Notes under the pieces: generated by a model
Database searches by the model: none
Seen by the model: only the letters and a program-made list of their open reading frames with translations
Told to the model about the DNA's origin: nothing
Shown here: piece by piece, positions 1 through 64,000 of the stretch
Position numbering within the stretch: position 1 is the stretch's first letter
Layout of the letters: each line of letters begins with the position of its first letter
Translations under genes and position numbers: made by a program
NCBI GenBank assembly: GCA_030615765.1
Contig: JAUWYP010000001.1
Span: forward strand, 124,001-188,000
DNA from: Dehalococcoidia bacterium
GTDB taxonomy: Bacteria; Chloroflexota; Dehalococcoidia; SM23-28-2
Direction of reading: 5' to 3'
DNA length: 64,000 nt

Positions 1-48
1 ACCAAGGGGTATGGCTCCTGCGCACCGATGTGGTAGGAAACTAGAGAA

Positions 49-1422
49 CTAGGCTTCCCGCCAGCTCACCTCGTACAGCCGCACCGGGTCCTCGAATCCC
101 CGCAGGGCCACGTCGCCTCGGTCTGAGAGCAGGAACCCTTTGCCGGCCGCGAGCTCCCGCACGACGATGGGGGCCAGGATCTGGCCGGGCTCGGCTTGGG
201 CGCATATGCGGGCGGCGAGCTGGACGGCGGTGCCGAACAGGTCTTCCTCCTCGGCCACAGGCTCCCCGGCGTTGAGGCCGATGCGTACACGGATGGGGGT
301 GTCTGGGTTCGATTCGTTGTGCTGGGCGAGGGCTCGCTGGATGGCGATGGAGCACTCTAGCGCCCGCGTCGCCGAGGAGAAGGATGCCATGATGCCATCG
401 CCGGTGTGCTTGATCTCGAAGCCACTGTGCGCCTTCAGGGCATCGCGGACGATGCGGTTGTGGGTGCGGAGCACCTCCTGGGCCTTGGCGTCGCCCAGGC
501 GCTGGGTCAGCGAGGTGGAGCCCTCCATGTCGGTGAACAGGATGGTGACAAGGCCAGACGGCGCGGGCCCCCCTGCGGCCTCCTCACCCTCACCCAAGAA
601 CTCGTAGATAGCCTTCACATTCACCGCCGCCGCAGGTTCGTTGGGGAGGACAAAGTGATTCCTGCCGTCCAGGGAAAGGAAGCGGGCCCCGGGTATCCCG
701 GTCGCCAGCTCCCGGCCCGCCTCAAAGGGCACCATGGTGTCACCCCGACAGTGGACCACGAGGGTGGGCGCTCTCACTTGGGGCAGGAGTTGCCTCACGT
801 CGATGTCTAGCATGGTAGTCAGAAGGGCCACAACATCGTCGGCTGACGCGGAGACCCGCTGCAGTTCGTTGAAGGCTCGAATAGCGTCGATATCGGCGTC
901 CGGCATGAACAGGCTGGTGAAGAACTGGCGGAACGCCGGCACATCGCTGCCCCACCCCTGACGGACTAGCGTCAGCATAGCTTCGGCCTGTTGGCGGCCC
1001 TCCTCCGTATCCACAAGCCAGGACACGCGAGCGAACGAGCCGTAGAGTATGAGGCGGCTGACCCGCTCCGGGTGGCGCACGGCATATGTGATGGCCATTG
1101 ACCCGCCCTCAGAGAGTCCGTGCAGAGCGAAGCATTCAAGGCCCAGGGCGTCAACCACCGCTTCCAGGTCGCGCACGCGCGCTTCCAGAGAATAGTCACT
1201 GACTCGGCGGTCCGACAGCCCCATGCCGCGTGCGTCGTAGCGAATGAAGAGATACCGTGTGGACATAGCATCGATGAACGGCCGCCACAGCGGGTTCCCC
1301 CACTCGTACTCCAGGTGGGTGAACCACGGGCGGATGCTGATCACCGGCGACCCTTGGCCGACAGTGGCGTAGGCGATACGCGTCCCGTCTGAGCTGGTAC
1401 AGAAGCGGATCTGCTGCTCCAT
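49..1422 (-). CDS. Alpha/beta hydrolase fused to class III nucleotidyl cyclase
   Basis: A 457-residue two-domain signalling protein. Residues about 15-275 form an alpha/beta hydrolase fold: nucleophile elbow GLSEGG with Ser104, a likely acid Asp228 (RGD) and His256 (RNH). Residues about 290-420 form a class III adenylate/guanylate cyclase domain with metal-binding Asp298 in FTDMEGST and Asp342 in HTGDGI, and Arg405 in LAARI. The Asn normally found in the VNxAAR motif is Gln401 here. Proteins with this hydrolase-cyclase layout are known, but their ligand is usually unknown; production of cAMP is inferred from the family. The ATG at 1422 is the only sensible start. No operon partner is visible, and the next gene upstream is the separate thioredoxin-fold gene on the same strand. 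Confidence 0.85.
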   Translation of the reverse strand: MEQQIRFCTSSDGTRIAYATVGQGSPVISIRPWFTHLEYEWGNPLWRPFIDAMSTRYLFIRYDARGMGLSDRRVSDYSLEARVRDLEAVVDALGLECFALHGLSEGGSMAITYAVRHPERVSRLILYGSFARVSWLVDTEEGRQQAEAMLTLVRQGWGSDVPAFRQFFTSLFMPDADIDAIRAFNELQRVSASADDVVALLTTMLDIDVRQLLPQVRAPTLVVHCRGDTMVPFEAGRELATGIPGARFLSLDGRNHFVLPNEPAAAVNVKAIYEFLGEGEEAAGGPAPSGLVTILFTDMEGSTSLTQRLGDAKAQEVLRTHNRIVRDALKAHSGFEIKHTGDGIMASFSSATRALECSIAIQRALAQHNESNPDTPIRVRIGLNAGEPVAEEEDLFGTAVQLAARICAQAEPGQILAPIVVRELAAGKGFLLSDRGDVALRGFEDPVRLYEVSWREA

Positions 1423-1538
1423 AGCAGCCCTATCCTACTCGCAGGCGGGAGGGTTGGCAAGAGACTAGCGAGTGCCACCTGACACCTGATAGTGAGGCCG
1501 CCCGCGCCCTCAGGGCGAAGCGGCGGGAGGTAGTTTGA

Positions 1539-1553
1539 GGGCTATACTAGCCC
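1539..1553. repeat. GGGCTA-tac-TAGCCC inverted repeat
   Basis: A perfect 6-bp inverted repeat with a 3-base loop, about 20 bp past the stop of the thioredoxin-fold gene. It could be a weak transcription end or a protein site. There is no T run after it on either strand. Confidence 0.35.
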
Positions 1554-1570
1554 CTGGGATGGAGCGGCCC

Positions 1571-2071
1571 TCAGCCGGGGCGGAAGTCGGGGTTGCCGTC
1601 GTCGCGCTCGGCGACCACCGCCGCCTTGACCCCCAGATGGCCGGCGATCCTCTCGCTGACGGCATTGAGATCGGCCTTGCTGAATCCCTCACCGCCGAAC
1701 TCCAGCTGCCCGTTAGAGCCGATGAGGAAGAGGGTGGGAGTAGCCGGCGGATCGTAGGCGCAGGAGACGGTCCAGCCATCGGCCGGGTCGTCAACCAGCA
1801 GGGGGAAGTTAGGCTCGAATCTCTGGGCGTAGCGCTGCGAGGCCTGTTGGTCGTCCTGAGAGATGACCCACAGCTGCCAGCCCTGGGCGGCGTAGGCTCC
1901 CGCCAGGCGGTTGAGGTAGGGCATGGTCAGGTCACAGACGGGGCAGGCGGTCTGGATGAAGACGGCGAGCAGGGGGCCCTGCTTCAGGGCAGCGGCCAGG
2001 GAGTACTGCTTGCCGTCGATGCCGCTGAGGGTGAAATCGGGCGCCTGGGCGCCGACACTTAGCGCAGCCAT
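1571..2071 (-). CDS. Thioredoxin-fold (AhpC/TSA or TlpA-like) redox protein
   Basis: A 166-residue protein starting with the peroxiredoxin-type opening VGAQAPDFTLSGIDGK. A CPVC redox pair lies at residues 43-46 after the AVFIQTACP strand, where TlpA/ResA and PrxQ-like proteins carry their active cysteines. A cis-proline segment (PPATPTLFLI) is present, as expected for the thioredoxin fold. There is no signal peptide or membrane segment, so it is probably cytosolic. It probably reduces disulfides or peroxides; the two-cysteine CxxC favours a thiol-disulfide role over a classic 2-Cys peroxiredoxin. It stands alone, divergent from the CinA-type gene, with which it shares a short intergenic region containing TATAAT-like sequence on both strands. 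Confidence 0.8.
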   Translation of the reverse strand: MAALSVGAQAPDFTLSGIDGKQYSLAAALKQGPLLAVFIQTACPVCDLTMPYLNRLAGAYAAQGWQLWVISQDDQQASQRYAQRFEPNFPLLVDDPADGWTVSCAYDPPATPTLFLIGSNGQLEFGGEGFSKADLNAVSERIAGHLGVKAAVVAERDDGNPDFRPG

Positions 2072-2201
2072 ATCGTTTCCTCCAGCACTTCACATATCGC
2101 CATCTATTCTTATCGACGTGCCACCTTCATTATAATGACAGTTGCCACTGGCCATTACCATAGGACATCGAGCTGATAGTGCCAAGCCTGGAGGGATAGC
2201 C

Positions 2202-2675
2202 TTGCTGGAGGGAGAGATCATCGGTCTGCTGGTGGAAAGCGGCAAGACGCTGGCGGTGGCGGAATCGTGCACAGGGGGGCTCATCGGCCACCGCCTCACG
2301 CAGGTGCCGGGCAGCTCGGCGGCCTTCCTGGGGGGCGTGATCGCCTATCACAACTCGGTGAAGGAGAAGACCCTGGGAGTGCCGGCCGACGTCCTGGAGC
2401 GAGAGGGGGCAGTGAGCGAGGCCACGGCGCTGGCCATGGTCGAGGGCGTGCGACGTCTGCTGGGCGCAGACATCGCCCTGGCCGTCACCGGCGTGGCCGG
2501 CCCCACAGGCGGCACGGAGGAGAGGCCGGTGGGGCTGACCTACGTCGCCCTGTCGGCGGCACCGGACGTGCTCATCTGCGAGAGGCATGTGTGGCAGGGC
2601 GACCGCCAGCAGAACAAGGAAAGCTCAGCCGAGGCGGCACTGGCCCTCCTGCTGCGCCACCTGAAGGGGAGCTAG
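2202..2675 (+). CDS. pncC: CinA C-terminal domain protein (nicotinamide-nucleotide amidase type)
   Basis: A 157-residue stand-alone CinA C-terminal domain. It carries the family signatures ESCTGG near the N-terminus, YHNSVKEKTLGVP, the AVSEATALAM helix and GVAGPTGGTEERPVGL. Family members deamidate nicotinamide mononucleotide to nicotinate mononucleotide in pyridine nucleotide recycling. The N-terminal MoaB-like domain of full CinA is absent. I chose the TTG at 2202 because GGAGG lies 7 nt upstream (2190-2194) and the family begins just here. An in-frame TTG at 2142 would add 20 residues that look like leader sequence. It fits with the nicotinate/nicotinamide salvage genes at 41770-43325. Confidence 0.85.
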   Translation: MLEGEIIGLLVESGKTLAVAESCTGGLIGHRLTQVPGSSAAFLGGVIAYHNSVKEKTLGVPADVLEREGAVSEATALAMVEGVRRLLGADIALAVTGVAGPTGGTEERPVGLTYVALSAAPDVLICERHVWQGDRQQNKESSAEAALALLLRHLKGS

Positions 2676-2703
2676 AGCAGAGGTCACCTTCGTCGATGCT
2701 CAT

Positions 2704-3888
2704 CTAGCCCGCGCGCTCGACGATCATGGTCATGCCCTGGCCGCCGCCGATGCAGAGGGTGGCCAGGCCACGCTGAGCCTGCCGCCGCCGCATCTCATAG
2801 AGAAGGGTGGTGAGGATGCGGGCGCCGCTGGCGCCGATGGGATGGCCCAGGGCGATGGCGCCGCCATTGACGTTCACTCGCTCCCAGTCCCAGCCCAGCT
2901 CTCGGCCGACGGCCAGCGACTGGGAGGCAAAGGCCTCGTTGGCTTCGATGAGGTCGATGTCCTTCAGCTCCAGGCCGGACTTAGCCAGCGCTTTGCGGAC
3001 GGCGGGCACTGGCCCCATGCCGGTAATGCGCGGCTCCACTCCGGCCGAGGTGTAGCAGCGAATCGATGCCAGGGGGGTGACGCCCAGGGCCTCCGCCCTC
3101 TGGCGAGAGGTGACTACCACCGCCGCCGCGCCGTCGTTGATGCCCGAAGCGTTGCCCGCCGTCACCGTGCCGTCGGGTCTGAAGGCCGGTCGCAGGGAGG
3201 CCAGCTTCTCGACGGTGGTGTCCGGGCGGAAATGCTCGTCCTTCTCGAAGGCCGCGGGCGGGCCCTTGCGCTGGGGGACCTCCACCGCCACCACCTCCTG
3301 AGCCATGACGCCCGTGTCCCAGGCGCGGGCCGCCTTCTGGTGGCTGGCGGCGGCGAATTCGTCCTGGTCCAGGCGGGAGACCTCGAACTCGGTGGCGATG
3401 TTCTCGGCCCACACCCCCATGTGGTGATCCTCGAAGGCGCACCACAGGCCTTCCTCGATCATGCTGTCGATGAGGCTACCATGGCCCATGCGATAGCCAG
3501 AGCGAGCCTTGGCCAGCAGGTAGGGGGCACCGTTCATGCTCTCCATGCCGCCGGCCACGACGACATCGGCGTCGCCCAGGGCGACGGCCTGGGCAGCCAG
3601 GGCCACCGCCTTCAGGCCGGAGCCGCACACCTTGTTGACGGTGGTGGCGGGTGTGGTCACGGGGATGCCGGCGGCCATGGCCGCCTGGCGGGCCGGCCCC
3701 TGTCCGACACCCGCCGATAGCACCAGACCCATGATCACCTCGTCCACCTGGTCGGGCTGGAGGCCCGCGCGGCGCAGGGCCTCGGCGATGGCCACCGCCC
3801 CCAGCTTGACCACCGGCACGTCGGCCAGGCTGCCGGCGAAGGTCCCCACCGGCGTGCGGGCTGCGCTCATGATCACTACGTCGTTCAC
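2704..3888 (-). CDS. Acetyl-CoA C-acyltransferase (thiolase)
   Basis: A 394-residue thiolase with all catalytic elements: the acyl-accepting Cys in [12 protein letters not shown] (residue about 88), the GHPIGASG histidine loop, the NEAFA motif, and the C-terminal CIGGGQG cysteine. It condenses or cleaves acetoacetyl-CoA or longer 3-ketoacyl-CoA; biosynthetic and degradative forms cannot be told apart from this sequence. I prefer the GTG at 3888, which has GGAGG five bases upstream and gives the usual thiolase opening [12 protein letters not shown]. The ATG at 3900 overlaps that ribosome site. The next gene upstream on the same strand is an MDR oxidoreductase, suggesting a small acyl/alcohol metabolism group. 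Confidence 0.92.
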
Positions 3889-3934
3889 GTCAACCTCCAT
3901 TGGCTTGCTAGGCTATACCTGCCTGCCGCGCGCG

Positions 3935-4978
3935 CTACGACTCGGGCACGAGCACGATCTTGCCCATGACCTCGTTGTTCTCCATCATCGTCTGAGCGGT
4001 GCCCGCTTCCTGCAGGGGAAAGGCATGCGCCACCACCGGCTTGATGTGGCCGCTCTCCACCCAGCGCAGGCCCTCGAGCAGATCGGTTTTGTTGCCCATG
4101 TGCGAGCCGAGAAAGTTCAGCTGTTTGTTCCAGAGAAAGCGGAGGTCGGTAGGCGCTTCGAAGCCGGTGGTGGCGCCGCAGGTGACCAGAGTTCCGCCCC
4201 ACTTCAGGCTAGCCACGCTCTGCTCCCAGGTGGCGTTGCCCACATGCTCGAAGACGACGTCCACGCCACGGCGACCGGTGATCTCACGGACTTTCTCCAG
4301 CACGTCCTGTTTCTTGCGGTTTATCAGGTGTTCGGCCCCCAGCTTACGGCAGAACTCCAGCTTTTCGTCGCCGCTGGCCACGGCGATGGGCTGGGCGCCG
4401 AAGGTGCGGCAGATCTGGACGGCCATGCTGCCCAGACCACCGGCTGCTCCCCATACCAGCACGAAGTCCCCCGCCTGAATTCGGGCCCGGCCCACGAGCA
4501 TTCGCCAGGAGGTGAGGAGCACCAGGGCGAGGGAGCCCGCCTCCTCCCAGCCCAGTCCCTCGGGCTTGGGGATGACGTTGAACGCGGGCACCTTGGCGAA
4601 CTCGGCGTGGCCGCCGTCGAGGGGACCGGTCTGGAAGCCCCAGATCTTGTACTGGCGGCAAAAGGTGTCCTGGCCGTTGGCGCAGAACTGGCAGGTGCGG
4701 CAGCTCAGGCCCGGGTAGATTAGCACCTCGTCGCCGGCCTTGATGTCGACCACCTCGCTGCCGATCTCCACCACCTCGCCGGTCGCGTCGCTGCCGGAGA
4801 TGTGGGGCAGGCTGACCCGCATGCCGGGCAAGCCGCGGCGAGCCCAGATGTCGTTGTAGTTGCAGCTGGCTGCCTTAACCTTGATCAGGACATCGTTCGG
4901 CCCGATCCTGGGCTCGGGCACCTCCTTGTACTGAAGAACATCCACCCCACCGTGCTCTTCGAAAACCACTGCCTTCAC
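3935..4978 (-). CDS. Zinc-containing MDR oxidoreductase (alcohol dehydrogenase / quinone reductase-like)
   Basis: A 347-residue medium-chain dehydrogenase/reductase. Four structural-zinc cysteines lie at residues 93, 96, 99 and 107 (CRTCQFCANGQDTFC). The nucleotide-binding loop is WGAAGGLGSMAVQ at about 177-187. Cys39 is in the catalytic zinc position (ASCNYND); Asn-Tyr replaces the usual Gly-x-Cys-His context, so the substrate is uncertain. Family members use NAD(P)H to reduce or oxidise alcohols, aldehydes or activated alkenes. The GTG start at 4978 is preceded by GAAGGGAAA. It lies 34 bp upstream of the thiolase on the same strand and is probably co-transcribed with it. Confidence 0.85.
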   Translation of the reverse strand: MKAVVFEEHGGVDVLQYKEVPEPRIGPNDVLIKVKAASCNYNDIWARRGLPGMRVSLPHISGSDATGEVVEIGSEVVDIKAGDEVLIYPGLSCRTCQFCANGQDTFCRQYKIWGFQTGPLDGGHAEFAKVPAFNVIPKPEGLGWEEAGSLALVLLTSWRMLVGRARIQAGDFVLVWGAAGGLGSMAVQICRTFGAQPIAVASGDEKLEFCRKLGAEHLINRKKQDVLEKVREITGRRGVDVVFEHVGNATWEQSVASLKWGGTLVTCGATTGFEAPTDLRFLWNKQLNFLGSHMGNKTDLLEGLRWVESGHIKPVVAHAFPLQEAGTAQTMMENNEVMGKIVLVPES

Positions 4979-5027
4979 GAGCTTTCCCTTCTAGCTATGG
5001 CCGACCGCCGTCGCTGGTCCATTTGGC

Positions 5028-5052
5028 AACTGCCGCCTTATTGTTGGCAGTT
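5028..5052. repeat. AACTGCC / GGCAGTT inverted repeat
   Basis: A perfect 7-bp inverted repeat with an 11-base loop in the 151 bp gap between the alpha/beta hydrolase stop and the MDR start, both on the minus strand. It could be the end of the hydrolase transcript or an operator for the MDR-thiolase pair. No T run follows on the minus strand. Confidence 0.35.
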
Positions 5053-5129
5053 TCGAGTGTCTGGGATCAGGTTGGCTCCACGGCCAGAAATATAATCGAC
5101 GGCAGCTAGCCACGCAAGTGTCGGCGCTG

Positions 5130-5942
5130 CTAGCTCCTCTGAGAATCGACCCTGGCCAGGAAAGATAGAAGCACCTCGTTGAACTCCAAGGGCTTCTCCA
5201 GGGTGGGCGTATGGGCGGCACCTGTGATGATGACGAGCTCGCTGTCAGGGATCGTCTGGTGCATCCGCTGCGACGGCTCCAGGAAGGGATCGTCCAGCTC
5301 GCCGCAGATGACCAGGGTGGGCACCCGAACCTGCGAGAGCTCCTCCAGCAGGTGGCGGCGGTTGCCGATGGCCTGACCGCAGTAGAGGTAGCCTTCCAGC
5401 GAGGTCATCAGAAACTGCTCGCGCCAAACGGCGATGAGCTCAGGGTTCTCTTCAACCAGTTGGCTTCCCAGGGGTGGAGTGTGTGCCATCTCCTCGAACA
5501 CCGCCTCCATGCCCTCGGTGCGAGCCAGCTCTAACAGTCGTGCTCGCTCCTCCCAGGGGATGCCCTGGGGCAGGTCGGCCGCCGTGTCCACCAGAACGAG
5601 GGCCCTCACCATCTCTGGATGGCGTAGGATGAACTCCTGGGCCACCATGCCCCCCATGGAGTGGCCAACCAGATAGCACTCGGGCACAGCCAGCGCCTCG
5701 AGGAGGCCGTAGACGTCGGCGGCGAAAAGCTCCAGGGAGTAGTCCTCGCGCTGGGTCGGCTTGACCGACAGGCCGTGGCCGCGCAGGTCCGAGGATATGG
5801 TGCGATAGGTCTTGGCGAGGGCTCGCACCTGGAGGATCCAGTTCCGCAGGTTGCCGGTATAGCCGTGGATGAGGACTACAGGGAAGCCTCGGCCCCTTTC
5901 CTTGTAGTGAATGTCGAGGCCCTCAACGGATAGATAAGGCAT
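5130..5942 (-). CDS. Alpha/beta hydrolase
   Basis: A 270-residue single-domain alpha/beta hydrolase. The oxyanion segment is VVLIHGYTGN, the nucleophile elbow is GHSMGG with Ser95, the acid is in GELDDPF, and the final His is in AAHTPT. It belongs to the broad esterase/C-C hydrolase/haloperoxidase group; the substrate cannot be read from sequence. I chose the ATG at 5942 (MPYLSVEGLDIHY). The frame stays open to 6089, but that extension is atypical and runs into the divergent fur promoter. A TATACT box at 5953-5958 would put the transcript start only a few bases before the ATG. Confidence 0.85.
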   Translation of the reverse strand: MPYLSVEGLDIHYKERGRGFPVVLIHGYTGNLRNWILQVRALAKTYRTISSDLRGHGLSVKPTQREDYSLELFAADVYGLLEALAVPECYLVGHSMGGMVAQEFILRHPEMVRALVLVDTAADLPQGIPWEERARLLELARTEGMEAVFEEMAHTPPLGSQLVEENPELIAVWREQFLMTSLEGYLYCGQAIGNRRHLLEELSQVRVPTLVICGELDDPFLEPSQRMHQTIPDSELVIITGAAHTPTLEKPLEFNEVLLSFLARVDSQRS

Positions 5943-5952
5943 CTCGAAGGCC

Positions 5953-5981
5953 AGTATAGCACCGGCCGCTGGGGCCGTCAG
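5953..5981 (-). promoter_or_regulatory. Promoter of alpha/beta hydrolase, nearly leaderless
   Basis: On the minus strand, TATACT (5958-5953) is preceded after 17 bp by CTGACG (5981-5976), a 4 of 6 match to TTGACA. The predicted transcription start near 5946 is only about four bases from the ATG at 5942. Confidence 0.45.
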
Positions 5982-6018
5982 CAGCGGTAAGAACTGGCGA
6001 CATTTCGTCATATGCCTG

Positions 6019-6047
6019 TTGACACACGAACCCGCCGGCCGTAAAAT
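6019..6047 (+). promoter_or_regulatory. Consensus promoter of the fur-cbiMNQO operon
   Basis: TTGACA (6019-6024), a 17-bp spacer, and TAAAAT (6042-6047), giving a predicted start near 6054. The TTG of this -35 box is also the first possible start codon of the fur frame, which argues against translation starting there. Confidence 0.75.
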
Positions 6048-6067
6048 TCGCTCTGAGACGCAAACTA

Positions 6068-6079
6068 TTGCAATTGCAA
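6068..6079. promoter_or_regulatory. TTGCAATTGCAA palindrome, likely metalloregulator operator
   Basis: A perfect 12-bp palindrome made of two TTGCAA half-sites, with a third TTGCAC at 6084-6089. It lies between the predicted transcription start (about 6054) and the fur ATG (6091), a position where a bound repressor would block transcription. TTGCAA half-sites resemble those I recall for the nickel regulator Nur of Streptomyces, although the spacing differs. Autoregulation by the gene that follows is inferred. Confidence 0.55.
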
Positions 6080-6090
6080 CAACTTGCACA

Positions 6091-6561
6091 ATGACTCCTC
6101 ACGCTACTGTTGTCGAATCGCTGCGCCAGGAGGGCTATCGTCTGACCCCCCAGCGGATGATGATCCTCGACATCATCAACGATAGCGTTAGCCACATGAG
6201 CGCCGAGGAAATCCACCAGAAGGTTCGCGAGCGGTATCCCTTCGTGAACATATCGACGGTCTACCGTACGCTGAACCTCCTCAAGAGGCTGCGTCTGATA
6301 AGCGAGACGGACCTGGGCGAGGGTTACGTGCGCTACGAGCTGCTGGAGAGGGAGCGGCATCATCACCTGGTCTGTCGCCGGTGTGGCGAGAGCTTCGCCC
6401 TGGAGCATGACTTCCTCAAGCCCTTGCAGCTTCGCTTGCTGAAGAAGTACGGCTTCGCCGCCGACCTCGACCACTTCGCCATCTTCGGCCTCTGCCAGCG
6501 ATGTCGCTCGGGGGAGGGAACAGCCGCCGCCGGAAAGGAAGGCCAGCATGGCGCTGATTGA
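6091..6561 (+). CDS. Fur-family metalloregulator (Nur/Zur/Fur type)
   Basis: A 156-residue Fur-family repressor. The winged-helix half contains RLTPQRMMILDII and the recognition segment NISTVYRTLNLL. The metal half contains HHH at residues 90-92, CRRC at 95-98, and a C-terminal CQRC at 135-138, so the structural Cys4 zinc site is complete. The direct neighbour, cbiM, opens a cobalt/nickel importer, so sensing of Ni or Co is a reasonable inference; iron or zinc cannot be excluded. I chose the ATG at 6091: the upstream TTG at 6019 is the -35 box. No clear ribosome site is visible. The 3' end is close to cbiM, and the whole run reads as one operon. Confidence 0.88.
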   Translation: MTPHATVVESLRQEGYRLTPQRMMILDIINDSVSHMSAEEIHQKVRERYPFVNISTVYRTLNLLKRLRLISETDLGEGYVRYELLERERHHHLVCRRCGESFALEHDFLKPLQLRLLKKYGFAADLDHFAIFGLCQRCRSGEGTAAAGKEGQHGAD

Positions 6562-6595
6562 CCCTTCGACGCTACAGACTATTGAGGCCCCGGCC

Positions 6596-7246
6596 ATGCA
6601 CATCCCCGACGGCTTCGTTAGCGGCCCGGTAGCCGGGGTGGGCTTCGCCCTGGCGGGGGTGGCCATAGGCTTCGCCGTCTGGAGAACGAACCGAACCCTG
6701 GGCGAGCGCTTCGTTCCCCTCATGGGGGTGATGGCCGCCTTCATCTTCGCTGCCCAGATGATGAACTTTCCGGTGGCCGGTGGCACCTCCGGTCACATGG
6801 TGGGGGGAGCCCTGGCGGCGATCCTCTTAGGTCCCTGGGCAGCCATTATAGTGATGACCTCTGTCGTGGGGGTGCAGGCCCTCATATTCCAGGACGGCGG
6901 CCTGGCGGCCCTGGGAGTCAACGTGTTCAACATGGGGGTCGTGGCCTGTCTGGTGGGCTACGCCGTGCACACGGGGTTGATCCGTCTCAGCCACCTCGCT
7001 CCCTGGGTACGCTACGCGGCTGTCTTCGCCGCTGCCTGGTTATCGGTGGAGGTCGCTGCTATAGCGTGCTCTATTGAGCTGGCTCTGTCCGACACTTCTC
7101 CTCTCACCGTGGCCCTACCGGCGATGGTGGGCGTGCACGCGGCCATCGGCGTCGGCGAGGGTTTGATCACGGTGGCAGCGGTGGCCTTTGTCACCGCCAC
7201 CCGCCCCGATTTGCTCGCGGCGCAAGTGCCCGTGATGGAGGATTAG
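6596..7246 (+). CDS. cbiM: CbiM/NikM, substrate-binding membrane component of ECF cobalt/nickel importer
   Basis: A 216-residue integral membrane protein with six to seven hydrophobic segments. It starts MHIPDGF, the CbiM/NikM N-terminus whose His2 takes part in metal binding, and contains the NFPVAGGTSGHMVGG loop with a conserved His. I chose the ATG at 6596 because His2 must follow the initiator Met and GAGG lies 8 nt upstream. An in-frame ATG at 6548 would add 16 residues before that motif and overlap fur. It is the specificity (S) component working with CbiN, CbiQ and CbiO encoded next. Confidence 0.93.
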   Translation: MHIPDGFVSGPVAGVGFALAGVAIGFAVWRTNRTLGERFVPLMGVMAAFIFAAQMMNFPVAGGTSGHMVGGALAAILLGPWAAIIVMTSVVGVQALIFQDGGLAALGVNVFNMGVVACLVGYAVHTGLIRLSHLAPWVRYAAVFAAAWLSVEVAAIACSIELALSDTSPLTVALPAMVGVHAAIGVGEGLITVAAVAFVTATRPDLLAAQVPVMED

Positions 7247-7249
7247 GAG

Positions 7250-7579
7250 ATGAAGCTCCGCTATTACGTTGGCCTGCTGGTGGTCGGCATAGGGATAGCC
7301 CTATTGATCACTTTCTTCTCGCCCCTTGCTTCGTCCGAGCCCGACGGACTGGAGAAGGTAGCGGAGAATGAGGGCTTCATAATGGAAGCCGAGGATGCGC
7401 CCTATGAGATCATCGCCGACTACGTGCTCCCCTGGGTCGACAACGAAGATCTGGGGACTATCCTTGGGGGGATAATAGGCGTACTCATCGTGGCCGCCAT
7501 CGCCTTGACCGCTGCCTTCGTCCTCTGGCGGCTGCGAGGTGCCCAGCGGTCGACCGCTGGGGGCGCCGGGCCAGGCTAG
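7250..7579 (+). CDS. cbiN: CbiN-like PDGLE-domain protein of the cobalt/nickel importer
   Basis: A 109-residue protein with an N-terminal membrane helix (about 5-25), a periplasm-side loop beginning PDGLEKVAENEGF, and a second helix at about 72-95. The PDGLE motif is diagnostic for the small CbiN/NikN/CbiL accessory subunits that help CbiM take up the metal. It sits three bases after cbiM and 49 bp before cbiQ. GGAGG lies 8 nt before the ATG. The C-terminal tail (RSTAGGAGPG) is probably cytoplasmic. Confidence 0.85.
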   Translation: MKLRYYVGLLVVGIGIALLITFFSPLASSEPDGLEKVAENEGFIMEAEDAPYEIIADYVLPWVDNEDLGTILGGIIGVLIVAAIALTAAFVLWRLRGAQRSTAGGAGPG

Positions 7580-7628
7580 CGACTTTGAGGCTCGCCAATC
7601 AGCTTGGCGAGTCCTCCGGGAAGACGAC

Positions 7629-8420
7629 ATGTCGACTGGCGTTCGCTTCATCGAGCGGTATCAAGCAGGCAGCAGCCTCGTCCACAACACGGATGCGCGG
7701 CTGAAGCTGGTGCTCACCCTGGCCTACGTCTTCGCCGCCACCCTGACGCCCGTGGGCCACTGGTTGGCGTTCGGCCTGCTGGCGGCACCCCTGGCGGTTG
7801 CTGTGGCGGTGAGCAGACTTCCTGTCCTGCTGGTCCTCAGGCGTTCCGCGCTGGCCCTGCCCTTCATTGTGGTCGCCGTGCCCCTCTTGTTCACCAAGGA
7901 AGGCGATACACTCTTCACGCTTCAGCCTTTCGGCTGGACGGCCAGCCAAGAAGGCCTGGAGGCCGTGCTCACCATTCTCACCAAGTCCGGGCTTTCGGTG
8001 ATTGCCGCCATCATCCTCACAGCGACGACGCCAGCGCTGGAGCTGCTGCGAGCGATGCGTGCCCTGGCCGTGCCCCACATTCTGGTGGCCACGGTGTCCT
8101 TCATGTATCGCTACCTGTTCGTCATCGCTGACGAGGCCCAGCGCCTCCTGCGAGCGCGCGATTCTCGCAGCGCTAGGCTCGAGGGGCGCAAGTGTGGCGG
8201 CAGCATCTGGTGGCGGGCCGGCGTTCTGGGCCACATGGTCGGCTCCCTCTTCCTGCGTAGCTACGAGCGCAGCGAGCGGGTCTACGCCGCTATGCAGGCG
8301 CGCGGCTACGATGGCGAGCTGCGCTTCCTGTGGGATAGGGCCTGGCGGGTGGCGGAGATCGTCGTGGCTGTGGCCCTTGTTCTCTACATGGCAGGAGTAC
8401 AGGTCTATGCGCGCTACTAA
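7629..8420 (+). CDS. cbiQ: CbiQ, transmembrane (T) component of ECF cobalt/nickel importer
   Basis: A 263-residue membrane protein with several hydrophobic helices and the two charged ARG-type coupling motifs of ECF T subunits, visible as ARDSRSARL and MQARGYDGELR near the C-terminal third. The opening FIERYQAGSSLVHNTDARLKL is typical of CbiQ. The ATG at 7629 fits this family start; the frame stays open upstream to 7539 but those residues are not family-like. It connects CbiM to the ATPase CbiO, whose gene overlaps its end by 14 bp. Confidence 0.92.
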   Translation: MSTGVRFIERYQAGSSLVHNTDARLKLVLTLAYVFAATLTPVGHWLAFGLLAAPLAVAVAVSRLPVLLVLRRSALALPFIVVAVPLLFTKEGDTLFTLQPFGWTASQEGLEAVLTILTKSGLSVIAAIILTATTPALELLRAMRALAVPHILVATVSFMYRYLFVIADEAQRLLRARDSRSARLEGRKCGGSIWWRAGVLGHMVGSLFLRSYERSERVYAAMQARGYDGELRFLWDRAWRVAEIVVAVALVLYMAGVQVYARY

Positions 8421-9144
8421 GGTTCGAACGGGCGTCGACACCGCGATCAGGATCGCCAATCTGCGCTTCGCCTACCCAGACGGCGTGGAGGCCCTGAGAG
8501 ATGTCGACCTCACCATCGCAGCCGGTGAGAAGGTGGCGCTGCTTGGTCCGAACGGCGCTGGCAAGACCACCCTCCTCCTGCACCTGAACGGCATCCTGCA
8601 AGGCAAAGGCGACATCCGCATCATGGGCCAGCCCCTTAGCGACGGAAACCTGAAGCGCATCCGGGGGCAGGTGGGCCTGGTGTTCGAGAACCCCGATGAC
8701 CAGCTCTTTTCTCCCACTGTCTTCGATGATGTGGCCTTCGGTCCTCTGTACATGGGCCTGCCCAGAGAAGAGGTGCTGGAGAGGGTGCGCTTGGCGCTGG
8801 AGCAGGTAGGGATGGAGGGCTTCGAGGAGCGCTTGCCGTATCACCTCAGCTTGGGCCAGAAGAAGCGCATCGCTATCGCCACCGTCCTGTCCATGAGCCC
8901 GGCGATCCTTGCCCTGGACGAGCCTTTCTCCAGCCTCGATCCGGGTGCCCGCCGTGAGCTGATGCGCCTGCTGCAGGTGTTACCCCAGACGATGATCGTC
9001 TCCACCCACCACATACCGATCATTCGCCACCTGTTCCCTCGGACGGTGGTCATGGATGACGGCCGCGTCGTCGCCGACGGCGACACGGAGGCGATCCTGG
9101 CCGATACGGCCCTCCTTGAGACCCACGGCCTCGAGGTCTCTTAA
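8407..9144 (+). CDS. cbiO: CbiO, ATPase of ECF cobalt/nickel importer
   Basis: A 245-residue ABC ATPase. The Walker A is GPNGAGKTT (about 47-55), the signature is LSLGQKKR, the Walker B is [11 protein letters not shown], and the switch His is in STHH. The ATG at 8407 has AGGAG nine bases upstream and overlaps the end of cbiQ by 14 bp, showing translational coupling. With cbiM, cbiN and cbiQ this completes an energy-coupling-factor importer. It is the last gene of the operon; the tRNA-Phe promoter begins 18 bp after the stop. Confidence 0.93.
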
Positions 9145-9161
9145 GGGGCCAGCACATTCCC

Positions 9162-9190
9162 TTGACACTGTTCGGAGGCGATCCTAGAAT
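9162..9190 (+). promoter_or_regulatory. Consensus promoter of tRNA-Phe
   Basis: TTGACA (9162-9167), a 17-bp spacer and TAGAAT (9185-9190). The predicted start, near 9197, is five bases before the mature tRNA. Confidence 0.75.
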
Positions 9191-9201
9191 TGGGCTGACT
9201 G

Positions 9202-9277
9202 GCCGAGGTAGCTCAGGTGGTAGAGCACGTGACTGAAAATCACGGTGTCGGCAGTTCGACTCTGCCCCTCGGCACCA
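9202..9277 (+). tRNA. tRNA-Phe (GAA)
   Basis: A 76-nt cloverleaf. The acceptor stem GCCGAGG (9202-9208) pairs with CCTCGGC (9267-9273). The anticodon stem CGTGA/TCACG has loop CTGAAAA, giving anticodon GAA. The T arm is GGCAG-TTCGACT-CTGCC. The discriminator base is A and CCA is encoded (9275-9277). I see no duplicated 3' end downstream that would mark an integrated element. Confidence 0.95.
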
Positions 9278-9327
9278 GGTAGGACTGTTTCCCCGACAGG
9301 CTTCCTTAGTCTAGGCAATCCCGATGT

Positions 9328-9361
9328 CATTCGCCCTTGCCAGCAAGGGAAAAGGGCGATG
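9328..9361. repeat. Inverted repeat downstream of tRNA-Phe
   Basis: TCGCCCTT (9331-9338) and AAGGGCGA (9352-9359) form a perfect 8-bp stem; inside it CCTTGC/GCAAGG can form a competing hairpin. It lies 54 bp past the tRNA and may end the tRNA transcript. No T run is present. The rest of 9278-9550 shows no gene. Confidence 0.35.
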
Positions 9362-9550
9362 TACCCCAAACCAAAGCTCCGTCCCCTGAGTAGAGGGCTC
9401 GAACTCTCTAATCCGTTGGACGCGTGGTTTTTCGCCGACACCGCAGCCGTTGACAACGTACTCTTCGAGTGCGATGATCATCTTGTCCTTGTAGTTACCA
9501 TACGCTGGCGAACGGGGCGTTGTCGGATGAGGCGACACCTGGAGGGAACG

Positions 9551-10174
9551 ATGAGCGGGCCGCCACCAGTGCCTATGGAATGTCTAAAGGGCATCTTGGA
9601 CATTGTGGATGTCGCGGTTGCCTGCATGGACCTCCAGGGTCGGGTTCAGGTCTGGAACCGGGCGTCCGAGCAGTCCACCGGATGGAGCAGGGAGGAGATG
9701 ATAGGCTCCACGGCAGATCGAGTGGTTCCTCCGAGTGAGCGGGAGGAGCGGAGGAAAGTGGTCGCCCGCACCCTGGCCGAGGGGCAAGCCGCGGGGACGT
9801 ATAGACGCGTTCGCAAGGACGGCACGATCTTCCACATCGAGCTGCGTATGCATCTGGTCCGCGACGAGCAGGGAGAGCCACACTGCATCGTCGCTTTGGT
9901 TAAACCGCTCCCGGGACATGGGGTTTCCTTGACCCCAAGGCAGAAGGAAGTGATCGAGCATATTGCCACCGGACGGACGAACGACGACATTGCCAGGAGA
10001 CTGGTTGTGAGTCGGCGCACAGTGGAGAGGCATGTAGCGGCGATCCTCGATAGGTTGGGTGTGGAGAATAGAGCGGCTGCGGCCGCCGTAGCGGTCGCAG
10101 CCGGACTCGCGCAGCCGAAGGTTACTCCGACCGAGGATCGTGCCGGTGGCGTGTTAAGAGCTCGGTCGCCCTAG
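9551..10174 (+). CDS. PAS-domain LuxR-type transcriptional regulator
   Basis: A 207-residue regulator. Residues about 12-125 form a PAS domain (AVACMDLQGRVQVWNRASEQ, then GWSREEMIG, and a PAC-like tail with RRVRKDGTIFHIELR). Residues about 133-190 form a LuxR/FixJ helix-turn-helix (LTPRQKEVIEHIATGRTNDD, with recognition helix VSRRTVERHVAAIL). The PAS part probably senses a small ligand or redox state; no heme Cys/His site is evident. The ATG at 9551 is preceded by a strong GGAGGGA. Its 3' end overlaps the convergent MarR gene by 21 bp. The target genes are unknown. Confidence 0.88.
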   Translation: MSGPPPVPMECLKGILDIVDVAVACMDLQGRVQVWNRASEQSTGWSREEMIGSTADRVVPPSEREERRKVVARTLAEGQAAGTYRRVRKDGTIFHIELRMHLVRDEQGEPHCIVALVKPLPGHGVSLTPRQKEVIEHIATGRTNDDIARRLVVSRRTVERHVAAILDRLGVENRAAAAAVAVAAGLAQPKVTPTEDRAGGVLRARSP

Positions 10175-10651
10175 GGCTTCGGCAAGCTTCTCGATCGCGG
10201 CGGTGCGCAGTTTGGCGTTCTTCGCCTGCAGCTCCCGCAGTTCTTCCTCTGTGAGGGCAGAGAGGATTTCTCCGGCCAGCCGGTTAGCGACCGGCACAGC
10301 TTCCTCCCACTTGCGCTGACCCTTGGCGGTCAAGCGTACCCAGGTCTTGCGGCGGTCACTCCGGTCAAAGACTCGCTCCACCAGTCCTGGTTCTTCCAGC
10401 CTGTCCGCCAGGCCGGTGATGGTCTGGCTCGCCTTGACCATTGCCCGACCAATTTCGCCGGTAGTGAGGATCCCTCCGGCCTCCTTCAGAACAGCCAAGA
10501 GATGTAGCTGCGGGAGCGACAGATTGTGAGGCAGCAGGGCCAGTTCGGTCAGCTTGAACATGACGTTGTAGGGCTCGGAGAGGCTAAGCCACTCGGCCAT
10601 GCCTCTGCTGTTGTGTTCGGCCTTCAACTGCTTGTGTGTTCGCATCGCCAT
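10154..10651 (-). CDS. MarR-family transcriptional regulator
   Basis: A 165-residue winged-helix repressor. The MarR core is visible: ALLPHNLSLPQLHLLAVL, a helix-turn-helix ILTTGEIGRAMVKASQTITG, and the wing LVERVFDRSDRRKTWVRLTAKG with the DxRxxxxxLT-type motif. The frame is open to 10711, but GGAGGAG lies about 8 bases before the ATG at 10651, so I chose that start. MarR proteins usually control divergent or adjacent efflux or degradation genes. Here nothing recognisable is divergent for 600 bp, apart from the candidate small RNA and a gene relic. Confidence 0.87.
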   Translation of the reverse strand: MAMRTHKQLKAEHNSRGMAEWLSLSEPYNVMFKLTELALLPHNLSLPQLHLLAVLKEAGGILTTGEIGRAMVKASQTITGLADRLEEPGLVERVFDRSDRRKTWVRLTAKGQRKWEEAVPVANRLAGEILSALTEEELRELQAKNAKLRTAAIEKLAEALGRPSS

Positions 10652-10902
10652 CTTGTTCTCCTCCTCCGCCCCATCGCTGGGGCTTTTCCTACCCTTTTTC
10701 TCTCCTTCCATTCTCTATCGGCGCGGGACATACAGTCTACGTCGGAAACTACCCATCTTTCGCCCCAGTTTGGAGCGGGTGCGATTCGCAAGGCCTCGAG
10801 GCGAGATGAGCGGTGGGTGCTGCGCCGCACGCACAGCGAGGCCATAGAGCGGATGGGGTGAACCTTTCACGGAAACTTCTGGCCCTACTTGACCGTAAAC
10901 GC

Positions 10903-10930
10903 TTGCCAAATCTGTCGACGTTGATCTAAT
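10903..10930 (+). promoter_or_regulatory. Promoter of candidate small RNA
   Basis: TTGCCA (10903-10908), a 16-bp spacer, and TCTAAT (10925-10930): 5 of 6 matches in each box. The predicted start near 10937 coincides with the first base of the hairpin that follows. Confidence 0.5.
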
Positions 10931-10936
10931 GTAGTG

Positions 10937-11010
10937 TGGTGCTCGGGCATTTTCCGCTCCGAGCACCGAGAGAGCTTTTGTGGCCGCACCCCCCAAGGGC
11001 TCTCTCTTTT
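10937..11010 (+). ncRNA. Candidate small RNA with two hairpins and intrinsic terminator
   Basis: A predicted transcript of about 74 nt. Hairpin 1 has a perfect 9-bp stem GGTGCTCGG (10938-10946) / CCGAGCACC (10959-10967). Hairpin 2 follows immediately: GAGAGAGC at 10968-10975 pairs with GCTCTCTC at 10999-11006, and the stem extends inward to 13 bp with two G-U pairs and a 13-base loop. TTTT follows at 11007-11010. Promoter, structured body and terminator line up exactly, which suggests an independent RNA. It could instead be an attenuated leader of the decayed gene downstream. Confidence 0.5.
10968..11010 (+). terminator. Intrinsic terminator of the candidate small RNA
   Basis: A 13-bp stem (10968-10980 with 10994-11006, two G-U pairs) followed directly by TTTT. 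It is the best rho-independent terminator seen on the plus strand of this window. Confidence 0.6.
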
Positions 11011-11261
11011 CCTCTAGACGCCACGCTGCTGGAGATCGCCCAGGCCATGATGTGAGACGACTGCCAGCAGGCGTTTCCTGCTTCGTCTGCTGAGTGGGCG
11101 AAGGTGAGGATTCTCTCTGGCCCAACGGCTCGGTAGCCGAAAACCGCTAGCTAGGCAGGCCAACCCCCTACCGCAGAGCAGGCCTTATGCGTATGATAGA
11201 GAATCGGGCTGCTTGACGTCTGAGGGTATCGAATCGTGCAGACCGACCAGGAGGTGAATCC

Positions 11262-11390
11262 GTGACTCACCCCATCTGTCACTTCGAGATTCCCGTCGAT
11301 GACCTGCAGCGGGCCAAGAAGTTCTATCAGGCCCTTGACACCGAGGGGAACGTTTTCGCAATCTGGGAGGAGAACCCTCAGGCTCAGTAG
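11262..11390 (+). pseudogene. Internally deleted glyoxalase/VOC-family gene
   Basis: A 42-codon frame starting at GTG 11262 behind a full AGGAGGTG ribosome site. The first part (HFEIPVDDLQRAKKFYQ) is the opening strand and helix of a VOC (glyoxalase/bleomycin resistance) protein. The second part (DTEGNVFAIWEENPQA) is the last strand and tail of the same family. About 70-80 residues of the normal middle are missing, joined in frame near codon 24. The product could not fold as a VOC domain, so I call it a deletion relic. The intact ribosome site suggests a recent event. Confidence 0.75.
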
Positions 11391-11436
11391 CAAAAGGCAA
11401 TCACAAGCCCCTGGCAAGGGGAAGGAGGGATGAGTT

Positions 11437-12270
11437 ATGGCACTTGATCTCAGCTTGGTCGGTCAGAAGCTACCGCCCTCGACCTTCGAGTATGACGACA
11501 GGGACGTGATGTTGTATGCCCTGGGCGTGGGCGCCGGCACCGACGAGCTCCAATACGTCTTCGAGAGAGGTCTCAAGGCTATCCCCACCTTCGGCGTTGT
11601 CCCCGCTTTTCCGGCCCTCATGAGCCTGGTGACCGTGGGCAAGATCAACCCGGTGATGCTGCTTCACGGCGAGCAGCGCATCGAGGTGAAGAAGCCTTTC
11701 CCCCCCGCGGCCAAGGTCACCACCGTGAGTACCATCAGGGCTATCTACGACAAGGGACGCGGCGCCCTGGTGGTGGTCGATGCTGAGACGACCGATGAGG
11801 CCGGGGAAGCCCTCTGCGTCAATACTTTCGGCATCTTCATCCGGGGCGAGGGCGGCTTTGGTGGCGATCGGGGCCCCAGCGGTCCCAGGAACGTGCCGCC
11901 GGAGCGGCCACCGGATGAGGTGATGGAGATGAAGACCCTGCCTCAGCAGGCAGCCATCTATCGCCTCTCGGGCGACCGCAACCCGTTGCACATCGACCCC
12001 AACTTCGCCAAGATGGCCGGCTACGACCAGCCTATCCTTCATGGGCTGTGCAGCTTCGGCCATGTGGCCCGGGCCGTCATCCAGAAGTACTGCGGCGGCG
12101 ACCCCGACCGGTTCAAGGCCCTGGAGGTGCGCTTCTCGGGTGTCGTCTTCCCGGGCGACAAGATCATCACCGAGATGTGGAAGGAGAGCGACACCGAGAC
12201 CATCCTCCAGGTCAAGACGCAGCGGGGTGAGGTGGTCCTGAGCAATGCGGCGGCCACTGTCGCCGCATAG
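11437..12270 (+). CDS. MaoC-like double-hotdog (R)-specific enoyl-CoA hydratase
   Basis: A 277-residue double-hotdog protein. The C-terminal half has the hydratase 2 motif around YRLSGDRNPLHIDPNFAKMA with the catalytic pair Asp180 and His185, followed by GYDQPILHGLCSFG. The N-terminal half (about 1-135) is the degenerate hotdog repeat seen in the eukaryote-like MFE-2 hydratase 2 type. It hydrates trans-2-enoyl-CoA to (R)-3-hydroxyacyl-CoA. AAGGAGGG precedes the ATG. It starts 46 bp after the VOC relic; the following DRTGG gene is on the same strand after 71 bp. It goes functionally with the thiolase at 2704. Confidence 0.88.
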   Translation: MALDLSLVGQKLPPSTFEYDDRDVMLYALGVGAGTDELQYVFERGLKAIPTFGVVPAFPALMSLVTVGKINPVMLLHGEQRIEVKKPFPPAAKVTTVSTIRAIYDKGRGALVVVDAETTDEAGEALCVNTFGIFIRGEGGFGGDRGPSGPRNVPPERPPDEVMEMKTLPQQAAIYRLSGDRNPLHIDPNFAKMAGYDQPILHGLCSFGHVARAVIQKYCGGDPDRFKALEVRFSGVVFPGDKIITEMWKESDTETILQVKTQRGEVVLSNAAATVAA

Positions 12271-12341
12271 AGATAGGCTAGCGTCTAAGCGATTGTCCAG
12301 GTTCCGCCAGCGCTGATTCGTCCGGTAGCGGAGGAATGAGA

Positions 12342-13316
12342 ATGCCTGTATTGCTCGTCTGTTCCCTGCGGTCTCTCGTGGGCAAGACGGCTGTCTCTGT
12401 AGCCATCGCCCAGCGCCTTGACCAGGACGGCTACTTCCCCAAGCTAGCCCGACTGGCAACGGCTGAGCCAGACGAGGCCGCTCAGGCCGACGCTCGCTGC
12501 TTTGCTTTCCTATCGCTTTCCGCCGCAGAGCGGGACCATCCCTTCTCGCTGGACGAGGCGGCTGAGCTAGTGAAGGGGACTGGCTCCTCCGATAGCGTCT
12601 TCGTTGTGGAACTACCGGCGGGCTTTCCTCCGGGTGAGGTGGTTCGAACCCTGGGCGGTGTGCTGGTTCTGGTCGAACGGTCGGCCGACCTGGTCGTCGA
12701 CCAGGTCGCTGGCCTTCAGAAGGAGCTGGGGCAGGCCTTCGCCGGCCTTGTCCTCACCGCCGTCCCGCGAGCGCGGAGGGCGGCGATTGCCGACACGCTG
12801 GCCCAGAAGGGGATCCCCAGCCTGGCCCTTCTCCCCGAGGACAGATTGCTCTCGTCGCCCAGCATCGGTGAGATGGCCGAGGCGCTGCAGGCCGAGACGC
12901 TCTTTGCCGACGGCCATACGGAGGAAGTGATAGAGCGCCTGACCATTGCTTCCATCAGCGCCGACCCCGGCCAGGCTTACTTCGCTCGCTTCGGCCGCCA
13001 GGCGGTCGTCGTGCGCTGCGACAAGCCCGACCTCCAACTAGCCGCCCTGAACGCCGGCAGCCGCTGCCTCATCCTGAGCGGCGGCCAGATGCCGCTGGCC
13101 TACGTCAGCGAGCGGGCGGAAGCGGAGGGTGTACCTCTGCTGATCACTGGCAAGGGCACAGTTGCCGCCGTCCAGGCCCTGGAGGGTCTGTACTTCAAGA
13201 GCCGCTTCAACCATCAAAAGGCGGAGCGCATCGGGCAGCTTGGGGCCGAGCACCTGGACTACGATAGGCTCCTGGGGACACTGGGACTGCGCCAGAAAGG
13301 GCCAAGCGGGAGCTAG
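12342..13316 (+). CDS. DRTGG-domain / BioD-like P-loop protein
   Basis: A 324-residue protein. The N-terminal part starts MPVLLVCSLRSLVGKTAVSV, a deviant P-loop of the dethiobiotin synthetase/CobB-like type. The C-terminal part (about 210-310) is a DRTGG domain with DPGQAYFARFGRQAVVVRCDK and CLILSGGQMP. The same layout forms the N-terminal half of some long phosphate acetyltransferases, but the acetyltransferase domain is absent. The role is unknown, possibly nucleotide-sensing regulation. GGAGG at 12330-12334 is correctly spaced for the ATG at 12342, not for the ATG at 12336. Confidence 0.75.
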   Translation: MPVLLVCSLRSLVGKTAVSVAIAQRLDQDGYFPKLARLATAEPDEAAQADARCFAFLSLSAAERDHPFSLDEAAELVKGTGSSDSVFVVELPAGFPPGEVVRTLGGVLVLVERSADLVVDQVAGLQKELGQAFAGLVLTAVPRARRAAIADTLAQKGIPSLALLPEDRLLSSPSIGEMAEALQAETLFADGHTEEVIERLTIASISADPGQAYFARFGRQAVVVRCDKPDLQLAALNAGSRCLILSGGQMPLAYVSERAEAEGVPLLITGKGTVAAVQALEGLYFKSRFNHQKAERIGQLGAEHLDYDRLLGTLGLRQKGPSGS

Positions 13317-13328
13317 GAGGAGCCGACC

Positions 13329-13862
13329 TCAGGGCTCAACCGAGGTCTGAGGCGAAGCAGCACGCGGCCTCTCGGGGCCCTCCACGGCCTCCTCCTGCGA
13401 GACCTCGCTCGGCTCCTTCTGGGCCGAGGTGGCGACCATCTTCTTCTGGGCCATGCAGTAGGGGCAAGCCACCCAGTTGAAGTTCAGGGGACGGCCGCAG
13501 TTGGCGCAGGGCTCCTTGAGCTTCGTGCGGCAGTGGGGGCAAATGACGAAATCGGCGCTCACGTAGCGTTTGCAGGAGGGGCAAATGCCCTGCTCCTCCA
13601 GCTCTTGGAGGATGGCCTCCTCCTCCAGGGAGCGGGCATAGGCCTCGACTAGCGTCTCGCTGGGCCGAAGGATCATGTATATGATCCAGCCCGGGATGTT
13701 GAACACCAGCACGAGGAGGACGGCCACTATCTGGAAGGCGGTATCGCGGGTCCTCTCGTGGATGTCCCGATAGGTCCAGGCGATGATGCCTATCCAGAGG
13801 ACCAGCACGTAGGCCGCAGCAATGGTGGCTGCCAGGGTCGCTACGTTTTCCCAGTTGTCCAT
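13329..13862 (-). CDS. Membrane protein with double zinc ribbon
   Basis: A 177-residue protein with two N-terminal membrane helices (about 8-30 and 43-66). These are followed by a cytoplasmic double zinc ribbon whose eight cysteines are in four CxxC knuckles: CPSC, CPHC, CANC and CPYC. The C-terminal tail is acidic and disordered. Such DZANK-type modules usually mediate protein or nucleic acid contacts; no enzymatic motif is visible. The function is unknown. The end is 12 bp from the convergent end of the DRTGG gene. Confidence 0.75.
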   Translation of the reverse strand: MDNWENVATLAATIAAAYVLVLWIGIIAWTYRDIHERTRDTAFQIVAVLLVLVFNIPGWIIYMILRPSETLVEAYARSLEEEAILQELEEQGICPSCKRYVSADFVICPHCRTKLKEPCANCGRPLNFNWVACPYCMAQKKMVATSAQKEPSEVSQEEAVEGPERPRAASPQTSVEP

Positions 13863-13891
13863 GCTCCTATCCTCGGCTGCTAGGTTGGCCG

Positions 13892-13921
13892 ATTATACCA
13901 CGCCTTCTCTGGCACTGTCAT
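13892..13921 (-). promoter_or_regulatory. Promoter of zinc-ribbon membrane protein
   Basis: On the minus strand, TATAAT (13897-13892) with ATGACA (13921-13916) after an 18-bp spacer; 6 of 6 and 5 of 6 matches. The predicted start is about 25 bases from the ATG at 13862. Confidence 0.6.
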
Positions 13922-13991
13922 CTCGGGATTGCCCTGGCGACGGGGCGGCTTTGAGGATAAACTGAAGTGGGCTTTCCTAATTGTAATCCCC

Positions 13992-15194
13992 ATGAGAGAG
14001 AAGACTAGAGCCGCTGACACCAGAGAGACCGAGAAGCTGCGCCTCAGTCTGACCGACATGGCCTTCGAGGGAGGGGCGATCGGGCGCCACGACGGCCAGG
14101 TGGTGTTCGCCGCCTACGGCATCCCCGGCGAGGAGGCCGTGGTGGAGATCGAGCGGCGCAGCAGGGACTACCTGATGGGTCGGGTTGTGGAGGTGCTCTC
14201 TCCCTCGCCCCATCGGGTGGAGGCCCCCTGCCCCTACTTCGGCAGCTGCGGGGGCTGCCAGTGGCAGCACATCGACTACCCCTTCCAGCTCGAGCTGAAG
14301 GCCCGCGTCGTCGGCGAGCAGTTGCGCCGCATCGGCAAGTTCGCGGAGCCTCCGGTGGCAGCCACGGTGGCAGCGGAAGAGCGCTGGCACTATCGCAACC
14401 ACGCTCGCTTCAGCACCGACCGTCAGGGCCAACTGGGCTTCGTTAGCCTGCTGAGGCGTCGCTTCGTGCGCATCGACCACTGCCGCATCATGCACCCCTG
14501 GATCAACGGTGTGCTGGAGCGGCTCCAGGGCAAGTGCGCCGGATTGCATCAGGTGGCCATCCGCTACGGCGTGAAGACGGAGCAGGCCCTCATCCATCCG
14601 TCGCTGAAGGAGATCGACGATTCGATCCCGTCGGGTCAAGCCTCCTACGAGGAGGAGCTTCTGGGCAAGCGCTTCCGCATCTCGGGCGCATCCTTCTTCC
14701 AGGTGAACATCCGCCAGGCAGAAGTTCTGATAGAGGTGGTGCGCGAGAAGCTGTCCCTTGCTCAGGACCAGCTACTGCTGGACGCCTATGCCGGCGTGGG
14801 CACCTTCGCCGTGCTGCTTGCGCCCTACGTCAAGAGGGTGATAGCCATCGAGGAGTCGCCGGCGGCGGTGGCCGATGCGGTGATCAACCAGGCGGGGATC
14901 AAGAACATCGTTTTCTATCAGGGGAAGGTGGAGCAGATACTGCCGGAACTGCGCCAGCGTCCGCAGGCCGCGATCCTCGACCCACCCCGTGTGGGCTGCC
15001 ACCCCGATACCATCGCTGCTGTCCTCAAGCGGCCGCCGGCCAGGCTGGTCTACGTCTCGTGCGACCCGGCCACCCTGGCCCGCGACCTGCGCGCCCTCTG
15101 CCAGGGCGGCTATCGCCTGCAGGAGGTGCAGCCGGTGGACATGTTCCCCCAGACCTTCCACGTCGAGTGCGTGGCGACGCTGGTGCGGGACTAG
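13992..15194 (+). CDS. rlmD: 23S rRNA (uracil-C5)-methyltransferase, RlmD/RumA family
   Basis: A 400-residue SAM-dependent methyltransferase. The N-terminal TRAM domain contains FEGGAIGRHDGQVVFAAYGIPGE. The [4Fe-4S] cysteines are in CPYFGSCGGCQW plus the Cys of RIDHCRIMHP. The SAM region is LLLDAYAGVGTFAVLLA, then LDPPRVGCHPD and the catalytic Cys of YVSCDPATLARDL. It methylates a uridine of 23S rRNA (or tRNA, if TrmA-like); the cluster favours RlmD. I chose the ATG at 13992; the frame is open to 13929 without family-like residues. Its stop and the start of maf are directly adjacent, so the two genes are coupled. Confidence 0.88.
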   Translation: MREKTRAADTRETEKLRLSLTDMAFEGGAIGRHDGQVVFAAYGIPGEEAVVEIERRSRDYLMGRVVEVLSPSPHRVEAPCPYFGSCGGCQWQHIDYPFQLELKARVVGEQLRRIGKFAEPPVAATVAAEERWHYRNHARFSTDRQGQLGFVSLLRRRFVRIDHCRIMHPWINGVLERLQGKCAGLHQVAIRYGVKTEQALIHPSLKEIDDSIPSGQASYEEELLGKRFRISGASFFQVNIRQAEVLIEVVREKLSLAQDQLLLDAYAGVGTFAVLLAPYVKRVIAIEESPAAVADAVINQAGIKNIVFYQGKVEQILPELRQRPQAAILDPPRVGCHPDTIAAVLKRPPARLVYVSCDPATLARDLRALCQGGYRLQEVQPVDMFPQTFHVECVATLVRD

Positions 15195-15836
15195 ATGACG
15201 GTCCAGCTCATCCTCGCCTCCCGCTCACCCAGGCGACGCCAGCTTTTAGCCCACCTGGGCGTTCCTTTTCGGGTGGTCGTTCCCGAGGTGGAGGAGAACG
15301 CTGCGCCAGCGTCTTCGGGGCAGCCCGAGGAGCTGGCCGAGGCCCTGGCCCTGGCCAAGGCGGGGGCTGTGGCCAAAGAGGAAAGGGAAGGCATCGTCAT
15401 CGCGGCTGACACCATCGTGGTGGACGGCGAGGCCATCCTGGGCAAGCCCGGGGATGACTCAGAGGCTGCGGCGACACTCCGCCGCCTGAGGGGAAAAACG
15501 CATCGAGTGATCACGGGCCTGGCGGTGGTGGACGCCGGCAGCGGCCGGCGAGCAGCATCGCACGTGGTGACAGTGGTGCAGATGCGGCAGTACAGCGATG
15601 GCGAGATCGCCGCCTACGTCGCCCGCGGCGAGCCGCTCGATAAGGCCGGAGCCTACGCCATCCAGGACGAGCAGTTCCAGCCGGTGGCCTCCTACGATGG
15701 CTGCTACTGCAATGTGGTCGGCCTGCCGCTGAAGGCGCTGGTCATCCTCCTGAGGCGGGCAGGGCTCGACATAACGTTACATAGCCTTCAAGACCTGCCC
15801 CCTCAGTGCGCGGGGTGTCCGATCGTCGTTGAATGA
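15195..15836 (+). CDS. maf: Maf-like nucleotide pyrophosphatase
   Basis: A 213-residue Maf protein: the opening LILASRSPRRRQLL, the central IVIAADTIVVDG with the catalytic Asp, GKPGD, and KAGAYAIQD followed by the NVVGLPL segment. Maf enzymes hydrolyse non-canonical or excess nucleoside triphosphates (often dTTP/UTP) and influence septation. The ATG starts directly after the RlmD-like stop codon. The C-terminal tail has an extra CAGCP segment not needed for the fold. Confidence 0.9.
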   Translation: MTVQLILASRSPRRRQLLAHLGVPFRVVVPEVEENAAPASSGQPEELAEALALAKAGAVAKEEREGIVIAADTIVVDGEAILGKPGDDSEAAATLRRLRGKTHRVITGLAVVDAGSGRRAASHVVTVVQMRQYSDGEIAAYVARGEPLDKAGAYAIQDEQFQPVASYDGCYCNVVGLPLKALVILLRRAGLDITLHSLQDLPPQCAGCPIVVE

Positions 15837-15874
15837 GCGCGGGGGGCGGTGCTAGAATGCCGTGAGGAGAGCGG

Positions 15875-18133
15875 ATGGACGTACTCAGCGGGCTAAATCC
15901 GGCTCAGCGAGAGGCGGTTGAAACCGCCGAGGGGCCCCTTCTCATCCTGGCCGGGCCCGGCAGCGGCAAGACCCGGGTCATCGCCCACCGCATCGCCTAC
16001 CTCGTCGCTCACCAGCGAGTCCACCCGCGCCGCATCCTGGCCGTCACGTTCACCAACAAGGCCGCGCGTGAGATGCGCGACCGCGTCTTCGGCCTTCTGG
16101 GCGCCGACATCGGTCGCGACATAACGCTGGGCACCTTCCACGCGGTCTGCTCTCGCATCCTGCGCGTCGACGGCGAGCGGATAGGCCTGTCGCGCGCCTT
16201 CGCCATCTACGATGACGCCGACCAGTTGGCCGTAGCCCGTCAGGTGATGCAGGACCTGGGCCTCGACCCCCGGCGCACGTCGCCGCGGGCCATCCTGGCT
16301 ACCATCTCCCGAGCCAAGAGCGAGCTTTCCACTGCCGAGGCCTACGCCCAGCTCGTGGGCGACTACTTCCAGGAGGTCGTGTCGCGGGTGTACGGGCGCT
16401 ATCAGGAGGTACTGGAGGAGAATAACGCCGTCGATTTCGACGACCTCCTGATGAAGACTGTGCAGCTCTTTCGCGACCAGCCCGACGTCCTCGACAAGTA
16501 CGCCCAGCGCTACCTGCACGTCCACATCGACGAGTTCCAGGACACGAACGTTGCCCAGTACGTGCTGGCCCGCCAGTTCGCCAGCGGCCACGGCAACATC
16601 TGCGTGGTGGGCGACCCCGACCAGTCCATCTACACCTGGCGGGCGGCGGATCTGCGTAACATCCTCAACTTCGAGCGGGATTTCCCCAAGGCCGAGGTGG
16701 TCTATCTGGAGCAGAACTATCGCTCCACCCAGACCATTCTCGATTCGGCCCACAGCGTGATCAGCGTCAACCGCCAGCGCAAGGAGAAGAAGCTCTGGAC
16801 GGAGAACCAGCGGGGGTCGCGGGTGGTAGTGCACGAGACCTACGACGAAGAAGAAGAGGCGGCCTTCGTGGCGGAAGAGGTGGAGGCCCTGACCAAGAGC
16901 GACTCCCACTCGCCGCGTGCCTTCGCCGTCATGTACCGCACCAACGCCCAGTCCCGACCCTTCGAGGAGGCTTTCGTCCGCCGCGGCATCCCCTATCGCC
17001 TGGTGGGGGGCACTCGCTTCTACGAGCGGCGGGAGATCAAGGACCTCCTGGCCTACCTGCGCCTGGTCCACAATCCCTTCGATGCCATCTGCCTGCTGCG
17101 GGTGATCAACGTGCCGCCGCGAGGCATCGGCCAGCGGACGGTGCAGGAGCTGAACCGCTGGTCGAGGGAGCTGGAGATACCGCCCTACACCACCCTTCAG
17201 CTCCTGGCCGAGCAGGAGTCGCCCCAGAGTTCCGCTCATGGTGAGCCCGTCGAACCATCCTCCGACAAGCTCAGGATGAGCGATATGCAGACGTCTCACC
17301 CGTTCCAGAAGCGCATCGCTGCCGCCCTACTGCGCTTCCTGGAGCTGCTCAACGAACTCATCAAGGAAGCGCCCACGCAGGCTCTATCGGAGCTCCTGGA
17401 CGCCATCATCGCCAGGGCGGACTACCGCCGCTATCTGGTGGAGGGCTTCGCCGACGGCGAGGAGCGCTGGGAGAACGTGCAGGAGCTGCGGGCGGTGGCC
17501 AGCCAGTACGATGAGCTGGCCCCGGCTGAGGCCCTGGCCCGCTTTCTGGAGGACGCGGCCCTCATCACCGACATCGACGAGTACGACGAGAAGGCCGACG
17601 CCGTGACCCTCATCACCCTCCATGCCGCCAAGGGGCTGGAGTTCGCGGTGGTGTTCATCGTCGGTATGGAGGAGGGCTTGCTGCCCCACATGCGCTCCTA
17701 CGACGACCCTGCCCAGATGGAGGAGGAACGCCGCCTGTGCTATGTGGGCATGACCCGCGCCCAGGAGAGCCTGTACCTGGTGCGGGCCTTTCGCCGTACC
17801 TTCGGTGGGCACAATCCGCCGTCTCGCTTCCTGGCCGACATACCGCCGGAGCTGGTGACCACCCGCGAGCGGATGCCCACAGGCGTGCCGACGCGCGAGA
17901 GGTTCGCTCTTGGCCCCCGGCGCAGCGAGGAACGGCCCAAGCGGCCTGATGCTGCCTTCGCCGCGGGCGACCGCGTGCGGCACGCGAAGTTCGGCGAGGG
18001 CATCGTGGTAAGCTGCCAAGAGGAGAAAAGCGGTGACCAACTGGTGACCGTGGCGTTCAAGGGTGAGGCGGGCATCAAGCGACTCCTTCTGAGCTTCGCG
18101 CCGCTGGAGCACCTATCCGCAGGCGAGGGCTAA
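15875..18133 (+). CDS. pcrA: UvrD/PcrA-type DNA helicase with in-frame repeat insert
   Basis: A 752-residue superfamily 1A helicase. Motif I is AGPGSGKTRVIAHR, motif II HIDEFQDTN, then QNYRS, and motif V ITLHAAKGLEFAVVF. A C-terminal Tudor-like tail (DRVRHAKFGEGIVVSC) is as in PcrA/UvrD. It unwinds DNA in excision repair and clears RNA polymerase or recombinase filaments. Between about residues 453 and 470 a short stretch reads from a palindromic repeat (SSAHGEPVEPSSDKLRMSD) that does not belong to the family. It sits in the 2B subdomain region and keeps the frame. GAGGAG precedes the ATG. Confidence 0.93.
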   Translation: MDVLSGLNPAQREAVETAEGPLLILAGPGSGKTRVIAHRIAYLVAHQRVHPRRILAVTFTNKAAREMRDRVFGLLGADIGRDITLGTFHAVCSRILRVDGERIGLSRAFAIYDDADQLAVARQVMQDLGLDPRRTSPRAILATISRAKSELSTAEAYAQLVGDYFQEVVSRVYGRYQEVLEENNAVDFDDLLMKTVQLFRDQPDVLDKYAQRYLHVHIDEFQDTNVAQYVLARQFASGHGNICVVGDPDQSIYTWRAADLRNILNFERDFPKAEVVYLEQNYRSTQTILDSAHSVISVNRQRKEKKLWTENQRGSRVVVHETYDEEEEAAFVAEEVEALTKSDSHSPRAFAVMYRTNAQSRPFEEAFVRRGIPYRLVGGTRFYERREIKDLLAYLRLVHNPFDAICLLRVINVPPRGIGQRTVQELNRWSRELEIPPYTTLQLLAEQESPQSSAHGEPVEPSSDKLRMSDMQTSHPFQKRIAAALLRFLELLNELIKEAPTQALSELLDAIIARADYRRYLVEGFADGEERWENVQELRAVASQYDELAPAEALARFLEDAALITDIDEYDEKADAVTLITLHAAKGLEFAVVFIVGMEEGLLPHMRSYDDPAQMEEERRLCYVGMTRAQESLYLVRAFRRTFGGHNPPSRFLADIPPELVTTRERMPTGVPTRERFALGPRRSEERPKRPDAAFAAGDRVRHAKFGEGIVVSCQEEKSGDQLVTVAFKGEAGIKRLLLSFAPLEHLSAGEG
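17233..17282. repeat. Palindromic repeat element inside the helicase gene
   Basis: Arms at 17233-17254 and 17261-17282 are inverted copies of each other, 22 nt each, with four or five mismatches around a 6-bp centre. The core resembles the TGAGC...GTCGAA / TTCGACAAGCTCAGGATGAGC repeats that I know from many Chloroflexota and proteobacterial genomes, where they lie mostly between genes. Here the element is translated in frame. Confidence 0.75.
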
Positions 18134-18171
18134 CCTCATCCAAAATCGCACCGTGTCCTCAGTTGTCATTA

Positions 18172-18234
18172 GGGAAAGCCTGAAGCAAAGCCGTAGGTTT
18201 CCCTCCCGCAAGAGTTCCGTCACGCCCATGCGGG
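18172..18234 (+). promoter_or_regulatory. Structured leader of the mscS gene
   Basis: Two hairpins lie in the 116-bp gap before mscS. The first is GGGAAA-g-CCT (18172-18181) with AGG-TTTCCC (18195-18203): nine pairs and one bulge. The second is CCCGCA (18205-18210) with TGCGGG (18229-18234), ending six bases before the AGGAGG ribosome site. The first contains GCAAAGCC (18185-18192) followed by GG, a short string also found in c-di-GMP-I riboswitches, but the rest of that fold is not evident. Confidence 0.35.
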
Positions 18235-18249
18235 AAGAAAGGAGGAAAC

Positions 18250-19155
18250 ATGGCGCCATTCCTCGTGACCATGGGTAATATCGATTGGGATCGCGTTACC
18301 GATTGGCTCGCGACTCAGGGCCTGCGCATAGTGCTGATTCTGGTGCTGGCCTTGGTGGCCGATCTCATCGTGCGGGTGGTGGTACCCCGCATCATCCGGC
18401 CGACCGTGAGGCGCCAGATGAAGGACAAGCCCGAGGAGGAGATCGAGCAGCGGAGCCACACCCTGGTTGCCGTGCTTCAGGGGTCAGGCCGATTCGTGCT
18501 GGTCATCTGGGCCTTGTTCACCATTCTGCCCGAGCTGGGGGTCAACGTAACGCCCATCCTGGCCAGCGTGGGCATCGCCGGCATCGCCCTGGGCTTCGGC
18601 GCCCAGAGCCTGGTGAAGGACGTCATCAGCGGCCTGTTTATCCTCATCGAGAACCAGTACAGCAAGGGCGACGTGATAACGGTGGCCGGCATCTCGGGGC
18701 TGGTGGAGGAGGTGGGCCTGCGGCGCACTGTCCTGCGCGACCTGGACGGCGTTGTCCACCACGTGCCCAACGGCGAGATAGCGGTGGCCAGCAACCTCAC
18801 CCAGGAGTGGTCGCGGGTGAACATGAACGTGAGCGTGGCCTACGGCGAGGACCTGGACAAGGTGTTCGAGGTGATCAACCGCGTGGGCAACGAGCTGGCG
18901 GCCGACGGCGAGTTCGGGCCGCTGATCCTAAAGGCACCGCAGGTGCTACGGGTGGACGCCTTCGAGGACTCGGGCATCGCCATCAAGATCCTGGGAGACA
19001 CCGAGCCGATCCGCCAGTGGGAGGTGATGGGGGAGCTGCGCAAGCGGCTGAAGAAGGCCTTCGACGAGGAGGGCATCGAGATACCCTTCCCCCATATGAC
19101 GCTGGTCACCCGCGGGGCGAAGGCGACGGACGTGGGGGACGGAGAAGGAGGGTAG
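18250..19155 (+). CDS. mscS: MscS-family mechanosensitive channel
   Basis: A 301-residue small-conductance mechanosensitive channel. The membrane helices are at about 24-46, 78-98 and 103-128. The pore helix has the glycine/alanine-rich ASVGIAGIALGFGAQSLVKD followed by ISGLFILIENQYSKGD, both hallmarks of MscS. The cytoplasmic beta and alpha/beta domains follow to about residue 285. It opens under membrane tension to release solutes during osmotic downshock. AGGAGG precedes the ATG at 18250. It stands alone with a structured leader. Confidence 0.92.
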   Translation: MAPFLVTMGNIDWDRVTDWLATQGLRIVLILVLALVADLIVRVVVPRIIRPTVRRQMKDKPEEEIEQRSHTLVAVLQGSGRFVLVIWALFTILPELGVNVTPILASVGIAGIALGFGAQSLVKDVISGLFILIENQYSKGDVITVAGISGLVEEVGLRRTVLRDLDGVVHHVPNGEIAVASNLTQEWSRVNMNVSVAYGEDLDKVFEVINRVGNELAADGEFGPLILKAPQVLRVDAFEDSGIAIKILGDTEPIRQWEVMGELRKRLKKAFDEEGIEIPFPHMTLVTRGAKATDVGDGEGG

Positions 19156-19170
19156 CGCCTGCGACGACTC

Positions 19171-19236
19171 CTATCCCTTCACCACCCCTATGGGCCGCAG
19201 GCGCACTTGCACGACCTGCTCGGCCAGGGCTACGGC
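19171..19236 (-). pseudogene. C-terminal relic of a second rtcB
   Basis: Read on the minus strand, this stretch ends in VQVRLRPIGVVKG and a stop, the same C-terminus as the intact RtcB at 19998 (VVRLRPIGVVKG). The last 36 bp (19171-19206) match 19998-20033 at 32 positions. All four differences are at third codon positions and are synonymous. Only about 20 codons are recognisable; further upstream the frame runs into the lipoprotein gene. This looks like a remnant of a diverged rtcB paralogue rather than a recent copy. Confidence 0.55.
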
Positions 19237-19913
19237 TCTGCAGTCTCTACGGCTTCCGGAGTGGGAGTTGTGGTCTCGACTTCCTCTTGGCCCGTCTCCT
19301 GGAAAGGGCCACCGCTTTCCGCCCGCGCCAGCTCCCTGCCCAGCATGTCCACGATCACCACTGTGTAGTCGATTGTGGGATACTCCTCGGTTGTGTCCTC
19401 GGGAAACAGCAGATTGGTGAACTGGATCTGCTGGAAGCCGGAGGGCGTCTCTTCAACCGTGATCCAGTATGTGTCATCGCTGAGCCTGACCTCTTTCGCC
19501 TCGTGCAGGAGCAGGTACACGGAAATGACCTCTCCCCTGAAGACGGCGGGCCCACCGTCGCAGCTCCGGTCGCCCGCTGATCTGTCTTTGGTAGACCAGA
19601 GGCCGTGCTGGAGGCTGAGGTCCAAGCTCTCGGAGGCCCCGCCATGCCAGTGAACAAAGTCCTCGTAGAAGGTAGCCTGAAGCTGGGAAAGGTCCCAGTT
19701 GGCACCTCCGTAGTAGCGAGGGCCGTACCACACCCGCTCAGACTGCGCGTCCTCAGAGGGCCGCCTCCAGGTCTCTGAAGAATCGCAGACCATGAAGGGG
19801 ATGGTTTCGGCTGTCTCCCCTTCTGGCTCTTGATCGGTGCCGCACGCCGCAGCCGCGGCCACAGCCCCCACGAGCAGAAACACCATCGCTAGCGGACGTG
19901 AGTAAGCTTTCAT
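19230..19913 (-). CDS. Predicted lipoprotein of unknown function
   Basis: A 227-residue secreted lipoprotein. A short basic N-terminus, a hydrophobic stretch (residues about 9-23) and a lipobox-like AAAAC place the lipidated Cys at residue 24, followed by GTDQEPEGE. The mature part has three further cysteines and no motif that I recognise; the C-terminus is Thr/Pro/Glu rich. The start is an ATG preceded by GGGGGGAT. The gene lies between the relic rtcB end and the intact rtcB, with different gene content from the RNA-repair pair, so it may have been inserted there. Confidence 0.7.
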   Translation of the reverse strand: MKAYSRPLAMVFLLVGAVAAAAACGTDQEPEGETAETIPFMVCDSSETWRRPSEDAQSERVWYGPRYYGGANWDLSQLQATFYEDFVHWHGGASESLDLSLQHGLWSTKDRSAGDRSCDGGPAVFRGEVISVYLLLHEAKEVRLSDDTYWITVEETPSGFQQIQFTNLLFPEDTTEEYPTIDYTVVIVDMLGRELARAESGGPFQETGQEEVETTTPTPEAVETAEP

Positions 19914-19997
19914 CCCTTGATGATCCCCCCTGAGCGTATATTCGCGAACCCTCTACCCATTCAACCGGACAACTGTAGGGCAACCGTCGGCCCCGCC

Positions 19998-21509
19998 CTA
20001 CCCCTTGACCACCCCTATCGGGCGCAGGCGCACCACCCGTAGAGCGATGCCGGCGTCGTGGAGGACGTCCACCACCTCGGCTACGTCCTTGTAGGCCTCG
20101 CTGGCCTCCTCGGCCAGGGCGGCCTTGTTCTGGGTCCGCACCAGGATCCCCTTGTCGGCCAGGCGGGCGGCGATGTTCACCCCCTGCAGCTTGCGCTTGG
20201 CGGCGTGGCGGCTCATCATGCGGCCGGCGCCGTGGCAGGTCGAGCCCCAGGTCTCGGCCATCGCCCGCTCGGTGCCCACGCAGATGAAGGAGTAGCGGCC
20301 CATATCGCCGGGCACCATCACCGGCTGGCCAATGCCCTGATACTTGGATGGCACGTCGGGATGGCCGGGCGGGAAGGCGCGCGTGGCCCCCTTGCGGTGG
20401 ATGCAGAGGGTCATCTCCTTGCCATCCAGGCGGTGGCGCTCGATCTTGGCGATGTTGTGGGCCACGTCGTAGATGACGTTCATGCCCAGCTTTTCGGGGT
20501 CGCGCCGCAGCACCTTGGCGAAGGCCTCGCGCACCCAGTGGGTGATCATCTGGCGGTTGGCGAAGCCAAAGTTGCCGGCGGCGAACATGGCCCCCAGGTA
20601 GTCCTGCCCCTCCTTGGAAGCGATGGGAGCACAGGCCAGCTGCTTGTCGGGCAGGAAGACCTTGACCTTCCCCTCGACGGCCGACAGGCCCCCCTTCTCC
20701 GGGAACTGGATGCCGTGTTTGGCCGCTGCTACCTCCATCTTGTCCAGGTAGTCCTGGCAGGTCTGATGACCGAGGCCGCGGGAGCCAGTGTGGATGAACA
20801 CCATGATCTGGCCCACTTCATCGATGCCCATAACCCGGGCGGCCTGCTCATCGAAGATCTCGTCCACTACCTCGATCTCCAGGAAGTGGTTGCCCGAACC
20901 GAGGGTTCCCAACTGGGGCACACCCCGCTCCCTGGCGCGGCGGCTGATCTTGGTGGGGTCGGCGCCGGGCAGGGCACCGTCGCTCTCGATGGCGTCCAGG
21001 TCCTGAGGCCAGCCATAGCCCTTCTCCACAGCCCAGCGAGCGCCATAAGCCAGGACGTTGTCGATCTCCTTCATGGACACCTTCACCAGGCCGGAAAGCC
21101 CAAGGCCGGCAGGCACGTCGCGGAACATCTGGTTCAGCAGTGCCGGCACGTGTGGGGCCAGCTCGTCCTCACGCAGGTCGGTGCGAACTACGCGCACGCC
21201 GCAGTTGATGTCGTAGCCAACGCCGCCCGGGGACACGACGCCGTCGTCCAGGCGGGTGGCAGCTACGCCGCCGATGGGGAAGCCGTAGCCCCAGTGGATG
21301 TCGGGCATGGCCAGGGAACGGCCGACAATGCCCGGCAGGAAGGCCACGTTGGCCACCTGCTCGATGGCCTCGTCTCCGGCCATGGCGTCCAGCATCTCCT
21401 CGCTGGCAAAGATACGGCCAGGGACGCGCATGCCGTCCTTGTAGTCGCGGGAAAGGTCCCAGCGCAGCTCGTCTACTCGCTGCAGGATCTGCTTCCAGTT
21501 CTTGGCCAT
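19998..21509 (-). CDS. rtcB: RNA-splicing ligase RtcB
   Basis: A 503-residue RtcB. It has the manganese/GTP site motifs MPDIHWGYGFPIGGVAAT, GGVGYDINCGVR, LGSGNHFLEIE and HTGSRGLGHQ, and the guanylylated His in STCHGAGRMMSR. The C-terminus is RPIGVVKG. It joins RNA 2',3'-cyclic phosphate ends to 5'-OH ends using GTP, in tRNA or stress-damaged RNA repair. It lies 12 bp downstream of the archease gene on the same strand, the usual partner pair. The length is normal for the family. Confidence 0.96.
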   Translation of the reverse strand: MAKNWKQILQRVDELRWDLSRDYKDGMRVPGRIFASEEMLDAMAGDEAIEQVANVAFLPGIVGRSLAMPDIHWGYGFPIGGVAATRLDDGVVSPGGVGYDINCGVRVVRTDLREDELAPHVPALLNQMFRDVPAGLGLSGLVKVSMKEIDNVLAYGARWAVEKGYGWPQDLDAIESDGALPGADPTKISRRARERGVPQLGTLGSGNHFLEIEVVDEIFDEQAARVMGIDEVGQIMVFIHTGSRGLGHQTCQDYLDKMEVAAAKHGIQFPEKGGLSAVEGKVKVFLPDKQLACAPIASKEGQDYLGAMFAAGNFGFANRQMITHWVREAFAKVLRRDPEKLGMNVIYDVAHNIAKIERHRLDGKEMTLCIHRKGATRAFPPGHPDVPSKYQGIGQPVMVPGDMGRYSFICVGTERAMAETWGSTCHGAGRMMSRHAAKRKLQGVNIAARLADKGILVRTQNKAALAEEASEAYKDVAEVVDVLHDAGIALRVVRLRPIGVVKG

Positions 21510-21521
21510 CTCCCACCACCT

Positions 21522-21950
21522 CTAGATGTCCAGTAGTATCTGGACGCGATAGCCGTCCTCGTCCTCGTCCACCTCCAGCATGTGGCGGGTGATCGCCTTG
21601 ACGCCCGCGCCCAGCTCATGCCGCTGGCGGTCTATCTTCTCGCCGTAGGCGCTGGCCCGGAGGGAATAGGGCTCCATCTGCCTGATCTCGAATCGCTTGA
21701 AGACGAGGCCGTCGACATCGGAGAAGTAAATAAGCTCCGACAGCCAGGCCACCAGCAGGCTGGGCCAGTCGTGAGCCTCCACCGCCAGCGACCGCTCCTC
21801 CTTTTCCCGCACTCCGTTCAGGTTGACCATGACGGAAAACATACCCTCGGCCGCATGCACAAAGGCCTCGGCCAGGGTGCCACCGTGGGCTATCACACCC
21901 ACGTCGGCGGTGTGCTCCAGGAACTCGAAGGGCGCTCGCTTGGTCGCCAA
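21522..21950 (-). CDS. Archease, activator of RtcB
   Basis: A 142-residue archease: the opening FEFLEHTADVGVIAHGGTLAEAF, an acidic metal-binding cluster (HDWPSLLVAWLSELIYFSD), and the HELGAGVKAITRHML strand with a C-terminal ILLDI. Archease speeds guanylylation and turnover of RtcB. The start is TTG at 21950 with GGAGG about 12 bases upstream. It is the first gene of the archease-rtcB operon. Confidence 0.9.
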   Translation of the reverse strand: MATKRAPFEFLEHTADVGVIAHGGTLAEAFVHAAEGMFSVMVNLNGVREKEERSLAVEAHDWPSLLVAWLSELIYFSDVDGLVFKRFEIRQMEPYSLRASAYGEKIDRQRHELGAGVKAITRHMLEVDEDEDGYRVQILLDI

Positions 21951-22335
21951 GGCGGAAGAAAACCTCCCTCTACAGCCAGTATGTCACTCGGCCCTCAAGA
22001 CCGTCAATGCAGGGGTCGGACGGGGACGGTCAACCTGCGGCGGGCAACCCCTCGGCGATGCTGCGGAGCGAATCACTGGTTGCGGGCACTTCGTTCCTGG
22101 CGTGACTGGCTCATTTTTGCTGGGTAGGGGTTTTCGGATCATCCCGCGGGTTGAAACCCGCGGCTTCCTAGAATCGAAATTTTGGTGCTGCGGGATTTAT
22201 CCTGCAGGGTTAGGGAGTTCACCCACCGGTGGTGAACCAGGTTACTTCCTGGCCGCCTGCTTGACAAGAGAAGGATGTTTGGCAAGGATGGAGCTACGGG
22301 ATTGCCTCAACCAGGAGCGATCGAAGGACAGACGA
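21951..22335. other. 385-bp intergenic region with hairpin repeats
   Basis: No gene is seen between archease and the Fe-S protein. The region holds three consecutive hairpins (22144-22237, listed separately). A TTGACA at 22261-22266 could be a -35 box, but no good -10 box follows at the right distance. Confidence 0.5.
22144..22237. repeat. Cluster of three REP-like hairpins
   Basis: Hairpin A: CCGCGGGTT / AACCCGCGG (22144-22163). Hairpin B: CTGCGGGAT / ATCCTGCAG with one G-T (22188-22207). Hairpin C: GTTCACC-c-ACCGGT-GGTGAAC (22217-22237). The GGGTTGAAACCC and GGGATTTATCC cores are of the kind often repeated between genes in many bacterial genomes. No transposase is present. Confidence 0.6.
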
Positions 22336-23154
22336 ATGTGCGAGTATTGCGCCAAGTATGGCCACGGGAACCGCTGGTACCTGAACCCGGAGAACTACTC
22401 CGACGAGCTGCTGAAGGACAAGGCGCGTCAGCGCATGGTCGACCAGATAGCAGCCTGGGGAGTGGACTACTACATCGACCGCTCTACCCGCCAGGCGCGC
22501 TTCAGCCACGTGCCCCTCTTCGGTAGCCTATTCAAAGCAGCCGTCGACCGCGTGACGCCGGGCCGGCACGCGGGGCAGGTGGTCGCTCTGGAGGACGCGC
22601 TGGCGATAGTGGACCTCGCGCGCGACTTCGTGGCGCTGCCCTGCATGTGCCGCCGCCTGGTGGGCGGCAAGGAGGTGATGACCTGCCTCAACTTCGGCCC
22701 GATCAAGGAACTCACCATCGCCCGGAAGCCGGAAGAGCCCATGGAGGAGCTGTCGCGCGAAGAGGTCAAGGCCAGGCTGCGCGAGTTCGACAAGAGGGGC
22801 TTTATTCATCAGGTGGTCTTCGCCAAGCTCCCCTTCCCCATCGTCATCTGCAACTGCGACCGCAACTACTGCACCTCGATGAAGATGCGCTTCCAGCATG
22901 GCATCGATGTCGCCTGCCTGAAGGGGCACGGAGTCTGTGTCATCGATCACACCCGCTGCAATGGCTGCGGTGACAGGCCGCAGTGTATCCAGATGTGCCA
23001 GTTCGGTGCCCTGCGCTGGGTGCCCACGGATGGGGTGGTTGTCTGCGAGCCACAAGCCTGCTTCGGCTGTGGCCTCTGCCGTCAGGCGTGCCCACGCGGA
23101 GCCATCCGTCTCGTTCCCAGGGAGAGCCTCGCTCCCGTAGCAAACGTGTGGTAG
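22336..23154 (+). CDS. Cysteine-rich Fe-S protein, module 1 large subunit
   Basis: A 272-residue protein of unknown function. It opens MCEYCAKYGHGNRWYLNPEN, then has CMCRRLVGGKEVMTC and CNCDRNYC, and ends with two ferredoxin clusters. The second is canonical (CFGCGLCRQACP); the first has an unusual spacing, CNGCGDRPQCIQMC. A paralogue starting MCVWCERYG lies at 32104-32940 and shares the order of all motifs, which also fixes the start here at 22336. GAAGGA precedes it. It is followed after 2 bp by a small ferredoxin. An electron-transfer or redox-sensing role is inferred. The same frame is open far upstream without conserved residues. Confidence 0.8.
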   Translation: MCEYCAKYGHGNRWYLNPENYSDELLKDKARQRMVDQIAAWGVDYYIDRSTRQARFSHVPLFGSLFKAAVDRVTPGRHAGQVVALEDALAIVDLARDFVALPCMCRRLVGGKEVMTCLNFGPIKELTIARKPEEPMEELSREEVKARLREFDKRGFIHQVVFAKLPFPIVICNCDRNYCTSMKMRFQHGIDVACLKGHGVCVIDHTRCNGCGDRPQCIQMCQFGALRWVPTDGVVVCEPQACFGCGLCRQACPRGAIRLVPRESLAPVANVW

Positions 23155-23156
23155 CG

Positions 23157-23387
23157 ATGGCGTTCAGAATAGTGGTGCAGGAGTGCGATGCCTCGGCCTG
23201 CGGGTATCGGTGCCTTCAAGTCTGCCGGCTGGGCGTTCTGCTGGCCGTTCCCGTGAGCAGACACAACCGGGGCCTGCCGAGGAAGCCGGACCGCTATGTC
23301 ATCGCCCCGCGCTTCAACGGGTACTGTAACGCTTGCGGTCTCTGTGTCGAGGTCTGTCCCGACAGTGCTATCTCCCTCCAGTGCTAG
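23157..23387 (+). CDS. Small two-cluster ferredoxin, module 1
   Basis: A 76-residue ferredoxin-like protein. The first half, RIVVQECDASACGYRCLQVC, has C-x4-C-x3-C-x3-C spacing, which is atypical; the second half has canonical CNACGLCVEVCP. It starts two bases after the large Fe-S subunit, so the two are co-translated. The paralogue at 31836-32090 shares RIVV, the LxVC segment and the second cluster. Two [4Fe-4S] clusters are likely but not certain for the first site. The length is short, with no other domain. Confidence 0.8.
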   Translation: MAFRIVVQECDASACGYRCLQVCRLGVLLAVPVSRHNRGLPRKPDRYVIAPRFNGYCNACGLCVEVCPDSAISLQC

Positions 23388-23409
23388 ACCAGGGCGCCGC
23401 CTTCCGCCC

Positions 23410-24231
23410 ATGAAACACTTGCAGGGAAAGAACGTCTATCCAATTGAGCAGATAGGGGGCGGGTTGTTGCTTCGATATCTTCGGTGGTCAGGACTGGCGC
23501 TCCTGGCGATCGCTCTCCTGCTGGCCTTAGTGGCTGGCAGGGGCCTGGCCCAAGAGGAGCCATCCATCGTCATCACCGCACCAGCGGAGGGAGATGTCCT
23601 TTCTGGGCCGGATATCACCGTAAGCGTAGCCCTCAGCGGCTTCACCATCAGCCTGCCGCTGGAGCCCGCGCGCGAGCCCAACAAAGGGCACATCGTGTAC
23701 TTCCTGGACGTCGAGCCCTTCTTCGACCTGCCGACCCCACTGGGCGAGGACAACATCATCCATTCGGGGCGTCTCTCAGAGACGTTCGTTGGCGTAGCGG
23801 ATGGCGAGCACACGATCTACGTCTGCCTGGTCTACGACGACAACACCTGCATCGACCCGGCCCTGACCGACTCTGTGAAAGTCAGCGTGGGGGAGGTGTT
23901 ACCAACAGCGATCCCCACACCGGAGGCCACGCCGACGCCAGAGCCGCCTCAAGATACACCAACACCACCGCCGCCAACTCCATCTCCAACGGAGGAGCCA
24001 CCTCCGCTGGAGACGCCGCCAGCGAGGCCGACGCCGCCGAAGCCGAGCCCGACCGCTCCACCGCCGACAGCGATGCCTTCCCCCGGCACGGCTCCGGGCA
24101 CAGCAGGCGGTGAGTCGAACGGGGACGGCTTCCCCTGGCTGTATGTCGTCGTGGGGGCTGGCTGTGCCGGCCTAGCGGCGGTGGCTGCCGCCAGCGTGTG
24201 GCGAGTGCGGCAGACCAGGAGCAGACGCTAG
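23410..24231 (+). CDS. Membrane-anchored protein with Pro/Thr-rich stalk
   Basis: A 273-residue exported protein. A hydrophobic signal or anchor lies at residues about 26-46. An Ig-like or bacterial surface domain follows (SIVITAPAEGDVLSGPDITV to about 165). The stalk (about 168-238) is rich in Pro, Thr, Glu and Ala. A C-terminal membrane helix (about 243-265) ends in RQTRSRR. The ectodomain has two cysteines that could pair. The function is unknown; the layout suits a cell-surface anchored protein without an outer membrane. Whether it belongs with the Fe-S module upstream is unclear (22 bp gap). Confidence 0.7.
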   Translation: MKHLQGKNVYPIEQIGGGLLLRYLRWSGLALLAIALLLALVAGRGLAQEEPSIVITAPAEGDVLSGPDITVSVALSGFTISLPLEPAREPNKGHIVYFLDVEPFFDLPTPLGEDNIIHSGRLSETFVGVADGEHTIYVCLVYDDNTCIDPALTDSVKVSVGEVLPTAIPTPEATPTPEPPQDTPTPPPPTPSPTEEPPPLETPPARPTPPKPSPTAPPPTAMPSPGTAPGTAGGESNGDGFPWLYVVVGAGCAGLAAVAAASVWRVRQTRSRR

Positions 24232-24242
24232 CCGGCAGCCCG

Positions 24243-25043
24243 TCAGGGCGAGTTCTCTTCGGCCCGAAGGTGCTCCTTGGCCGCCTCCCAGAGAGCCTTC
24301 TGCTCGGCGAGGGGCATATCGGCCAGGCTGCGGCCCTGCTCGTGGGCCAGGGCCTCCATGGTGGTAAAGCGCTGGTAGAACTTGCGGTTGGCCTGTCGCA
24401 GGGCTTCCTCGGCGTCCAGATCGAGGTAGCGGGCCAGGTTCACGAGGAGGAAGAGCACATCGCCTAGCTCTTCGCGCTTGTGAGCCAGCTCGCCCGCTTG
24501 AGCGAGCTCCTCTAGCTCCTCCCCCAGCTTGTCCAGCACGTCCTGCGTTTGAGGCCACTGGAAGCCGACACTGGCTGCCCTCGCCAGAAACGTGTGGGCG
24601 CGGGCCAGGGCGGGCATCGCCTGGGGAACTCCGGACAAGGCCGAGTCCTGTGGGCCCCTCTCCTTCCGCTTCAGCTCCTCCCACCGGACCATGACCTCCT
24701 GGGGCGAATCGGCCTGCTCTTCACCGAAGACGTGAGGATGGCGGCGCACGATCTTGCTGGCGATGCCATGGATGACGTCTGCCAGGGTGAACTCCTGGGC
24801 CTCCTCGGCGAGCTGGACGTGGAGGAAGACCTCCAGAAGGACGTCGCCCAACTCGTCGCAGAGCCTCTGGGGGTCGTCCTCGTCCAAAGCGGCCAGCGCT
24901 TCGTAGGCCTCCTCCAGCAGGTAGGGTTTGAGGGAGGCATGGGTCTGAGCCCGATCCCAGGGGCAGCCATCGGGCCCGCGCAGGCGAGCGATGATGGCCC
25001 TGAAGCCCTCGAAGGTACGCATCTCCCCTTCCGATATGCCCAT
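24243..25043 (-). CDS. mazG: MazG nucleoside triphosphate pyrophosphohydrolase
   Basis: A 266-residue two-repeat MazG. The first repeat has LRGPDGCPWDRAQTHASL, LLEEAYEA and CDELGDVLLEV; the second has LGEELEELAQ and REELGDVLFLL. Both carry the magnesium-binding E-x2-E and E-x2-D motifs. It hydrolyses NTPs and dNTPs to monophosphates and pyrophosphate, clearing aberrant nucleotides. The ATG at 25043 is used; a second in-frame ATG seven codons later is also possible. It is convergent with the stalk protein and divergent from the CTG-started membrane protein. Confidence 0.93.
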   Translation of the reverse strand: MGISEGEMRTFEGFRAIIARLRGPDGCPWDRAQTHASLKPYLLEEAYEALAALDEDDPQRLCDELGDVLLEVFLHVQLAEEAQEFTLADVIHGIASKIVRRHPHVFGEEQADSPQEVMVRWEELKRKERGPQDSALSGVPQAMPALARAHTFLARAASVGFQWPQTQDVLDKLGEELEELAQAGELAHKREELGDVLFLLVNLARYLDLDAEEALRQANRKFYQRFTTMEALAHEQGRSLADMPLAEQKALWEAAKEHLRAEENSP

Positions 25044-25097
25044 AGCGTCTGTCCTTTCCCCTGCCTGCCGCTCGATTATAGGGACGGGCCCTTCTCG

Positions 25098-25126
25098 TTG
25101 ACAAGAGGAAGGGCCACTCCTAATAT
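25098..25126 (+). promoter_or_regulatory. Consensus promoter of the membrane protein gene
   Basis: TTGACA (25098-25103), a 17-bp spacer and TAATAT (25121-25126). The start near 25133 leaves a leader of about 44 nt before the CTG at 25177. Confidence 0.7.
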
Positions 25127-25176
25127 GGCTCTAGATAGTTCCGTTCAAGGCAGCCGCCACGGAGAGGAGGCATAAG

Positions 25177-25899
25177 CTGGGCCTCGTCCCCAGGATTGCG
25201 ACCATCATCTTCTTCATCAGCATTCCCGTCTTGCTGGTCACCAGTAACGTCCGCTGGGCCGCCAACGAGGTGGGTCTCTATCACTACGGCTTCGACAGGT
25301 ACGACGCCGAGGCCGCCACTGGCATCTCGCGCAGCGAACTGGACAGGGCCGCCGATAAGCTGGTGCGCTACTTCAACAACGATGACGAGACCATCCGAAT
25401 CTTCGTGCAAGAGGATGATCGCCGCGTGCCTCTGTTCAACGAGCGAGAGACAAGCCACCTGACCGACGTCAAGAACCTCTTCCGCACCGTTTTCCGGGTG
25501 CAGGAGGCATCGCTGGCTTTTGCTCTGGCGTTCGTGGTCGGCGTGTTCATCTGGGCGGCCGAGGCCCCCCTGCGCATTCTGGCCCGAATGCTGCTCCAGG
25601 CCTCTCTGTTCACCCTGGGCCTGCTGGCCCTTTTTGGCGTCCTGGCGCTGGTGGGCTTCGACGAGCTCTTCCTGCGCTTCCACCTGGTGGCCTTCACCAA
25701 CGACCTGTGGAAGCTCAACTCAGCCACCGACCACCTCATCCAGATGTTCCCCCGCGACTTCTGGTTCGATGCCACCATGCTGGTGGCAGGCCTGACCGCT
25801 GTGGAAGCCGTGCTATTGGCCTCGCTATCGGCCGTCTACCTGCGGGTGAGGCTGCGGCTGAAGGTGGGTCCTGTGGCGGCCGGTCAACCGGGGGCCTAG
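25177..25899 (+). CDS. Integral membrane protein (TIGR01906/DUF1461-like), apparent CTG start
   Basis: A 240-residue membrane protein with four predicted helices: about 5-22, then two between 112 and 165 and one at about 200-225. A soluble loop contains YNN-type and DETIRIF segments typical of the TIGR01906 family. The function is unknown. No ATG, GTG or TTG lies between the in-frame stop at 25132 and the TTG at 25231, and starting at 25231 would cut off the first helix. A CTG at 25177 sits six bases after GGAGAGGAGG, so I take it as the start. The 3' end overlaps the convergent zinc-ribbon gene by 4 bp. Confidence 0.7.
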   Translation: MGLVPRIATIIFFISIPVLLVTSNVRWAANEVGLYHYGFDRYDAEAATGISRSELDRAADKLVRYFNNDDETIRIFVQEDDRRVPLFNERETSHLTDVKNLFRTVFRVQEASLAFALAFVVGVFIWAAEAPLRILARMLLQASLFTLGLLALFGVLALVGFDELFLRFHLVAFTNDLWKLNSATDHLIQMFPRDFWFDATMLVAGLTAVEAVLLASLSAVYLRVRLRLKVGPVAAGQPGA

Positions 25900-26132
25900 A
25901 CCAGGGAGCAGGTGGAGCAGGACGAGCTAGTGCAGGTGTTGCAGGCCGAGCCGCCGCCTATGGACGCCGTCTCGCCGCCAGCCCCCTTGCTGACGGCCGA
26001 GAAGACGGACAGCACCCGCTGCGCTCTGTCGTGACCGTTCGGGCAGGCAGCCGGATCGTCGGAGCGGCTCATAGGGCGGAGCAGCTCGAACCTCGTTTCA
26101 CACCGGGGGCAGTAGTACTCGTAGAGGGGCAT
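25896..26132 (-). CDS. FmdB-type zinc-ribbon protein
   Basis: A 78-residue protein with the FmdB/putative regulatory zinc-ribbon opening MPLYEYYCPRCETRFELL, followed by a Cys-His pair in CPNGHD. The tail is cysteine-rich (CNTCTSSSCSTCS), which is common for this family. Such proteins are abundant and uncharacterised; a regulatory role is only assumed from the family name. It lies 34 bp downstream of the rpoD stop on the same strand. Confidence 0.75.
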   Translation of the reverse strand: MPLYEYYCPRCETRFELLRPMSRSDDPAACPNGHDRAQRVLSVFSAVSKGAGGETASIGGGSACNTCTSSSCSTCSLV

Positions 26133-26166
26133 CTGGCACTTATCTCCCTAGCTTCGTCCTGAGGGC

Positions 26167-27753
26167 CTACTCCAGGTAATCCTTGAGCTTCTTGCTGCGC
26201 GAAGGATGGCGCAGCTTGCGCAGGGCTTTGGCCTCGATCTGGCGGATGCGCTCGCGGGTGACGCTGAACTCCCGCCCCACCTCTTCCAGGGTGCGGCTGC
26301 GGCCGTCCTCCAGCCCGAAGCGCAGGATCAGCACCTTCTTCTCGCGATCGGTGAGAGAGGAGAGCACCTCGATCACCTGCTCCTTGAGGAGCTGATGCGA
26401 GGCAGCGTCGGCGGGGGGGAGGGTTCCGTGATCCTCGATGAAATCTCCCAGGTGACTGTCCTCCTCCTCACCGATGGGTGTCTCCAGGGATACCGGCTCC
26501 TGGGAGACCTTAATAATCTCCCGCACCTTCTCGGGCGTTACCTCCATATCGGAGCCGACTTCCTCGCTGGTGGGCTCACGACCGTACTCCTGCACCAGGC
26601 GGCGGCTGACCCGCACCAGCTTGTTGATCGTCTCCACCATGTGCACAGGGATGCGGATAGTGCGCGCCTGGTCGGCGATAGCGCGGGTGATGGCCTGACG
26701 GATCCACCAGGTGGCGTAGGTGCTGAATTTGTAGCCCTTGCGGTAGTCGAACTTCTCCACCGCCCGGATGAGGCCGATGTTGCCCTCCTGGATGAGGTCC
26801 AGCAGGGACATGCCCCGTCCGATGTACTTCTTAGCCACGCTGACCACTAGTCGCAGGTTGGCCTCGGTCAGGCGCTTCTCACCCCTGAAACCGTCCTCCT
26901 TGATCTTCAAGAAGTGGGTGCGAAAGCGCTCCTCGTAGTGGGAGAGCTTCTCAGCCAGGTCCTTCTTGGGCGGCAGAAGAGCCTTCTCACTGCCGCCGGC
27001 CACCATGGCCAGAGCCACCAGCTCTGGCGTGGGAATGTGGGTGACGATGGACAGGCGAACCAGCGAGCGGTCCGCCTCCACCTGCTCCATGGAAAGGCTC
27101 TCCGAGACACGGGCAGCTAGCTCCTCGTTGATCTCTCCGTCCACGGCCTGGCGGAAGGCGGGTTCGCCAATGAGACGAGCCAGGGGGAGCCTCTTGAGAC
27201 CTAAGGCCTTGACCACCACGTCCTTGACCGGCGATAGACCATGTACCTCCTCCAGCAGAGCGATCATCACGTCCACTGCTGTGGGCGGGAAGCCGTTGAC
27301 CTCCTGCCAGTTCTTCTCCAGGCGCTGGATATGCTTACCATCCTCCATCTGACGGGCGAGCCGCTTCTCGTCCTGGGCGGTAAGGAGATGCACCTTGCCA
27401 ATCTCGCGGAGATACATCCGAACAGGGTCGTCGATGCCTTCCTGCTCCTCCAGTTCGATGTCCACCCCTGCCTCTTCCCCTCTCTTCAGCTTGACCGGCG
27501 CCCTCTTCTCTGCCCACTCCCCCAGCGCCAGCGGTATCTGGCGCGTCAGACGAGGCAAGGGGCCCTCCTTCTCTTCGATGATGTCTTCTTCTTTCTCAAT
27601 CAACGGGCGTTTCACCTCCTCCTCCACAGACTCCTCATCCAGTTCCGATTCTGCCGGTTCCCCGGAACGGTCGTCAGCGGCGTCACGGTCCGCTCGCTTC
27701 CGCCGAGACAGGAAACCCTGAAAGCGACTCCCCTTCTCGAAGGGATCAGCCAT
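26167..27753 (-). CDS. rpoD: Primary sigma factor RpoD (sigma-70)
   Basis: A 528-residue housekeeping sigma factor. The N-terminal 100 residues are acidic and poorly conserved. Region 1.2 begins [20 protein letters not shown]. Region 2 has [20 protein letters not shown] and the -10 binding [10 protein letters not shown]. Region 4.2 has the helix-turn-helix [19 protein letters not shown]. It directs RNA polymerase to the TTGACA/TATAAT promoters seen in this window. GGAGG lies nine bases before the ATG, inside the end of dnaG (8-bp overlap), so the two genes form the classic macromolecular synthesis pair. Confidence 0.97.
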
Positions 27754-29650
27754 TCAGTTCCACCTCCGGGCCGTTGCCCGCGAAATCCTTATCATCACTC
27801 GTTCCTATTTTACTACTTTGATGCAGTCTTATGCCTATCTCTGTGGACTGGCGTAGCAGGGCAGCCGTCTCTGATACTTCTTCTGGCCTAATCTCCTCGG
27901 GCAGCGAGCCCGAGCGCGAGGCCTGAGCGGCCGCTGCCAGTTCCTCGACGCTGATCGGTCCGCCCTCAGCCTCGCGAGCGGCCAGGGCGGCGCTGTTGGC
28001 CTGCGCTATGGCCTCCAGGTCTCGCTGCTCCAAGCGGCGCAGGCAATCGTACAGGGCATCCTTCGCCCCCTGCTGGTCGAAGGGCGGGACATTCATGGCT
28101 GCTATTCGCTGGAGATGCTCTTGCAGCTCCGCGGCAACCGCCTGGCGCATCTCCTCCAGATCGGGCGAGCGCTGCCAAGCCTGCAGCAGCTGACGGTTCT
28201 CGCTGTACCAGAGGAGGTCCGGCGAGAGGGCCAAGCCGTCTGCCTGCAGCTCGGGGTGGCGCAGAAGAAGAGCAAGCAAGTACTCCTCCCGCGCGTCGCG
28301 CGGGGGTACCACCTGCATCTCACCCTCGATCTTGGCGGCTGCCTCGCTCCTTCGCCTCGGCTGGCGCGCTCTCCGCCGCAGAATATCGTGCAGCGTCTTC
28401 TCCTTCGCCGCCTCCAGGCGGCCTAGGCGGGTCAGCTTCTGCACGTAGTGGGCCTGCTTAACCTTATCGTCGATAAGTTCGAGCAGGGGCAGCAGCTCCT
28501 CGACCGCCTGCGAGCGCTGCCGCGGCTGGGAGAGGTCGAGGGCAGAGCTCACTGCCTCGAACTTGTAGTCGAGCAGCGGCTGGGCGTCCGCCAGCAGGGC
28601 TGGCCAGGCTTCTGGATCGCTTCGAATCACCTGGTCAGGATCGCGGCCCTCAGGCAGGATGATCACTCGGATGTCTCGCCCCAGTATGTCCTGATATTCC
28701 ACCGCCCGCAACGTTGCTTCCTGCCCGGCGGTATCAGCGTCCAATGCTAGCACGACATCCCGGCTGAAGCGCTTCAGGAGGCGCACCTGGCGCTCGCTGA
28801 GGGCTGTCCCCATGGAGGCCACCACGTTGGCGAAGCCGTGCTGGTGGGCGGCAATGGCGTCCATGTATCCCTCTACAATTACGGCCAAGCCCTCGCGGCG
28901 GATGTGCTCCCTCGCCTTGTCCAGGGCGTACAGGAGGCCGCCTTTGTCGAAAACGGCTGTCTGGGACGTGTTCAGATACTTGGGCTGACCTTCCTCCTGC
29001 CCCTCGATGGGCAGCGAGCGGCCGCCGAAGCCCACCACCCGCCCACGCATATCGGTGATCGGGAACATGATGCGCTGATGAAAGAGGTCACGCAGTCCCC
29101 GCTCGCCCTCCACGGCTAGACCAGCCGCCACCAGCTCCTCATCGCTATAGCCGCGCTCTCTGAGGTGCTGGCAGAGGCTATCCCAGCCGCTCGGGCTGTA
29201 GCCAAGCTGAAAGTCCTGCATCGTCTTCAGGTCCTGGCCGCGCTCCTCCAGATACTGCCTTGCCTTTTGTCCCGCTTCGGTGGACACAAGCGCTCGATGG
29301 TAGAACTGGGCAGCGGCCTCATTGGCCTGCCGCAGCCTATCCCTTTCGGCCTCCTCCTCCGGTCGCCGCTCCGCCAACGTCACGCCGGCGCGCTCGGCCA
29401 GCAGGCGCAGGGCCTCGGCAAACTCCAGGTTCTCCTTCTTCATCACGAAGGAGAAGATATCGCCGCCGGTGCCGCAGGCCCCAAAGCAGTGCCAGCTCTG
29501 CCTCTCCGGCGAGACGAAGAAAGACGGCGCGCGCTCGCTGTGGAAGGGGCAGAGGGCTCTGAAGTTGCGCCCCGCCTTCTGGAGCTGGACATACTGGCCG
29601 ACGACGTCGACTATGTCCAGCCGCTGCTTCACCTCATCGACCACACTCAT
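27746..29650 (-). CDS. dnaG: DNA primase DnaG
   Basis: A 634-residue primase. The N-terminal CHC2 zinc site uses Cys34, His37, Cys55 and Cys59 (CPFH, CFGAC). The catalytic TOPRIM core has VIVEGYMDA and [13 protein letters not shown], and a helicase-interacting C-terminal domain follows. The length is normal. It makes RNA primers for replication. The start is ATG at 29650; a TATAAT on the minus strand lies about 33 bases upstream. It is first in the dnaG-rpoD operon. The last 60 residues are low-conservation and acidic. Confidence 0.96.
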
Positions 29651-29682
29651 GACATAACCAATCGAACAAATGAGCAGCTCTC

Positions 29683-29688
29683 ATTATA
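29683..29688 (-). promoter_or_regulatory. Possible -10 box of dnaG
   Basis: TATAAT on the minus strand (29688-29683), 33 bp before the dnaG ATG. The -35 position holds TTTTAG at 17 bp spacing, a poor match. The remainder of 29651-29805 shows nothing else. Confidence 0.35.
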
Positions 29689-29805
29689 CACTGGGTGATC
29701 CCCCACTAAAATATAGAACCGCGCATGCTGCCAAAAGTTACGCGCAAATGCCGCCTTCACCCCACAAAACGGCACGTCTCCTCGATGCGAGAGGTAGGCT
29801 AGCTT

Positions 29806-30864
29806 TCACGGCCCTTGTTCTCTGAACCCCAGGCGGGCGGCCATATTGAGAGCGAACAGGTCGGTCATGCCGGCAACGTAGTCGGCCGCCTGACGCCAGG
29901 GCGGGTCCGACGAAATCAGGAAGTCGCTATCGATCTCCTGCGGCCGCTCTACATAATATTCGAAGAGGAACCGCACCAATCGTTTGGCGCGCTCTACCTC
30001 TGCCTGCCTGTCCTCCCACAGATAGACCCGCTGGAAGAGGAACTCCCGCAGGGCGTTGGCCGCTTCTTCGATGGATGGCCCCATGCCGATGCGAGGCGGA
30101 GATTCGCTGGCTGCCAGGCCCGTCGCCGCCCAAGAGTAGTCGACGATGTCGCACACGAGGGCGTTGATGCGCTGAGAGTGGCCGCGCCCCAGGGCTTCGC
30201 TTACGGCGACGGGCAGCTCGTCCTCGCTGAGAATGCCGGCACGCACGGCATCGGCGATGTCGTGATTGATGTAGGCTACGGCGTCGGCCAGCCGCACGAC
30301 CTGCCCCTCCAGAGTGGCCGGCAGACCCAGGGTGTCGGCCAGGATGTCCTGCCGCCCTTTGGAGCTGTTCACGATGCCATCGCGTACCTCCCAGGTGAGG
30401 TTGAGGCCGCGGCCGCCGTTCTCCAGGCGCTGCACCACCCGCAGGCTCTGCTCGGCGTGGCGGAAGCCCTCGGGCAGGAGTTCGGCCAGGGCCTCCTCGC
30501 CGGCGTGGCCGAAGGGCGGGTGGCCCAGGTCGTGACCCAGGGCGATGGCCTCCGTCAGGTCCTCGTTCAGGTTGAGGGCGCGGGCGATGGTGCGGGCGAT
30601 CTGGGCTACCTCCAGGGTGTGGGTCAGACGGGTGACGAAGTGGTCGCCCACGGGGGCGATGAATACCTGCGTCTTGTGCTTGAGGCGGCGGAAGGCCTTG
30701 CAGTGGATGATGCGGTCACGGTCGCGCTGGAACTGCGTGCGCAGGGGCGACGGCTCCTCTGGCCGCTCCCGTCCACGCGATTCGTAGCTCCTGGCAGCGA
30801 AGGGCGAAAGGAGGCGCTCCCGCTCCTCCAGGCGAGCGCCGACGTCGTGTTGATGACCCATCAC
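29806..30864 (-). CDS. dgt: dGTPase-like HD-domain deoxynucleoside triphosphohydrolase
   Basis: A 352-residue protein of the Dgt family. The HD motif runs from THTLEVAQIARTIARAL to GHDLGHPPFGHAGE, with the third metal ligands in YINHDIADAV. The opening RTQFQRDRDRIIHCKAFRRL and KTQVF match the deoxyguanosinetriphosphate triphosphohydrolase-like group. It cleaves dNTPs to nucleoside and triphosphate. The start at 30864 is followed by MGHQHDV; the family core begins near residue 35. It is on the same strand upstream of dnaG, but 155 bp away. Confidence 0.92.
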   Translation of the reverse strand: MMGHQHDVGARLEERERLLSPFAARSYESRGRERPEEPSPLRTQFQRDRDRIIHCKAFRRLKHKTQVFIAPVGDHFVTRLTHTLEVAQIARTIARALNLNEDLTEAIALGHDLGHPPFGHAGEEALAELLPEGFRHAEQSLRVVQRLENGGRGLNLTWEVRDGIVNSSKGRQDILADTLGLPATLEGQVVRLADAVAYINHDIADAVRAGILSEDELPVAVSEALGRGHSQRINALVCDIVDYSWAATGLAASESPPRIGMGPSIEEAANALREFLFQRVYLWEDRQAEVERAKRLVRFLFEYYVERPQEIDSDFLISSDPPWRQAADYVAGMTDLFALNMAARLGFREQGP

Positions 30865-30926
30865 AGCGGCATTCTACGGCGAAGCGGGGTGTGACTACAA
30901 ATATCCTATCGCTGCTCCCGTCAAGC

Positions 30927-31172
30927 TCAGCGCGGCACGTAGCGGGGGCAGCCGTCGTCGGTCTCTTGGTACAAGGGCACGTCGGGGGAGAAGAAGAGCG
31001 CATACTTGCCCTGGCGCGCCGCCTCCTCCAGGGCGTGCAGTTGCTCAGCGCTCGGCGAGCCGTTGAGCAGTTGCTCCCGGCAGTAGCCCCAATCGGCAAG
31101 GACGCTATCGTTGGAGAAGCAATAGACGAACTTCGCACAGTGGCTGCACTTTGGCTGAAACGGCTCGTGCAT
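30927..31172 (-). CDS. Small cysteine-containing protein of unknown function
   Basis: An 81-residue protein. CSHCAKFVYC near the N-terminus, a Cys in GYCREQL and a C-terminal GCPRYVPR give five cysteines, enough for a small metal site. I do not recognise the family. It starts 77 bp downstream of the 196-residue unknown gene on the same strand, separated from it by a strong terminator-like hairpin, and ends 62 bp before dgt begins. The link to the Fe-S module upstream is suggested only by position and by its cysteines. AGGTTAG precedes the ATG. Confidence 0.6.
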   Translation of the reverse strand: MHEPFQPKCSHCAKFVYCFSNDSVLADWGYCREQLLNGSPSAEQLHALEEAARQGKYALFFSPDVPLYQETDDGCPRYVPR

Positions 31173-31193
31173 CTCTAACCTTATCTACAAATA

Positions 31194-31226
31194 GGTTCTC
31201 ACCCCGCCGCGGCCAGGGTGAGAACC
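31194..31226 (-). terminator. Hairpin after the Fe-S module 2 operon
   Basis: A perfect 11-bp inverted repeat, GGTTCTCACCC (31194-31204) and GGGTGAGAACC (31216-31226), with an 11-base loop, followed on the minus strand by TATTTGT. It lies 23 bp after the stop of the 196-residue gene and probably ends that transcript. Confidence 0.55.
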
Positions 31227-31248
31227 GCGCTCCTGGCGTTGAACCCTT

Positions 31249-31839
31249 CTAAGTACAGAAGAAGGCGAACTCGCACACGTTGTCCTGAGGAAGGGTTTTT
31301 TCGAGCTCCATACGCAGGTCATCGCCCGTCTTCCCGGCGGCGGCTCCAAAGCTGGCCATGCACAGAGCTTTGCAGGGCATCCCCTGGAACTCGATGCCTG
31401 CCTCCTTCAACTCCTTCTGAACGGCGCAGGCGAACAGCTGCAGCCGTAGCTCCTTGGTCGTGGCCTTGGCGATATTCCAGCGGTCGAGGGGGCGGTAGCC
31501 GATGAGTGAGAGCTCGACGTAGCGCTCAAAGCGATGGGGGAAGGAGATGCCCGTCTGCTGGGCCACCTTCTCGATCATTTCGCCCGTGCGGTCCAGGTAC
31601 CTGTCATCCGCCAGGCCGATGGTCATCTCCATGACCTTGCGTCCGAAGGCGGCGAAGGCGTCCTCGGCCTCCTTCTCGTTCTTGCCCTTCAGGCCCTGCA
31701 CAAAGGCCTTAACGTTGCAGACCGCCGAGACATCCACGATGAGACCCCTGTCGGCATCGAACAGAAGCGGCTTGCCGGGCTCCTCCAGGGTGAGGAGCCT
31801 CTCTGGAATAGGTTTGCCGTAGCGATACTTGATAGTCAT
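31249..31839 (-). CDS. Unknown protein in Fe-S module 2
   Basis: A 196-residue protein that I cannot assign. It is soluble, with a cysteine cluster in GMPCKALCMASFG and single cysteines near residue 41 and at the C-terminus (CEFAFFCT). The ATG at 31839 overlaps the ferredoxin stop (ATGA), so it is translationally coupled to the Fe-S genes and likely works with them. The frame extends upstream to 31899, but that part lies within the ferredoxin gene and is not needed. There is no counterpart gene next to the paralogous module at 22336. Confidence 0.7.
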   Translation of the reverse strand: MTIKYRYGKPIPERLLTLEEPGKPLLFDADRGLIVDVSAVCNVKAFVQGLKGKNEKEAEDAFAAFGRKVMEMTIGLADDRYLDRTGEMIEKVAQQTGISFPHRFERYVELSLIGYRPLDRWNIAKATTKELRLQLFACAVQKELKEAGIEFQGMPCKALCMASFGAAAGKTGDDLRMELEKTLPQDNVCEFAFFCT

Positions 31840-32090
31840 GCTGGCGCACCCCCGTCCACAGCTACCTGGATGGCTCCATTGGGACAGATCTCCGCACACT
31901 TCATGCAGGCGGTGCAGAACTGTTCACGCACGCCCCTGACGATGAAGTGCTGAGGGTCGATCTCCCGATACTTCTGAGGGCCCACATCGGTGCCCAGACC
32001 CAGCACGCGGGTGGGGCAGACGAGCAAGCACTTGCGGCAGGCCAGAGGGTCGGGACACTTGGCGTCGTCAACAACGATCCTGGGAAGCAT
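31836..32090 (-). CDS. Small two-cluster ferredoxin, module 2
   Basis: An 84-residue ferredoxin. The first cluster motif CPDPLACRKCLLVCP has C-x5-C-x2-C-x3-C spacing; the second is canonical CTACMKCAEICPNGAI. It is a paralogue of the protein at 23157-23387 (shared RIVV start, LxVC segment and second cluster). It lies 13 bp after the large Fe-S subunit and overlaps the following gene by 4 bp. It probably carries electrons to or from the large subunit. Confidence 0.82.
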   Translation of the reverse strand: MLPRIVVDDAKCPDPLACRKCLLVCPTRVLGLGTDVGPQKYREIDPQHFIVRGVREQFCTACMKCAEICPNGAIQVAVDGGAPA

Positions 32091-32103
32091 ATCGCGATTC
32101 CTC

Positions 32104-32940
32104 CTACCAGACCTCGACCAGCGCAGGCAGGGTTGCCCGGTCGACCAAGCCTATGGCATCGGGCTTGCAGACGTCCCGGCAGAGGCCACAGCCGTAGCAC
32201 TGCATGGGGTCGATGTTGGCCTTGAGGGTGCTGGGGCTGAAGCTCAGGGCTTTGAACTGGCAGCGGCGCACACAGAGGCCGCAGCCGTCACAGAGGTTGG
32301 GGTCGACCTCGGCTATGTAGTGGCCCTTCCAGAGGACCTTGACATCCATGTCCACAGCGGTGCGGATGGCGGCGCAGTCAGGGTAGTCGCAGTTGCAGAG
32401 GCCGGCCAGGTAGGGGGTGCCGAAGGTGAACAAGGTGTGCACCAGACCGCGGCTCCTGAGGGTAGCGAAAACCTGCTTGGCCTCGTCCGGAGTCAAGAAG
32501 TGGACGCCGCCCCGATAGGTGTCGGGCCAGCGCTCCCACTTGTACATGCCGGGGCCCATGCCCACACAGGTGAAGTTCTCCTCGTCGGGCAGGCCCCGCA
32601 TAGAGCGGCGGCAGGCGCAGGTCATCAGGCCGATGGGGTAGATCATGTCCAGAACCTGCTCCAGTTCCTCCTTGGTGATCACCTGGCCAAAGTGGACGGA
32701 CCAGGAGATGTCGTGGGCCTGTTTCTTCATCCTCTCCACTGTTTCCAGGTCACCTCGTTCACGGGCCTCCAGGAACGCGCGTCCCATCGAGGCCATGCCG
32801 CCGGCCGCCTGAGGGTTGCCCTCGGCACCGGCGGACTCCGGCTCCTCCTTGCGAATCTTGTACAGGCGACGAGCATAGTTGGCGGGGTTGAGGTACCAGC
32901 GCTCGTGGCCTTCGCCGTAGCGTTCACACCAGACGCACAT
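32104..32940 (-). CDS. Cysteine-rich Fe-S protein, module 2 large subunit
   Basis: A 278-residue paralogue of the protein at 22336-23154. It opens MCVWCERYGEGHERWYLNPA, followed by CACRRSMRGLPDEENFTC and CNCDYPDC. Two canonical ferredoxin clusters end the protein: CDGCGLCVRRC and CYGCGLCRDVCKPDAI. The N-terminal cysteines outside the ferredoxin motifs are the same in both paralogues, which suggests an additional metal site. The function is unknown. It heads an operon with a small ferredoxin and a 196-residue unknown protein. GGGGG precedes the ATG. Confidence 0.8.
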   Translation of the reverse strand: MCVWCERYGEGHERWYLNPANYARRLYKIRKEEPESAGAEGNPQAAGGMASMGRAFLEARERGDLETVERMKKQAHDISWSVHFGQVITKEELEQVLDMIYPIGLMTCACRRSMRGLPDEENFTCVGMGPGMYKWERWPDTYRGGVHFLTPDEAKQVFATLRSRGLVHTLFTFGTPYLAGLCNCDYPDCAAIRTAVDMDVKVLWKGHYIAEVDPNLCDGCGLCVRRCQFKALSFSPSTLKANIDPMQCYGCGLCRDVCKPDAIGLVDRATLPALVEVW

Positions 32941-33119
32941 GCCAACCCCCTTCAGGTCTGCGGACGAATCGCCGATGTGTATCAGAGAGAGTACGCGTCT
33001 AGAGTAGCGTCTCTGTGACTCGACGTAAAGCCTTTGCGCCGCGCGGAACGGCCGTGGTCTGCAGTCCGGCCGGTGGCTGATCTAGGCCTGCGCTCGGTCG
33101 GCTGGTGTGTGGGGGCTAC

Positions 33120-35405
33120 CTATGCCTTGGCGACCTCGGCCAGCTTCGCCTCCGCGTCGGCGATGATCTGACGGGTCTTGTCGATGACGTCGGGGGTGAC
33201 GGAGATGGAGGTGATGCCCCACTCCACCAGCTTCTCGGTCAGATCCGGATAGTCGGACGGGGCCTGGCCGCAGATGGACGAGGTGACGCCCCGCGCCTTG
33301 GCCGTCTTGATGAGATGCTCCAGGGCCACCAGCACCGCGTCGTTGCGCTCGTCGAACTCGGCGGCGAAGCGGGCGTTATCGCGGTCGATCCCGAGGACGA
33401 GCTGGGTGAGGTCGTTGGAGCCGATGGAGATGCCGTCGATGCCGACATCGAGGAACTGGTCCAGGATGAGGGCGTTGGAGGGCACCTCAGCCATCATCCA
33501 CAGCTTGAAGTCCTGGGAGGGCGCCAGCCCTTCGCGTACCATGACCTCCCTCACGCCGGCCAGCTCCTCAGGGGTGCGCACGAAGGGGATCATCACCCAC
33601 AGGTTGGGATAGTCTTTTCGTACTCGCTTGATGGCCTCGAGCTCGAGGCGGAAGATGTCGATGTCGCGGATGTAGCGAGAGGCGCCCCGATAGCCGATCA
33701 TGGGGTTCTCTTCGAATTCCTCGTATTTGTCGCCGCCGCGCAGGTTGCGGTACTCGTTGGTCTTGAAGTCGTTGGTGCGGTAGACCACCGGGCGGGGATG
33801 GAAGGCACTGGCAAACTTGCGCAGGCTGTCGGTCAGCTTGTCGATGTACTCCTCGCTCCGCCCCTCGTCGATGGCGAGTTGAGGGTGCTCACCGATCTGG
33901 GCGATCATGAACTCGGCCCGCAGGAGTCCCACGCCGTCGACGTTGCGGGCGGCGACGACATCGGCCAGGTCCGGGTCCGCCAGGTTGACGTAGACTTTGG
34001 TGCGCGTCTTGATGTCTGCCACTACCGCCTGGCGGGCTTTTTCCTGGGCAGCCCAGGCCAGCCGAGTCTCGGCGCGGCCGTCGTAGACCTTGCCCTGGCC
34101 ACCGTCGACGGTCACCAGCTGGTCTGTGTGCAATGTCGTGGTCGCTTCCCCCGCTCCCACCACGCAGGGAATGCCCAACTCACGGCTGACAATAGCAGCG
34201 TGGCAGGTACGGCCACCGCGGTCGGTGACGATGGCCGCCGCCCGCTTCATGGCCGGCACGAAGTCGGGGGTGGTCATCTCTGACACCAGGATGTCGCCCT
34301 CCTTTACGCGGTCGATCTCAGAGGAGCTGAGGATAATCTTCACCGGCCCCACCGCCGCCCCCGGGCTGGCCGGGGAGCCACTGAGAAGCAGCGGCGCCGT
34401 CTCCTCCGCCTCCTCCGTCTCCGCCTTGGCGACGGCCAGGGCGGTCACCGGGCGCGTCTGGAGGATGTCCAGCTCGCCCCCTTCCTCCGCCCACTCGATG
34501 TCCTGGGGGAAGTCGTAGTGCTCCTCCACCCGCTTGCCGATGGTGGCCAGAGCGACGATCTGCTCATCGCTCAGCTTCTGCTGCTTGCGTAGCTCGTCCG
34601 GGACAGCAAGCCAAACGTTGATCTCGCCCTCGCCATCTGCCTTGGGATTCCTGACCAGTTGCCGCTCCTGGTTGACCACCCGCTTCTCCAGGATGCGCAG
34701 GCTGGCCTTGTCCAGCACGTAGAGGTCGGGCGTGATCTCGCCCGAGACGATGGCCTCCCCCAGGCCGAAGACGGCCTCAATAGCGATCTTGGAGCGATCG
34801 CCGCTGACCGGCTCGAGGGTGAACATGACCCCGGAGCGGGAGGATTGCACCATGCGCTGCACAGGAACAGCGATGGCCACCTTCATGTGCTCGAACCCCT
34901 TGTCGGCGCGGTAGAAGATAGCCCGTGCCTCGAAGAGGGAGGCCCAGCAGGCGCGCACGGCGTCCACCACCTCATCCTCACCCACCACGTTCAGGAAAGT
35001 GGCCTGCTGGCCGGCGAAAGAGGCGTCGGCGAGGTCCTCGGCGGTGGCCGAGCTGCGTACAGCTACCGGGCCGCCGCCCAGCTCGCGATAGGCCTTCTTG
35101 ATCGCAGCGGCGATCTGCTGAGGCACAGGGGCACCGCGTATGAGGGATTTTATCTCCTCAGAGACCTTCTGAAGCCGAGCGCTGTCGTTATAGTCCAGAG
35201 GAGAAAGGAGCTTCTGGATGATGGGGCGAAGACCGGCTTGCTCAAGGAACCGGGTATAGGTGTGGGCAGTGACAATGAATCCCGGGGGTACCGGGATCTG
35301 AGCTTGGGTCATCTCCCCGAGGTTGGCTCCCTTTCCACCCACCAGGGGGATGTCTTTCTTGCCGACCTCCTTGAACCATAGCACCTCTCGCTCGCTAGCC
35401 CTCAT
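33120..35405 (-). CDS. ppsA: Phosphoenolpyruvate synthase (pyruvate, water dikinase)
   Basis: A 761-residue PEP synthase. The ATP-binding domain is N-terminal (LVGGKGANLGEM, then VAVRSSATAEDLADASFAGQ). The central phosphohistidine swivel has GGRTCHAAIVSRELGIPCVV, where His is phosphorylated. The C-terminal TIM barrel has NDLTQLVLGIDRDN and the catalytic Cys of SSICGQAPSD. It makes PEP from pyruvate and ATP for gluconeogenesis or anaplerosis. It is transcribed alone from a good promoter (35464-35492). The length is normal. Confidence 0.95.
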   Translation of the reverse strand: MRASEREVLWFKEVGKKDIPLVGGKGANLGEMTQAQIPVPPGFIVTAHTYTRFLEQAGLRPIIQKLLSPLDYNDSARLQKVSEEIKSLIRGAPVPQQIAAAIKKAYRELGGGPVAVRSSATAEDLADASFAGQQATFLNVVGEDEVVDAVRACWASLFEARAIFYRADKGFEHMKVAIAVPVQRMVQSSRSGVMFTLEPVSGDRSKIAIEAVFGLGEAIVSGEITPDLYVLDKASLRILEKRVVNQERQLVRNPKADGEGEINVWLAVPDELRKQQKLSDEQIVALATIGKRVEEHYDFPQDIEWAEEGGELDILQTRPVTALAVAKAETEEAEETAPLLLSGSPASPGAAVGPVKIILSSSEIDRVKEGDILVSEMTTPDFVPAMKRAAAIVTDRGGRTCHAAIVSRELGIPCVVGAGEATTTLHTDQLVTVDGGQGKVYDGRAETRLAWAAQEKARQAVVADIKTRTKVYVNLADPDLADVVAARNVDGVGLLRAEFMIAQIGEHPQLAIDEGRSEEYIDKLTDSLRKFASAFHPRPVVYRTNDFKTNEYRNLRGGDKYEEFEENPMIGYRGASRYIRDIDIFRLELEAIKRVRKDYPNLWVMIPFVRTPEELAGVREVMVREGLAPSQDFKLWMMAEVPSNALILDQFLDVGIDGISIGSNDLTQLVLGIDRDNARFAAEFDERNDAVLVALEHLIKTAKARGVTSSICGQAPSDYPDLTEKLVEWGITSISVTPDVIDKTRQIIADAEAKLAEVAKA

Positions 35406-35463
35406 TTAGCTCGCCTCCTTGCGCCTTCAGGCTGTATCCTCGCCGGTTCAGGGGCTACCGCAT

Positions 35464-35492
35464 ATTATATGCATGCCCCTCCAGCCTGTCCA
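35464..35492 (-). promoter_or_regulatory. Promoter of ppsA
   Basis: On the minus strand, TATAAT (35469-35464) with TGGACA (35492-35487) after a 17-bp spacer; 6 of 6 and 5 of 6 matches. The start near 35457 gives a leader of about 50 nt before the ATG at 35405. Confidence 0.7.
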
Positions 35493-35596
35493 GAGACAGT
35501 TCAGGCTATTCTATAGCTGCGTATACGATAGACGATCGAGGAGGCCCTCTGTTACTGTCCTGGTCGCCCAAATTGGCGGCAATTGCGCTCCTGCGC

Positions 35597-37444
<1,848 letters not shown>

Positions 37445-37553
37445 GCTGTCAGCCTCCTCCAGGTTGGGCTCACAGGGAACCAATCATAGAATACAACGAC
37501 AATGCAAGCGATTGGGCTAAACCATGAGGGGAAATTCCCCGACTTGAGGGCCA

Positions 37554-38408
37554 TCACCTTGGGGCCAGCTCCCGCACGCGCTGAACAACCTCGTCCACCG
37601 CCCAATCGGGGGTGGATGCGCCCGCTGTTATGCCCACCTTCGCTCTCCCGATCAGCCACTGCCCTTCCAGTTCGGCTGCGGTCTCGATGTGATGGGTCTC
37701 CACGCCCACTTCGTGGCAGACCTCTGCCAGGTGGCGGCTGTTGGCGCTGTTGTGGCCGCCGATCACCAACATCAGTTCGACCTCCTGAGCCAGTTCTCGG
37801 GCCGCCGCCTGCTGGCCAGCGGTAACATTGCACAGCGTATTGACCACTTGCAGTTCGCTGATCTGAGCCAGGCGCTCACGCAGCAGGCGATTCATGAAGG
37901 CGGCGAAGCGGGCCGGACTCTGGGTGGTCTGGGGAATGATGGCCACTCGCGACAAGAGTCCCTGGGGCAGGGAATGAACATCCTCCTCGGTCACAGCGAT
38001 GCCCTTCCCCTGAGCCCAGCTCAGGACCCCTTTCACCTCGCGGTGATCGGCGTCACCGTAAACAATAACCGTGAATCCGTTCTCGGCCATCTTCTTAGCC
38101 CACCGCTGGGAGCGGGTGACGATGGGGCAGGTGGTATCGATAATCTCCAGACCCTTGGCCTTCGCTTCCTCCAGCACCTTCGGGCCCACGCCGTGGGCGG
38201 CGATAGCCACCGCTTTGCCGCTCACGCCATCGATGCTGGTGGTCACCTGAACGCCCTTCTCGGCCAGGGCGGCCACCACCTGGGGATTATGGACGATGGG
38301 CCCCAGGCTGATGATCTGACCGCGTTCGCTGGCAGCCTTCTCCATTATGCTGATGGCCCGCCGCACGCCCCAGCAGAAGCCCATCTCCTTCGCCAGCACG
38401 ATCTCCAC
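37554..38408 (-). CDS. ispH: 4-hydroxy-3-methylbut-2-enyl diphosphate reductase IspH
   Basis: A 284-residue IspH. The [4Fe-4S] cysteines are Cys12 (MGFCWGVRRA), Cys94 (DTTCPIV) and Cys193 (NTLCNVT). The substrate-binding GPIVHNP and AAHGVGP loops carry His40 and His72. It makes IPP and DMAPP in the last step of the MEP pathway, so isoprenoids here come from that route. It is downstream of plsC and cmk on the same strand (15 bp gap), a common grouping. Confidence 0.96.
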   Translation of the reverse strand: MEIVLAKEMGFCWGVRRAISIMEKAASERGQIISLGPIVHNPQVVAALAEKGVQVTTSIDGVSGKAVAIAAHGVGPKVLEEAKAKGLEIIDTTCPIVTRSQRWAKKMAENGFTVIVYGDADHREVKGVLSWAQGKGIAVTEEDVHSLPQGLLSRVAIIPQTTQSPARFAAFMNRLLRERLAQISELQVVNTLCNVTAGQQAAARELAQEVELMLVIGGHNSANSRHLAEVCHEVGVETHHIETAAELEGQWLIGRAKVGITAGASTPDWAVDEVVQRVRELAPR

Positions 38409-38423
38409 AGCTACACTCGCTCT

Positions 38424-39116
38424 CTAGGTCAGGCCGATACCCTCGGTTTGCCCTTTCGATTGGTTGGCCACCAGCTCAGCGTACACGCCTCGATACTCCT
38501 CAGGGAGAAGCAGGGCGATCTCCTTCATGATCCGCTCGGTGCACTGTTCGACCATCTCGGTGTTGAGGCGACGGCCCTTGGGTAACTCAAAGGGCTTGCC
38601 GAAGACCACGCCCACCCGTGTTATGCGGAAGAAAGAGCGAGGGACGGCCACCCCTGCGGTGCCAGTAACCGCCACCGGCACGATGGGGGCACCGCTGCGC
38701 AGGGCTATGATGGCTGTGCCTGGCTGCCCCTTGCTCAGGCCTGGCTTGCGACTACGAGTGCCCTCGGGGAACATGCCCAGCACCTGGTTCTGGCGTAGGA
38801 CCTTCTCCGCCTTGCGCAGGGCTGCCAGATCGGCCCCGAATCGCTGCACGGGAATGAATCCGGCGAGTGTGTACAGAGGCCCGATGATGGGCGTCTCCCA
38901 CAGCTCGACCTTGCCCATATAGATGATGCGCCTCGGCATCAAGACGGCCAGAAGAGGCGGGTCGAGCAAGTTCACATGGTTGGAGGCCAGGATGAGCGGG
39001 CCCCGCCTTGGTACGTTCTCCAGTCCCACCACCTGCTTGCGCGTCCAGACAAGCAGGATGAGGCCGAACACCAGTTTGGTGAACCGGTAGAACAGAGCGA
39101 TCGCTACGGTTCTCAC
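38424..39116 (-). CDS. plsC: 1-acyl-sn-glycerol-3-phosphate acyltransferase PlsC
   Basis: A 230-residue acyltransferase. The catalytic motif is SNHVNLLDPPLLA (HX4D), with a second motif FIPVQRFGAD, FPEGTRSRKPG and IVPVAVTG in the usual order. A hydrophobic N-terminal helix (about 8-22) anchors it to the membrane. It acylates lysophosphatidate in phospholipid synthesis. It overlaps the end of cmk by 4 bp (ATGA), so it is translationally coupled. Confidence 0.92.
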   Translation of the reverse strand: MRTVAIALFYRFTKLVFGLILLVWTRKQVVGLENVPRRGPLILASNHVNLLDPPLLAVLMPRRIIYMGKVELWETPIIGPLYTLAGFIPVQRFGADLAALRKAEKVLRQNQVLGMFPEGTRSRKPGLSKGQPGTAIIALRSGAPIVPVAVTGTAGVAVPRSFFRITRVGVVFGKPFELPKGRRLNTEMVEQCTERIMKEIALLLPEEYRGVYAELVANQSKGQTEGIGLT

Positions 39117-39862
39117 GACCTGCCCTCCGCCAGGGTCAGCACCTTCTCCACCACCTGCTCCTGGTTCAGGCCATCGGTGTTGATGACGATGGCGTCCTCA
39201 GCCGCCCTCAGAGGCGAATCCTCCCTCTCCGAATCAATGGCGTCCCGGCGCAGGATCCGTTGACGGACGTCGCTCTCGGTGAAAGGCCTCCCCAGGGCGG
39301 CCATTTCCTCCTGCCGCCGCCGCGCTCGCTCCTCTGGGGAGGCATCCAGATAGACCTTCAGGTCAGCATTGGGCAGAACCACCGTGCCGATGTCGCGGCC
39401 GGCCATCACCACCTTGCGCCGACTGGCCAGCCGCCGCTGAACAGCCACCATGGCCCGCCGTACCTGGGGCACGCGCGAAACCAGAGACACGCCCGCCTCC
39501 ACCTCCGGCTGCCTGAGGACGGATGTCCGGTCCTCACCGTCGACCCAGATGGTACAGCGCTCGCAGGATCCGGCTGCCGGCGGCCCCAGCTTCATATCCA
39601 CCCGGGCAGCCAATCCGGCCAGGCCCTGCTCGTCCTCCAAGTGAACGCTCCGCTGAAGGGCCAACCAGGTCAGGGCACGATACGTCGCGCCAGTGTCCAG
39701 GAAGAGATATCCGAGCCTTTCGGCCACCAGATGCCCCACGCTGCTCTTGCCCGAGGCGCTGGGGCCGTCGATGGCGATGGTTCGGGGAAGCTTTTTCTTC
39801 CCCCCGCCTGCCATTGCCATCTGGCCCTGGACTGTTGGCCTTCGCCGATCTGCCTCCGTCAC
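39113..39862 (-). CDS. cmk: Cytidylate kinase Cmk
   Basis: A 249-residue CMP kinase. The P-loop is IDGPSASGKSSVG. The CMP-binding region has GYLFLDTGATYRALTWLALQ, and later RDIGTVVLPNADLKVYLDAS and the LID segment. It phosphorylates CMP and dCMP. The start is GTG at 39862; an in-frame ATG 14 codons later is equally possible because the first residues are not conserved and no ribosome site is clear. It heads the cmk-plsC-ispH run. Confidence 0.93.
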   Translation of the reverse strand: MTEADRRRPTVQGQMAMAGGGKKKLPRTIAIDGPSASGKSSVGHLVAERLGYLFLDTGATYRALTWLALQRSVHLEDEQGLAGLAARVDMKLGPPAAGSCERCTIWVDGEDRTSVLRQPEVEAGVSLVSRVPQVRRAMVAVQRRLASRRKVVMAGRDIGTVVLPNADLKVYLDASPEERARRRQEEMAALGRPFTESDVRQRILRRDAIDSEREDSPLRAAEDAIVINTDGLNQEQVVEKVLTLAEGRS

Positions 39863-39885
39863 GCTTATAGATTACTCCAAACCCG

Positions 39886-41676
39886 CTAGAGAGGGCGAGC
39901 CCTTTTCCTCCATCGCCACCAGACAAAGAAGGCCATCGCTGCGGCAGCAGCAGCCGCCGGCGGCGCCATGGCCAAGACCAGCACGACCGGCGAGAAGCCA
40001 TCGCTTTCGTCGCTCCCTGCGGCGACACCCTCCCCTCCCTGGGTAGACTGGTCAGCCCTCCGTTCTCTGTACAAGACGATCGGCGTCCGAGTGGGCTCTC
40101 CCTCGGAGTCCATCTCGCTCTGGGAAGATCCATCGTGACCGGAGACAGTGGTCTCTGGGTTTGCCGCCGTGGCGCCCAGCGCCGCGGGCGACGGGTGCGG
40201 CGAATCGGGCGACGATGATGGCTCAGGCTCCGCTGCAGGCAGAACCGCCGACGCAGTAGGGGTTTCGCTGCTGGCAAAGGTGGGCGATGGCTGTGGCGTC
40301 TCTACGGGCTGAGGGGGCATAGCCGTCTCGCCAAAGGAGATAGCGTCGAAGTAGACCGTCCCCTCCGCCTCCGAGCGGGGGTCGAGCATCAGGCGCACCT
40401 TGGCGCTGGCAGCCTCAGCGGGGGCCACCACTGGGCCGCTGGTGAGAAAGCGAAAGCGGGGGGAGTCGTCCGTCAGGCGAGTCGTGGAATCGACGCTGTC
40501 GATGGCTTTGCCACTCCCATCAGAGCTGTCGTACCAGGAGAGGCGCAGATAGGCGGCCTCGACGTTGGCATCGTTCTTCAGAGCGTAGCCGCTGAGAACG
40601 TAGGCCCCGCCTCCTTCTACAGTCACCGTCTGGAAGGCCCACTTGGTGGAGGTCGTCCGGCTGGTGAAGGCGGCAGCGAACTGCCCCTCCCACCTGGCGG
40701 CGCTGCTGCGCGACAGCTCGCCGCCGTACTTCCGCCAGCCGACGGGTTTGCCGTCATCTTCCGCCTCCTCAAAGCCGCCGTTTACCAGCCCGGCGGTTGG
40801 CGTCGGGGTGGAGAGCGAAGGCGTGGCAGTGGGAGTAGCCGTGGGCGAAGGACTGGCCATAGGCGAGGGCGTGGGCGATGCGGTCGGCTCAGGCGAAGGC
40901 GAGGGGCTAGCGGTGGGCGAGGGGCTAGCAGTGGGCGATGGCGTTTGCGTGGGCGTCGGCGTGGGGGTGGGAGTAGGCGAAGGCGAGGGGCTGACAGTGG
41001 GCGAGGGCGTGGGCGAGGGGCTAGCGGTGGGCGAGGGCGTTTGCGTCGGGCTGGGGCTGGGGGTAGGCGATGGCGTTTGCGTGGGCGTCGGCGTGGGGGT
41101 GGGAGTGGGTGTAGGTGTAGGAGCAGGCGGGCCGGTGAAGCTGAAGTCGTCCAGGTAGACGGTGGCGTTGCTTTGCTCAATGACAATGCCGACACGCGCT
41201 GAACGGCTGCCCGCCGGTGCTGCACCAATGTCCAGAACCAGAGAATGCCACAGGCCAGGCGGCTCCAGGATGGTAGTCTCGGATGGATCCTGCGGAGTGA
41301 CAAGTTGCTGCCCGTAGCATTCCGCCTCCCCGTACCACCGTATGAGAAGGAAGGCGGACACCCAGGGTGTTTCGTTGGGAGCCGCAGCGTAGCCCTGGAA
41401 CGTGTATGCACTGCCCTCGGAAGCGGGCACACACTGCCTGACGTAATGGTAGAAGCTACCGTCGGTAACAAGGACTCCGGCGACAGAGCCGTCACGGCCT
41501 AGGCTCTGCACGACTTGCAAGGCTCCTCCCTTGGCCATCCAGGGATCAGTAGTACCGTCCTCAAACCCCCCGTTGGCGAGGAGTTCGTTGTCCTGAGCGG
41601 GCGTCCCTGAGGCTAGCAGCGCCGATAAGAGCACGGCCAGGAGCCAGGCAAGCGCCCAGGCCTTCCATCGTCCCAT
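39886..41676 (-). CDS. Secreted, anchored NGGFE-repeat protein with long Pro/Ser/Thr stalk
   Basis: A 596-residue exported protein. A signal peptide lies at about 6-27. Two jelly-roll-like domains each begin NGGFE (residues about 35-185 and 300-450), similar to carbohydrate-binding-type modules. They are joined by about 110 residues of Pro-Thr-Ser repeats ([18 protein letters not shown] and similar). A second disordered stretch precedes a C-terminal helix (about 565-588) ending RWRKRARPL. The likely role is adhesion or glycan binding at the cell surface, inferred from layout. It has its own promoter at 41721-41748. Confidence 0.75.
40790..41135. repeat. Tandem short-repeat tract coding the Pro/Ser/Thr stalk
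   Basis: About 345 bp of imperfect 6- to 18-bp repeats (GTGGGCGAGGGC-type on the plus strand), in frame with the stalk of the NGGFE protein. Such tracts expand and contract by slippage in multiples that keep the frame. Confidence 0.8.
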
Positions 41677-41681
41677 GGTGG

Positions 41682-41718
41682 GGCTGCCTTTCGGCCTGCG
41701 GCGGCAGGCAGAGCAGCC
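41682..41718. repeat. CTGCCT...AGGCAG inverted repeat
   Basis: Nested inverted repeat in the leader of the NGGFE protein: outer GGCTGC/GCAGCC (41682-41687, 41713-41718) and an inner CCTGC/GCAGG pair. It shares the CTGCC/GGCAG core with elements at 49394 and 61167. Confidence 0.5.
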
Positions 41719-41720
41719 CT

Positions 41721-41748
41721 ATTGTAGAAGGGAATGAGGAAAAGTCAA
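41721..41748 (-). promoter_or_regulatory. Promoter of NGGFE-repeat protein
   Basis: On the minus strand, TACAAT (41726-41721) and TTGACT (41748-41743) with a 16-bp spacer; 5 of 6 matches in each box. The transcript would start near 41714, inside the inverted repeat. Confidence 0.5.
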
Positions 41749-41769
41749 TAAGGGCGGCGAATCGTGCCC

Positions 41770-42783
41770 TTAGATGGCTCGATGGAGGCGGGGGTTGGCG
41801 ACGATGCCGGGGATGCGGCCGCGCTTGGCCACCGGCTTGCCCTCCACCTCCTTGATGTCGGCGGTGAAATCGACGGGGCGAGCGCCGCTGATGTAGCTGC
41901 CCACGCCGAAGCTGTCCACCGGGGCGCCCGCCTCCAAGAACGCACGGATGCGGGCCGGGGTCACGCCGCCGCTGACGAATAGCTTCACGTGTTGAAAGCC
42001 CGCCAGGTCGAGGCGAGCCCGCGCCTCTATTACCAGGTCGGGAGTAACGCCCCCCCGCTCGCCGGGAGTGTCCAGGCGGACGCCGTGGAGGCGATCGCCC
42101 AGGGCCTCAGCGACCTGCAGGGCCTCCTCCGGCTCGTCGTGGAAGGTGTCCACCAGGACGATGCGGGGCACCTCGGGCGGCATGTGCTTGTCGAAGGCTA
42201 CCGCCGCCCGCGCTGTATCGCCGAAGCAGATGATTATGGCGTGGGGCATAGTCCCCGAAGGGCTCACCCCCGCCACTTCGGCGCCTACGGGGGTGGAACA
42301 GGAGACGCAGCCGCCTACCGTGGCCGCGTAGTCCATAGCCGCCACCACCGCCGGGTGAACGTGGCGGGCGCCAAAGCTCACTATGGGCACCCCCTGGGCA
42401 GCCTCCACGCATTCATGGGCGGCGGTGGCCCAGCCACTCTCGTGGGCCAGGATGCCCAGGATGGCCGTCTCGTAGACGCCGAAGGAGAGATAGGAGGCGG
42501 TGACCCGCAGGACGATCTCCTTGAGCCGAAAGGGATCACCCTCGTTCAGGGCCCAGACCTCGGCGTCGGGTGGGAGGGCTTGGCCAAGGAGAGCCAGCAC
42601 CTCCTTCATGCCGCAGAGGGTGCCATCGCCGCTGGGAAAGAACTCCATGGTCACGCGCGGGTTGACCCCCTCCAGTTCCATGATGCGATTCGTGCGCAGG
42701 AAATAGACATCGGAGGTATCGCCGGCCAGGACCTGTGGGGACAGAGGGAAAGGAGACTCGCTCACAGGCTGCTCTTCTGTCAT
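41770..42783 (-). CDS. Nicotinate phosphoribosyltransferase-like protein
   Basis: A 337-residue member of the nicotinate/quinolinate phosphoribosyltransferase family, with the TIM-barrel features SFGARHVHPAVVAAMDYAA, GVRLDTPGERGG and KLFVSGGVTPARIRAF (phosphate-binding turn). It is shorter than E. coli PncB and resembles the archaeal-type NAPRTase. It would convert nicotinate plus PRPP to nicotinate mononucleotide. It overlaps the nicotinamidase-like gene by 4 bp, giving a two-step nicotinamide salvage operon. The exact substrate is inferred from that pairing. Confidence 0.85.
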   Translation of the reverse strand: MTEEQPVSESPFPLSPQVLAGDTSDVYFLRTNRIMELEGVNPRVTMEFFPSGDGTLCGMKEVLALLGQALPPDAEVWALNEGDPFRLKEIVLRVTASYLSFGVYETAILGILAHESGWATAAHECVEAAQGVPIVSFGARHVHPAVVAAMDYAATVGGCVSCSTPVGAEVAGVSPSGTMPHAIIICFGDTARAAVAFDKHMPPEVPRIVLVDTFHDEPEEALQVAEALGDRLHGVRLDTPGERGGVTPDLVIEARARLDLAGFQHVKLFVSGGVTPARIRAFLEAGAPVDSFGVGSYISGARPVDFTADIKEVEGKPVAKRGRIPGIVANPRLHRAI

Positions 42784-43325
42784 CGCGTCCCCGTCCCTTC
42801 AGCGGGCGGACCCGTTATCAGGGCCCCCAGGATCTTCTCCATGTGCCGTAGAGCGTAGCGATGGGCTTCCTGGTCGAAGGTGGCCACGCAGTCGGCGGGC
42901 ACCTCCACCAAGTAGTCCCGATTGCGAGCATCGGCGACGGTGTGCATCACGCAGATGTCGGTGCAGACGCCCACGAAGATGATCTTGTCGGGGTTCAGGG
43001 CGCGCAGCCGCTCCTCCAGGTTGGTGCCGTAGAAGCAGCTAAAGCGGGTCTTGGGGATGACCTCATGGGCGAACTGCTGCAGCTCGGGGATGATCTCCGC
43101 TTCCTCTGTATCCCGAACGCAATGAGGTGGGAACATCTCGAACTCCTTGTCGTCGGGGGCGTGGCTATCGCAGAGGAAGATGATGTGCGAGCCCTTGGCC
43201 GTCTCCTCCTCCAGCAGGCGACGGATGTTGGGGATGATCTGGCGGTTCGCCTCCCCTACGTAGAGGGGATAGCCCTCCTCCCAGAAGCCGCGCAGCATGT
43301 CCACCACCAGCACCGCGTTGGCCAT
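42780..43325 (-). CDS. Isochorismatase-fold nicotinamidase-like hydrolase
   Basis: A 181-residue cysteine hydrolase. The catalytic triad is visible: Asp9 (VVDMLRGF), Lys92 (VIPKTRFS) and Cys125 (VGVCTDICV). A metal-binding DSH at 53-55 is consistent with nicotinamidase PncA. It would deamidate nicotinamide to nicotinate, the substrate of the following PncB-like enzyme; the ATGA overlap between the two genes supports this. GGAGG lies nine bases before the ATG. Confidence 0.85.
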   Translation of the reverse strand: MANAVLVVDMLRGFWEEGYPLYVGEANRQIIPNIRRLLEEETAKGSHIIFLCDSHAPDDKEFEMFPPHCVRDTEEAEIIPELQQFAHEVIPKTRFSCFYGTNLEERLRALNPDKIIFVGVCTDICVMHTVADARNRDYLVEVPADCVATFDQEAHRYALRHMEKILGALITGPPAEGTGTR

Positions 43326-43408
43326 CGACCCAACCTCCCCCTAAGACGAAGGCGCAGCCACTCAGCCACGCCCTCCTACACGTATCCCTCGCGGGGCTAA
43401 TCGCCTCC

Positions 43409-43777
43409 CTAGCGACGCAGGATGATCCTTCTCAGGAACACTGTCTCCTGAACGGCGTACGATCCCTCGGGCTGCTCCTCTTCCCCTTTTCTAACCGGAA
43501 GGCGGCTCGTCTTTTTCTTGGCCATCTGCCGCTTCACTAGCGACGTGGGCAGCTGGACGGCCCGCTTGCCCAGCATCCGCAGCAGCATCTGGGCGGCCGC
43601 GCCCAGAGCGAAGACGGCCGCTCCCTGGGCCACGACTGGCATTGCACTTCGCCAGGCCACGGGAAGCTGAGAGCTGTCGCGGGCAGCTGGCACCCTCACG
43701 TTGCGCAAGGAGGTGCCACACTTTCGACAGAAATTATCGTCCAGGGAGCAGAGATTACCGCAGTTGCGACAACGCAT
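43409..43777 (-). CDS. Small zinc-ribbon protein
   Basis: A 122-residue protein. An N-terminal zinc ribbon (CRNCGNLCSLDDNFCRKCG) of the zinc_ribbon_2 type is followed by a weakly hydrophobic stretch at about 46-70 (AMPVVAQGAAVFALGAAAQM) and a basic tail. No enzyme motif is present. The function is unknown. It is preceded by a promoter-like sequence with a 16-bp palindrome at the predicted transcription start. Confidence 0.65.
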   Translation of the reverse strand: MRCRNCGNLCSLDDNFCRKCGTSLRNVRVPAARDSSQLPVAWRSAMPVVAQGAAVFALGAAAQMLLRMLGKRAVQLPTSLVKRQMAKKKTSRLPVRKGEEEQPEGSYAVQETVFLRRIILRR

Positions 43778-43791
43778 AGCTCGCCTCCTTG

Positions 43792-43807
43792 GCTTGGGGC
43801 CCCAAGC
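43792..43807. promoter_or_regulatory. Perfect 16-bp palindrome, possible operator
   Basis: GCTTGGGG followed by its exact inverse CCCCAAGC, without a gap. It lies at the predicted +1 to +16 of the zinc-ribbon gene, a typical repressor position. Confidence 0.45.
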
Positions 43808-43814
43808 TGGCCCT

Positions 43815-43844
43815 ATTATAGCAGCCTGTGGAGAAAAACGACAA
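43815..43844 (-). promoter_or_regulatory. Promoter of small zinc-ribbon gene
   Basis: On the minus strand, TATAAT (43820-43815) with TTGTCG (43844-43839) after an 18-bp spacer. The -35 box is a 4 of 6 match. Confidence 0.45.
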
Positions 43845-43856
43845 CGGCGGCCCCCG

Positions 43857-44852
43857 CTAGCTGAAGTGGCGAGCGTGGCGAGCCAGCAACGCCTCTAGCG
43901 TGGGCAGGCCAGCCCGACAGCCCATGCTGGCGAGGCAAAAACCGGCGGCCACGTGGCCCAGGGAGGCGCAGCGGGGCAGAGGCTCCCCTGCCAGCAAACC
44001 CCAGAGGAAGCCGGCAGCGAAGGCGTCGCCGGCGCCGGTGGCATCGACGATAGGGCCCTCGTGGGTGGGCAGCGCCGGCAGCGCCCAGCGGCTGTCCCTG
44101 CTCAGCAACCAGCAGACGATGGGCAGATCCCTTCGTTCCTCTGCGACCGCCTCCATCTCCATCCAGGGCTGGCGCGCCGTCCCTCGCCCGAAGGTCACGA
44201 CCACCGTCTGGCAGCCCAGGTCGAGGAGGGCCTCAGCGGCGGTGGGAAGCTCCAGCCCCGTCAGCTCTCTGAGCTCACCAGCGTTGGCGAAGGTGATCGT
44301 GCAACGGCTGACCAGCTCCGTAAGGGCATCCAGCCCCCCATGAGCCAGCAGGGCATCAATAGACAGGGCCGTCGCAGCGGTCGGCGGCAGAGCCTCGACG
44401 GCGGGTCTCTGCACGGCGAGAGGGATGTCGCCCCCAAAGGAGGAGAAAAGGACGAGGCGAGCGCTAGCGAGGTAGGCCGTGTCCAGGTCCTCCGGCTCGA
44501 AGAGAGCGTTTGCCCCCGGGTCGGCGTACATGGCCCGATTGCCCTCTTCGTCGGCGAAGGCGAGCACCGAGCCGGTGGCGACCCCCGGCTTGCGCACGAT
44601 GTGGTCGGTGTCTACCTCCACGTCAACAAAGGAACGGACGACGATCTGGGCATCAGCGTCGTCGCCCACCGCGCCCAGAAAGCCACAGCGCAGGCCCAGC
44701 TTGGCCAGGGCATAGGTGGTGTTGGCCGAGCAGCCGCCGGCATCCACTGCTACCTCGTCGATCAGTTGGGCGCCATCGGTGACGACCTGAGGCACAGAGT
44801 AGATGCGGTCTATGTTCAGGCCACCAATGCCGATGACATCGAAAGCAGGCAT
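43857..44852 (-). CDS. PfkB-family sugar/nucleoside kinase
   Basis: A 331-residue ribokinase-like kinase. The N-terminal GIGGLNIDRI and VDAGGCSANTTYALAKLG carry the substrate-side glycines, and the C-terminal DATGAGDAFAAGF supplies the catalytic Asp and anion hole. The substrate cannot be read. It lies three bases after the HAD gene and is last in a run HAD - formyltransferase - PHP that reads as one operon. The start is ATG at 44852. Confidence 0.87.
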   Translation of the reverse strand: MPAFDVIGIGGLNIDRIYSVPQVVTDGAQLIDEVAVDAGGCSANTTYALAKLGLRCGFLGAVGDDADAQIVVRSFVDVEVDTDHIVRKPGVATGSVLAFADEEGNRAMYADPGANALFEPEDLDTAYLASARLVLFSSFGGDIPLAVQRPAVEALPPTAATALSIDALLAHGGLDALTELVSRCTITFANAGELRELTGLELPTAAEALLDLGCQTVVVTFGRGTARQPWMEMEAVAEERRDLPIVCWLLSRDSRWALPALPTHEGPIVDATGAGDAFAAGFLWGLLAGEPLPRCASLGHVAAGFCLASMGCRAGLPTLEALLARHARHFS

Positions 44853-44855
44853 GGT

Positions 44856-45854
44856 CTACCCCAACCCCGCCGCCTCCTGGCGGACCTGGCGACGGAGGCG
44901 AGCGTGCACCTCTAGCGCTTCGGCGATGTCGACGCCAGCCAGCCAGTGGTAGTGAGCACCAGGCGCCTCGGCGTCCTTGGCCGATCGTGACACGAAATCA
45001 CGGGCTCTCTCCAGACCGCCATCCTCCCAGGACCTTAGCAGAGGCTGGAGATCGGCGAGAGACATGGACGCCACCCCCACTGTCCCGCACTCCAGAGCGT
45101 ACTGGTTGCCGTTGAAGACGATAGCCAGACCACCGGCATCGCGAACAGTGGTGAGCATGGCGTTGTCGGTGATGCTGTCGCCCACCACCACCCAGCGGGA
45201 GGTCTCCAGTTGGGCAGACATGGCGAGCTTGGCCAGGGCCCCGACCTTCCGCTTCCCGCCGATGGGCTTGACCGATGCCACGGCGTTCCCGAGAGGCGTG
45301 CCGGGCAGCTGTTTCCAGTAGAAGCTGTCGAGAAGAGCCTGAAGGCGCGCGTCGTCCTCCTGCACGTCCTGCTGGCGCAGGGCCAGCTCGATGCGGGTTA
45401 CCATTCCGATATCGTCCGGGGTCAGCCGAGTGGCGACCTCTTCCAGAGGAAAGCTGGTGCAAGCCACTCGCTCCGCTGCCAGACCCAGGCGCTGGGCCAG
45501 ACGGCGGGCGTACTGCTCATAGGTGGTGGTGATGCAGAAGACCTGATAGCCCTCGCCCGCCAGCTGGGCGATGGTCTCTACCGCCCCCTTGACCAGGGGA
45601 GCCGATTCGGCCAGCCGCTCGATATGGAAAACGCTCAGGCGGTGGTAGAGGAGAAAGGGAACGATGAGTGCTAGTGTATCGCCGGGCTCGTAGTCGGGCC
45701 GCCCGGCCAGGGCCAGGATGTCGTCGTAGCGGCTGATGGCCCGAAACACCTCGTGGCCCCCAGGCGCCAGGCCCATGAGCTCGAAGGCAGCATCCTGGGA
45801 TGTAAGAGGCCCCTCCATATCGAAGGCGATGCAGCGAATCGATTCTTGAGTCAT
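44856..45854 (-). CDS. HAD-superfamily hydrolase with DxE nucleophile motif
   Basis: A 332-residue HAD protein. Motif I reads FDMEGPLTSQD: the nucleophile Asp is present, but the second position is Glu rather than the usual Asp. Motif III/IV reads VVGDSITDNAM. The cap region is helical. Similar DxEGP HAD proteins are known to me mainly from archaea. The substrate is unknown. The start at 45854 overlaps the formyltransferase stop (ATGA). The reading frame stays open far upstream inside that gene, but it is antisense-free shadow sequence without family features. Confidence 0.78.
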   Translation of the reverse strand: MTQESIRCIAFDMEGPLTSQDAAFELMGLAPGGHEVFRAISRYDDILALAGRPDYEPGDTLALIVPFLLYHRLSVFHIERLAESAPLVKGAVETIAQLAGEGYQVFCITTTYEQYARRLAQRLGLAAERVACTSFPLEEVATRLTPDDIGMVTRIELALRQQDVQEDDARLQALLDSFYWKQLPGTPLGNAVASVKPIGGKRKVGALAKLAMSAQLETSRWVVVGDSITDNAMLTTVRDAGGLAIVFNGNQYALECGTVGVASMSLADLQPLLRSWEDGGLERARDFVSRSAKDAEAPGAHYHWLAGVDIAEALEVHARLRRQVRQEAAGLG

Positions 45855-46669
45855 GCTGAGCCTCCCAGACGATCGATCTCCTGCGTCAGGTCGTATGCGT
45901 CGATGGGGTGGCTGCCAGCGTCCACCACGCGCCCGCCTTCGATGCGCACCTTCCCATCGGCGAAGGCCCGCAGGGTGGCCACCACCAGGGGAAGCTCGCG
46001 CATCACCCCCTGACGACGAATCTCCCGGAACAAGCGATTGTCCTCGCCTTCGCTGGCTCGCACCCCGGCCAGGCTCCTCTCCTCCACCTCCGCCCACAGC
46101 CCATCGAAGGCGAGCCCACGGATGCTATAGGTGCAGTAAGTGACGGGCGGGCCCTGGTCCAGTTCCTTGGTGGCCAGGTGCATCATCACCCCCGCTGTCG
46201 ATGCGCCCTGCTCCATGAGCTGCCAGATGACGTCCTGCCAGGTGCCAGCGGGCCCGCCCGGCGGCGCCGGGTGGAGGTTGAGAAGATTGTAGCGCTGGCA
46301 GGCCTCCTCGGTGACGATAAGCATATAGCCAGCCAGGACGCCCAAGTCGAAGGGATGCGCCTCCAGCAACTCCATCATCGCTCGGTCGTAGTCCGCCCGC
46401 CAGGCGGGCAGCGGCTCGCCGGCCCGAGCGAGCGGTTCGCCTCGCTCCTGGCGAAAGCGTTTGGATGACAGGCAGACCAGGGGTATGGCGTAGCTTTCCA
46501 CCAGGTCGAAGAAGCGGTCGCTGGCCGGATTCTCGCCCCGCTCGCGATTGCTGAAGACGAAGACGATGCGGGCCTTCAGCTCGCCCGCCTCGATGGCCTG
46601 CCAGGCTGCCTCCAGGAGCTGACAGGCGGCCTCGTCGCGTCCAGTGGAGAACCAGCCGATATGTAGCAT
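45851..46669 (-). CDS. Formyltransferase-fold protein (PurN/Fmt-like)
   Basis: A 272-residue protein with the formyltransferase N-terminal fold: IGWFSTGRDEAAC, VFVFSNRERGE, VLAGYMLIV and the catalytic-type NLHPAPPGGPAGTWQD, in which Asn-x-His-Pro and Asp match the formyl transfer site. It is longer and more diverged than PurN. It could transfer a formyl group from formyltetrahydrofolate to an unknown amine. The operon with a HAD phosphatase and PfkB kinase suggests a small dedicated pathway rather than purine synthesis. Confidence 0.75.
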   Translation of the reverse strand: MLHIGWFSTGRDEAACQLLEAAWQAIEAGELKARIVFVFSNRERGENPASDRFFDLVESYAIPLVCLSSKRFRQERGEPLARAGEPLPAWRADYDRAMMELLEAHPFDLGVLAGYMLIVTEEACQRYNLLNLHPAPPGGPAGTWQDVIWQLMEQGASTAGVMMHLATKELDQGPPVTYCTYSIRGLAFDGLWAEVEERSLAGVRASEGEDNRLFREIRRQGVMRELPLVVATLRAFADGKVRIEGGRVVDAGSHPIDAYDLTQEIDRLGGSA

Positions 46670-46679
46670 GAACGTCTCT

Positions 46680-47360
46680 CTACCCTGCTGGCCGCCAGCC
46701 CAGGCGGCGTCGCAGCCAGGCCCAGCGACTCCAAAGGTGCACTAGCGGGCTGGACAATCGCCCGACGATGCGTCCTTCTCTGAGGGCCTGGAGGAACTCG
46801 CGCGGCCCCTCGAAGTCGGGCATCTCCACGCAGGCCCGACCCAGCTCTCGCGCCGAGTGAGCATCGCTGCCCGCCGACATTGCCAGGCCGTGCTCCTGCG
46901 CGAAGCGGGCCGCGTGCTCGTTGTCCCGCCGCCGGGTGGTGCGCGCGTTTAGGGCCTCGATGATGTCCACCTGGGGCAGGATGCGCATGAGGGCTGCTTC
47001 GGCCAGGCGCGTGCCGCGCAATCGGTCGAACGGGTGCGGTATGCAGACTAACCCGCCCTGCTCCTTGATGCGCCGCACGGTCTCCTCTGGGCTGAGGCCA
47101 GCCGGCATCTCCTCCTGAAGGAAGAGACCAATGATCTCGCCCTCCGAGCTCTCGACCTCCTCGCCGATGATCACCTTGAAGGAGGCCAGCTTCTCGACGG
47201 CCAGGGCACCACCAATAGCGTTGTGATCGGTGACGGCCGCGCAGTTGATCCTGCGGTTGACACAGGCCTGCACGTATTTCTCAGGCGATGTGAGGGAGTC
47301 GGGCGAAAAGTAGGTGTGCGTGTGGAGGTCAGCCTTCAGCAAGGGGCTCGTCCTCCTCAT
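46680..47360 (-). CDS. PHP-domain phosphoesterase
   Basis: A 226-residue PHP protein: LHTHTYFSPD, AVTDHNAIGG, CIPHPFDRL and SAGSDAHSARELG supply the metal ligands of a trinuclear site. It probably hydrolyses a phosphate ester (nucleotide or histidinol-phosphate type), substrate unknown. Two starts compete: ATG at 47360, which overlaps xseB by 32 bp and has no room for a ribosome site, and TTG at 47342 with AGGAGG nine bases upstream. I list the longer frame. It precedes the formyltransferase by 10 bp. Confidence 0.85.
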   Translation of the reverse strand: MRRTSPLLKADLHTHTYFSPDSLTSPEKYVQACVNRRINCAAVTDHNAIGGALAVEKLASFKVIIGEEVESSEGEIIGLFLQEEMPAGLSPEETVRRIKEQGGLVCIPHPFDRLRGTRLAEAALMRILPQVDIIEALNARTTRRRDNEHAARFAQEHGLAMSAGSDAHSARELGRACVEMPDFEGPREFLQALREGRIVGRLSSPLVHLWSRWAWLRRRLGWRPAG

Positions 47361-47619
47361 CCTCGGGGGCGTAGGTGGTCTCCTCCTCGTGGAGCCCCTT
47401 GGATGCTTCCTCGCGGTAGGTGGCGAACGCTTCCTGCAGCCGAGTGATGCGCAGCTCCGCCTGGTCGAGGAGCTCCTGACAACCCTGGGCCAGGCGCATC
47501 CCCTCCTCGTAGAGGGCCAGTGCCTCTTCCAGAGGCAGACCGCCCTCCTCCAGCCTGGCCACCGTCTCTTCCAGGCGGCGGAAGACCTCCTCGAAACCTT
47601 CGCCGGCCTCAGAAGCCAT
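47329..47619 (-). CDS. xseB: Exodeoxyribonuclease VII small subunit XseB
   Basis: A 96-residue XseB. The core FEEVFRRLEETVARLEEGGL and PLEEALALYEEGMRLAQGCQ are diagnostic. An acidic C-terminal tail extends the family core. The ATG at 47619 overlaps the end of xseA by 11 bp. It forms ExoVII with XseA and degrades single-stranded DNA. Confidence 0.92.
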   Translation of the reverse strand: MASEAGEGFEEVFRRLEETVARLEEGGLPLEEALALYEEGMRLAQGCQELLDQAELRITRLQEAFATYREEASKGLHEEETTYAPEDEEDEPLAEG

Positions 47620-48802
47620 ACTGCCTCGACACATCCGCCGGGAAGCTGCCATCGGCCACCTGCACGTCCAGGCGCTCGCGGCCCTTAACCTGGCTCACGC
47701 TGCGCACGACCTGCCCATCAGCCCGCCGCTGCACGAGGGCATAGCCGCGGGCCAGCGTGCCCTTGGGTTCCAGGGAGCGAAGCTGCAGAGCATAGGCCCT
47801 CAGGCGCTCGCGGCGGCCGTTCAGGCTCTGGGCCATCGCTGATTGAGCGCTGCCCAGCAGGAGAGCCAGTCGCTGCCTCTCCTGCTCCACGTTGGGGACG
47901 CTGCGACGCAAGCGGAGCAGGAGCTGCTCCGCTCCGGCTCGATGACGGGTCACCTGGCCGGCCATCCACCCCTCCATCGTGACTATGGAGCCTCTGATCT
48001 GGCGCGAGACCTCCCTTCGGTCGGGCACTACCAGTTCGGCTGCTGCCGACGGGGTAGGAGCGCGCAGGTCGGCCACGTAGTCGGCGATGGTGTAGTCGGT
48101 CTCGTGGCCCACCGCCGATACTATCGGTATGCGGCTGGCATAGATGGCCCGCGCCACCATTTCCTCGTTGAAGGGCCAGAGCTCCTCCAGTGAGCCGCCG
48201 CCGCGGGCGACAATGATCACGTCGATATCTGATTCAGCGTTGAGCCTGGACAGCGCCTCCACGATGGCCGGCGCCGCCTCGTCTCCCTGCACGGGGGTGG
48301 GAGCGAGGACGATCTCGGTCAGCGGCCAGCGGCGTCCGACAATGTTGCAAATGTCGTGGAAGACGGCGCCAGTGGGGGAGGTGACCACGCCGATGCGCCG
48401 CGGGAAGGAGGGGATGGGCCGCTTGCGCGAGGGCTCGAACAGCCCCTCCTCCTCGAGCTGAGCCTTCAGCCGCTCAAGCTGGGCCTGCCAGATGCCCACA
48501 CCCGCCGGCTGGACGAAATCGACGTTCAGTTGCAGCTCGCCCCGCCGCTCGAAGAAGGAGATGCGGCCGTGGGCGGTCACCTGCGTGCCATCCTCAAGGA
48601 GTGTGCCGGCGTGCTGGCGGCGAAACATCACGCAGCGAAGCTGGGCCGACTCGTCCTTGAGGGTGAAGTACGTATGGCCGGCCGCCGAGCGGGTGAGGTT
48701 GGAGACCTCCCCATCCACCCAGAGGTCGGCCAGATGGGTGTCGGTCTCCAGGAGCTCACGGACGTAGGTGGCGACCTGGGCCACCGAATAGATCTCCCTC
48801 AT
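47609..48802 (-). CDS. xseA: Exodeoxyribonuclease VII large subunit XseA
   Basis: A 397-residue XseA. The N-terminal OB fold has LWVDGEVSNLTRSAAGHTYF. The catalytic domain has GVVTSPTGAVFHDICNI, IIVARGGGSLEELWPFNEE and SAVGHETDYTIADYVADLRA. It cuts single-stranded DNA from both ends. It lies between efp (4-bp overlap upstream) and xseB (11-bp overlap downstream). Confidence 0.96.
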   Translation of the reverse strand: MREIYSVAQVATYVRELLETDTHLADLWVDGEVSNLTRSAAGHTYFTLKDESAQLRCVMFRRQHAGTLLEDGTQVTAHGRISFFERRGELQLNVDFVQPAGVGIWQAQLERLKAQLEEEGLFEPSRKRPIPSFPRRIGVVTSPTGAVFHDICNIVGRRWPLTEIVLAPTPVQGDEAAPAIVEALSRLNAESDIDVIIVARGGGSLEELWPFNEEMVARAIYASRIPIVSAVGHETDYTIADYVADLRAPTPSAAAELVVPDRREVSRQIRGSIVTMEGWMAGQVTRHRAGAEQLLLRLRRSVPNVEQERQRLALLLGSAQSAMAQSLNGRRERLRAYALQLRSLEPKGTLARGYALVQRRADGQVVRSVSQVKGRERLDVQVADGSFPADVSRQYGF

Positions 48803-49365
48803 CGACCGCTGGCCCTCTCCAGATACTCGCCGCTGCGGGTGTCGACCTTCACCACGTCGCCGGTGTTGATGAACAGGGGCACCTGCACGGTCAGGCCCGT
48901 CTCCAGGCGGGCGGGCTTATTGCCGCCCTGAGCGGTGTCGCCGCGGACCCAGGGGTCCGTCTGGGCCACCTTCAGCTCGACCGCTGCCGGCAACTCGATA
49001 CCGATGGCCTGCTCACCGTGGGTGAGGAGCTGGCAGGTAGTATTTTCGCTGAGATATTGAAGGGCATCGCCTAGCTGCTCTGTGTTGAGAGCGATCTGGT
49101 CGTAGGTCTCGGTGTTCATGAAGTAGTGGAGGTCGCCGTCGGCGTAGAGGTACTGAGCTGGCTGGCGCTCCACGCGCGCCCGCGAGAACTTGGTGCCTGC
49201 CTGAACCGTCCGCTCGATGATGTGGCCGGCGCGGATGTCCTTGAGCTTCATGCGCACCTGGGCAGAGCCTCGTCCCATCTTGATATGCTGAAAGTCCAGC
49301 ACCTGATAGAGCACGCCGTCTATCTCGATGGTTACCCCTTTGCGCAGGTCACCGGCGTCGATCAT
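48799..49365 (-). CDS. efp: Elongation factor P
   Basis: A 188-residue EF-P with three OB-like domains; the signature near the C-terminus reads VQVPLFINTGDVVKVDTRSGEYLERA. It relieves ribosome stalling at polyproline. The tip loop reads KMGRGSAQ with Arg32 where most bacteria carry Lys; Arg at this position is known from EF-Ps rhamnosylated by EarP. Poly-Pro proteins encoded here (23410, 39886) would depend on it. It overlaps xseA by 4 bp and is first in efp-xseA-xseB. Confidence 0.95.
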   Translation of the reverse strand: MIDAGDLRKGVTIEIDGVLYQVLDFQHIKMGRGSAQVRMKLKDIRAGHIIERTVQAGTKFSRARVERQPAQYLYADGDLHYFMNTETYDQIALNTEQLGDALQYLSENTTCQLLTHGEQAIGIELPAAVELKVAQTDPWVRGDTAQGGNKPARLETGLTVQVPLFINTGDVVKVDTRSGEYLERASGR

Positions 49366-49393
49366 CGTTGCCTCACCCCACTTCTATCCGGGT

Positions 49394-49411
49394 CTGCCTA
49401 CCGGAAGGCAG
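49394..49411. repeat. CTGCCT-accgga-AGGCAG inverted repeat
   Basis: A perfect 6-bp stem with a 6-base loop between efp and the prenyltransferase gene. It shares the core with the repeats at 41682 and 61167. Confidence 0.5.
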
Positions 49412-49424
49412 GCGGTCGCACACG

Positions 49425-50372
49425 TCATACCAACTCGCTTCCTAGAATACCAAGGGCCATCAACCCCCCGAAGACGACGATGAGATTGGCCGTCTGCTGA
49501 GGCAGGAAAGCCAGGGCCTGCCGCAGTTCCTCGTCGGCGACGTTCAACTGGCGGATCATCCTCAGGGGCAACACGATTGTAGGAAGGGCAAGCAACACCC
49601 AGGGAGTAACGGCCGCCCCGAAGGCTATCACGAAGGCGTAGGGAGTCAGCACCAGGAAGTAGTAGGCGTACCTCGAGCCGCGCTTGCCCAGGATCTGGGC
49701 TAAGGTCATGGCGCCAGCTGTGCGGTCGGCCTCGGCATCGCGGTAGTTGTTGGCATGGAGGATGGCAACGATGAGCAGCCCCAGGGGCAGGGAGAAGAGC
49801 AGGGGCAAGAGGTCCAGCTTCTCCGTCTGCACGAAGTAGGAACCCAACACCAGCAACGGGCCGAAGGCGATGAATATGCCCAGGTCCCCCAGCGCTCGAT
49901 ACTTGTAGCCCAGGGGGTCGGCTGTGTAGAAGAGGCCCAGGAATAGGCCGGCGGCGCCCAGGGCCAGGAGCTCCCAGCCGCTCTGGGAAGCCAGATAGCC
50001 ACCGATCGCCGAGCCAGCCAGGAAGAAGCACGCGGTCAGCAGGAGGACGTCTCTGGGCCGAAGCATCCTGTCCACCAGCGTCCGGTCATCGGCGTGGGCA
50101 ACGGTATCGGCGCCCCGCCGGAAGTCGAAGTAGGTGTTGGTAACGTTAGCGCCGATGTGGAAGAAAAGGCCGCCCACCAGGGTGAGCAGGAAGAGCGGCC
50201 AGTCCCAGAAGTCGGCTCGATAGGCCAGGGCACCCCCCACCAGCATGGGCACGATGGACGCCGGGAAGGACCACGGGCGCAGGGCCAGGAGCCAGGCCTT
50301 GGGGCCGCGAGGCACTGCCGCCTGCTCGCCGGGGCTGGCGGCGCGGTTGTCAGCGTCAAGGGAGTTTGTCAC
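49425..50372 (-). CDS. menA: UbiA-family prenyltransferase, MenA-like
   Basis: A 315-residue membrane prenyltransferase with eight or nine helices. The first Asp motif region is NVTNTYFDFRRGADT, the second NNYRDAEADRTAG, matching 1,4-dihydroxy-2-naphthoate polyprenyltransferase. This suggests menaquinone synthesis and respiration. I chose GTG at 50372 with GGGAGGAGG about nine bases upstream; an upstream ATG at 50414 adds unconserved residues. Other aromatic acceptors cannot be excluded without the rest of the pathway. Confidence 0.85.
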   Translation of the reverse strand: MTNSLDADNRAASPGEQAAVPRGPKAWLLALRPWSFPASIVPMLVGGALAYRADFWDWPLFLLTLVGGLFFHIGANVTNTYFDFRRGADTVAHADDRTLVDRMLRPRDVLLLTACFFLAGSAIGGYLASQSGWELLALGAAGLFLGLFYTADPLGYKYRALGDLGIFIAFGPLLVLGSYFVQTEKLDLLPLLFSLPLGLLIVAILHANNYRDAEADRTAGAMTLAQILGKRGSRYAYYFLVLTPYAFVIAFGAAVTPWVLLALPTIVLPLRMIRQLNVADEELRQALAFLPQQTANLIVVFGGLMALGILGSELV

Positions 50373-50424
50373 CGTAGCAAACCCTCCTCCCGAACGGCGA
50401 TGGCACCGATGCAAAACATCGGCC

Positions 50425-51564
50425 TCAGTTCCCGCTCTCCTGCGCGCCGGCAGCGACGCCCAGTTTGGGCGCCTTGGTCAGCACCCGCGGACGGCCGTCC
50501 TCCAGCACCACCATATCCTCAATGCGGACGCCACCCCAGCCGCGGATGTAGATGCCCGGCTCGATGGTGAACACCATCCCGTCGGCCAGCACATCCTTGG
50601 AGGCGCGGGCCAGGCGGGGCGTCTCGTGGATCTGCAGGCCGACGCCGTGGCCGAGGCCGTGGCCGAAATTCTCGCCGTAGCCTGTCTCGGCGATCACGTT
50701 GTGGGCCAGCAGATGGGCCTGCTCTCCGGTCATCTCTTTGCGGATCAGTGCCTCCGCCGTCAATTGGACCGTCAGAACTATATCGTAAATCTTGTCGAAC
50801 TGCTCGCCCGGCTGGCCGAGGAAGAGGGTGCGGCTGAGGTCAGAGCAGTAGCCACCGAGACTCACCCCCATGTCGATGATGATCGGCTGTCCTTCCTGTA
50901 TCCTCTCGTCACGAGGGTAGGCGTGGGGCATGGCCCCCCAGGGACCGGCGGCCACAATGACCTCGAACGAGACGCCCTCGCCGCCATGCTCGCGGATATA
51001 CTTCTCGATCTCCCAGGCTGCCTCCGCCTCCGTCCAGCCGGGCTCGATGCGCTGCGCGATGGCCGCGAAGGCCTCATCGCCCAGGTCGACGGCCCGCTGG
51101 ACGGCCGCCAGTTCGTTGGCGTCCTTGATCGCCCGAAGCTGCTCCACGAGGGCCGGCGCCGCCAGCAACTTCGGCCGCTCAGGGGCGGGCATATCCTTCA
51201 CAGCTTTGGTGATCGTCTGATAGGTGGCGACGGTGATATCGCCCGCCTGGAAGCCCAGCCTCTTGCCCGCCAGTCCTGCCTCGCCCACCAGCGAGGCGAA
51301 CCACTCGGGCAGGGGGCCGCTGGCCGGGAAAAGCGTGAAGCCGGGGGCCTCGCGCTGGGCCTGCTCGTTGTAGCGGAAGTCCACCGCGATGAAGGCCGCC
51401 TCCTGGGTGATCAGCAGATAGCCCACAGAGCCAGTGAAGCCGGACAGATAGCGGCGGTTGGCCCCGACGTTTCCGAAGATGTCCTCGACAGGGCTGCTGA
51501 CCAGAAGGCCGTCCAGCTCCGCCTCCGCCATCTTCTGGCGAAGCCTGTCCAGTCGGCTACTCAC
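50425..51564 (-). CDS. pepP: M24-family Xaa-Pro aminopeptidase
   Basis: A 379-residue metallopeptidase with an N-terminal creatinase-like domain (DGLLVSSPVEDIFGNVGAN). The catalytic pita-bread domain has the metal ligands in IIDMGVSLGGYCSDLSRT, NFGHGLGHGVGLQIHETP, FTIEPGIYI and GVRIEDMVV. It cleaves N-terminal residues before proline. The start is GTG at 51564, behind GAGGAGGG and overlapping the aroQ stop by a few bases. efp-independent peptide turnover is its usual role. Confidence 0.93.
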   Translation of the reverse strand: MSSRLDRLRQKMAEAELDGLLVSSPVEDIFGNVGANRRYLSGFTGSVGYLLITQEAAFIAVDFRYNEQAQREAPGFTLFPASGPLPEWFASLVGEAGLAGKRLGFQAGDITVATYQTITKAVKDMPAPERPKLLAAPALVEQLRAIKDANELAAVQRAVDLGDEAFAAIAQRIEPGWTEAEAAWEIEKYIREHGGEGVSFEVIVAAGPWGAMPHAYPRDERIQEGQPIIIDMGVSLGGYCSDLSRTLFLGQPGEQFDKIYDIVLTVQLTAEALIRKEMTGEQAHLLAHNVIAETGYGENFGHGLGHGVGLQIHETPRLARASKDVLADGMVFTIEPGIYIRGWGGVRIEDMVVLEDGRPRVLTKAPKLGVAAGAQESGN

Positions 51565-52003
51565 GGCCCTCCTCTTTCACCAGGGCCGCCAGCGCATCGA
51601 GGGCGCGCAAGTAGCCCTCCCACCCCTGGCCGGAGATCTGTCCCGCGGCGATGTCGGCCATGACCGAGTGGCGGCGGAAGGGCTCGCGGGCATGGATGTC
51701 GGACAGATGCACCTCGATGAAGGGCAGGCCGCAGTCCTCCAGGGCATCCCGCAGCGCCAGGCTGTAGTGGGTGAGGGCGCCGGGGTTGATTATGATGCCT
51801 TGCGCCTCCTCGGCCTCCGCCTGGATGAAGTCGATGAGGGCACCCTCGTGGTTGGACTGGAAGGACCGGACCTCTACCCGTCGCTCGGCTGCCCGCTCGG
51901 CGACCCGCGCCTCGATCTCCTTCAGGGTGAGGGTGCCGTAGATGTGCGGCTGGCGCTTGCCCAGGGTGTTCAGGTTAGGCCCGTTGATAAGGAGAAACCT
52001 CAT
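51557..52003 (-). CDS. aroQ: Type II 3-dehydroquinate dehydratase AroQ
   Basis: A 148-residue type II dehydroquinase. INGPNLNTLGKR and the active-site Tyr22 in HIYG are followed by FQSNHEGALIDFI, INPGALTHYSLAL and VHLSDIHAREPFRRHS. It dehydrates 3-dehydroquinate in the shikimate pathway. The ATG at 52003 overlaps the recombinase stop by 4 bp; the open frame upstream to 52036 is not family-like. Confidence 0.95.
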   Translation of the reverse strand: MRFLLINGPNLNTLGKRQPHIYGTLTLKEIEARVAERAAERRVEVRSFQSNHEGALIDFIQAEAEEAQGIIINPGALTHYSLALRDALEDCGLPFIEVHLSDIHAREPFRRHSVMADIAAGQISGQGWEGYLRALDALAALVKEEGRE

Positions 52004-52941
52004 TCGTCCTCGCTCCGCCTTCGTCGCGACCGCCACACATTGTAGAACGCGGCATCGTACACGCGCCGCTTCTCAGCCTCGCTGACGTGGGTGTAGATCT
52101 GGGTGCTGCCTACGCTGGCGTGACCCAGGAGCTCCTGCACCACCCGCAGGTCGGCCCCACCGTTCAGCATATGGGTGGCGAAGGTGTGACGCAACAGGTG
52201 GGGGAACACCCGCTCGTCCAGGCCGGCCTTGAGGGCGCAACGGCGCACCATGATCTGCACCGCTCGCGCCGAGAGCCGGTCGCCGTGCCTATTGAGGAAG
52301 AAGGCCTTTTCATGGGGGCGCTGGACCAGGGCCGGCCGCCCTTCGTGCAGATAGCGCTGCAAGGCATCGGCCGCCGCCCGGCCCATAAGGGCGATGCGTT
52401 CCTTGTTGCCCTTGCCCAAAACTCGCACCTCCTGTTCGCTGATGTCCACGTCGTTGGTGTCCAGAGCCACCAGCTCGCTCAAGCGAACGCCAGCGGCGTA
52501 CAGGAGCTCCAGGATAGCCCGGTCGCGCAGGGCCTTGGGGCTATCGCCCTCCACTGCCCCCAGGATAGCGAGAACTTGCTTGGGCGAGAGGAAGCTGGGC
52601 AGACGACGCCCCTTCTTGGAGCTGTGCACGCCCGCCAGCGGGTCGTGCTCGATGTGGCCCTGGCGAACCAGGAAGCGATAGAAGGAGCGGATGGTGCTCA
52701 CCCTGCGGACGATGCTGGCCGAAGCCATCTTCTGCTCTCTCAGCCTGGCTAAATAGCCGCGCAGAAGATAGCGGTCGACGTCGCGGATGTCCCGACCGGC
52801 ATCCTCGGCATAGCGGAAGAAGGAACGGAGGTCGCTCTCATAGTTGCGCAGGGTGTAGGGCGACAGGTTGCGCTCAGCCTGAAGGAAGCGCAGGTAGGCC
52901 GGAAGCAGCTTCTCGGCGTCGGCCTCAAGCGGCTTCTCCAT
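52000..52941 (-). CDS. xerD: XerC/XerD-type tyrosine recombinase
   Basis: A 313-residue recombinase. The N-terminal SAM-like domain is EKLLPAYLRFLQAERNLSPY. The catalytic residues are Arg in AAGVRLSELVAL, His-x-x-Arg in HLLRHTFATHML, His in GHASVGSTQ and the nucleophile Tyr in IYTHVS. It probably resolves chromosome dimers. I chose ATG 52941, which follows the topA stop; the frame extends through the topA end with no family match. No integrase context (att site, phage genes) is present, so this is a housekeeping Xer. XerC versus XerD is not decidable. Confidence 0.9.
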   Translation of the reverse strand: MEKPLEADAEKLLPAYLRFLQAERNLSPYTLRNYESDLRSFFRYAEDAGRDIRDVDRYLLRGYLARLREQKMASASIVRRVSTIRSFYRFLVRQGHIEHDPLAGVHSSKKGRRLPSFLSPKQVLAILGAVEGDSPKALRDRAILELLYAAGVRLSELVALDTNDVDISEQEVRVLGKGNKERIALMGRAAADALQRYLHEGRPALVQRPHEKAFFLNRHGDRLSARAVQIMVRRCALKAGLDERVFPHLLRHTFATHMLNGGADLRVVQELLGHASVGSTQIYTHVSEAEKRRVYDAAFYNVWRSRRRRSEDE

Positions 52942-52957
52942 ATTGGCCTTGCCTAAA

Positions 52958-55249
52958 CTATCGCTGGCCTGCTGGCAGGCCCGTTGTCGCAGGCGCCTCC
53001 TGCGGCGCTTGGCCTCGCCAGCGGCACTGGCTACAGCGGGCGCGATTCTCGCCAGCGGCCAGTAGCAGACCGCCGCACTCAGGGCAGGGCGTGGGCAACG
53101 GACGAGTCCAGGTGGTGAACTGGCACGAAGGGTAGTCGGCGCAGCCGTAGAAGACACGACCGCGGCGGCTGCGCTTCTCGACGATGTCGCCGCCGCACAG
53201 GGGACAGCGAGCACCGGTCTTCACTAGAAGGGGTCGTGTGCCCTGGCACTGAGGATAGCGGGAGCAGGCCAGGAAGGGCCCATAGCGGCCCCGCTTGGCG
53301 ACCATGGGAGAGCCACACTGGGGGCAGGCCTCCTCGGTGGCAGGCAAAGGCTCTCCTTCATCTTCCACCGGCCGAGTGTTTCGACACTGGGGATAGCCAG
53401 AGCAGGCCACAAAGCGACCCCGCCTGCCCCAGCGAATGACCATCGGCCGGCCGCATTGGGCGCACATCTCGCCTGTCTCCTGGCGAGCCACCGGCGCTTC
53501 GCTGGCGATGGCCAGGGCTTTCATCAGGGGGGCGTAGAAGTCCTGCACCACCGGTTGCCAGGACCTCTCGCCGCGGGCGATCTCGTCCAGTTCGTCCTCC
53601 ATCTCAGCGGTGAAGTTCACGTCCACGATGTCGGGGAAGTAGGTGGTGAGCAGATCGTTGACCACGAACCCCAGCTCCTGCGGCCGCAGGCGACCATTCT
53701 GCTTCTCTACGTAGCCTCGCCCCTGGACGGTGGCTATGATCGGCGCGTAGGTGCTGGGGCGGCCGATACCCTTCTCCTCCAGGGTCCTGACCAGGGTGCC
53801 CTCGGTGTAGCGAGGAGGCGGTTCGGTGAAGTGCTGCTCAGGGAAAAGCTCCAGCAGACGGAGCAGGTCGCCCGCCGCCAGCTCGGGCAGCGGGTTCTTG
53901 CCCAGGTCTTCCTCCTCCTCGCCTTCCTCTCTTGCCTCGGTGTAGAGGTGACGGTAGCCAGGGAATGCAAGCTGGGTATTGACGGCCCGAAAGAGGTAGT
54001 CATCGCGGCCGCGGCCGGGCCGGGCCTCGATGTCCACGGTGGTGACGTCATAGAGGGCGTCGGCCATCTGGCTGGCCACCATTCGTTGCCAGATCAGGGT
54101 ATACAGACGCTCCTGGTCGCGGTTGAGGTAGCGCCGAACCCTCTCCGGCTCGCGATAAGTGGAAGTGGGGCGGATGGCCTCATGGGCCTCCTGCGCTCGC
54201 TTCACCCTCTTCTTGTATACGCGGGGCGAGGCAGGCAGGTAGGGCTGGCCGAACTTCTCCCGGATATAGGCCCGCGTCTCCCGCCTGGCCGAATCGGCCA
54301 CCTGAGTGGAGTCGGTGCGCATGTAGGTGATGAGCCCTACCTGGCCTTCGTCGCCGATGGCCAGCCCCTCGTATAGCTGCTGGGCGATGCGCATCGTCCT
54401 CTGGGCGGTGAAGCCCAGGCGCCGGGCGGCCTCCTGCTGGAGGGTGCTGGTGATGAAGGGCGGCGAGGGTCGCCGCGCCTGTTTCTTCTTCTGGACGGCG
54501 GCCACACTGTAGGCCGCCGACTGGAGAAGGCTGACCAGGCGATCGGCCTCGCTCTGGCTGGCGATCTCCAGCTTCTTCCGCTTGCCAACCAACCCCGTGA
54601 GCTTGGCACGGAAGCTCTGGGGATCATCCGCCTTCGATAGCTGAGCCTCGATGCTCCAGTATTCCTTGGGCACGAAGTCCTGGACTTCCCTCTCCCGTTC
54701 CACCACCAGGCGCAGGGCCACCGACTGCACCCTCCCTGCCGAAAGGCCACGCGCTACCTTCTTCCAGAGAAGAGGGCTCAGGTTGTAGCCGACCAGACGG
54801 TCGAGGATGCGGCGAGCCTGCTGGGCCTGCACCAGCTGCATATCGATGGCGCGGGGATGGCGGAACGCGGCCCGCACGGCCTGGGGGGTGATCTCGTGGA
54901 AGACCACCCGCCGCGGGGAGGCCTCGTCCAGGCCGATCGCCTGTACCAGGTGCCAGGCGATGGCTTCGCCCTCGCGGTCGGGGTCGGTAGCCAGGAAGAC
55001 GGCCTGCGCTCTCTTGCTGGCGGCGGCTATCTCGTCCACGACCCGCTGTTTCTCCTTGGGAACGATGTAGTAGGGATCGAAGCCGTGTTTGACATCCACC
55101 CCCAGGGCCGATTTGGGCAGGTCGCGCACGTGGCCAATGGAGGCCTTCACCTCGTACTGGCGGCCGAGGATGTTGGCCACGGTGCGAGCCTTGGCGGGCG
55201 ATTCGACCACCACCAGGCTCTTGCTGCCTCTTTTTGCCACGGGAGTCAT
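52958..55249 (-). CDS. topA: DNA topoisomerase I TopA
   Basis: A 763-residue type IA topoisomerase. The TOPRIM start is VVVESPAKARTVANILG, DPDREGEAIAWH lies at residues 89-100, and the catalytic Tyr is in GLITYMRTDSTQVADSAR. At least three C-terminal zinc ribbons follow (CAQCGRPMVIRWGRRG and repeats, then CPLCGG and CPECGG). It relaxes negative supercoils. It overlaps dprA by 4 bp upstream and is followed after 16 bp by the Xer recombinase, a common gene order. Confidence 0.97.
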   Translation of the reverse strand: MTPVAKRGSKSLVVVESPAKARTVANILGRQYEVKASIGHVRDLPKSALGVDVKHGFDPYYIVPKEKQRVVDEIAAASKRAQAVFLATDPDREGEAIAWHLVQAIGLDEASPRRVVFHEITPQAVRAAFRHPRAIDMQLVQAQQARRILDRLVGYNLSPLLWKKVARGLSAGRVQSVALRLVVEREREVQDFVPKEYWSIEAQLSKADDPQSFRAKLTGLVGKRKKLEIASQSEADRLVSLLQSAAYSVAAVQKKKQARRPSPPFITSTLQQEAARRLGFTAQRTMRIAQQLYEGLAIGDEGQVGLITYMRTDSTQVADSARRETRAYIREKFGQPYLPASPRVYKKRVKRAQEAHEAIRPTSTYREPERVRRYLNRDQERLYTLIWQRMVASQMADALYDVTTVDIEARPGRGRDDYLFRAVNTQLAFPGYRHLYTEAREEGEEEEDLGKNPLPELAAGDLLRLLELFPEQHFTEPPPRYTEGTLVRTLEEKGIGRPSTYAPIIATVQGRGYVEKQNGRLRPQELGFVVNDLLTTYFPDIVDVNFTAEMEDELDEIARGERSWQPVVQDFYAPLMKALAIASEAPVARQETGEMCAQCGRPMVIRWGRRGRFVACSGYPQCRNTRPVEDEGEPLPATEEACPQCGSPMVAKRGRYGPFLACSRYPQCQGTRPLLVKTGARCPLCGGDIVEKRSRRGRVFYGCADYPSCQFTTWTRPLPTPCPECGGLLLAAGENRARCSQCRWRGQAPQEAPATTGLPAGQR

Positions 55250-56364
55250 GTTCCGTAGACGGCGCCAGCCTCGCGGGTACGCACGTAGCTCATTGGGCCC
55301 ATCTGGCGCACCAAGCCCTTCAGCTCCAGCATGGCCAGAGCGCTGCTCACGGCTGCGATGGGCAGGCCGCTGCGACGGCGCACCTCATCGATATGGATGG
55401 GATCTGTAGAGATATGACGCAGGAGGAGTTCTTCCGTATCGCTGGCGGGGACAAGCTCCTTCATCTCCATCTGCTGGGGCACCATCGTCAGGTTCAGCTC
55501 CTCCAGGATGTCCTCAACGCTCTGCACCAGCTTGGCCCCTTCCTGGATGAGGCGATGGGTGCCGCGGCTCTGAGCGGAGAAGACGCTGCCGGGGACGGCG
55601 AACACCTCCCGATTCTGCTCCAGGGCCAGGCTGGCGGTGATCAGGGCGCCGCTCTTCAGGTCGCCCTCCACCACCAGCACGCCCAGACTGAGGCCGGACA
55701 TGATGCGATTGCGCCGGGGGAAGTACTGGCCCTGCGGCTGGATGCCCAGGGGGTAGTCGCTCACCAGGGCCCCCCGCTCGCGGATCTCCTGGGCCAGCTT
55801 GAGGTGCTCCGGCGGATAGACGATATCCAGGCCGCAGGCCATCACGGCGATCGTCCTGCCGCCGCTATCCAGGGCGGCTCGATGAGCTATGGAATCGATG
55901 CCCCTGGCCAGGCCGCTGACGATGGTCACCCGCTGGGCGGCAATGTCGGCGGCCAGATGCTCGGCCACCTGACGACCGTAGGGAGTGGGGCGGCGGGTGC
56001 CCACCACCGCCAGCGCCCACTCGTCGGCCTCGGTCAGCTCACCCCGCAGGTAGAAGACGGGGGGAAGGTCGTAGATCTCCTTGAGGCGTGGCGGATAGAC
56101 GGGGTCGTTCCAGGTGATGGCCTGCACGCCGTAACGGGCCAGGCGCTCCATCTCCTCCTCAGGGGAGACCTTGGGGCGCTGGGCGACGATAGCCGTCGCC
56201 GTCTTCTCATCCAGGCCTGCGGCGCGCAGCTCGGCGGGGGAGGCCGTCCAGGCGTTCTCCAGGCGGCCGAAGTGCTTCTCCAGGAGCGAATAGCGCACGC
56301 GGCCGATGCCGGGTATGCGGCTGAATGCCACCCAGTATTGAATGTCGTTCGTTTGGCCCGCCAT
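55246..56364 (-). CDS. dprA: DNA processing protein DprA
   Basis: A 372-residue DprA/Smf. The N-terminal helix-hairpin-helix-like segment RIPGIGRVRYSLLEKHFG is followed by the Rossmann core AVVGTRRPTPYGRQVA, VSGLARGIDSIAHRAAL and FPRRNRIMSGLSLGVLVVEG. A C-terminal winged helix (HIDEVRRRSGLPIAAVSSAL) ends it. It loads RecA on incoming single-stranded DNA in natural transformation. I chose ATG 56364; the frame upstream to 56499 is unconserved. It heads the dprA-topA-xer-aroQ-pepP run. Confidence 0.92.
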   Translation of the reverse strand: MAGQTNDIQYWVAFSRIPGIGRVRYSLLEKHFGRLENAWTASPAELRAAGLDEKTATAIVAQRPKVSPEEEMERLARYGVQAITWNDPVYPPRLKEIYDLPPVFYLRGELTEADEWALAVVGTRRPTPYGRQVAEHLAADIAAQRVTIVSGLARGIDSIAHRAALDSGGRTIAVMACGLDIVYPPEHLKLAQEIRERGALVSDYPLGIQPQGQYFPRRNRIMSGLSLGVLVVEGDLKSGALITASLALEQNREVFAVPGSVFSAQSRGTHRLIQEGAKLVQSVEDILEELNLTMVPQQMEMKELVPASDTEELLLRHISTDPIHIDEVRRRSGLPIAAVSSALAMLELKGLVRQMGPMSYVRTREAGAVYGT

Positions 56365-56475
56365 GAGCGGCACAATTGTAGCACGGGCCTGGAGAGAAGA
56401 CAAAGGAGAAGGAGCGCCCCTCACTCCGGCGATAGTACACCCAGAGGACAAGGCAAGAGGAAAACGTGGGGACAA

Positions 56476-56500
56476 CATGGGGAAAAGCCGTGGCCCCATG
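56476..56500. repeat. CATGGGG / CCCCATG inverted repeat
   Basis: A perfect 7-bp inverted repeat in the 203-bp gap (56365-56567) between dprA and the HExxH protein. Nothing else is recognisable in that gap. Confidence 0.35.
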
Positions 56501-56567
56501 GGGCTAGTTCGAGCCCGTAGCCTCGAACACGCCTACCGAAGCCACCGCCTCGGCTCTGCAAGACCCG

Positions 56568-58568
<2,001 letters not shown>

Positions 58569-58690
58569 CTGGAGCAGCCACGCAATCGAACATCGCGGCG
58601 GCTCAATGCCACGTTCTCCAGGCCAGCGTATCCCCTATGATACAGCAGGGACAGGGATTGTCAAGCGTGTGGAGAACGAGCGCTGTGGAA

Positions 58691-59983
58691 TTACTTCCCG
58701 CCGTTGCCGCCGTTGTCGGGCGGGGGAGGCTCCTCCTTGATCACCCGCAGGCGCTTGATGCGGCGGCCGCTGACGGAGAGGACCCGCACGACCAAGCCGT
58801 CCACCCTGATCTCCTCGCCGACGGAGGGCATCTTGCCCAGATGGTTGAACACGAAGCCGCCCACGGTGTCGAAGTCGCCCTCCTCCACCTGAATGCCGAA
58901 CAGCTCCTGGAGGGCATCGATGCTCACCCGGGCGTCCAGGATGGCCTCGCTCTCGCTGACCCGCTGGATGGGCTCCTCTTCCACATCGAACTCGTCGGCG
59001 ATCTCCCCGACGATCTCTTCGATGAGGTCCTCGATGGTGACCAGGCCGGCGGTGCCGCCGTATTCGTCCACCACGATGGCTATGGACAGCTTGTTGCGCC
59101 GCATCTCGGTCAACAGCTCATCCACCTTCTTGCTCTCCGGGACGAAATACGGTGGGCGAGCCGCGGCCTTGACGTCGGTCTCCTTGGCACCGTTGGCCAG
59201 ATGGTCCAGCGCGTCGCGGGCGTAGACGACGCCGACAATGTTGTCGATGGTGTCGTCGAAGACGGGGATGCGGCTGTATCCCCGCTCGACGATGGCGCGA
59301 GCGACGTCCTCGAAGGTACTGTCACTAGGCACGGCCACAATATCGATACGGGGCACCATGATCTCGCGAGCGGTGGTGTCCTCCAAAGCCATGACCCTGC
59401 GGATCATCTGCCTCTCGTCCTTGTCGATCCGGCCTACGCTCTCCTCCATCTCCAGCAGGCGCAACAGCTCCTCCCTCTCGTCCAGGGGTTCGATACTCTC
59501 TACGCCCAGCCTGCGCCAGCGCAGGAGGGCACGCGCCGGCATGTCCAAGACGGCAGAGGGCAAGCGGAGAAGGAGCCTAACCAAATTGACAAAGGGGGAG
59601 AGATAGACCGCCCACTTCTGGGGATTGCGGGAGACCATCAGTCGCGGTACGGCCTGGATCACGGCGAGGCTAGCGAGGGCAACAAAGAAGGTGACGGTCA
59701 GGACGGCCCAGTTCAGGCCGACCTCGGTCAAGACGATATAGACGACAATAGCAGTGCTGCCAACGAGAGCGAGGTTGCGAGCGAGGGCCAGGGATGCGTA
59801 GACGGTGTGTCTTTCCTGGAGATAGCGCGTCAGGATCTGCGACCGCGATGCTCCCTTTCCAGCAAGCAGGCGCAGGCGAGCGCGATTGCTGGAGACGACC
59901 GCGGCCTCCGCCGCCGTCACCAGGGCCAGCAGCACAACGGCGGCTACCAGCAGCACCACCCCAGGCCAGCTACTAGTCTCCAC
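58691..59983 (-). CDS. CNNM/CorC-type membrane protein with CBS domains (HlyC/CorC family)
   Basis: A 430-residue protein. Four N-terminal membrane helices form a DUF21/CNNM domain (to about residue 145). Two CBS domains follow, starting IMVPRIDIVAVPSDSTFEDV and ending SIAIVVDEYGGTAGLVT. A C-terminal CorC/HlyC transporter-associated domain (about 325-415) includes VGGFVFNHLGKMP. The family is linked to magnesium or cobalt efflux and resistance; the ion is not settled. It overlaps the upstream acyltransferase gene by 11 bp. Confidence 0.9.
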   Translation of the reverse strand: METSSWPGVVLLVAAVVLLALVTAAEAAVVSSNRARLRLLAGKGASRSQILTRYLQERHTVYASLALARNLALVGSTAIVVYIVLTEVGLNWAVLTVTFFVALASLAVIQAVPRLMVSRNPQKWAVYLSPFVNLVRLLLRLPSAVLDMPARALLRWRRLGVESIEPLDEREELLRLLEMEESVGRIDKDERQMIRRVMALEDTTAREIMVPRIDIVAVPSDSTFEDVARAIVERGYSRIPVFDDTIDNIVGVVYARDALDHLANGAKETDVKAAARPPYFVPESKKVDELLTEMRRNKLSIAIVVDEYGGTAGLVTIEDLIEEIVGEIADEFDVEEEPIQRVSESEAILDARVSIDALQELFGIQVEEGDFDTVGGFVFNHLGKMPSVGEEIRVDGLVVRVLSVSGRRIKRLRVIKEEPPPPDNGGNGGK

Positions 59984-60854
59984 GCTCTCTTCCTGCCCTC
60001 CCCTTTCGGCGAGACCGGCGCTTGCGCCGAATGCGAGCCGGAACTCCCGCCGCCACCGTATTCGGCGGCACGTCCCGGTTCACCACCGAGCCGGCGCCGG
60101 TAGAGGCACCCTCGCCCACTCGCACCGGCGCCACCAGCATCGTATCGCTGCCGATGAAGGCTCCCCGGTCGATGGTCGTGCGGTGCTTGCTCACGCCGTC
60201 GAAGTTGCAGGTGACCGTCCCCGCCCCGATGTTCACCTCGTCGCCCACCTGGGCATCGCCCACATAGCCGAAGTGACCCATCTTGGCACCGGGCCCCAGG
60301 CGGGACTTCTTCACCTCAGCGAAGTTCCCTACGTGTACGCCCCTGGCCAGGTAGGTCCCCGACCGTAGGTGGCTGAAGGGCCCCACAGCCACGTCGCTCT
60401 CCAGCACTGCTCCTTCCACCACCGAGGCCACGATCTGACAGCGGTCGCCGATAGCGGAGTCGCTGACCACGCTGTTCGGGCCGATCTGGCAACCCTTGCC
60501 GATGCGAGTGCGACCGGAGATGACAGTATTGGGATGGATGACGGTCTCGGCCCCCACGCTGACGCTATCCTCGATGTAGGTGGTGGCCGGGTCAACGATG
60601 GTAACCCCTGCCAGCATCAGCCTCTGGCAGAGACGCTGTCGCAGCAGAGCCTGGGCCCGCGGGCGCGATAGGGCCTCGACCACCCTCTCCCTGGCTGCTG
60701 CATAGCCGTCCTGGGCGATGGCCTGCTTAAGCTGGGCCCGCAACGAGGGCGTAAGCTCCAGGCCCAGCTCTGTGGCTAGCCTCTTGACCTGAAGCCCCAG
60801 CCGAATCGCCTCGCCCGAGGGATGTGTCGTCGCTGTCCTTGCTCTTGTCATCAC
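59973..60854 (-). CDS. GlmU-like left-handed beta-helix acyltransferase without pyrophosphorylase domain
   Basis: A 293-residue protein. After about 75 helical residues, the body is a left-handed beta-helix of hexapeptide repeats closely following the GlmU acetyltransferase domain: HVGNFAEVKKSRLG, KMGHFGYVGDAQVGDEVNIG (His in the catalytic position), AGTVTCNFDGVSKHRTTID and GSDTMLVAPVRVG. The N-terminal uridylyltransferase domain of bifunctional GlmU is absent. It may acetylate glucosamine-1-phosphate, with the pyrophosphorylase encoded elsewhere. The C-terminus is very basic. Confidence 0.82.
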   Translation of the reverse strand: MMTRARTATTHPSGEAIRLGLQVKRLATELGLELTPSLRAQLKQAIAQDGYAAARERVVEALSRPRAQALLRQRLCQRLMLAGVTIVDPATTYIEDSVSVGAETVIHPNTVISGRTRIGKGCQIGPNSVVSDSAIGDRCQIVASVVEGAVLESDVAVGPFSHLRSGTYLARGVHVGNFAEVKKSRLGPGAKMGHFGYVGDAQVGDEVNIGAGTVTCNFDGVSKHRTTIDRGAFIGSDTMLVAPVRVGEGASTGAGSVVNRDVPPNTVAAGVPARIRRKRRSRRKGRAGRERGD

Positions 60855-61166
60855 CTGCTCAAAGGGGGAAGTCCTATACTAACCACGAAAAAGGCACGGC
60901 GGAGTGAAGATGCCACGATAGGCGTGGGCTAGCGGGGACGCGTGGGGTCTGACAGGGGAGAGCGTCGAGAGGTTTGGGCGGAGCAAGTAGCGAGCCGCAA
61001 GGACTAGGTTTGTCGCCTGACGGCGGGTCGTCTTCTTCAGCGTCCAATAAAACTACAACCTTCTTTACTGCTACGCCGCTGCCACTCTCATCCCATCGGC
61101 AACGGCGCCACACTCTCTTATAATACTAGCCATAAGCCCCCAGGCTGTCAAGGCGTATGCTTCCCA

Positions 61167-61182
61167 CCTGCCCGCTGGCAGG
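61167..61182. repeat. CCTGCC-cgct-GGCAGG inverted repeat
   Basis: A perfect 6-bp stem with a 4-base loop, ten bases before the alaS -10 box. It is of the same core type as the repeats at 41682 and 49394. Confidence 0.5.
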
Positions 61183-61191
61183 CAGGCGTGC

Positions 61192-61197
61192 TATAAT
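61192..61197 (+). promoter_or_regulatory. Extended -10 promoter of alaS
   Basis: TATAAT preceded by TGC (an extended -10 element), with no good -35 box. The predicted start near 61204 gives a leader of about 49 nt. Confidence 0.5.
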
Positions 61198-61219
61198 CCA
61201 CTCACGCCTCCCTAGACAG

Positions 61220-61248
61220 GCTTGCCTTGTCGGCAGGCGGGCGTTTTT
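61220..61248 (+). terminator. Terminator-like hairpin in the alaS leader
   Basis: GCTTGCC (61220-61226) and GGCAGGC (61232-61238) pair over 7 bp with one G-U pair, followed after five bases by TTTTT (61244-61248), which ends four bases before the alaS ATG. It could attenuate alaS transcription, or be only a copy of the repeat family. Confidence 0.35.
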
Positions 61249-61252
61249 CAAT

Positions 61253-64000
61253 ATGGACAGCCAAACGATTCGCGACACGTTCCTGCGCTTCTTCGAGGAG
61301 CGAGAGCACAAGGTGATGCCCAGCGCACCCCTGGTGCCCCTGGGCGACCCCACCCTGCTGTTCACCGGTGCCGGCATGGTCCAGTTCAAGCCCTACTTCG
61401 AAGGCCGCGCCACCCCGCCGGCCCGCCGCCTGGCCTCCGTGCAGAAGTGCTTCCGCCACAGCGACATCGATTCGGTGGGCGACACCGCTCACCTCACCTT
61501 CTTCGAGATGCTGGGCAACTTCAGCATCGGCGACTACTTCAAGGAGAAGGCCATCCCCTGGGCATGGGAGCTGGTGACCGACAAGAACTGGTTCGCCATA
61601 CCCAAGGAGCGCCTCTGGGCCGCCGTCCACCTCGACGACGACGAGGCCTTCGACCTGTGGCGCAAGGTGGGCGTGCCCGCCGAGCGCATCATGCGCTACG
61701 GCGAGGAGCACAACTACTGGTTCTGCGGGACGGTGGGGCCATGCGGGCCGTGCAGCGAGCTCCACTACGAGTTTGACCCCACGCCCGGCTGCCCGGAGTG
61801 CGAGCGCGAGCAGTGCCACCCGGCGGTGGAGTGCGGGCGCTTCCTGGAAATATGGAACCTGGTGTTCACGACCTACTTCCTGCAGCCCGACGGCTCGCGC
61901 ACCCTCTTGCCCGCCAAGAACATCGACACGGGCATGGGCCTGGAGCGAACGGCGGTGATCCTCCAGGACAAGCGCACGCTGTACGAGACCGACCTTTTCG
62001 CTCCGATCATCCAGCGGGTGGAGGAGCTGAGCGGCCATCGCTACGGCGAGGACGAGGCCACCGACCGGGCCATGCGCATCGTGGCCGAGCACACGCGGGC
62101 GGCGACCTTCCTGGTGGGCGACGACAAGACGCCGGTGCTGCCCAGCAACGACTGGCGGGGCTACCCCGTGCGGCGCGTCCTGCGGCGGGCGATCTACTTC
62201 GGGCAGCACCACCTAGGGCTGAAGGAGCCGTTCGTCAGCGCAGTGGCACAAGCGGTCATTGACCAAATGAGCCAGGCGTACCCGGAGCTGCGCCAGCAAA
62301 GGGACTTCGTGTTGCGAGCCCTTGGGGACGAGCAGCAGCGGTTTGAAGAAGTACTCAGCAACGGAGTCTTGGTTCTCGACGGCCAGGTGTTCCCTGCACG
62401 ACGCATCTTCTCCAACGTCAACAGTCGGTATATCGCTCAGATTGAACGATGGCTAAGCCGAGTGGCTCGCCGCGATGTATCGGGAGAGGACCGCGACAGG
62501 CTGCTTTCGCTGCTTAGGGAGTGGTCACACGAATGGGGACAGTTGTACGGATCGAGGAAGTACAAGGGCGATGTCGAGCGCATTGGCATACGCGCCAAGC
62601 TGGGCTTCGACGAACGCCTCGACGTCTACAACATGAGTCTGATGGACGCCACCAGCGAGGCAACAACGGGGCCTATTCACGACGTTGAGCTCCCTTCCGG
62701 ATCAAGCGTGCCGAGGGCTTTCTTGGAACTGGAAGGGCTGCCGGCCAAAGATGTGAAACGATATGTGCGAACGCACTTGGTGGATACGCCCAGAAGGGCA
62801 CAACACACCCTCAGCGGAAAAGAAGCATTCATCCTTTGGGACACCCACGGCTTGCCCATGGAGGTGACGCGCGAGATCGCCCGCGAGCACGGCTTCACCA
62901 TCGACGAAGAGGCTTTCGAGCGGGAGTTCCAGCGGGAGATGGAGGCGCAGCGGGAGCGGGCCCGCGCCGCCGCCAAGTTCAGCGCCGAGGGGCCAGCGGC
63001 AAGCTACGATGCCCTGGCCGACGTGGAGACGCCCTTCCTGGGCTACGATACGTTGACGGCGGAGACCACCGTCGTCGGCCTGCTGAGGGACGGCGGCCAG
63101 GCCGAGAGCGCCTCGGAGGGCGAGGCGGTGGAGGTCATCCTGCGGGAGACGCCGTTCTACGGCGAGGCCGGTGGCCAGGTCGGCGATACGGGGGAGATAG
63201 TCGGGCCTCACGGCGGCGTGCAGGTCGAGGACACCCAGCGGCCGACCGAAAAGCTCATCGTGCACCGCGGGCGCGTGGTCGAGGGGCGCATCGCCGTCAA
63301 CGACGCGGTGGTCGCCCGGGTGGACGAGCCCCGCCGCCTCGACATAATGCGCAATCACACCGCCACGCACCTCCTCCACGCCACCCTGCGACGTGTGCTG
63401 GGCGGCCACGTCCGCCAGGCAGGCTCGCTGGTAGCGCCCGACCGCCTGCGCTTCGACTTCACCCACATCGAGGCCATCAAGCCGGAGGAGCTGGCGGAGA
63501 TCCAGCGAATAGTCAACGACAAGATCCGGGCCGACCTGCCGGTGACTACCCGCCTCTCCAGCTTCGACGCTGCCATGGAGGAGGGCGTGCTGGCCTTCTT
63601 CGACGAGAAGTACGGCGACCAGGTGCGGGTGGTGGAGACGAAGGAGGACGGGGAGCGGTTCAGCGGCGAGCTATGCGCCGGCACCCACTGCTCGGCCACC
63701 GGCCAGATAGGGCTGCTCCTCATCGTGGGGGAGAGCAGCATCGGCGCCGGCATGCGCCGCATCGAGGCCATCAGCGGCCGCGGTGCCGAGGCCTATGTCC
63801 AGGAGCAGATGGCCGCCCTGGAGAGCGCCAGCCGCCACCTGGGGGCCGCTCCGGCCGATCTGGAGTCCAAGGCGGCCTCTCTCCTCTCGGACCTGGACAG
63901 CGAACGCAAGCGGGTGCAAGCGCTGGAGCGAGCGCTGGCTGCTCCCGCCGCCGAGGCCCTCGTCGGCAAGGCGGAGACGGTCGACGGCATCCCGCTGCTG
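61253..64000 (+). CDS. alaS: Alanyl-tRNA synthetase AlaS (3' end beyond window) with central insert
   Basis: The first 916 codons or so are visible and open to the window edge. The aminoacylation core is canonical: FFEEREHKVMPSAPLVP, FTGAGMVQFKPYF, CFRHSDIDSVG, HLTFFEMLGNFSIGDYF, and GPCGPCSE. The editing domain has HTATHLLHATLRRVL and CAGTHCSATGQIG. Between about residues 377 and 518, where AlaS normally passes directly from VLSNGVLVLD to LSGKEAFILWDTHGLP, there are about 140 extra residues with no recognised motif and no stop codon. The enzyme charges tRNA-Ala and edits mischarged Ser and Gly. Confidence 0.95.
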   Translation, partial: MDSQTIRDTFLRFFEEREHKVMPSAPLVPLGDPTLLFTGAGMVQFKPYFEGRATPPARRLASVQKCFRHSDIDSVGDTAHLTFFEMLGNFSIGDYFKEKAIPWAWELVTDKNWFAIPKERLWAAVHLDDDEAFDLWRKVGVPAERIMRYGEEHNYWFCGTVGPCGPCSELHYEFDPTPGCPECEREQCHPAVECGRFLEIWNLVFTTYFLQPDGSRTLLPAKNIDTGMGLERTAVILQDKRTLYETDLFAPIIQRVEELSGHRYGEDEATDRAMRIVAEHTRAATFLVGDDKTPVLPSNDWRGYPVRRVLRRAIYFGQHHLGLKEPFVSAVAQAVIDQMSQAYPELRQQRDFVLRALGDEQQRFEEVLSNGVLVLDGQVFPARRIFSNVNSRYIAQIERWLSRVARRDVSGEDRDRLLSLLREWSHEWGQLYGSRKYKGDVERIGIRAKLGFDERLDVYNMSLMDATSEATTGPIHDVELPSGSSVPRAFLELEGLPAKDVKRYVRTHLVDTPRRAQHTLSGKEAFILWDTHGLPMEVTREIAREHGFTIDEEAFEREFQREMEAQRERARAAAKFSAEGPAASYDALADVETPFLGYDTLTAETTVVGLLRDGGQAESASEGEAVEVILRETPFYGEAGGQVGDTGEIVGPHGGVQVEDTQRPTEKLIVHRGRVVEGRIAVNDAVVARVDEPRRLDIMRNHTATHLLHATLRRVLGGHVRQAGSLVAPDRLRFDFTHIEAIKPEELAEIQRIVNDKIRADLPVTTRLSSFDAAMEEGVLAFFDEKYGDQVRVVETKEDGERFSGELCAGTHCSATGQIGLLLIVGESSIGAGMRRIEAISGRGAEAYVQEQMAALESASRHLGAAPADLESKAASLLSDLDSERKRVQALERALAAPAAEALVGKAETVDGIPLL

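Follow-up and report, generated by a model that had tools for sequence, protein, structure and literature searches.

The window analyzed here, a 64,000-nucleotide stretch of DNA from a Dehalococcoidia bacterium, encodes two pairs of proteins, each composed of a large protein rich in conserved cysteines and a small ferredoxin; a third pair is encoded elsewhere in the genome. The observations cover the pairing of the genes, the conserved cysteines, purifying selection on the proteins, co-divergence of the partners and the neighboring genes in other lineages; an electron-transfer module is the most likely reading. The fuller proposal, that each pair would form a soluble iron-sulfur (Fe-S) electron-transfer module able to serve different oxidoreductases, appears to us evenly balanced. 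More tentatively, the N-terminal domain of the large protein (N-domain) may represent a previously undescribed Fe-S fold, recurring in several architectures among anaerobes of both bacterial and archaeal (also Asgard) lineages and acting either as an adaptor between a private ferredoxin and interchangeable oxidoreductases or as a new Fe-S catalyst.

The open reading frames of the first pair (copy 1) were confirmed as initially annotated, and comprise the following features.

22336..23154, plus strand: copy 1 large subunit (272 aa), with a putative N-terminal CxCR/CNC Fe-S domain and two ferredoxin-type cluster motifs
22336..22923, plus strand: N-terminal domain of the large subunit (residues 1-196), unrecognised, with Cys 2, 5, 103, 105, 117, 172, 174 and 179
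22945..23121, plus strand: C-terminal 2[4Fe-4S] ferredoxin domain of the large subunit (residues 204-262), matching Fer4 and Fer4_7, with a widened first loop
23157..23387, plus strand: copy 1 partner ferredoxin (76 aa), with a Fer4 match, 2 bp downstream of the large subunit

An AAGGA ribosome-binding-like site lies upstream of the large-subunit start, and the MC start is common to nearly all relatives of the protein; proteins of the full type have their first Cys immediately after the initiator residue. The MCxxC...WYLNP, CxCRR, CNCDxxxC and ferredoxin motifs described in the initial annotation are all present and are aligned between the copies. Both copy 1 proteins carry two four-Cys motifs and exceed the curated cut-offs for a 2[4Fe-4S] ferredoxin domain: the large subunit matches Fer4 at 27.0 bits (cut-off 21.1) and Fer4_7 at 27.2 (cut-off 27), and the small ferredoxin matches Fer4 at 27.4 bits and Fer4_9 at 27.0 (cut-off 27). 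In VIA, the C-terminal domain of the large subunit resembled the beta subunits of APS reductase (Z 10.8) and clostridial ferredoxin (Z 9.2). The dN/dS values against same-genus orthologues were 0.16 for the large subunit and 0.28 for the ferredoxin, and all five genes of the copy 1 and copy 2 units are under purifying selection.

The first ferredoxin cluster of the large subunit indeed has the spacing C-x2-C-x5-C-x3-C, which had been regarded as an oddity of this copy. It is instead a clade trait, since a widened first loop (x4 to x7) is present in every copy-1-clade relative, and degeneration of the cluster was rejected on the same grounds. About 24 bp past the copy 1 ferredoxin lies a gene for an exported protein that is rich in proline and threonine and anchored to the membrane by its C terminus (23411-24231, plus strand), whose product bears no relation to the third gene of copy 2 (see below). 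Adjoining RtcB RNA ligase and archease genes (19998-21950, minus strand) are divergent from copy 1.

A genome-wide search at the protein level with copy 1 recovered the paralogous pair already noted at 31836-32940 (copy 2; minus strand, same gene order, E 3.8e-33) and a further copy on contig C47 (E 7.6e-45), also followed by a ferredoxin; with such values the likeness among the copies is not due to chance. Contig C47 is unlikely to be a contaminant, as its base composition (GC 64.8%, tetranucleotide correlation 0.982) matches that of the window. A plasmid search gave no match. In the tree, the three copies fall into three separate old clades, each copy being nearer to proteins of other phyla: copy 1 groups with proteins from Actinomycetota, Asgard archaea and Altiarchaeota, copy 2 with Dehalococcoidia proteins and two from Asgard lineages, and copy 3 belongs to a large clade whose members mostly lack the ferredoxin. 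A recent tandem duplication was therefore rejected. The pair does recur, as the initial annotation of a duplicated two-gene module had it, but "duplicated" is a misleading label for three pairs that represent three old subfamilies, one of them a three-gene unit.

A ferredoxin is encoded directly downstream in 11 of 11 copy-1-clade members and in nearly all of the copy-2 clade, and many other relatives are solo. L052, which the motif filter passed over, also has a ferredoxin. Where both partners occur, N-domain and ferredoxin distances correlate (Mantel r 0.66, or 0.48 on 19 thinned pairs; 0 of 5000 permutations), as expected of a long-lived pair.

The copy 2 unit is composed of three genes.

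32104..32940, minus strand: copy 2 large subunit (278 aa; dN/dS 0.12 against the same-genus orthologue)
31836..32090, minus strand: copy 2 partner ferredoxin (84 aa; dN/dS 0.22), after a 13-bp gap from the large subunit
31249..31839, minus strand: copy 2 third gene (196 aa; dN/dS 0.14), divergent DUF6125/ATC-hydrolase-like

The ATG of the third gene overlaps the stop codon of the ferredoxin by 4 bp (ATGA); the third gene is translationally coupled, which makes the copy 2 module one of three genes rather than two. Homologues of the third gene occupy the equivalent position in 10 other loci, two of them in Asgard archaea, and occur in no solo locus (p 8e-5, Fisher, relatedness uncorrected). Four Cys are invariant in this family. 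The Pfam matches came from relatives, to DUF6125 (E 1.2e-5, in 1 of 10) and to ATC_hydrolase (E 0.01), and the window protein itself gave no match to either DUF6125 (PF19620) or ATC_hydrolase. A search of the open-access literature yielded nothing on DUF6125.

Several further features surround copy 2. A PEP synthase gene (33120-35405, minus strand) is located ~180 bp upstream, and the adjacency recurs in one same-class relative (L135), where the order is kept, representing synteny across families of the class. PEP synthase was rejected as a partner of copy 2, since a PEP-synthase-like gene is near only 2 of the 80 fetched relatives (L074 and L095) and is encoded there on the opposite strand. 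A Cys-rich 81-aa ORF (30927-31172, minus strand) lies between a dGTPase gene and the copy 2 unit, and a similar ORF adjoins the dGTPase gene in L135 (11551-11877). The tRNA-His called by ARAGORN at 30499-30586 (plus strand), inside the dGTPase-like gene (29806-30864, minus strand), is probably a false positive.

No clear match of the N-terminal part to a characterised Fe-S family, which would have refuted the initial view of the module as undescribed, emerged from the searches. Pfam and NCBIfam detect only the ferredoxin motifs in the window proteins, and residues 1-196, searched in 68 relatives one by one, gave no credible match but only scattered weak ones, each in 1-4 of the 68. Single-sequence and profile searches of the PDB sequences likewise gave no credible match for these residues; pentatricopeptide repeat matches from the profile search were discarded as a repeat artefact, since no single stretch passes. 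The AlphaFold2 models were of high confidence, both for the whole copy 1 large protein (pLDDT 93.8, pTM 0.91) and for the N-domain alone (pLDDT 93.3, pTM 0.89). Against PDB folds, the N-domain model gave no significant match in Foldseek (best E 0.66), which does not prove a new fold, and the best VIA score was Z 2.7, to a GNAT acetyltransferase (96 residues, rmsd 4.6). No description of the family was found in the open-access literature searched, in keeping with the earlier view of the module as undescribed.

In the 88 full-type relatives compared, 16 Cys reach 98-100% conservation, with eight in the N-domain (the positions listed above) and eight in the ferredoxin motifs, a number sufficient for four [4Fe-4S] clusters. 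The sequence CNCC was found in none of 84 full-type relatives versus 5 of 6 relatives that lack the MCxxC start, and those five have extra Cys, as if C2 and C5 complete a second N-domain cluster. From this pattern we infer that the N-domain would hold two clusters, with either C2/C5 or the extra Cys completing the second.

A scan of public genome contigs yielded 174 relatives, of which 80 were kept. They span about 20 phyla, mostly anaerobic, and include Chloroflexota, Actinomycetota, Bacillota, Thermodesulfobacteriota, Planctomycetota, Armatimonadota, Archaeoglobus, Altiarchaeota and several Asgard lineages, among others. Because relatives were retrieved by two peptide patterns built around MCxxC and WYLNP, the conservation of these two stretches is partly selected for; five relatives found without the patterns (L011, L012, L022, L024 and L029) also have MCxxC and a tryptophan-tyrosine motif. 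Within the class, the full protein was present in 49 of 294 genomes (best E about 1e-39 or lower), and it was rarer in those with COX1, which was detected in 11 of the 49 versus 159 of the other 245 (p 6e-8, relatedness uncorrected). The genome of the window gave no COX1 match; it gave two AOR matches, one placed on contig C56. Across the class genomes AOR and the full protein were not associated (p 0.25; 1.0 among COX1-negative genomes), and AOR as a universal partner was thus not supported at the genome level. In a single-contig Dehalococcoidia genome of 1.5 Mb, the gene of a short CxCR...CNCCxCCC relative (L127:6371-6952) is oriented divergently from genes for formyl-THF synthetase, FolD and RACo-like and CooC-like proteins.

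The survey of neighboring genes that the initial annotation had suggested revealed no constant enzyme partner, and even the ferredoxin is lacking in many relatives. No AOR, GltD-like or GlcD/HdrD gene adjoins copies 1 and 2, and neither copy 1 nor its Asgard and Altiarchaeota orthologues have an adjoining enzyme gene that points to a partner; on the latter account no enzyme partner can be called constant. In other lineages, AOR was found within 6 kb in 9 of 32 paired loci versus 1 of 43 solo loci (p 0.0015, Fisher, relatedness uncorrected); all ten of these have AOR and the module on the same strand, and four are close Actinomycetota kin. The paired form also occurs near genes for Fe-dependent alcohol dehydrogenase, SCP2 proteins, HdrD-like proteins and CooC-like ATPases. 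In L079 and L089, a GltD-like Fer4_20/Pyr_redox_2 flavoprotein is encoded 30-36 bp upstream; in L052, GlcD and HdrD-like proteins are encoded just upstream. A conserved protein of ~220 aa, of unassigned family, accompanies the pair in L049 (1391-2059), L050, L052 and L056, which are loci of Chloroflexota, Lokiarchaeota and Moorella and in most cases have AOR close by; the L049 copy gave no match in Pfam.

Electron transfer and redox sensing had both been offered initially as possible roles, and the AOR, GltD-like and GlcD/HdrD neighbors favor the former, although they are not constant and many relatives lack the ferredoxin. In the proposed mechanism, the large protein would carry four [4Fe-4S] clusters (a number and type deduced from the Cys motifs), two in the N-domain and two in the C-terminal ferredoxin domain, and would form a complex with its dedicated 2[4Fe-4S] ferredoxin, exchanging electrons with it in either direction. 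The partner oxidoreductase would dock on the N-domain, and the module would thereby link the low-potential ferredoxin pool to that partner, which in some lineages, depending on the subfamily, may be a tungsten AOR, a GltD-like NAD(P)H flavoprotein or GlcD/HdrD. In favor of such a module stand the 16 conserved Cys, the CNCC contrast, the co-diverging downstream ferredoxin, the oxidoreductase neighbors and the rarity of the full type where COX1 is present. The lack of a constant enzyme partner, the many solo relatives, the failure of AOR to track the protein at the genome level and the highly conserved non-Cys residues named below count against it.

Other roles were weighed on the same material. 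The residues W14, Y15, N20, Y21, Q81, R106 and G155, around the motifs, are near-invariant, and H78 and H158, beside the Cys motifs, are mostly conserved; the former seven could participate in catalysis or ligand sensing. They lend some weight to a catalytic enzyme, in which an N-domain Fe-S center would bind substrate and the ferredoxin parts would supply electrons, as does the occurrence of the pair alone, with no other enzyme genes. Such an enzyme is nevertheless unlikely: no catalytic fold or cofactor site is recognised, and two ordinary clusters would consume all eight N-domain Cys. A redox or Fe-S-status sensor, in which a labile cluster in the CxCR/CNC domain would signal the oxygen or redox state and the ferredoxin would serve as reader or reductant, is rather unlikely as well. 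It would accommodate the lack of a constant enzyme partner, the many isolated solo genes beside unrelated genes, the ~220-aa companion and one relative architecture with an N-terminal extension of ~200 residues that is winged-helix-like in appearance (the LexA_DNA_bind match of L023, E 0.056, is sub-threshold). However, Pfam detects no DNA-binding domain in the window proteins, 16 conserved Cys and a dedicated ferredoxin would be unusual for a sensor, and the neighbors in several lineages are oxidoreductases rather than regulons.

Quite improbable is a factor for maturation of cofactors or metal centers (of Fe-S, Mo/W or Ni enzymes) that is not itself an electron carrier. CooC-like ATPases occur in 4 of 32 paired and 0 of 43 solo loci, NifU-like and cysteine-desulfurase-like genes adjoin L054, and MoaD-like genes adjoin AOR in L056 and L091, all of which would fit this role; such neighbors are, however, confined to few lineages and absent near copies 1 and 2, and MoaD-like genes are expected by AOR in any case.

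Apart from its ferredoxin motifs, this family, with its 16 conserved Cys and frequent dedicated ferredoxin, escapes Pfam, NCBIfam and the PDB although it spans about 20 phyla, most of them anaerobic. Should the N-domain be a new Fe-S fold that couples to AOR, NAD(P)H-flavoprotein and GlcD/HdrD systems, it would supply a missing piece of electron wiring to the energy metabolism of Asgard archaea, Dehalococcoidia and uncultured anaerobes. The module is open to direct expression and testing.

Among related and known systems, the short CxCR...CNCCxCCC proteins of a Dehalococcoidia genome (180-225 aa; L017/L127) share the N-domain core by profile, and differ in lacking the MCxxC start and the ferredoxin domain and in having three extra Cys; they are likewise uncharacterised and have no family model. 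The likeness of the copy 2 third gene to DUF6125 and ATC_hydrolase (PF19620 and PF14196) consists of the weak match from its relatives and the four invariant Cys, and DUF6125 is itself a family without known function. HdrD/GlcF-type CCG proteins (PF02754) are likewise Cys-rich electron carriers of anaerobes and sometimes adjoin the module (L040-L043 and L052), but their Cys pattern differs, and no CCG domain was detected in the window proteins or in any of the N-domain relatives scanned. Clostridial-type 2[4Fe-4S] ferredoxins (Fer4/Fer4_7) resemble the small protein and the C-terminal part of the large one, and have no counterpart of the N-terminal 196 residues. In Aromatoleum aromaticum, the four ferredoxin clusters of the AorA polyferredoxin, bound through four CxxCxxCxxxC motifs within a double-ferredoxin fold, connect tungsten AOR with a flavin subunit (PMC10413684). 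The module would resemble AorA as a small Fe-S protein with ferredoxin-type clusters that wires an AOR-family enzyme to another redox partner; an AOR catalytic gene adjoins it in some other lineages, and not at copies 1 and 2. In contrast to the four motifs in the single chain of AorA, the large protein carries only two of the CxxCxxCxxxC type, to which the module adds the CxCR/CNC domain and a separate ferredoxin.

Follow-up and report, generated by a model that had tools for sequence, protein, structure and literature searches.

The DNA analysed here, a window of 64,000 nucleotides from a Dehalococcoidia bacterium (G000), ends within alaS, the gene for alanyl-tRNA synthetase (AlaRS), which is located on the forward strand at 61253–64000 with 916 of its 1,024 codons and continues in the contig (G000:C5, from 185253) to about 188327. 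The reading frame runs without a stop from the ATG at 61253 to the window end, 916 aa, and in the full contig it comprises 1,063 aa from stop to stop, or 1,024 aa from the ATG. The product matches the TIGR00344 alaS profile with an E value of 5e-235 and 782.5 bits (curated cut-off 457), as well as PF01411 and PF07973, and residues 3–373 align with the A. aeolicus enzyme 1riq (E about 1e-101 for that stretch). The NDWRGY motif (62147–62164, forward strand) contains N299, which aligns with a conserved Asn that we take to be the one used in acceptor-stem recognition, and which is invariant in one AlaS alignment (A1) and at least 90% conserved in a second (A2). Further downstream on the same strand the DTHGLP motif (62840–62857) carries D530, which aligns with residue 450 of the A. 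fulgidus AlaRS (register 507 to 427 on 3wqy), presumably the Asp that reads G3:U70. In the editing domain both the HxxxH and the CxxxH zinc motifs are present, the zinc/catalytic HTATH at residue 702 (63356–63370, forward strand) and CAGTHC, with CAGTH at residue about 808 (63671–63691, forward strand), and both are intact. All four tRNA-Ala records found have a GGGG..CTCC acceptor and retain G3:U70, ruling out an altered tRNA identity. One alaS copy was found in the assembly, which is 93% complete, and as the sole copy it is likely to encode an enzyme active in aminoacylation. With intact acceptor-recognition and editing motifs, a single gene copy and a G3:U70 tRNA-Ala, the AlaRS of G000 looks normal apart from one insert.

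The original prediction placed an in-frame insert of about 140 residues in this gene, and the insert is real. It occupies 62381–62806 on the forward strand (residues about 377–518, including about 12 aa that replace the canonical loop), with the borders GQVF.. and ..AQHT/LSG, and AlaS profiles and solved structures align only to residues about 1–376 and from about 507/512 onward. Measured from RF.. to ..F, the loop is 164 aa long in G000 as compared to 34 aa in G003, the nearest insert-free relative and the comparison used for G000, which gives a net length of about 130 aa; in nearly all other AlaS examined, other phyla included, the canonical loop has 30–35 aa. On one side of the site is the long helix of the tRNA-recognition domain, and on the other the segment with D530.

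In the AlphaFold2 models of the window AlaS (mean pLDDT 86.9) and of L086, which has an unrelated insert (mean pLDDT 88.2), the core helix continues to residue 404 as a single helix of 55–60 residues. The helices of the window model are 350–404, continuous with the core, 411–433, 435–443, 452–467 (low confidence) and 498–517, the far part (443–489) being of low confidence, and the later helices of the two models span 411 to 433 or 442, 446 or 452 to 467 or 469, and 498–517 or 477–494. The insert is predicted to form a helical arm that projects from the tRNA-recognition domain and has its root some ten residues ahead of the G3:U70-reading Asp. When the whole models were used for fold searches, the PDB hits were AlaRS and related synthetases, and BFVD gave viral AlaRS or unrelated, weak matches. 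On average the inserts are slightly acidic, with a mean net charge of about -3, which argues against a general RNA-binding arm.

The window insert has no match above the cut-off in Pfam, NCBIfam, PHROGs, PADLOC or PDB sequences, and no Pfam family, CAAD/CURT1 included, was found above the cut-off in 11 inserts. The phage, plasmid and IMG/VR collections also returned nothing, and a phage or plasmid origin was rejected for that reason, as was a link to defence for want of a PADLOC match. Neither a binding partner, a defence or mobile-element link nor a phage homologue was found for the inserts. AlaS-like sequence is present on four viral contigs; that of the best one (L234) runs across the site and leaves no room for an insert. 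Among 393 genomes of the class no convincing homologue of the window insert was found elsewhere, and only the insert of G004 resembles it, weakly (phmmer E about 0.01). The best other match is a 102-aa open frame, L065 (G179:C47:15222–15395), with 34% over 58 aa to a part of the insert (E=1.6e-5), and this could be a chance match or a free-standing relative of the arm.

In an initial comparison with the AlaS of 53 relatives the loop was either about 30–35 residues or much longer. Within the class, at least 53 of the 343 Dehalococcoidia genomes with a readable site carry an insert in the same place, with a loop of 60–164 aa, a lower bound since AlaS cut by contig ends were left out. These carriers, about 16% or a sixth of the class, fall in 29 of about 99 family codes. 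Outside the class, 3–4 of about 221 other Chloroflexota genomes show a similarly split AlaS match, and an insert is also found in one Armatimonadota genome (L090). The split matches belong to G550, G571 and G599 (f118) and to G535 (f146), which suggests inserts at the same loop in these genomes. These numbers do not bear out the situation that was to count against the original prediction, namely the insert being present with normal composition in most of the phylum's AlaS, and the composition is usually low.

Most of the genomes compared are MAGs, and a low-G+C block in a MAG contig is what an assembly chimera could leave. The frame is kept, though, both borders lie within homologous AlaS sequence, and many independent genomes have an insert at the same site. 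Two of the carriers, G202 and G297, are single-contig assemblies, so that chimeras fail to account for the pattern, and we regard a chimera as hardly credible.

On a tree of the AlaS core, made from residues 5–235 and 640–885 with the insert and its surroundings left out, the presence of the insert switches at least 23 times, and 14 of these switches are forced by well-supported branches. In genus g4, G005 and G021 carry different inserts and G019 none; G018 of genus g8 is a carrier and G010 and G012 are not, and the same is true in genus g9 for G020 as against G014 and G016. Genus g161 has unrelated inserts in G246 and G341, and in G356 the match runs through with none. Family f19, with 14 sampled carriers, keeps the insert throughout. 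G353 apparently has two different alaS copies (G353:C10:35939–38320 and G353:C44:3515–5650), neither with a large insert, and these seem to be a duplication or contamination.

The 60 inserts form 34 sequence groups (phmmer E<1e-3), and no residues are conserved across groups. Comparison of ten group alignments by hhalign gave nothing clearly above the reversed controls, and one common family for all inserts is therefore unsupported. Groups that span families are G020/G133, G043/G371, G094/G246/G227/G283 and G048/G098/G175. Three of these include members of family f24, in which G043 groups with G371 (f47), G094 with G246 (f79), G227 (f52) and G283 (f53), and G175 with G048 (f29) and G098 (f37). 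Distant families can thus share a similar insert where sister genomes have unrelated types. Judged by eye, many inserts start with a loose pattern, a hydrophobic pair followed by R, K or H, which fits a continuing core helix. The shared site and this first-helix pattern would also agree with a single ancestral AlaS domain of the Dehalococcoidia that has descended vertically, with very fast evolution and many losses, and so would the vertical retention and host-like GC3 in families f19, f25 and f21. The similar inserts in distant families, the unrelated ones in sister genomes and the profile comparison, which relates no groups, are difficult to reconcile with such a domain, as are the abrupt local changes of synonymous divergence and GC3 near the insert that are described below, and we consider it decidedly improbable.

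A recount of bases gives exactly the numbers reported earlier, 274 G+C in the 480 bases at 62341–62820 and 45 of 60 at 62041–62100. GC3 is 67% in the insert versus 91% in the rest of alaS, and the dip ranks third in size among the window's 48 ORFs with 180 codons or more. The flanking residues 326–376 and 512–525, with the insert excluded, have a reduced GC3 (44/65 versus 633/681, p=3e-8), and between G000 and G003 they show 16 synonymous differences in 34 as compared to 127 in 548 elsewhere (p=0.003) and an excess of amino-acid differences (p=2e-6), all of these p values being optimistic since the segment limits were chosen after inspection. The low GC3 of the flanks places the start of the composition drop near 62220–62230, indicating that some of the core is included, as was supposed in the first place. 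Limits of about 62228 and 62827 from the comparison with G003 also agree with the breakpoints anticipated near 62220 and 62850. They delimit a putative recombinant segment on the forward strand (62228–62827, residues about 326–525), consisting of the insert with about 50 codons upstream and about 14 downstream, and having a G+C content of 58.2% versus 68.9% in the remaining alaS. The mechanism that best accounts for such a foreign segment is homologous recombination with a more AT-rich alaS, and this would have brought in the neighbouring AlaS core as well. No donor alaS was found for G000, and the only similar insert, in G004, is weakly so; the case for transfer here is made by composition and divergence.

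In a same-genus genome, the "chromosome" CP070630.1 (L105; G001:C1:177301–177942), there is a run of N inside alaS after residue about 214, beyond which the sequence joins unrelated DNA, making the gene unusable, and no alaS was found in G002 of the same genus; the comparison for G000 is therefore one beyond the genus, with G003. The largest GC3 dip of the window (0.46 versus 0.72, at 45840–46109) is located in an ORF on the reverse strand (44859–46124), in the N-terminal about 90 codons upstream of a HAD-like hydrolase domain, and possibly reflects a mis-set start or a foreign 5' part. An ORF on the forward strand (21775–23151) has an internal dip of 22 points at 22015–22284, in a part without a family, its Pfam matches being only C-terminal 4Fe-4S domains (residues about 390–445).

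The deviating composition recurs in the relatives. GC3 of the insert is below that of the core in 55 of 59 cases, with a median difference of -16 points and a difference of at least 20 points in 24 cases. In families f19, f25 and f21, where the insert is kept vertically, the differences are mostly small, in line with adaptation of older inserts to their hosts. The shift goes the same way in AT-rich hosts too, and random exchange among hosts of all compositions is therefore insufficient by itself. The flanks are mosaic in several pairs. G018 and G010 are 94% identical in the core, with 15% synonymous differences, but only 65% identical in the flank; from residue 321 to the insert the identity is 35–48%, and it recovers at once after about residue 520. 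In the codons of shared residues 19 of 27 show synonymous differences inside this stretch versus 88 of 586 outside (p=6e-10). For G020 compared with G014 the replaced stretch is residues 241–640, and these two cases, G018 and G020, are strong even though the segment limits were set with hindsight, which makes the p values optimistic. G021, G246 and G096 show a GC3 jump only, and no synonymous or GC3 jump at p<0.05 is seen in G005/G019, G164/G040 and G167/G044, nor in any of the four insert-free pairs tested. The mosaic flanks are most naturally explained by homologous recombination with an alaS that is distant and richer in AT, the crossovers probably lying in the conserved flanks, and the flanks of G005, which give no sign of import, show that the insert can apparently also change without flank replacement. 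A lineage-specific domain gained by recombination with a distant alaS was the earlier proposal; recombination that includes part of the core is still the most likely course, but the notion of a single domain has to be given up, since dozens of unrelated types occur across the class.

Low G+C, patchy presence and one fixed position are also properties of in-frame mobile elements such as inteins or intron remnants. No Hint/intein or endonuclease family was matched, in agreement with the earlier reading of the insert, no group I or II intron was found by Rfam at E<=1 in 61000–64000, the borders are without terminal repeats and the frame is open in all 53 carriers. Insertion alone would moreover not replace the flanking core, and a mobile element is accordingly very improbable.

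The inserts have a dN 3–5 times that of the core, and a dN/dS of about 0.1–0.4 where dS is unsaturated, indicating that they are translated and constrained. This bears on a simpler possibility, namely that the site takes almost any helical extension without cost, so that functionless arms arise or arrive by recombination, drift and get lost. The free variation in length from 60 to 164 aa, the slightly acidic helical sequence, the close relatives that often have no insert and the lack of residues conserved across groups are all as expected for such a tolerated loop. The constraint is not, nor are the retention throughout family f19 and the recurrence of sequence groups in distant families, and nothing comparable is present in TopA in 22 of the same genomes, where G024 has its split at a frame break and the other splits of the match lie towards the zinc-finger part at the C-terminus. 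A tolerated loop is in our opinion a real possibility, although not the expected one.

An insert with this fixed position, recurrence, hypervariability, patchy presence, low GC3 and mosaic flanks is probably a hypervariable, exchangeable helical arm at one permissive site of AlaRS, swapped by recombination. The permissive site would be where the long helix of the tRNA-recognition domain ends, immediately ahead of the G3:U70-reading segment, and the conserved AlaS sequence on either side of the arm would serve as ground for crossovers. An incoming alaS fragment, usually more AT-rich, would replace the local segment, and an arm might thereby be added, removed or swapped, leaving catalysis and editing untouched. 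The arm may be kept and diversified because it alters binding beside the acceptor-stem site. That it is kept for evasion of an antagonist directed at AlaRS is rather unlikely when taken separately, and docking to a variable partner is somewhat less likely still; taken jointly, antagonist evasion or partner-specific docking form a possible, tentative reason for its retention, about as probable as a tolerated loop. A related suggestion, speculative and rather unlikely, is that alaS is an allele-switching locus, where a diversifying arm on the acceptor-stem side would be swapped by recombination because phages, competitors or natural products attack AlaRS, much as happens with surface antigens and restriction specificity domains.

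The common view of synthetases is that they are slow-evolving housekeeping enzymes with lineage-conserved added domains, and arm swapping would not be expected in an enzyme that is essential and as a rule very conserved. The fixed site beside a tRNA-identity element, with dozens of unrelated arms that appear to be exchanged by recombination in about a sixth of the class, offers a natural set of variants for asking what selects for remodelling of an essential tRNA synthetase. It also calls for caution in using AlaS as a phylogenetic marker, as the protein is mosaic in the Dehalococcoidia. No report of this AlaS insert, or of unrelated arms swapped at one site in an essential synthetase, was found in the open-access literature searched.

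Compared with canonical bacterial AlaRS (1riq, E. coli 3hxu, TIGR00344), the catalytic, tRNA-recognition and editing parts are all present in order in G000, but about 130 extra residues are found between the helix of the tRNA domain and the DTYGFP-type segment. The archaeal AlaRS with tRNA (A. fulgidus 3wqy) shares the domain order, with D530 corresponding to its residue 450, but is without an arm at this loop. Lineage-specific inserts in synthetases are a known kind, and conserved signature inserts in AlaRS are reportedly used for bacterial taxonomy. The arm resembles these in being a lineage-restricted insert in a housekeeping protein, but signature inserts are by definition conserved within a clade, whereas the arm is hypervariable and changes state within genera, the 34 groups among 60 inserts differing even inside genus g161 and family f24. 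For repeated acquisition, the closest case on record is that of the CAAD domains inserted in cyanobacterial ValRS, IleRS, LeuRS and GluRS (PMC4893482), where in-frame domains have likewise been gained repeatedly by synthetases, at fixed sites and in scattered species. By analogy the arm, which is helical, neutral to acidic and predicted to project from the core, might be a CAAD-like docking or localisation domain that tethers AlaRS to a lineage-specific partner; no partner was identified, dozens of unrelated types are hard to square with one conserved partner, and we find this unlikely. CAAD is one recognizable membrane-anchoring family, whereas the AlaS site holds dozens of unrelated, swapped sequences in one enzyme.
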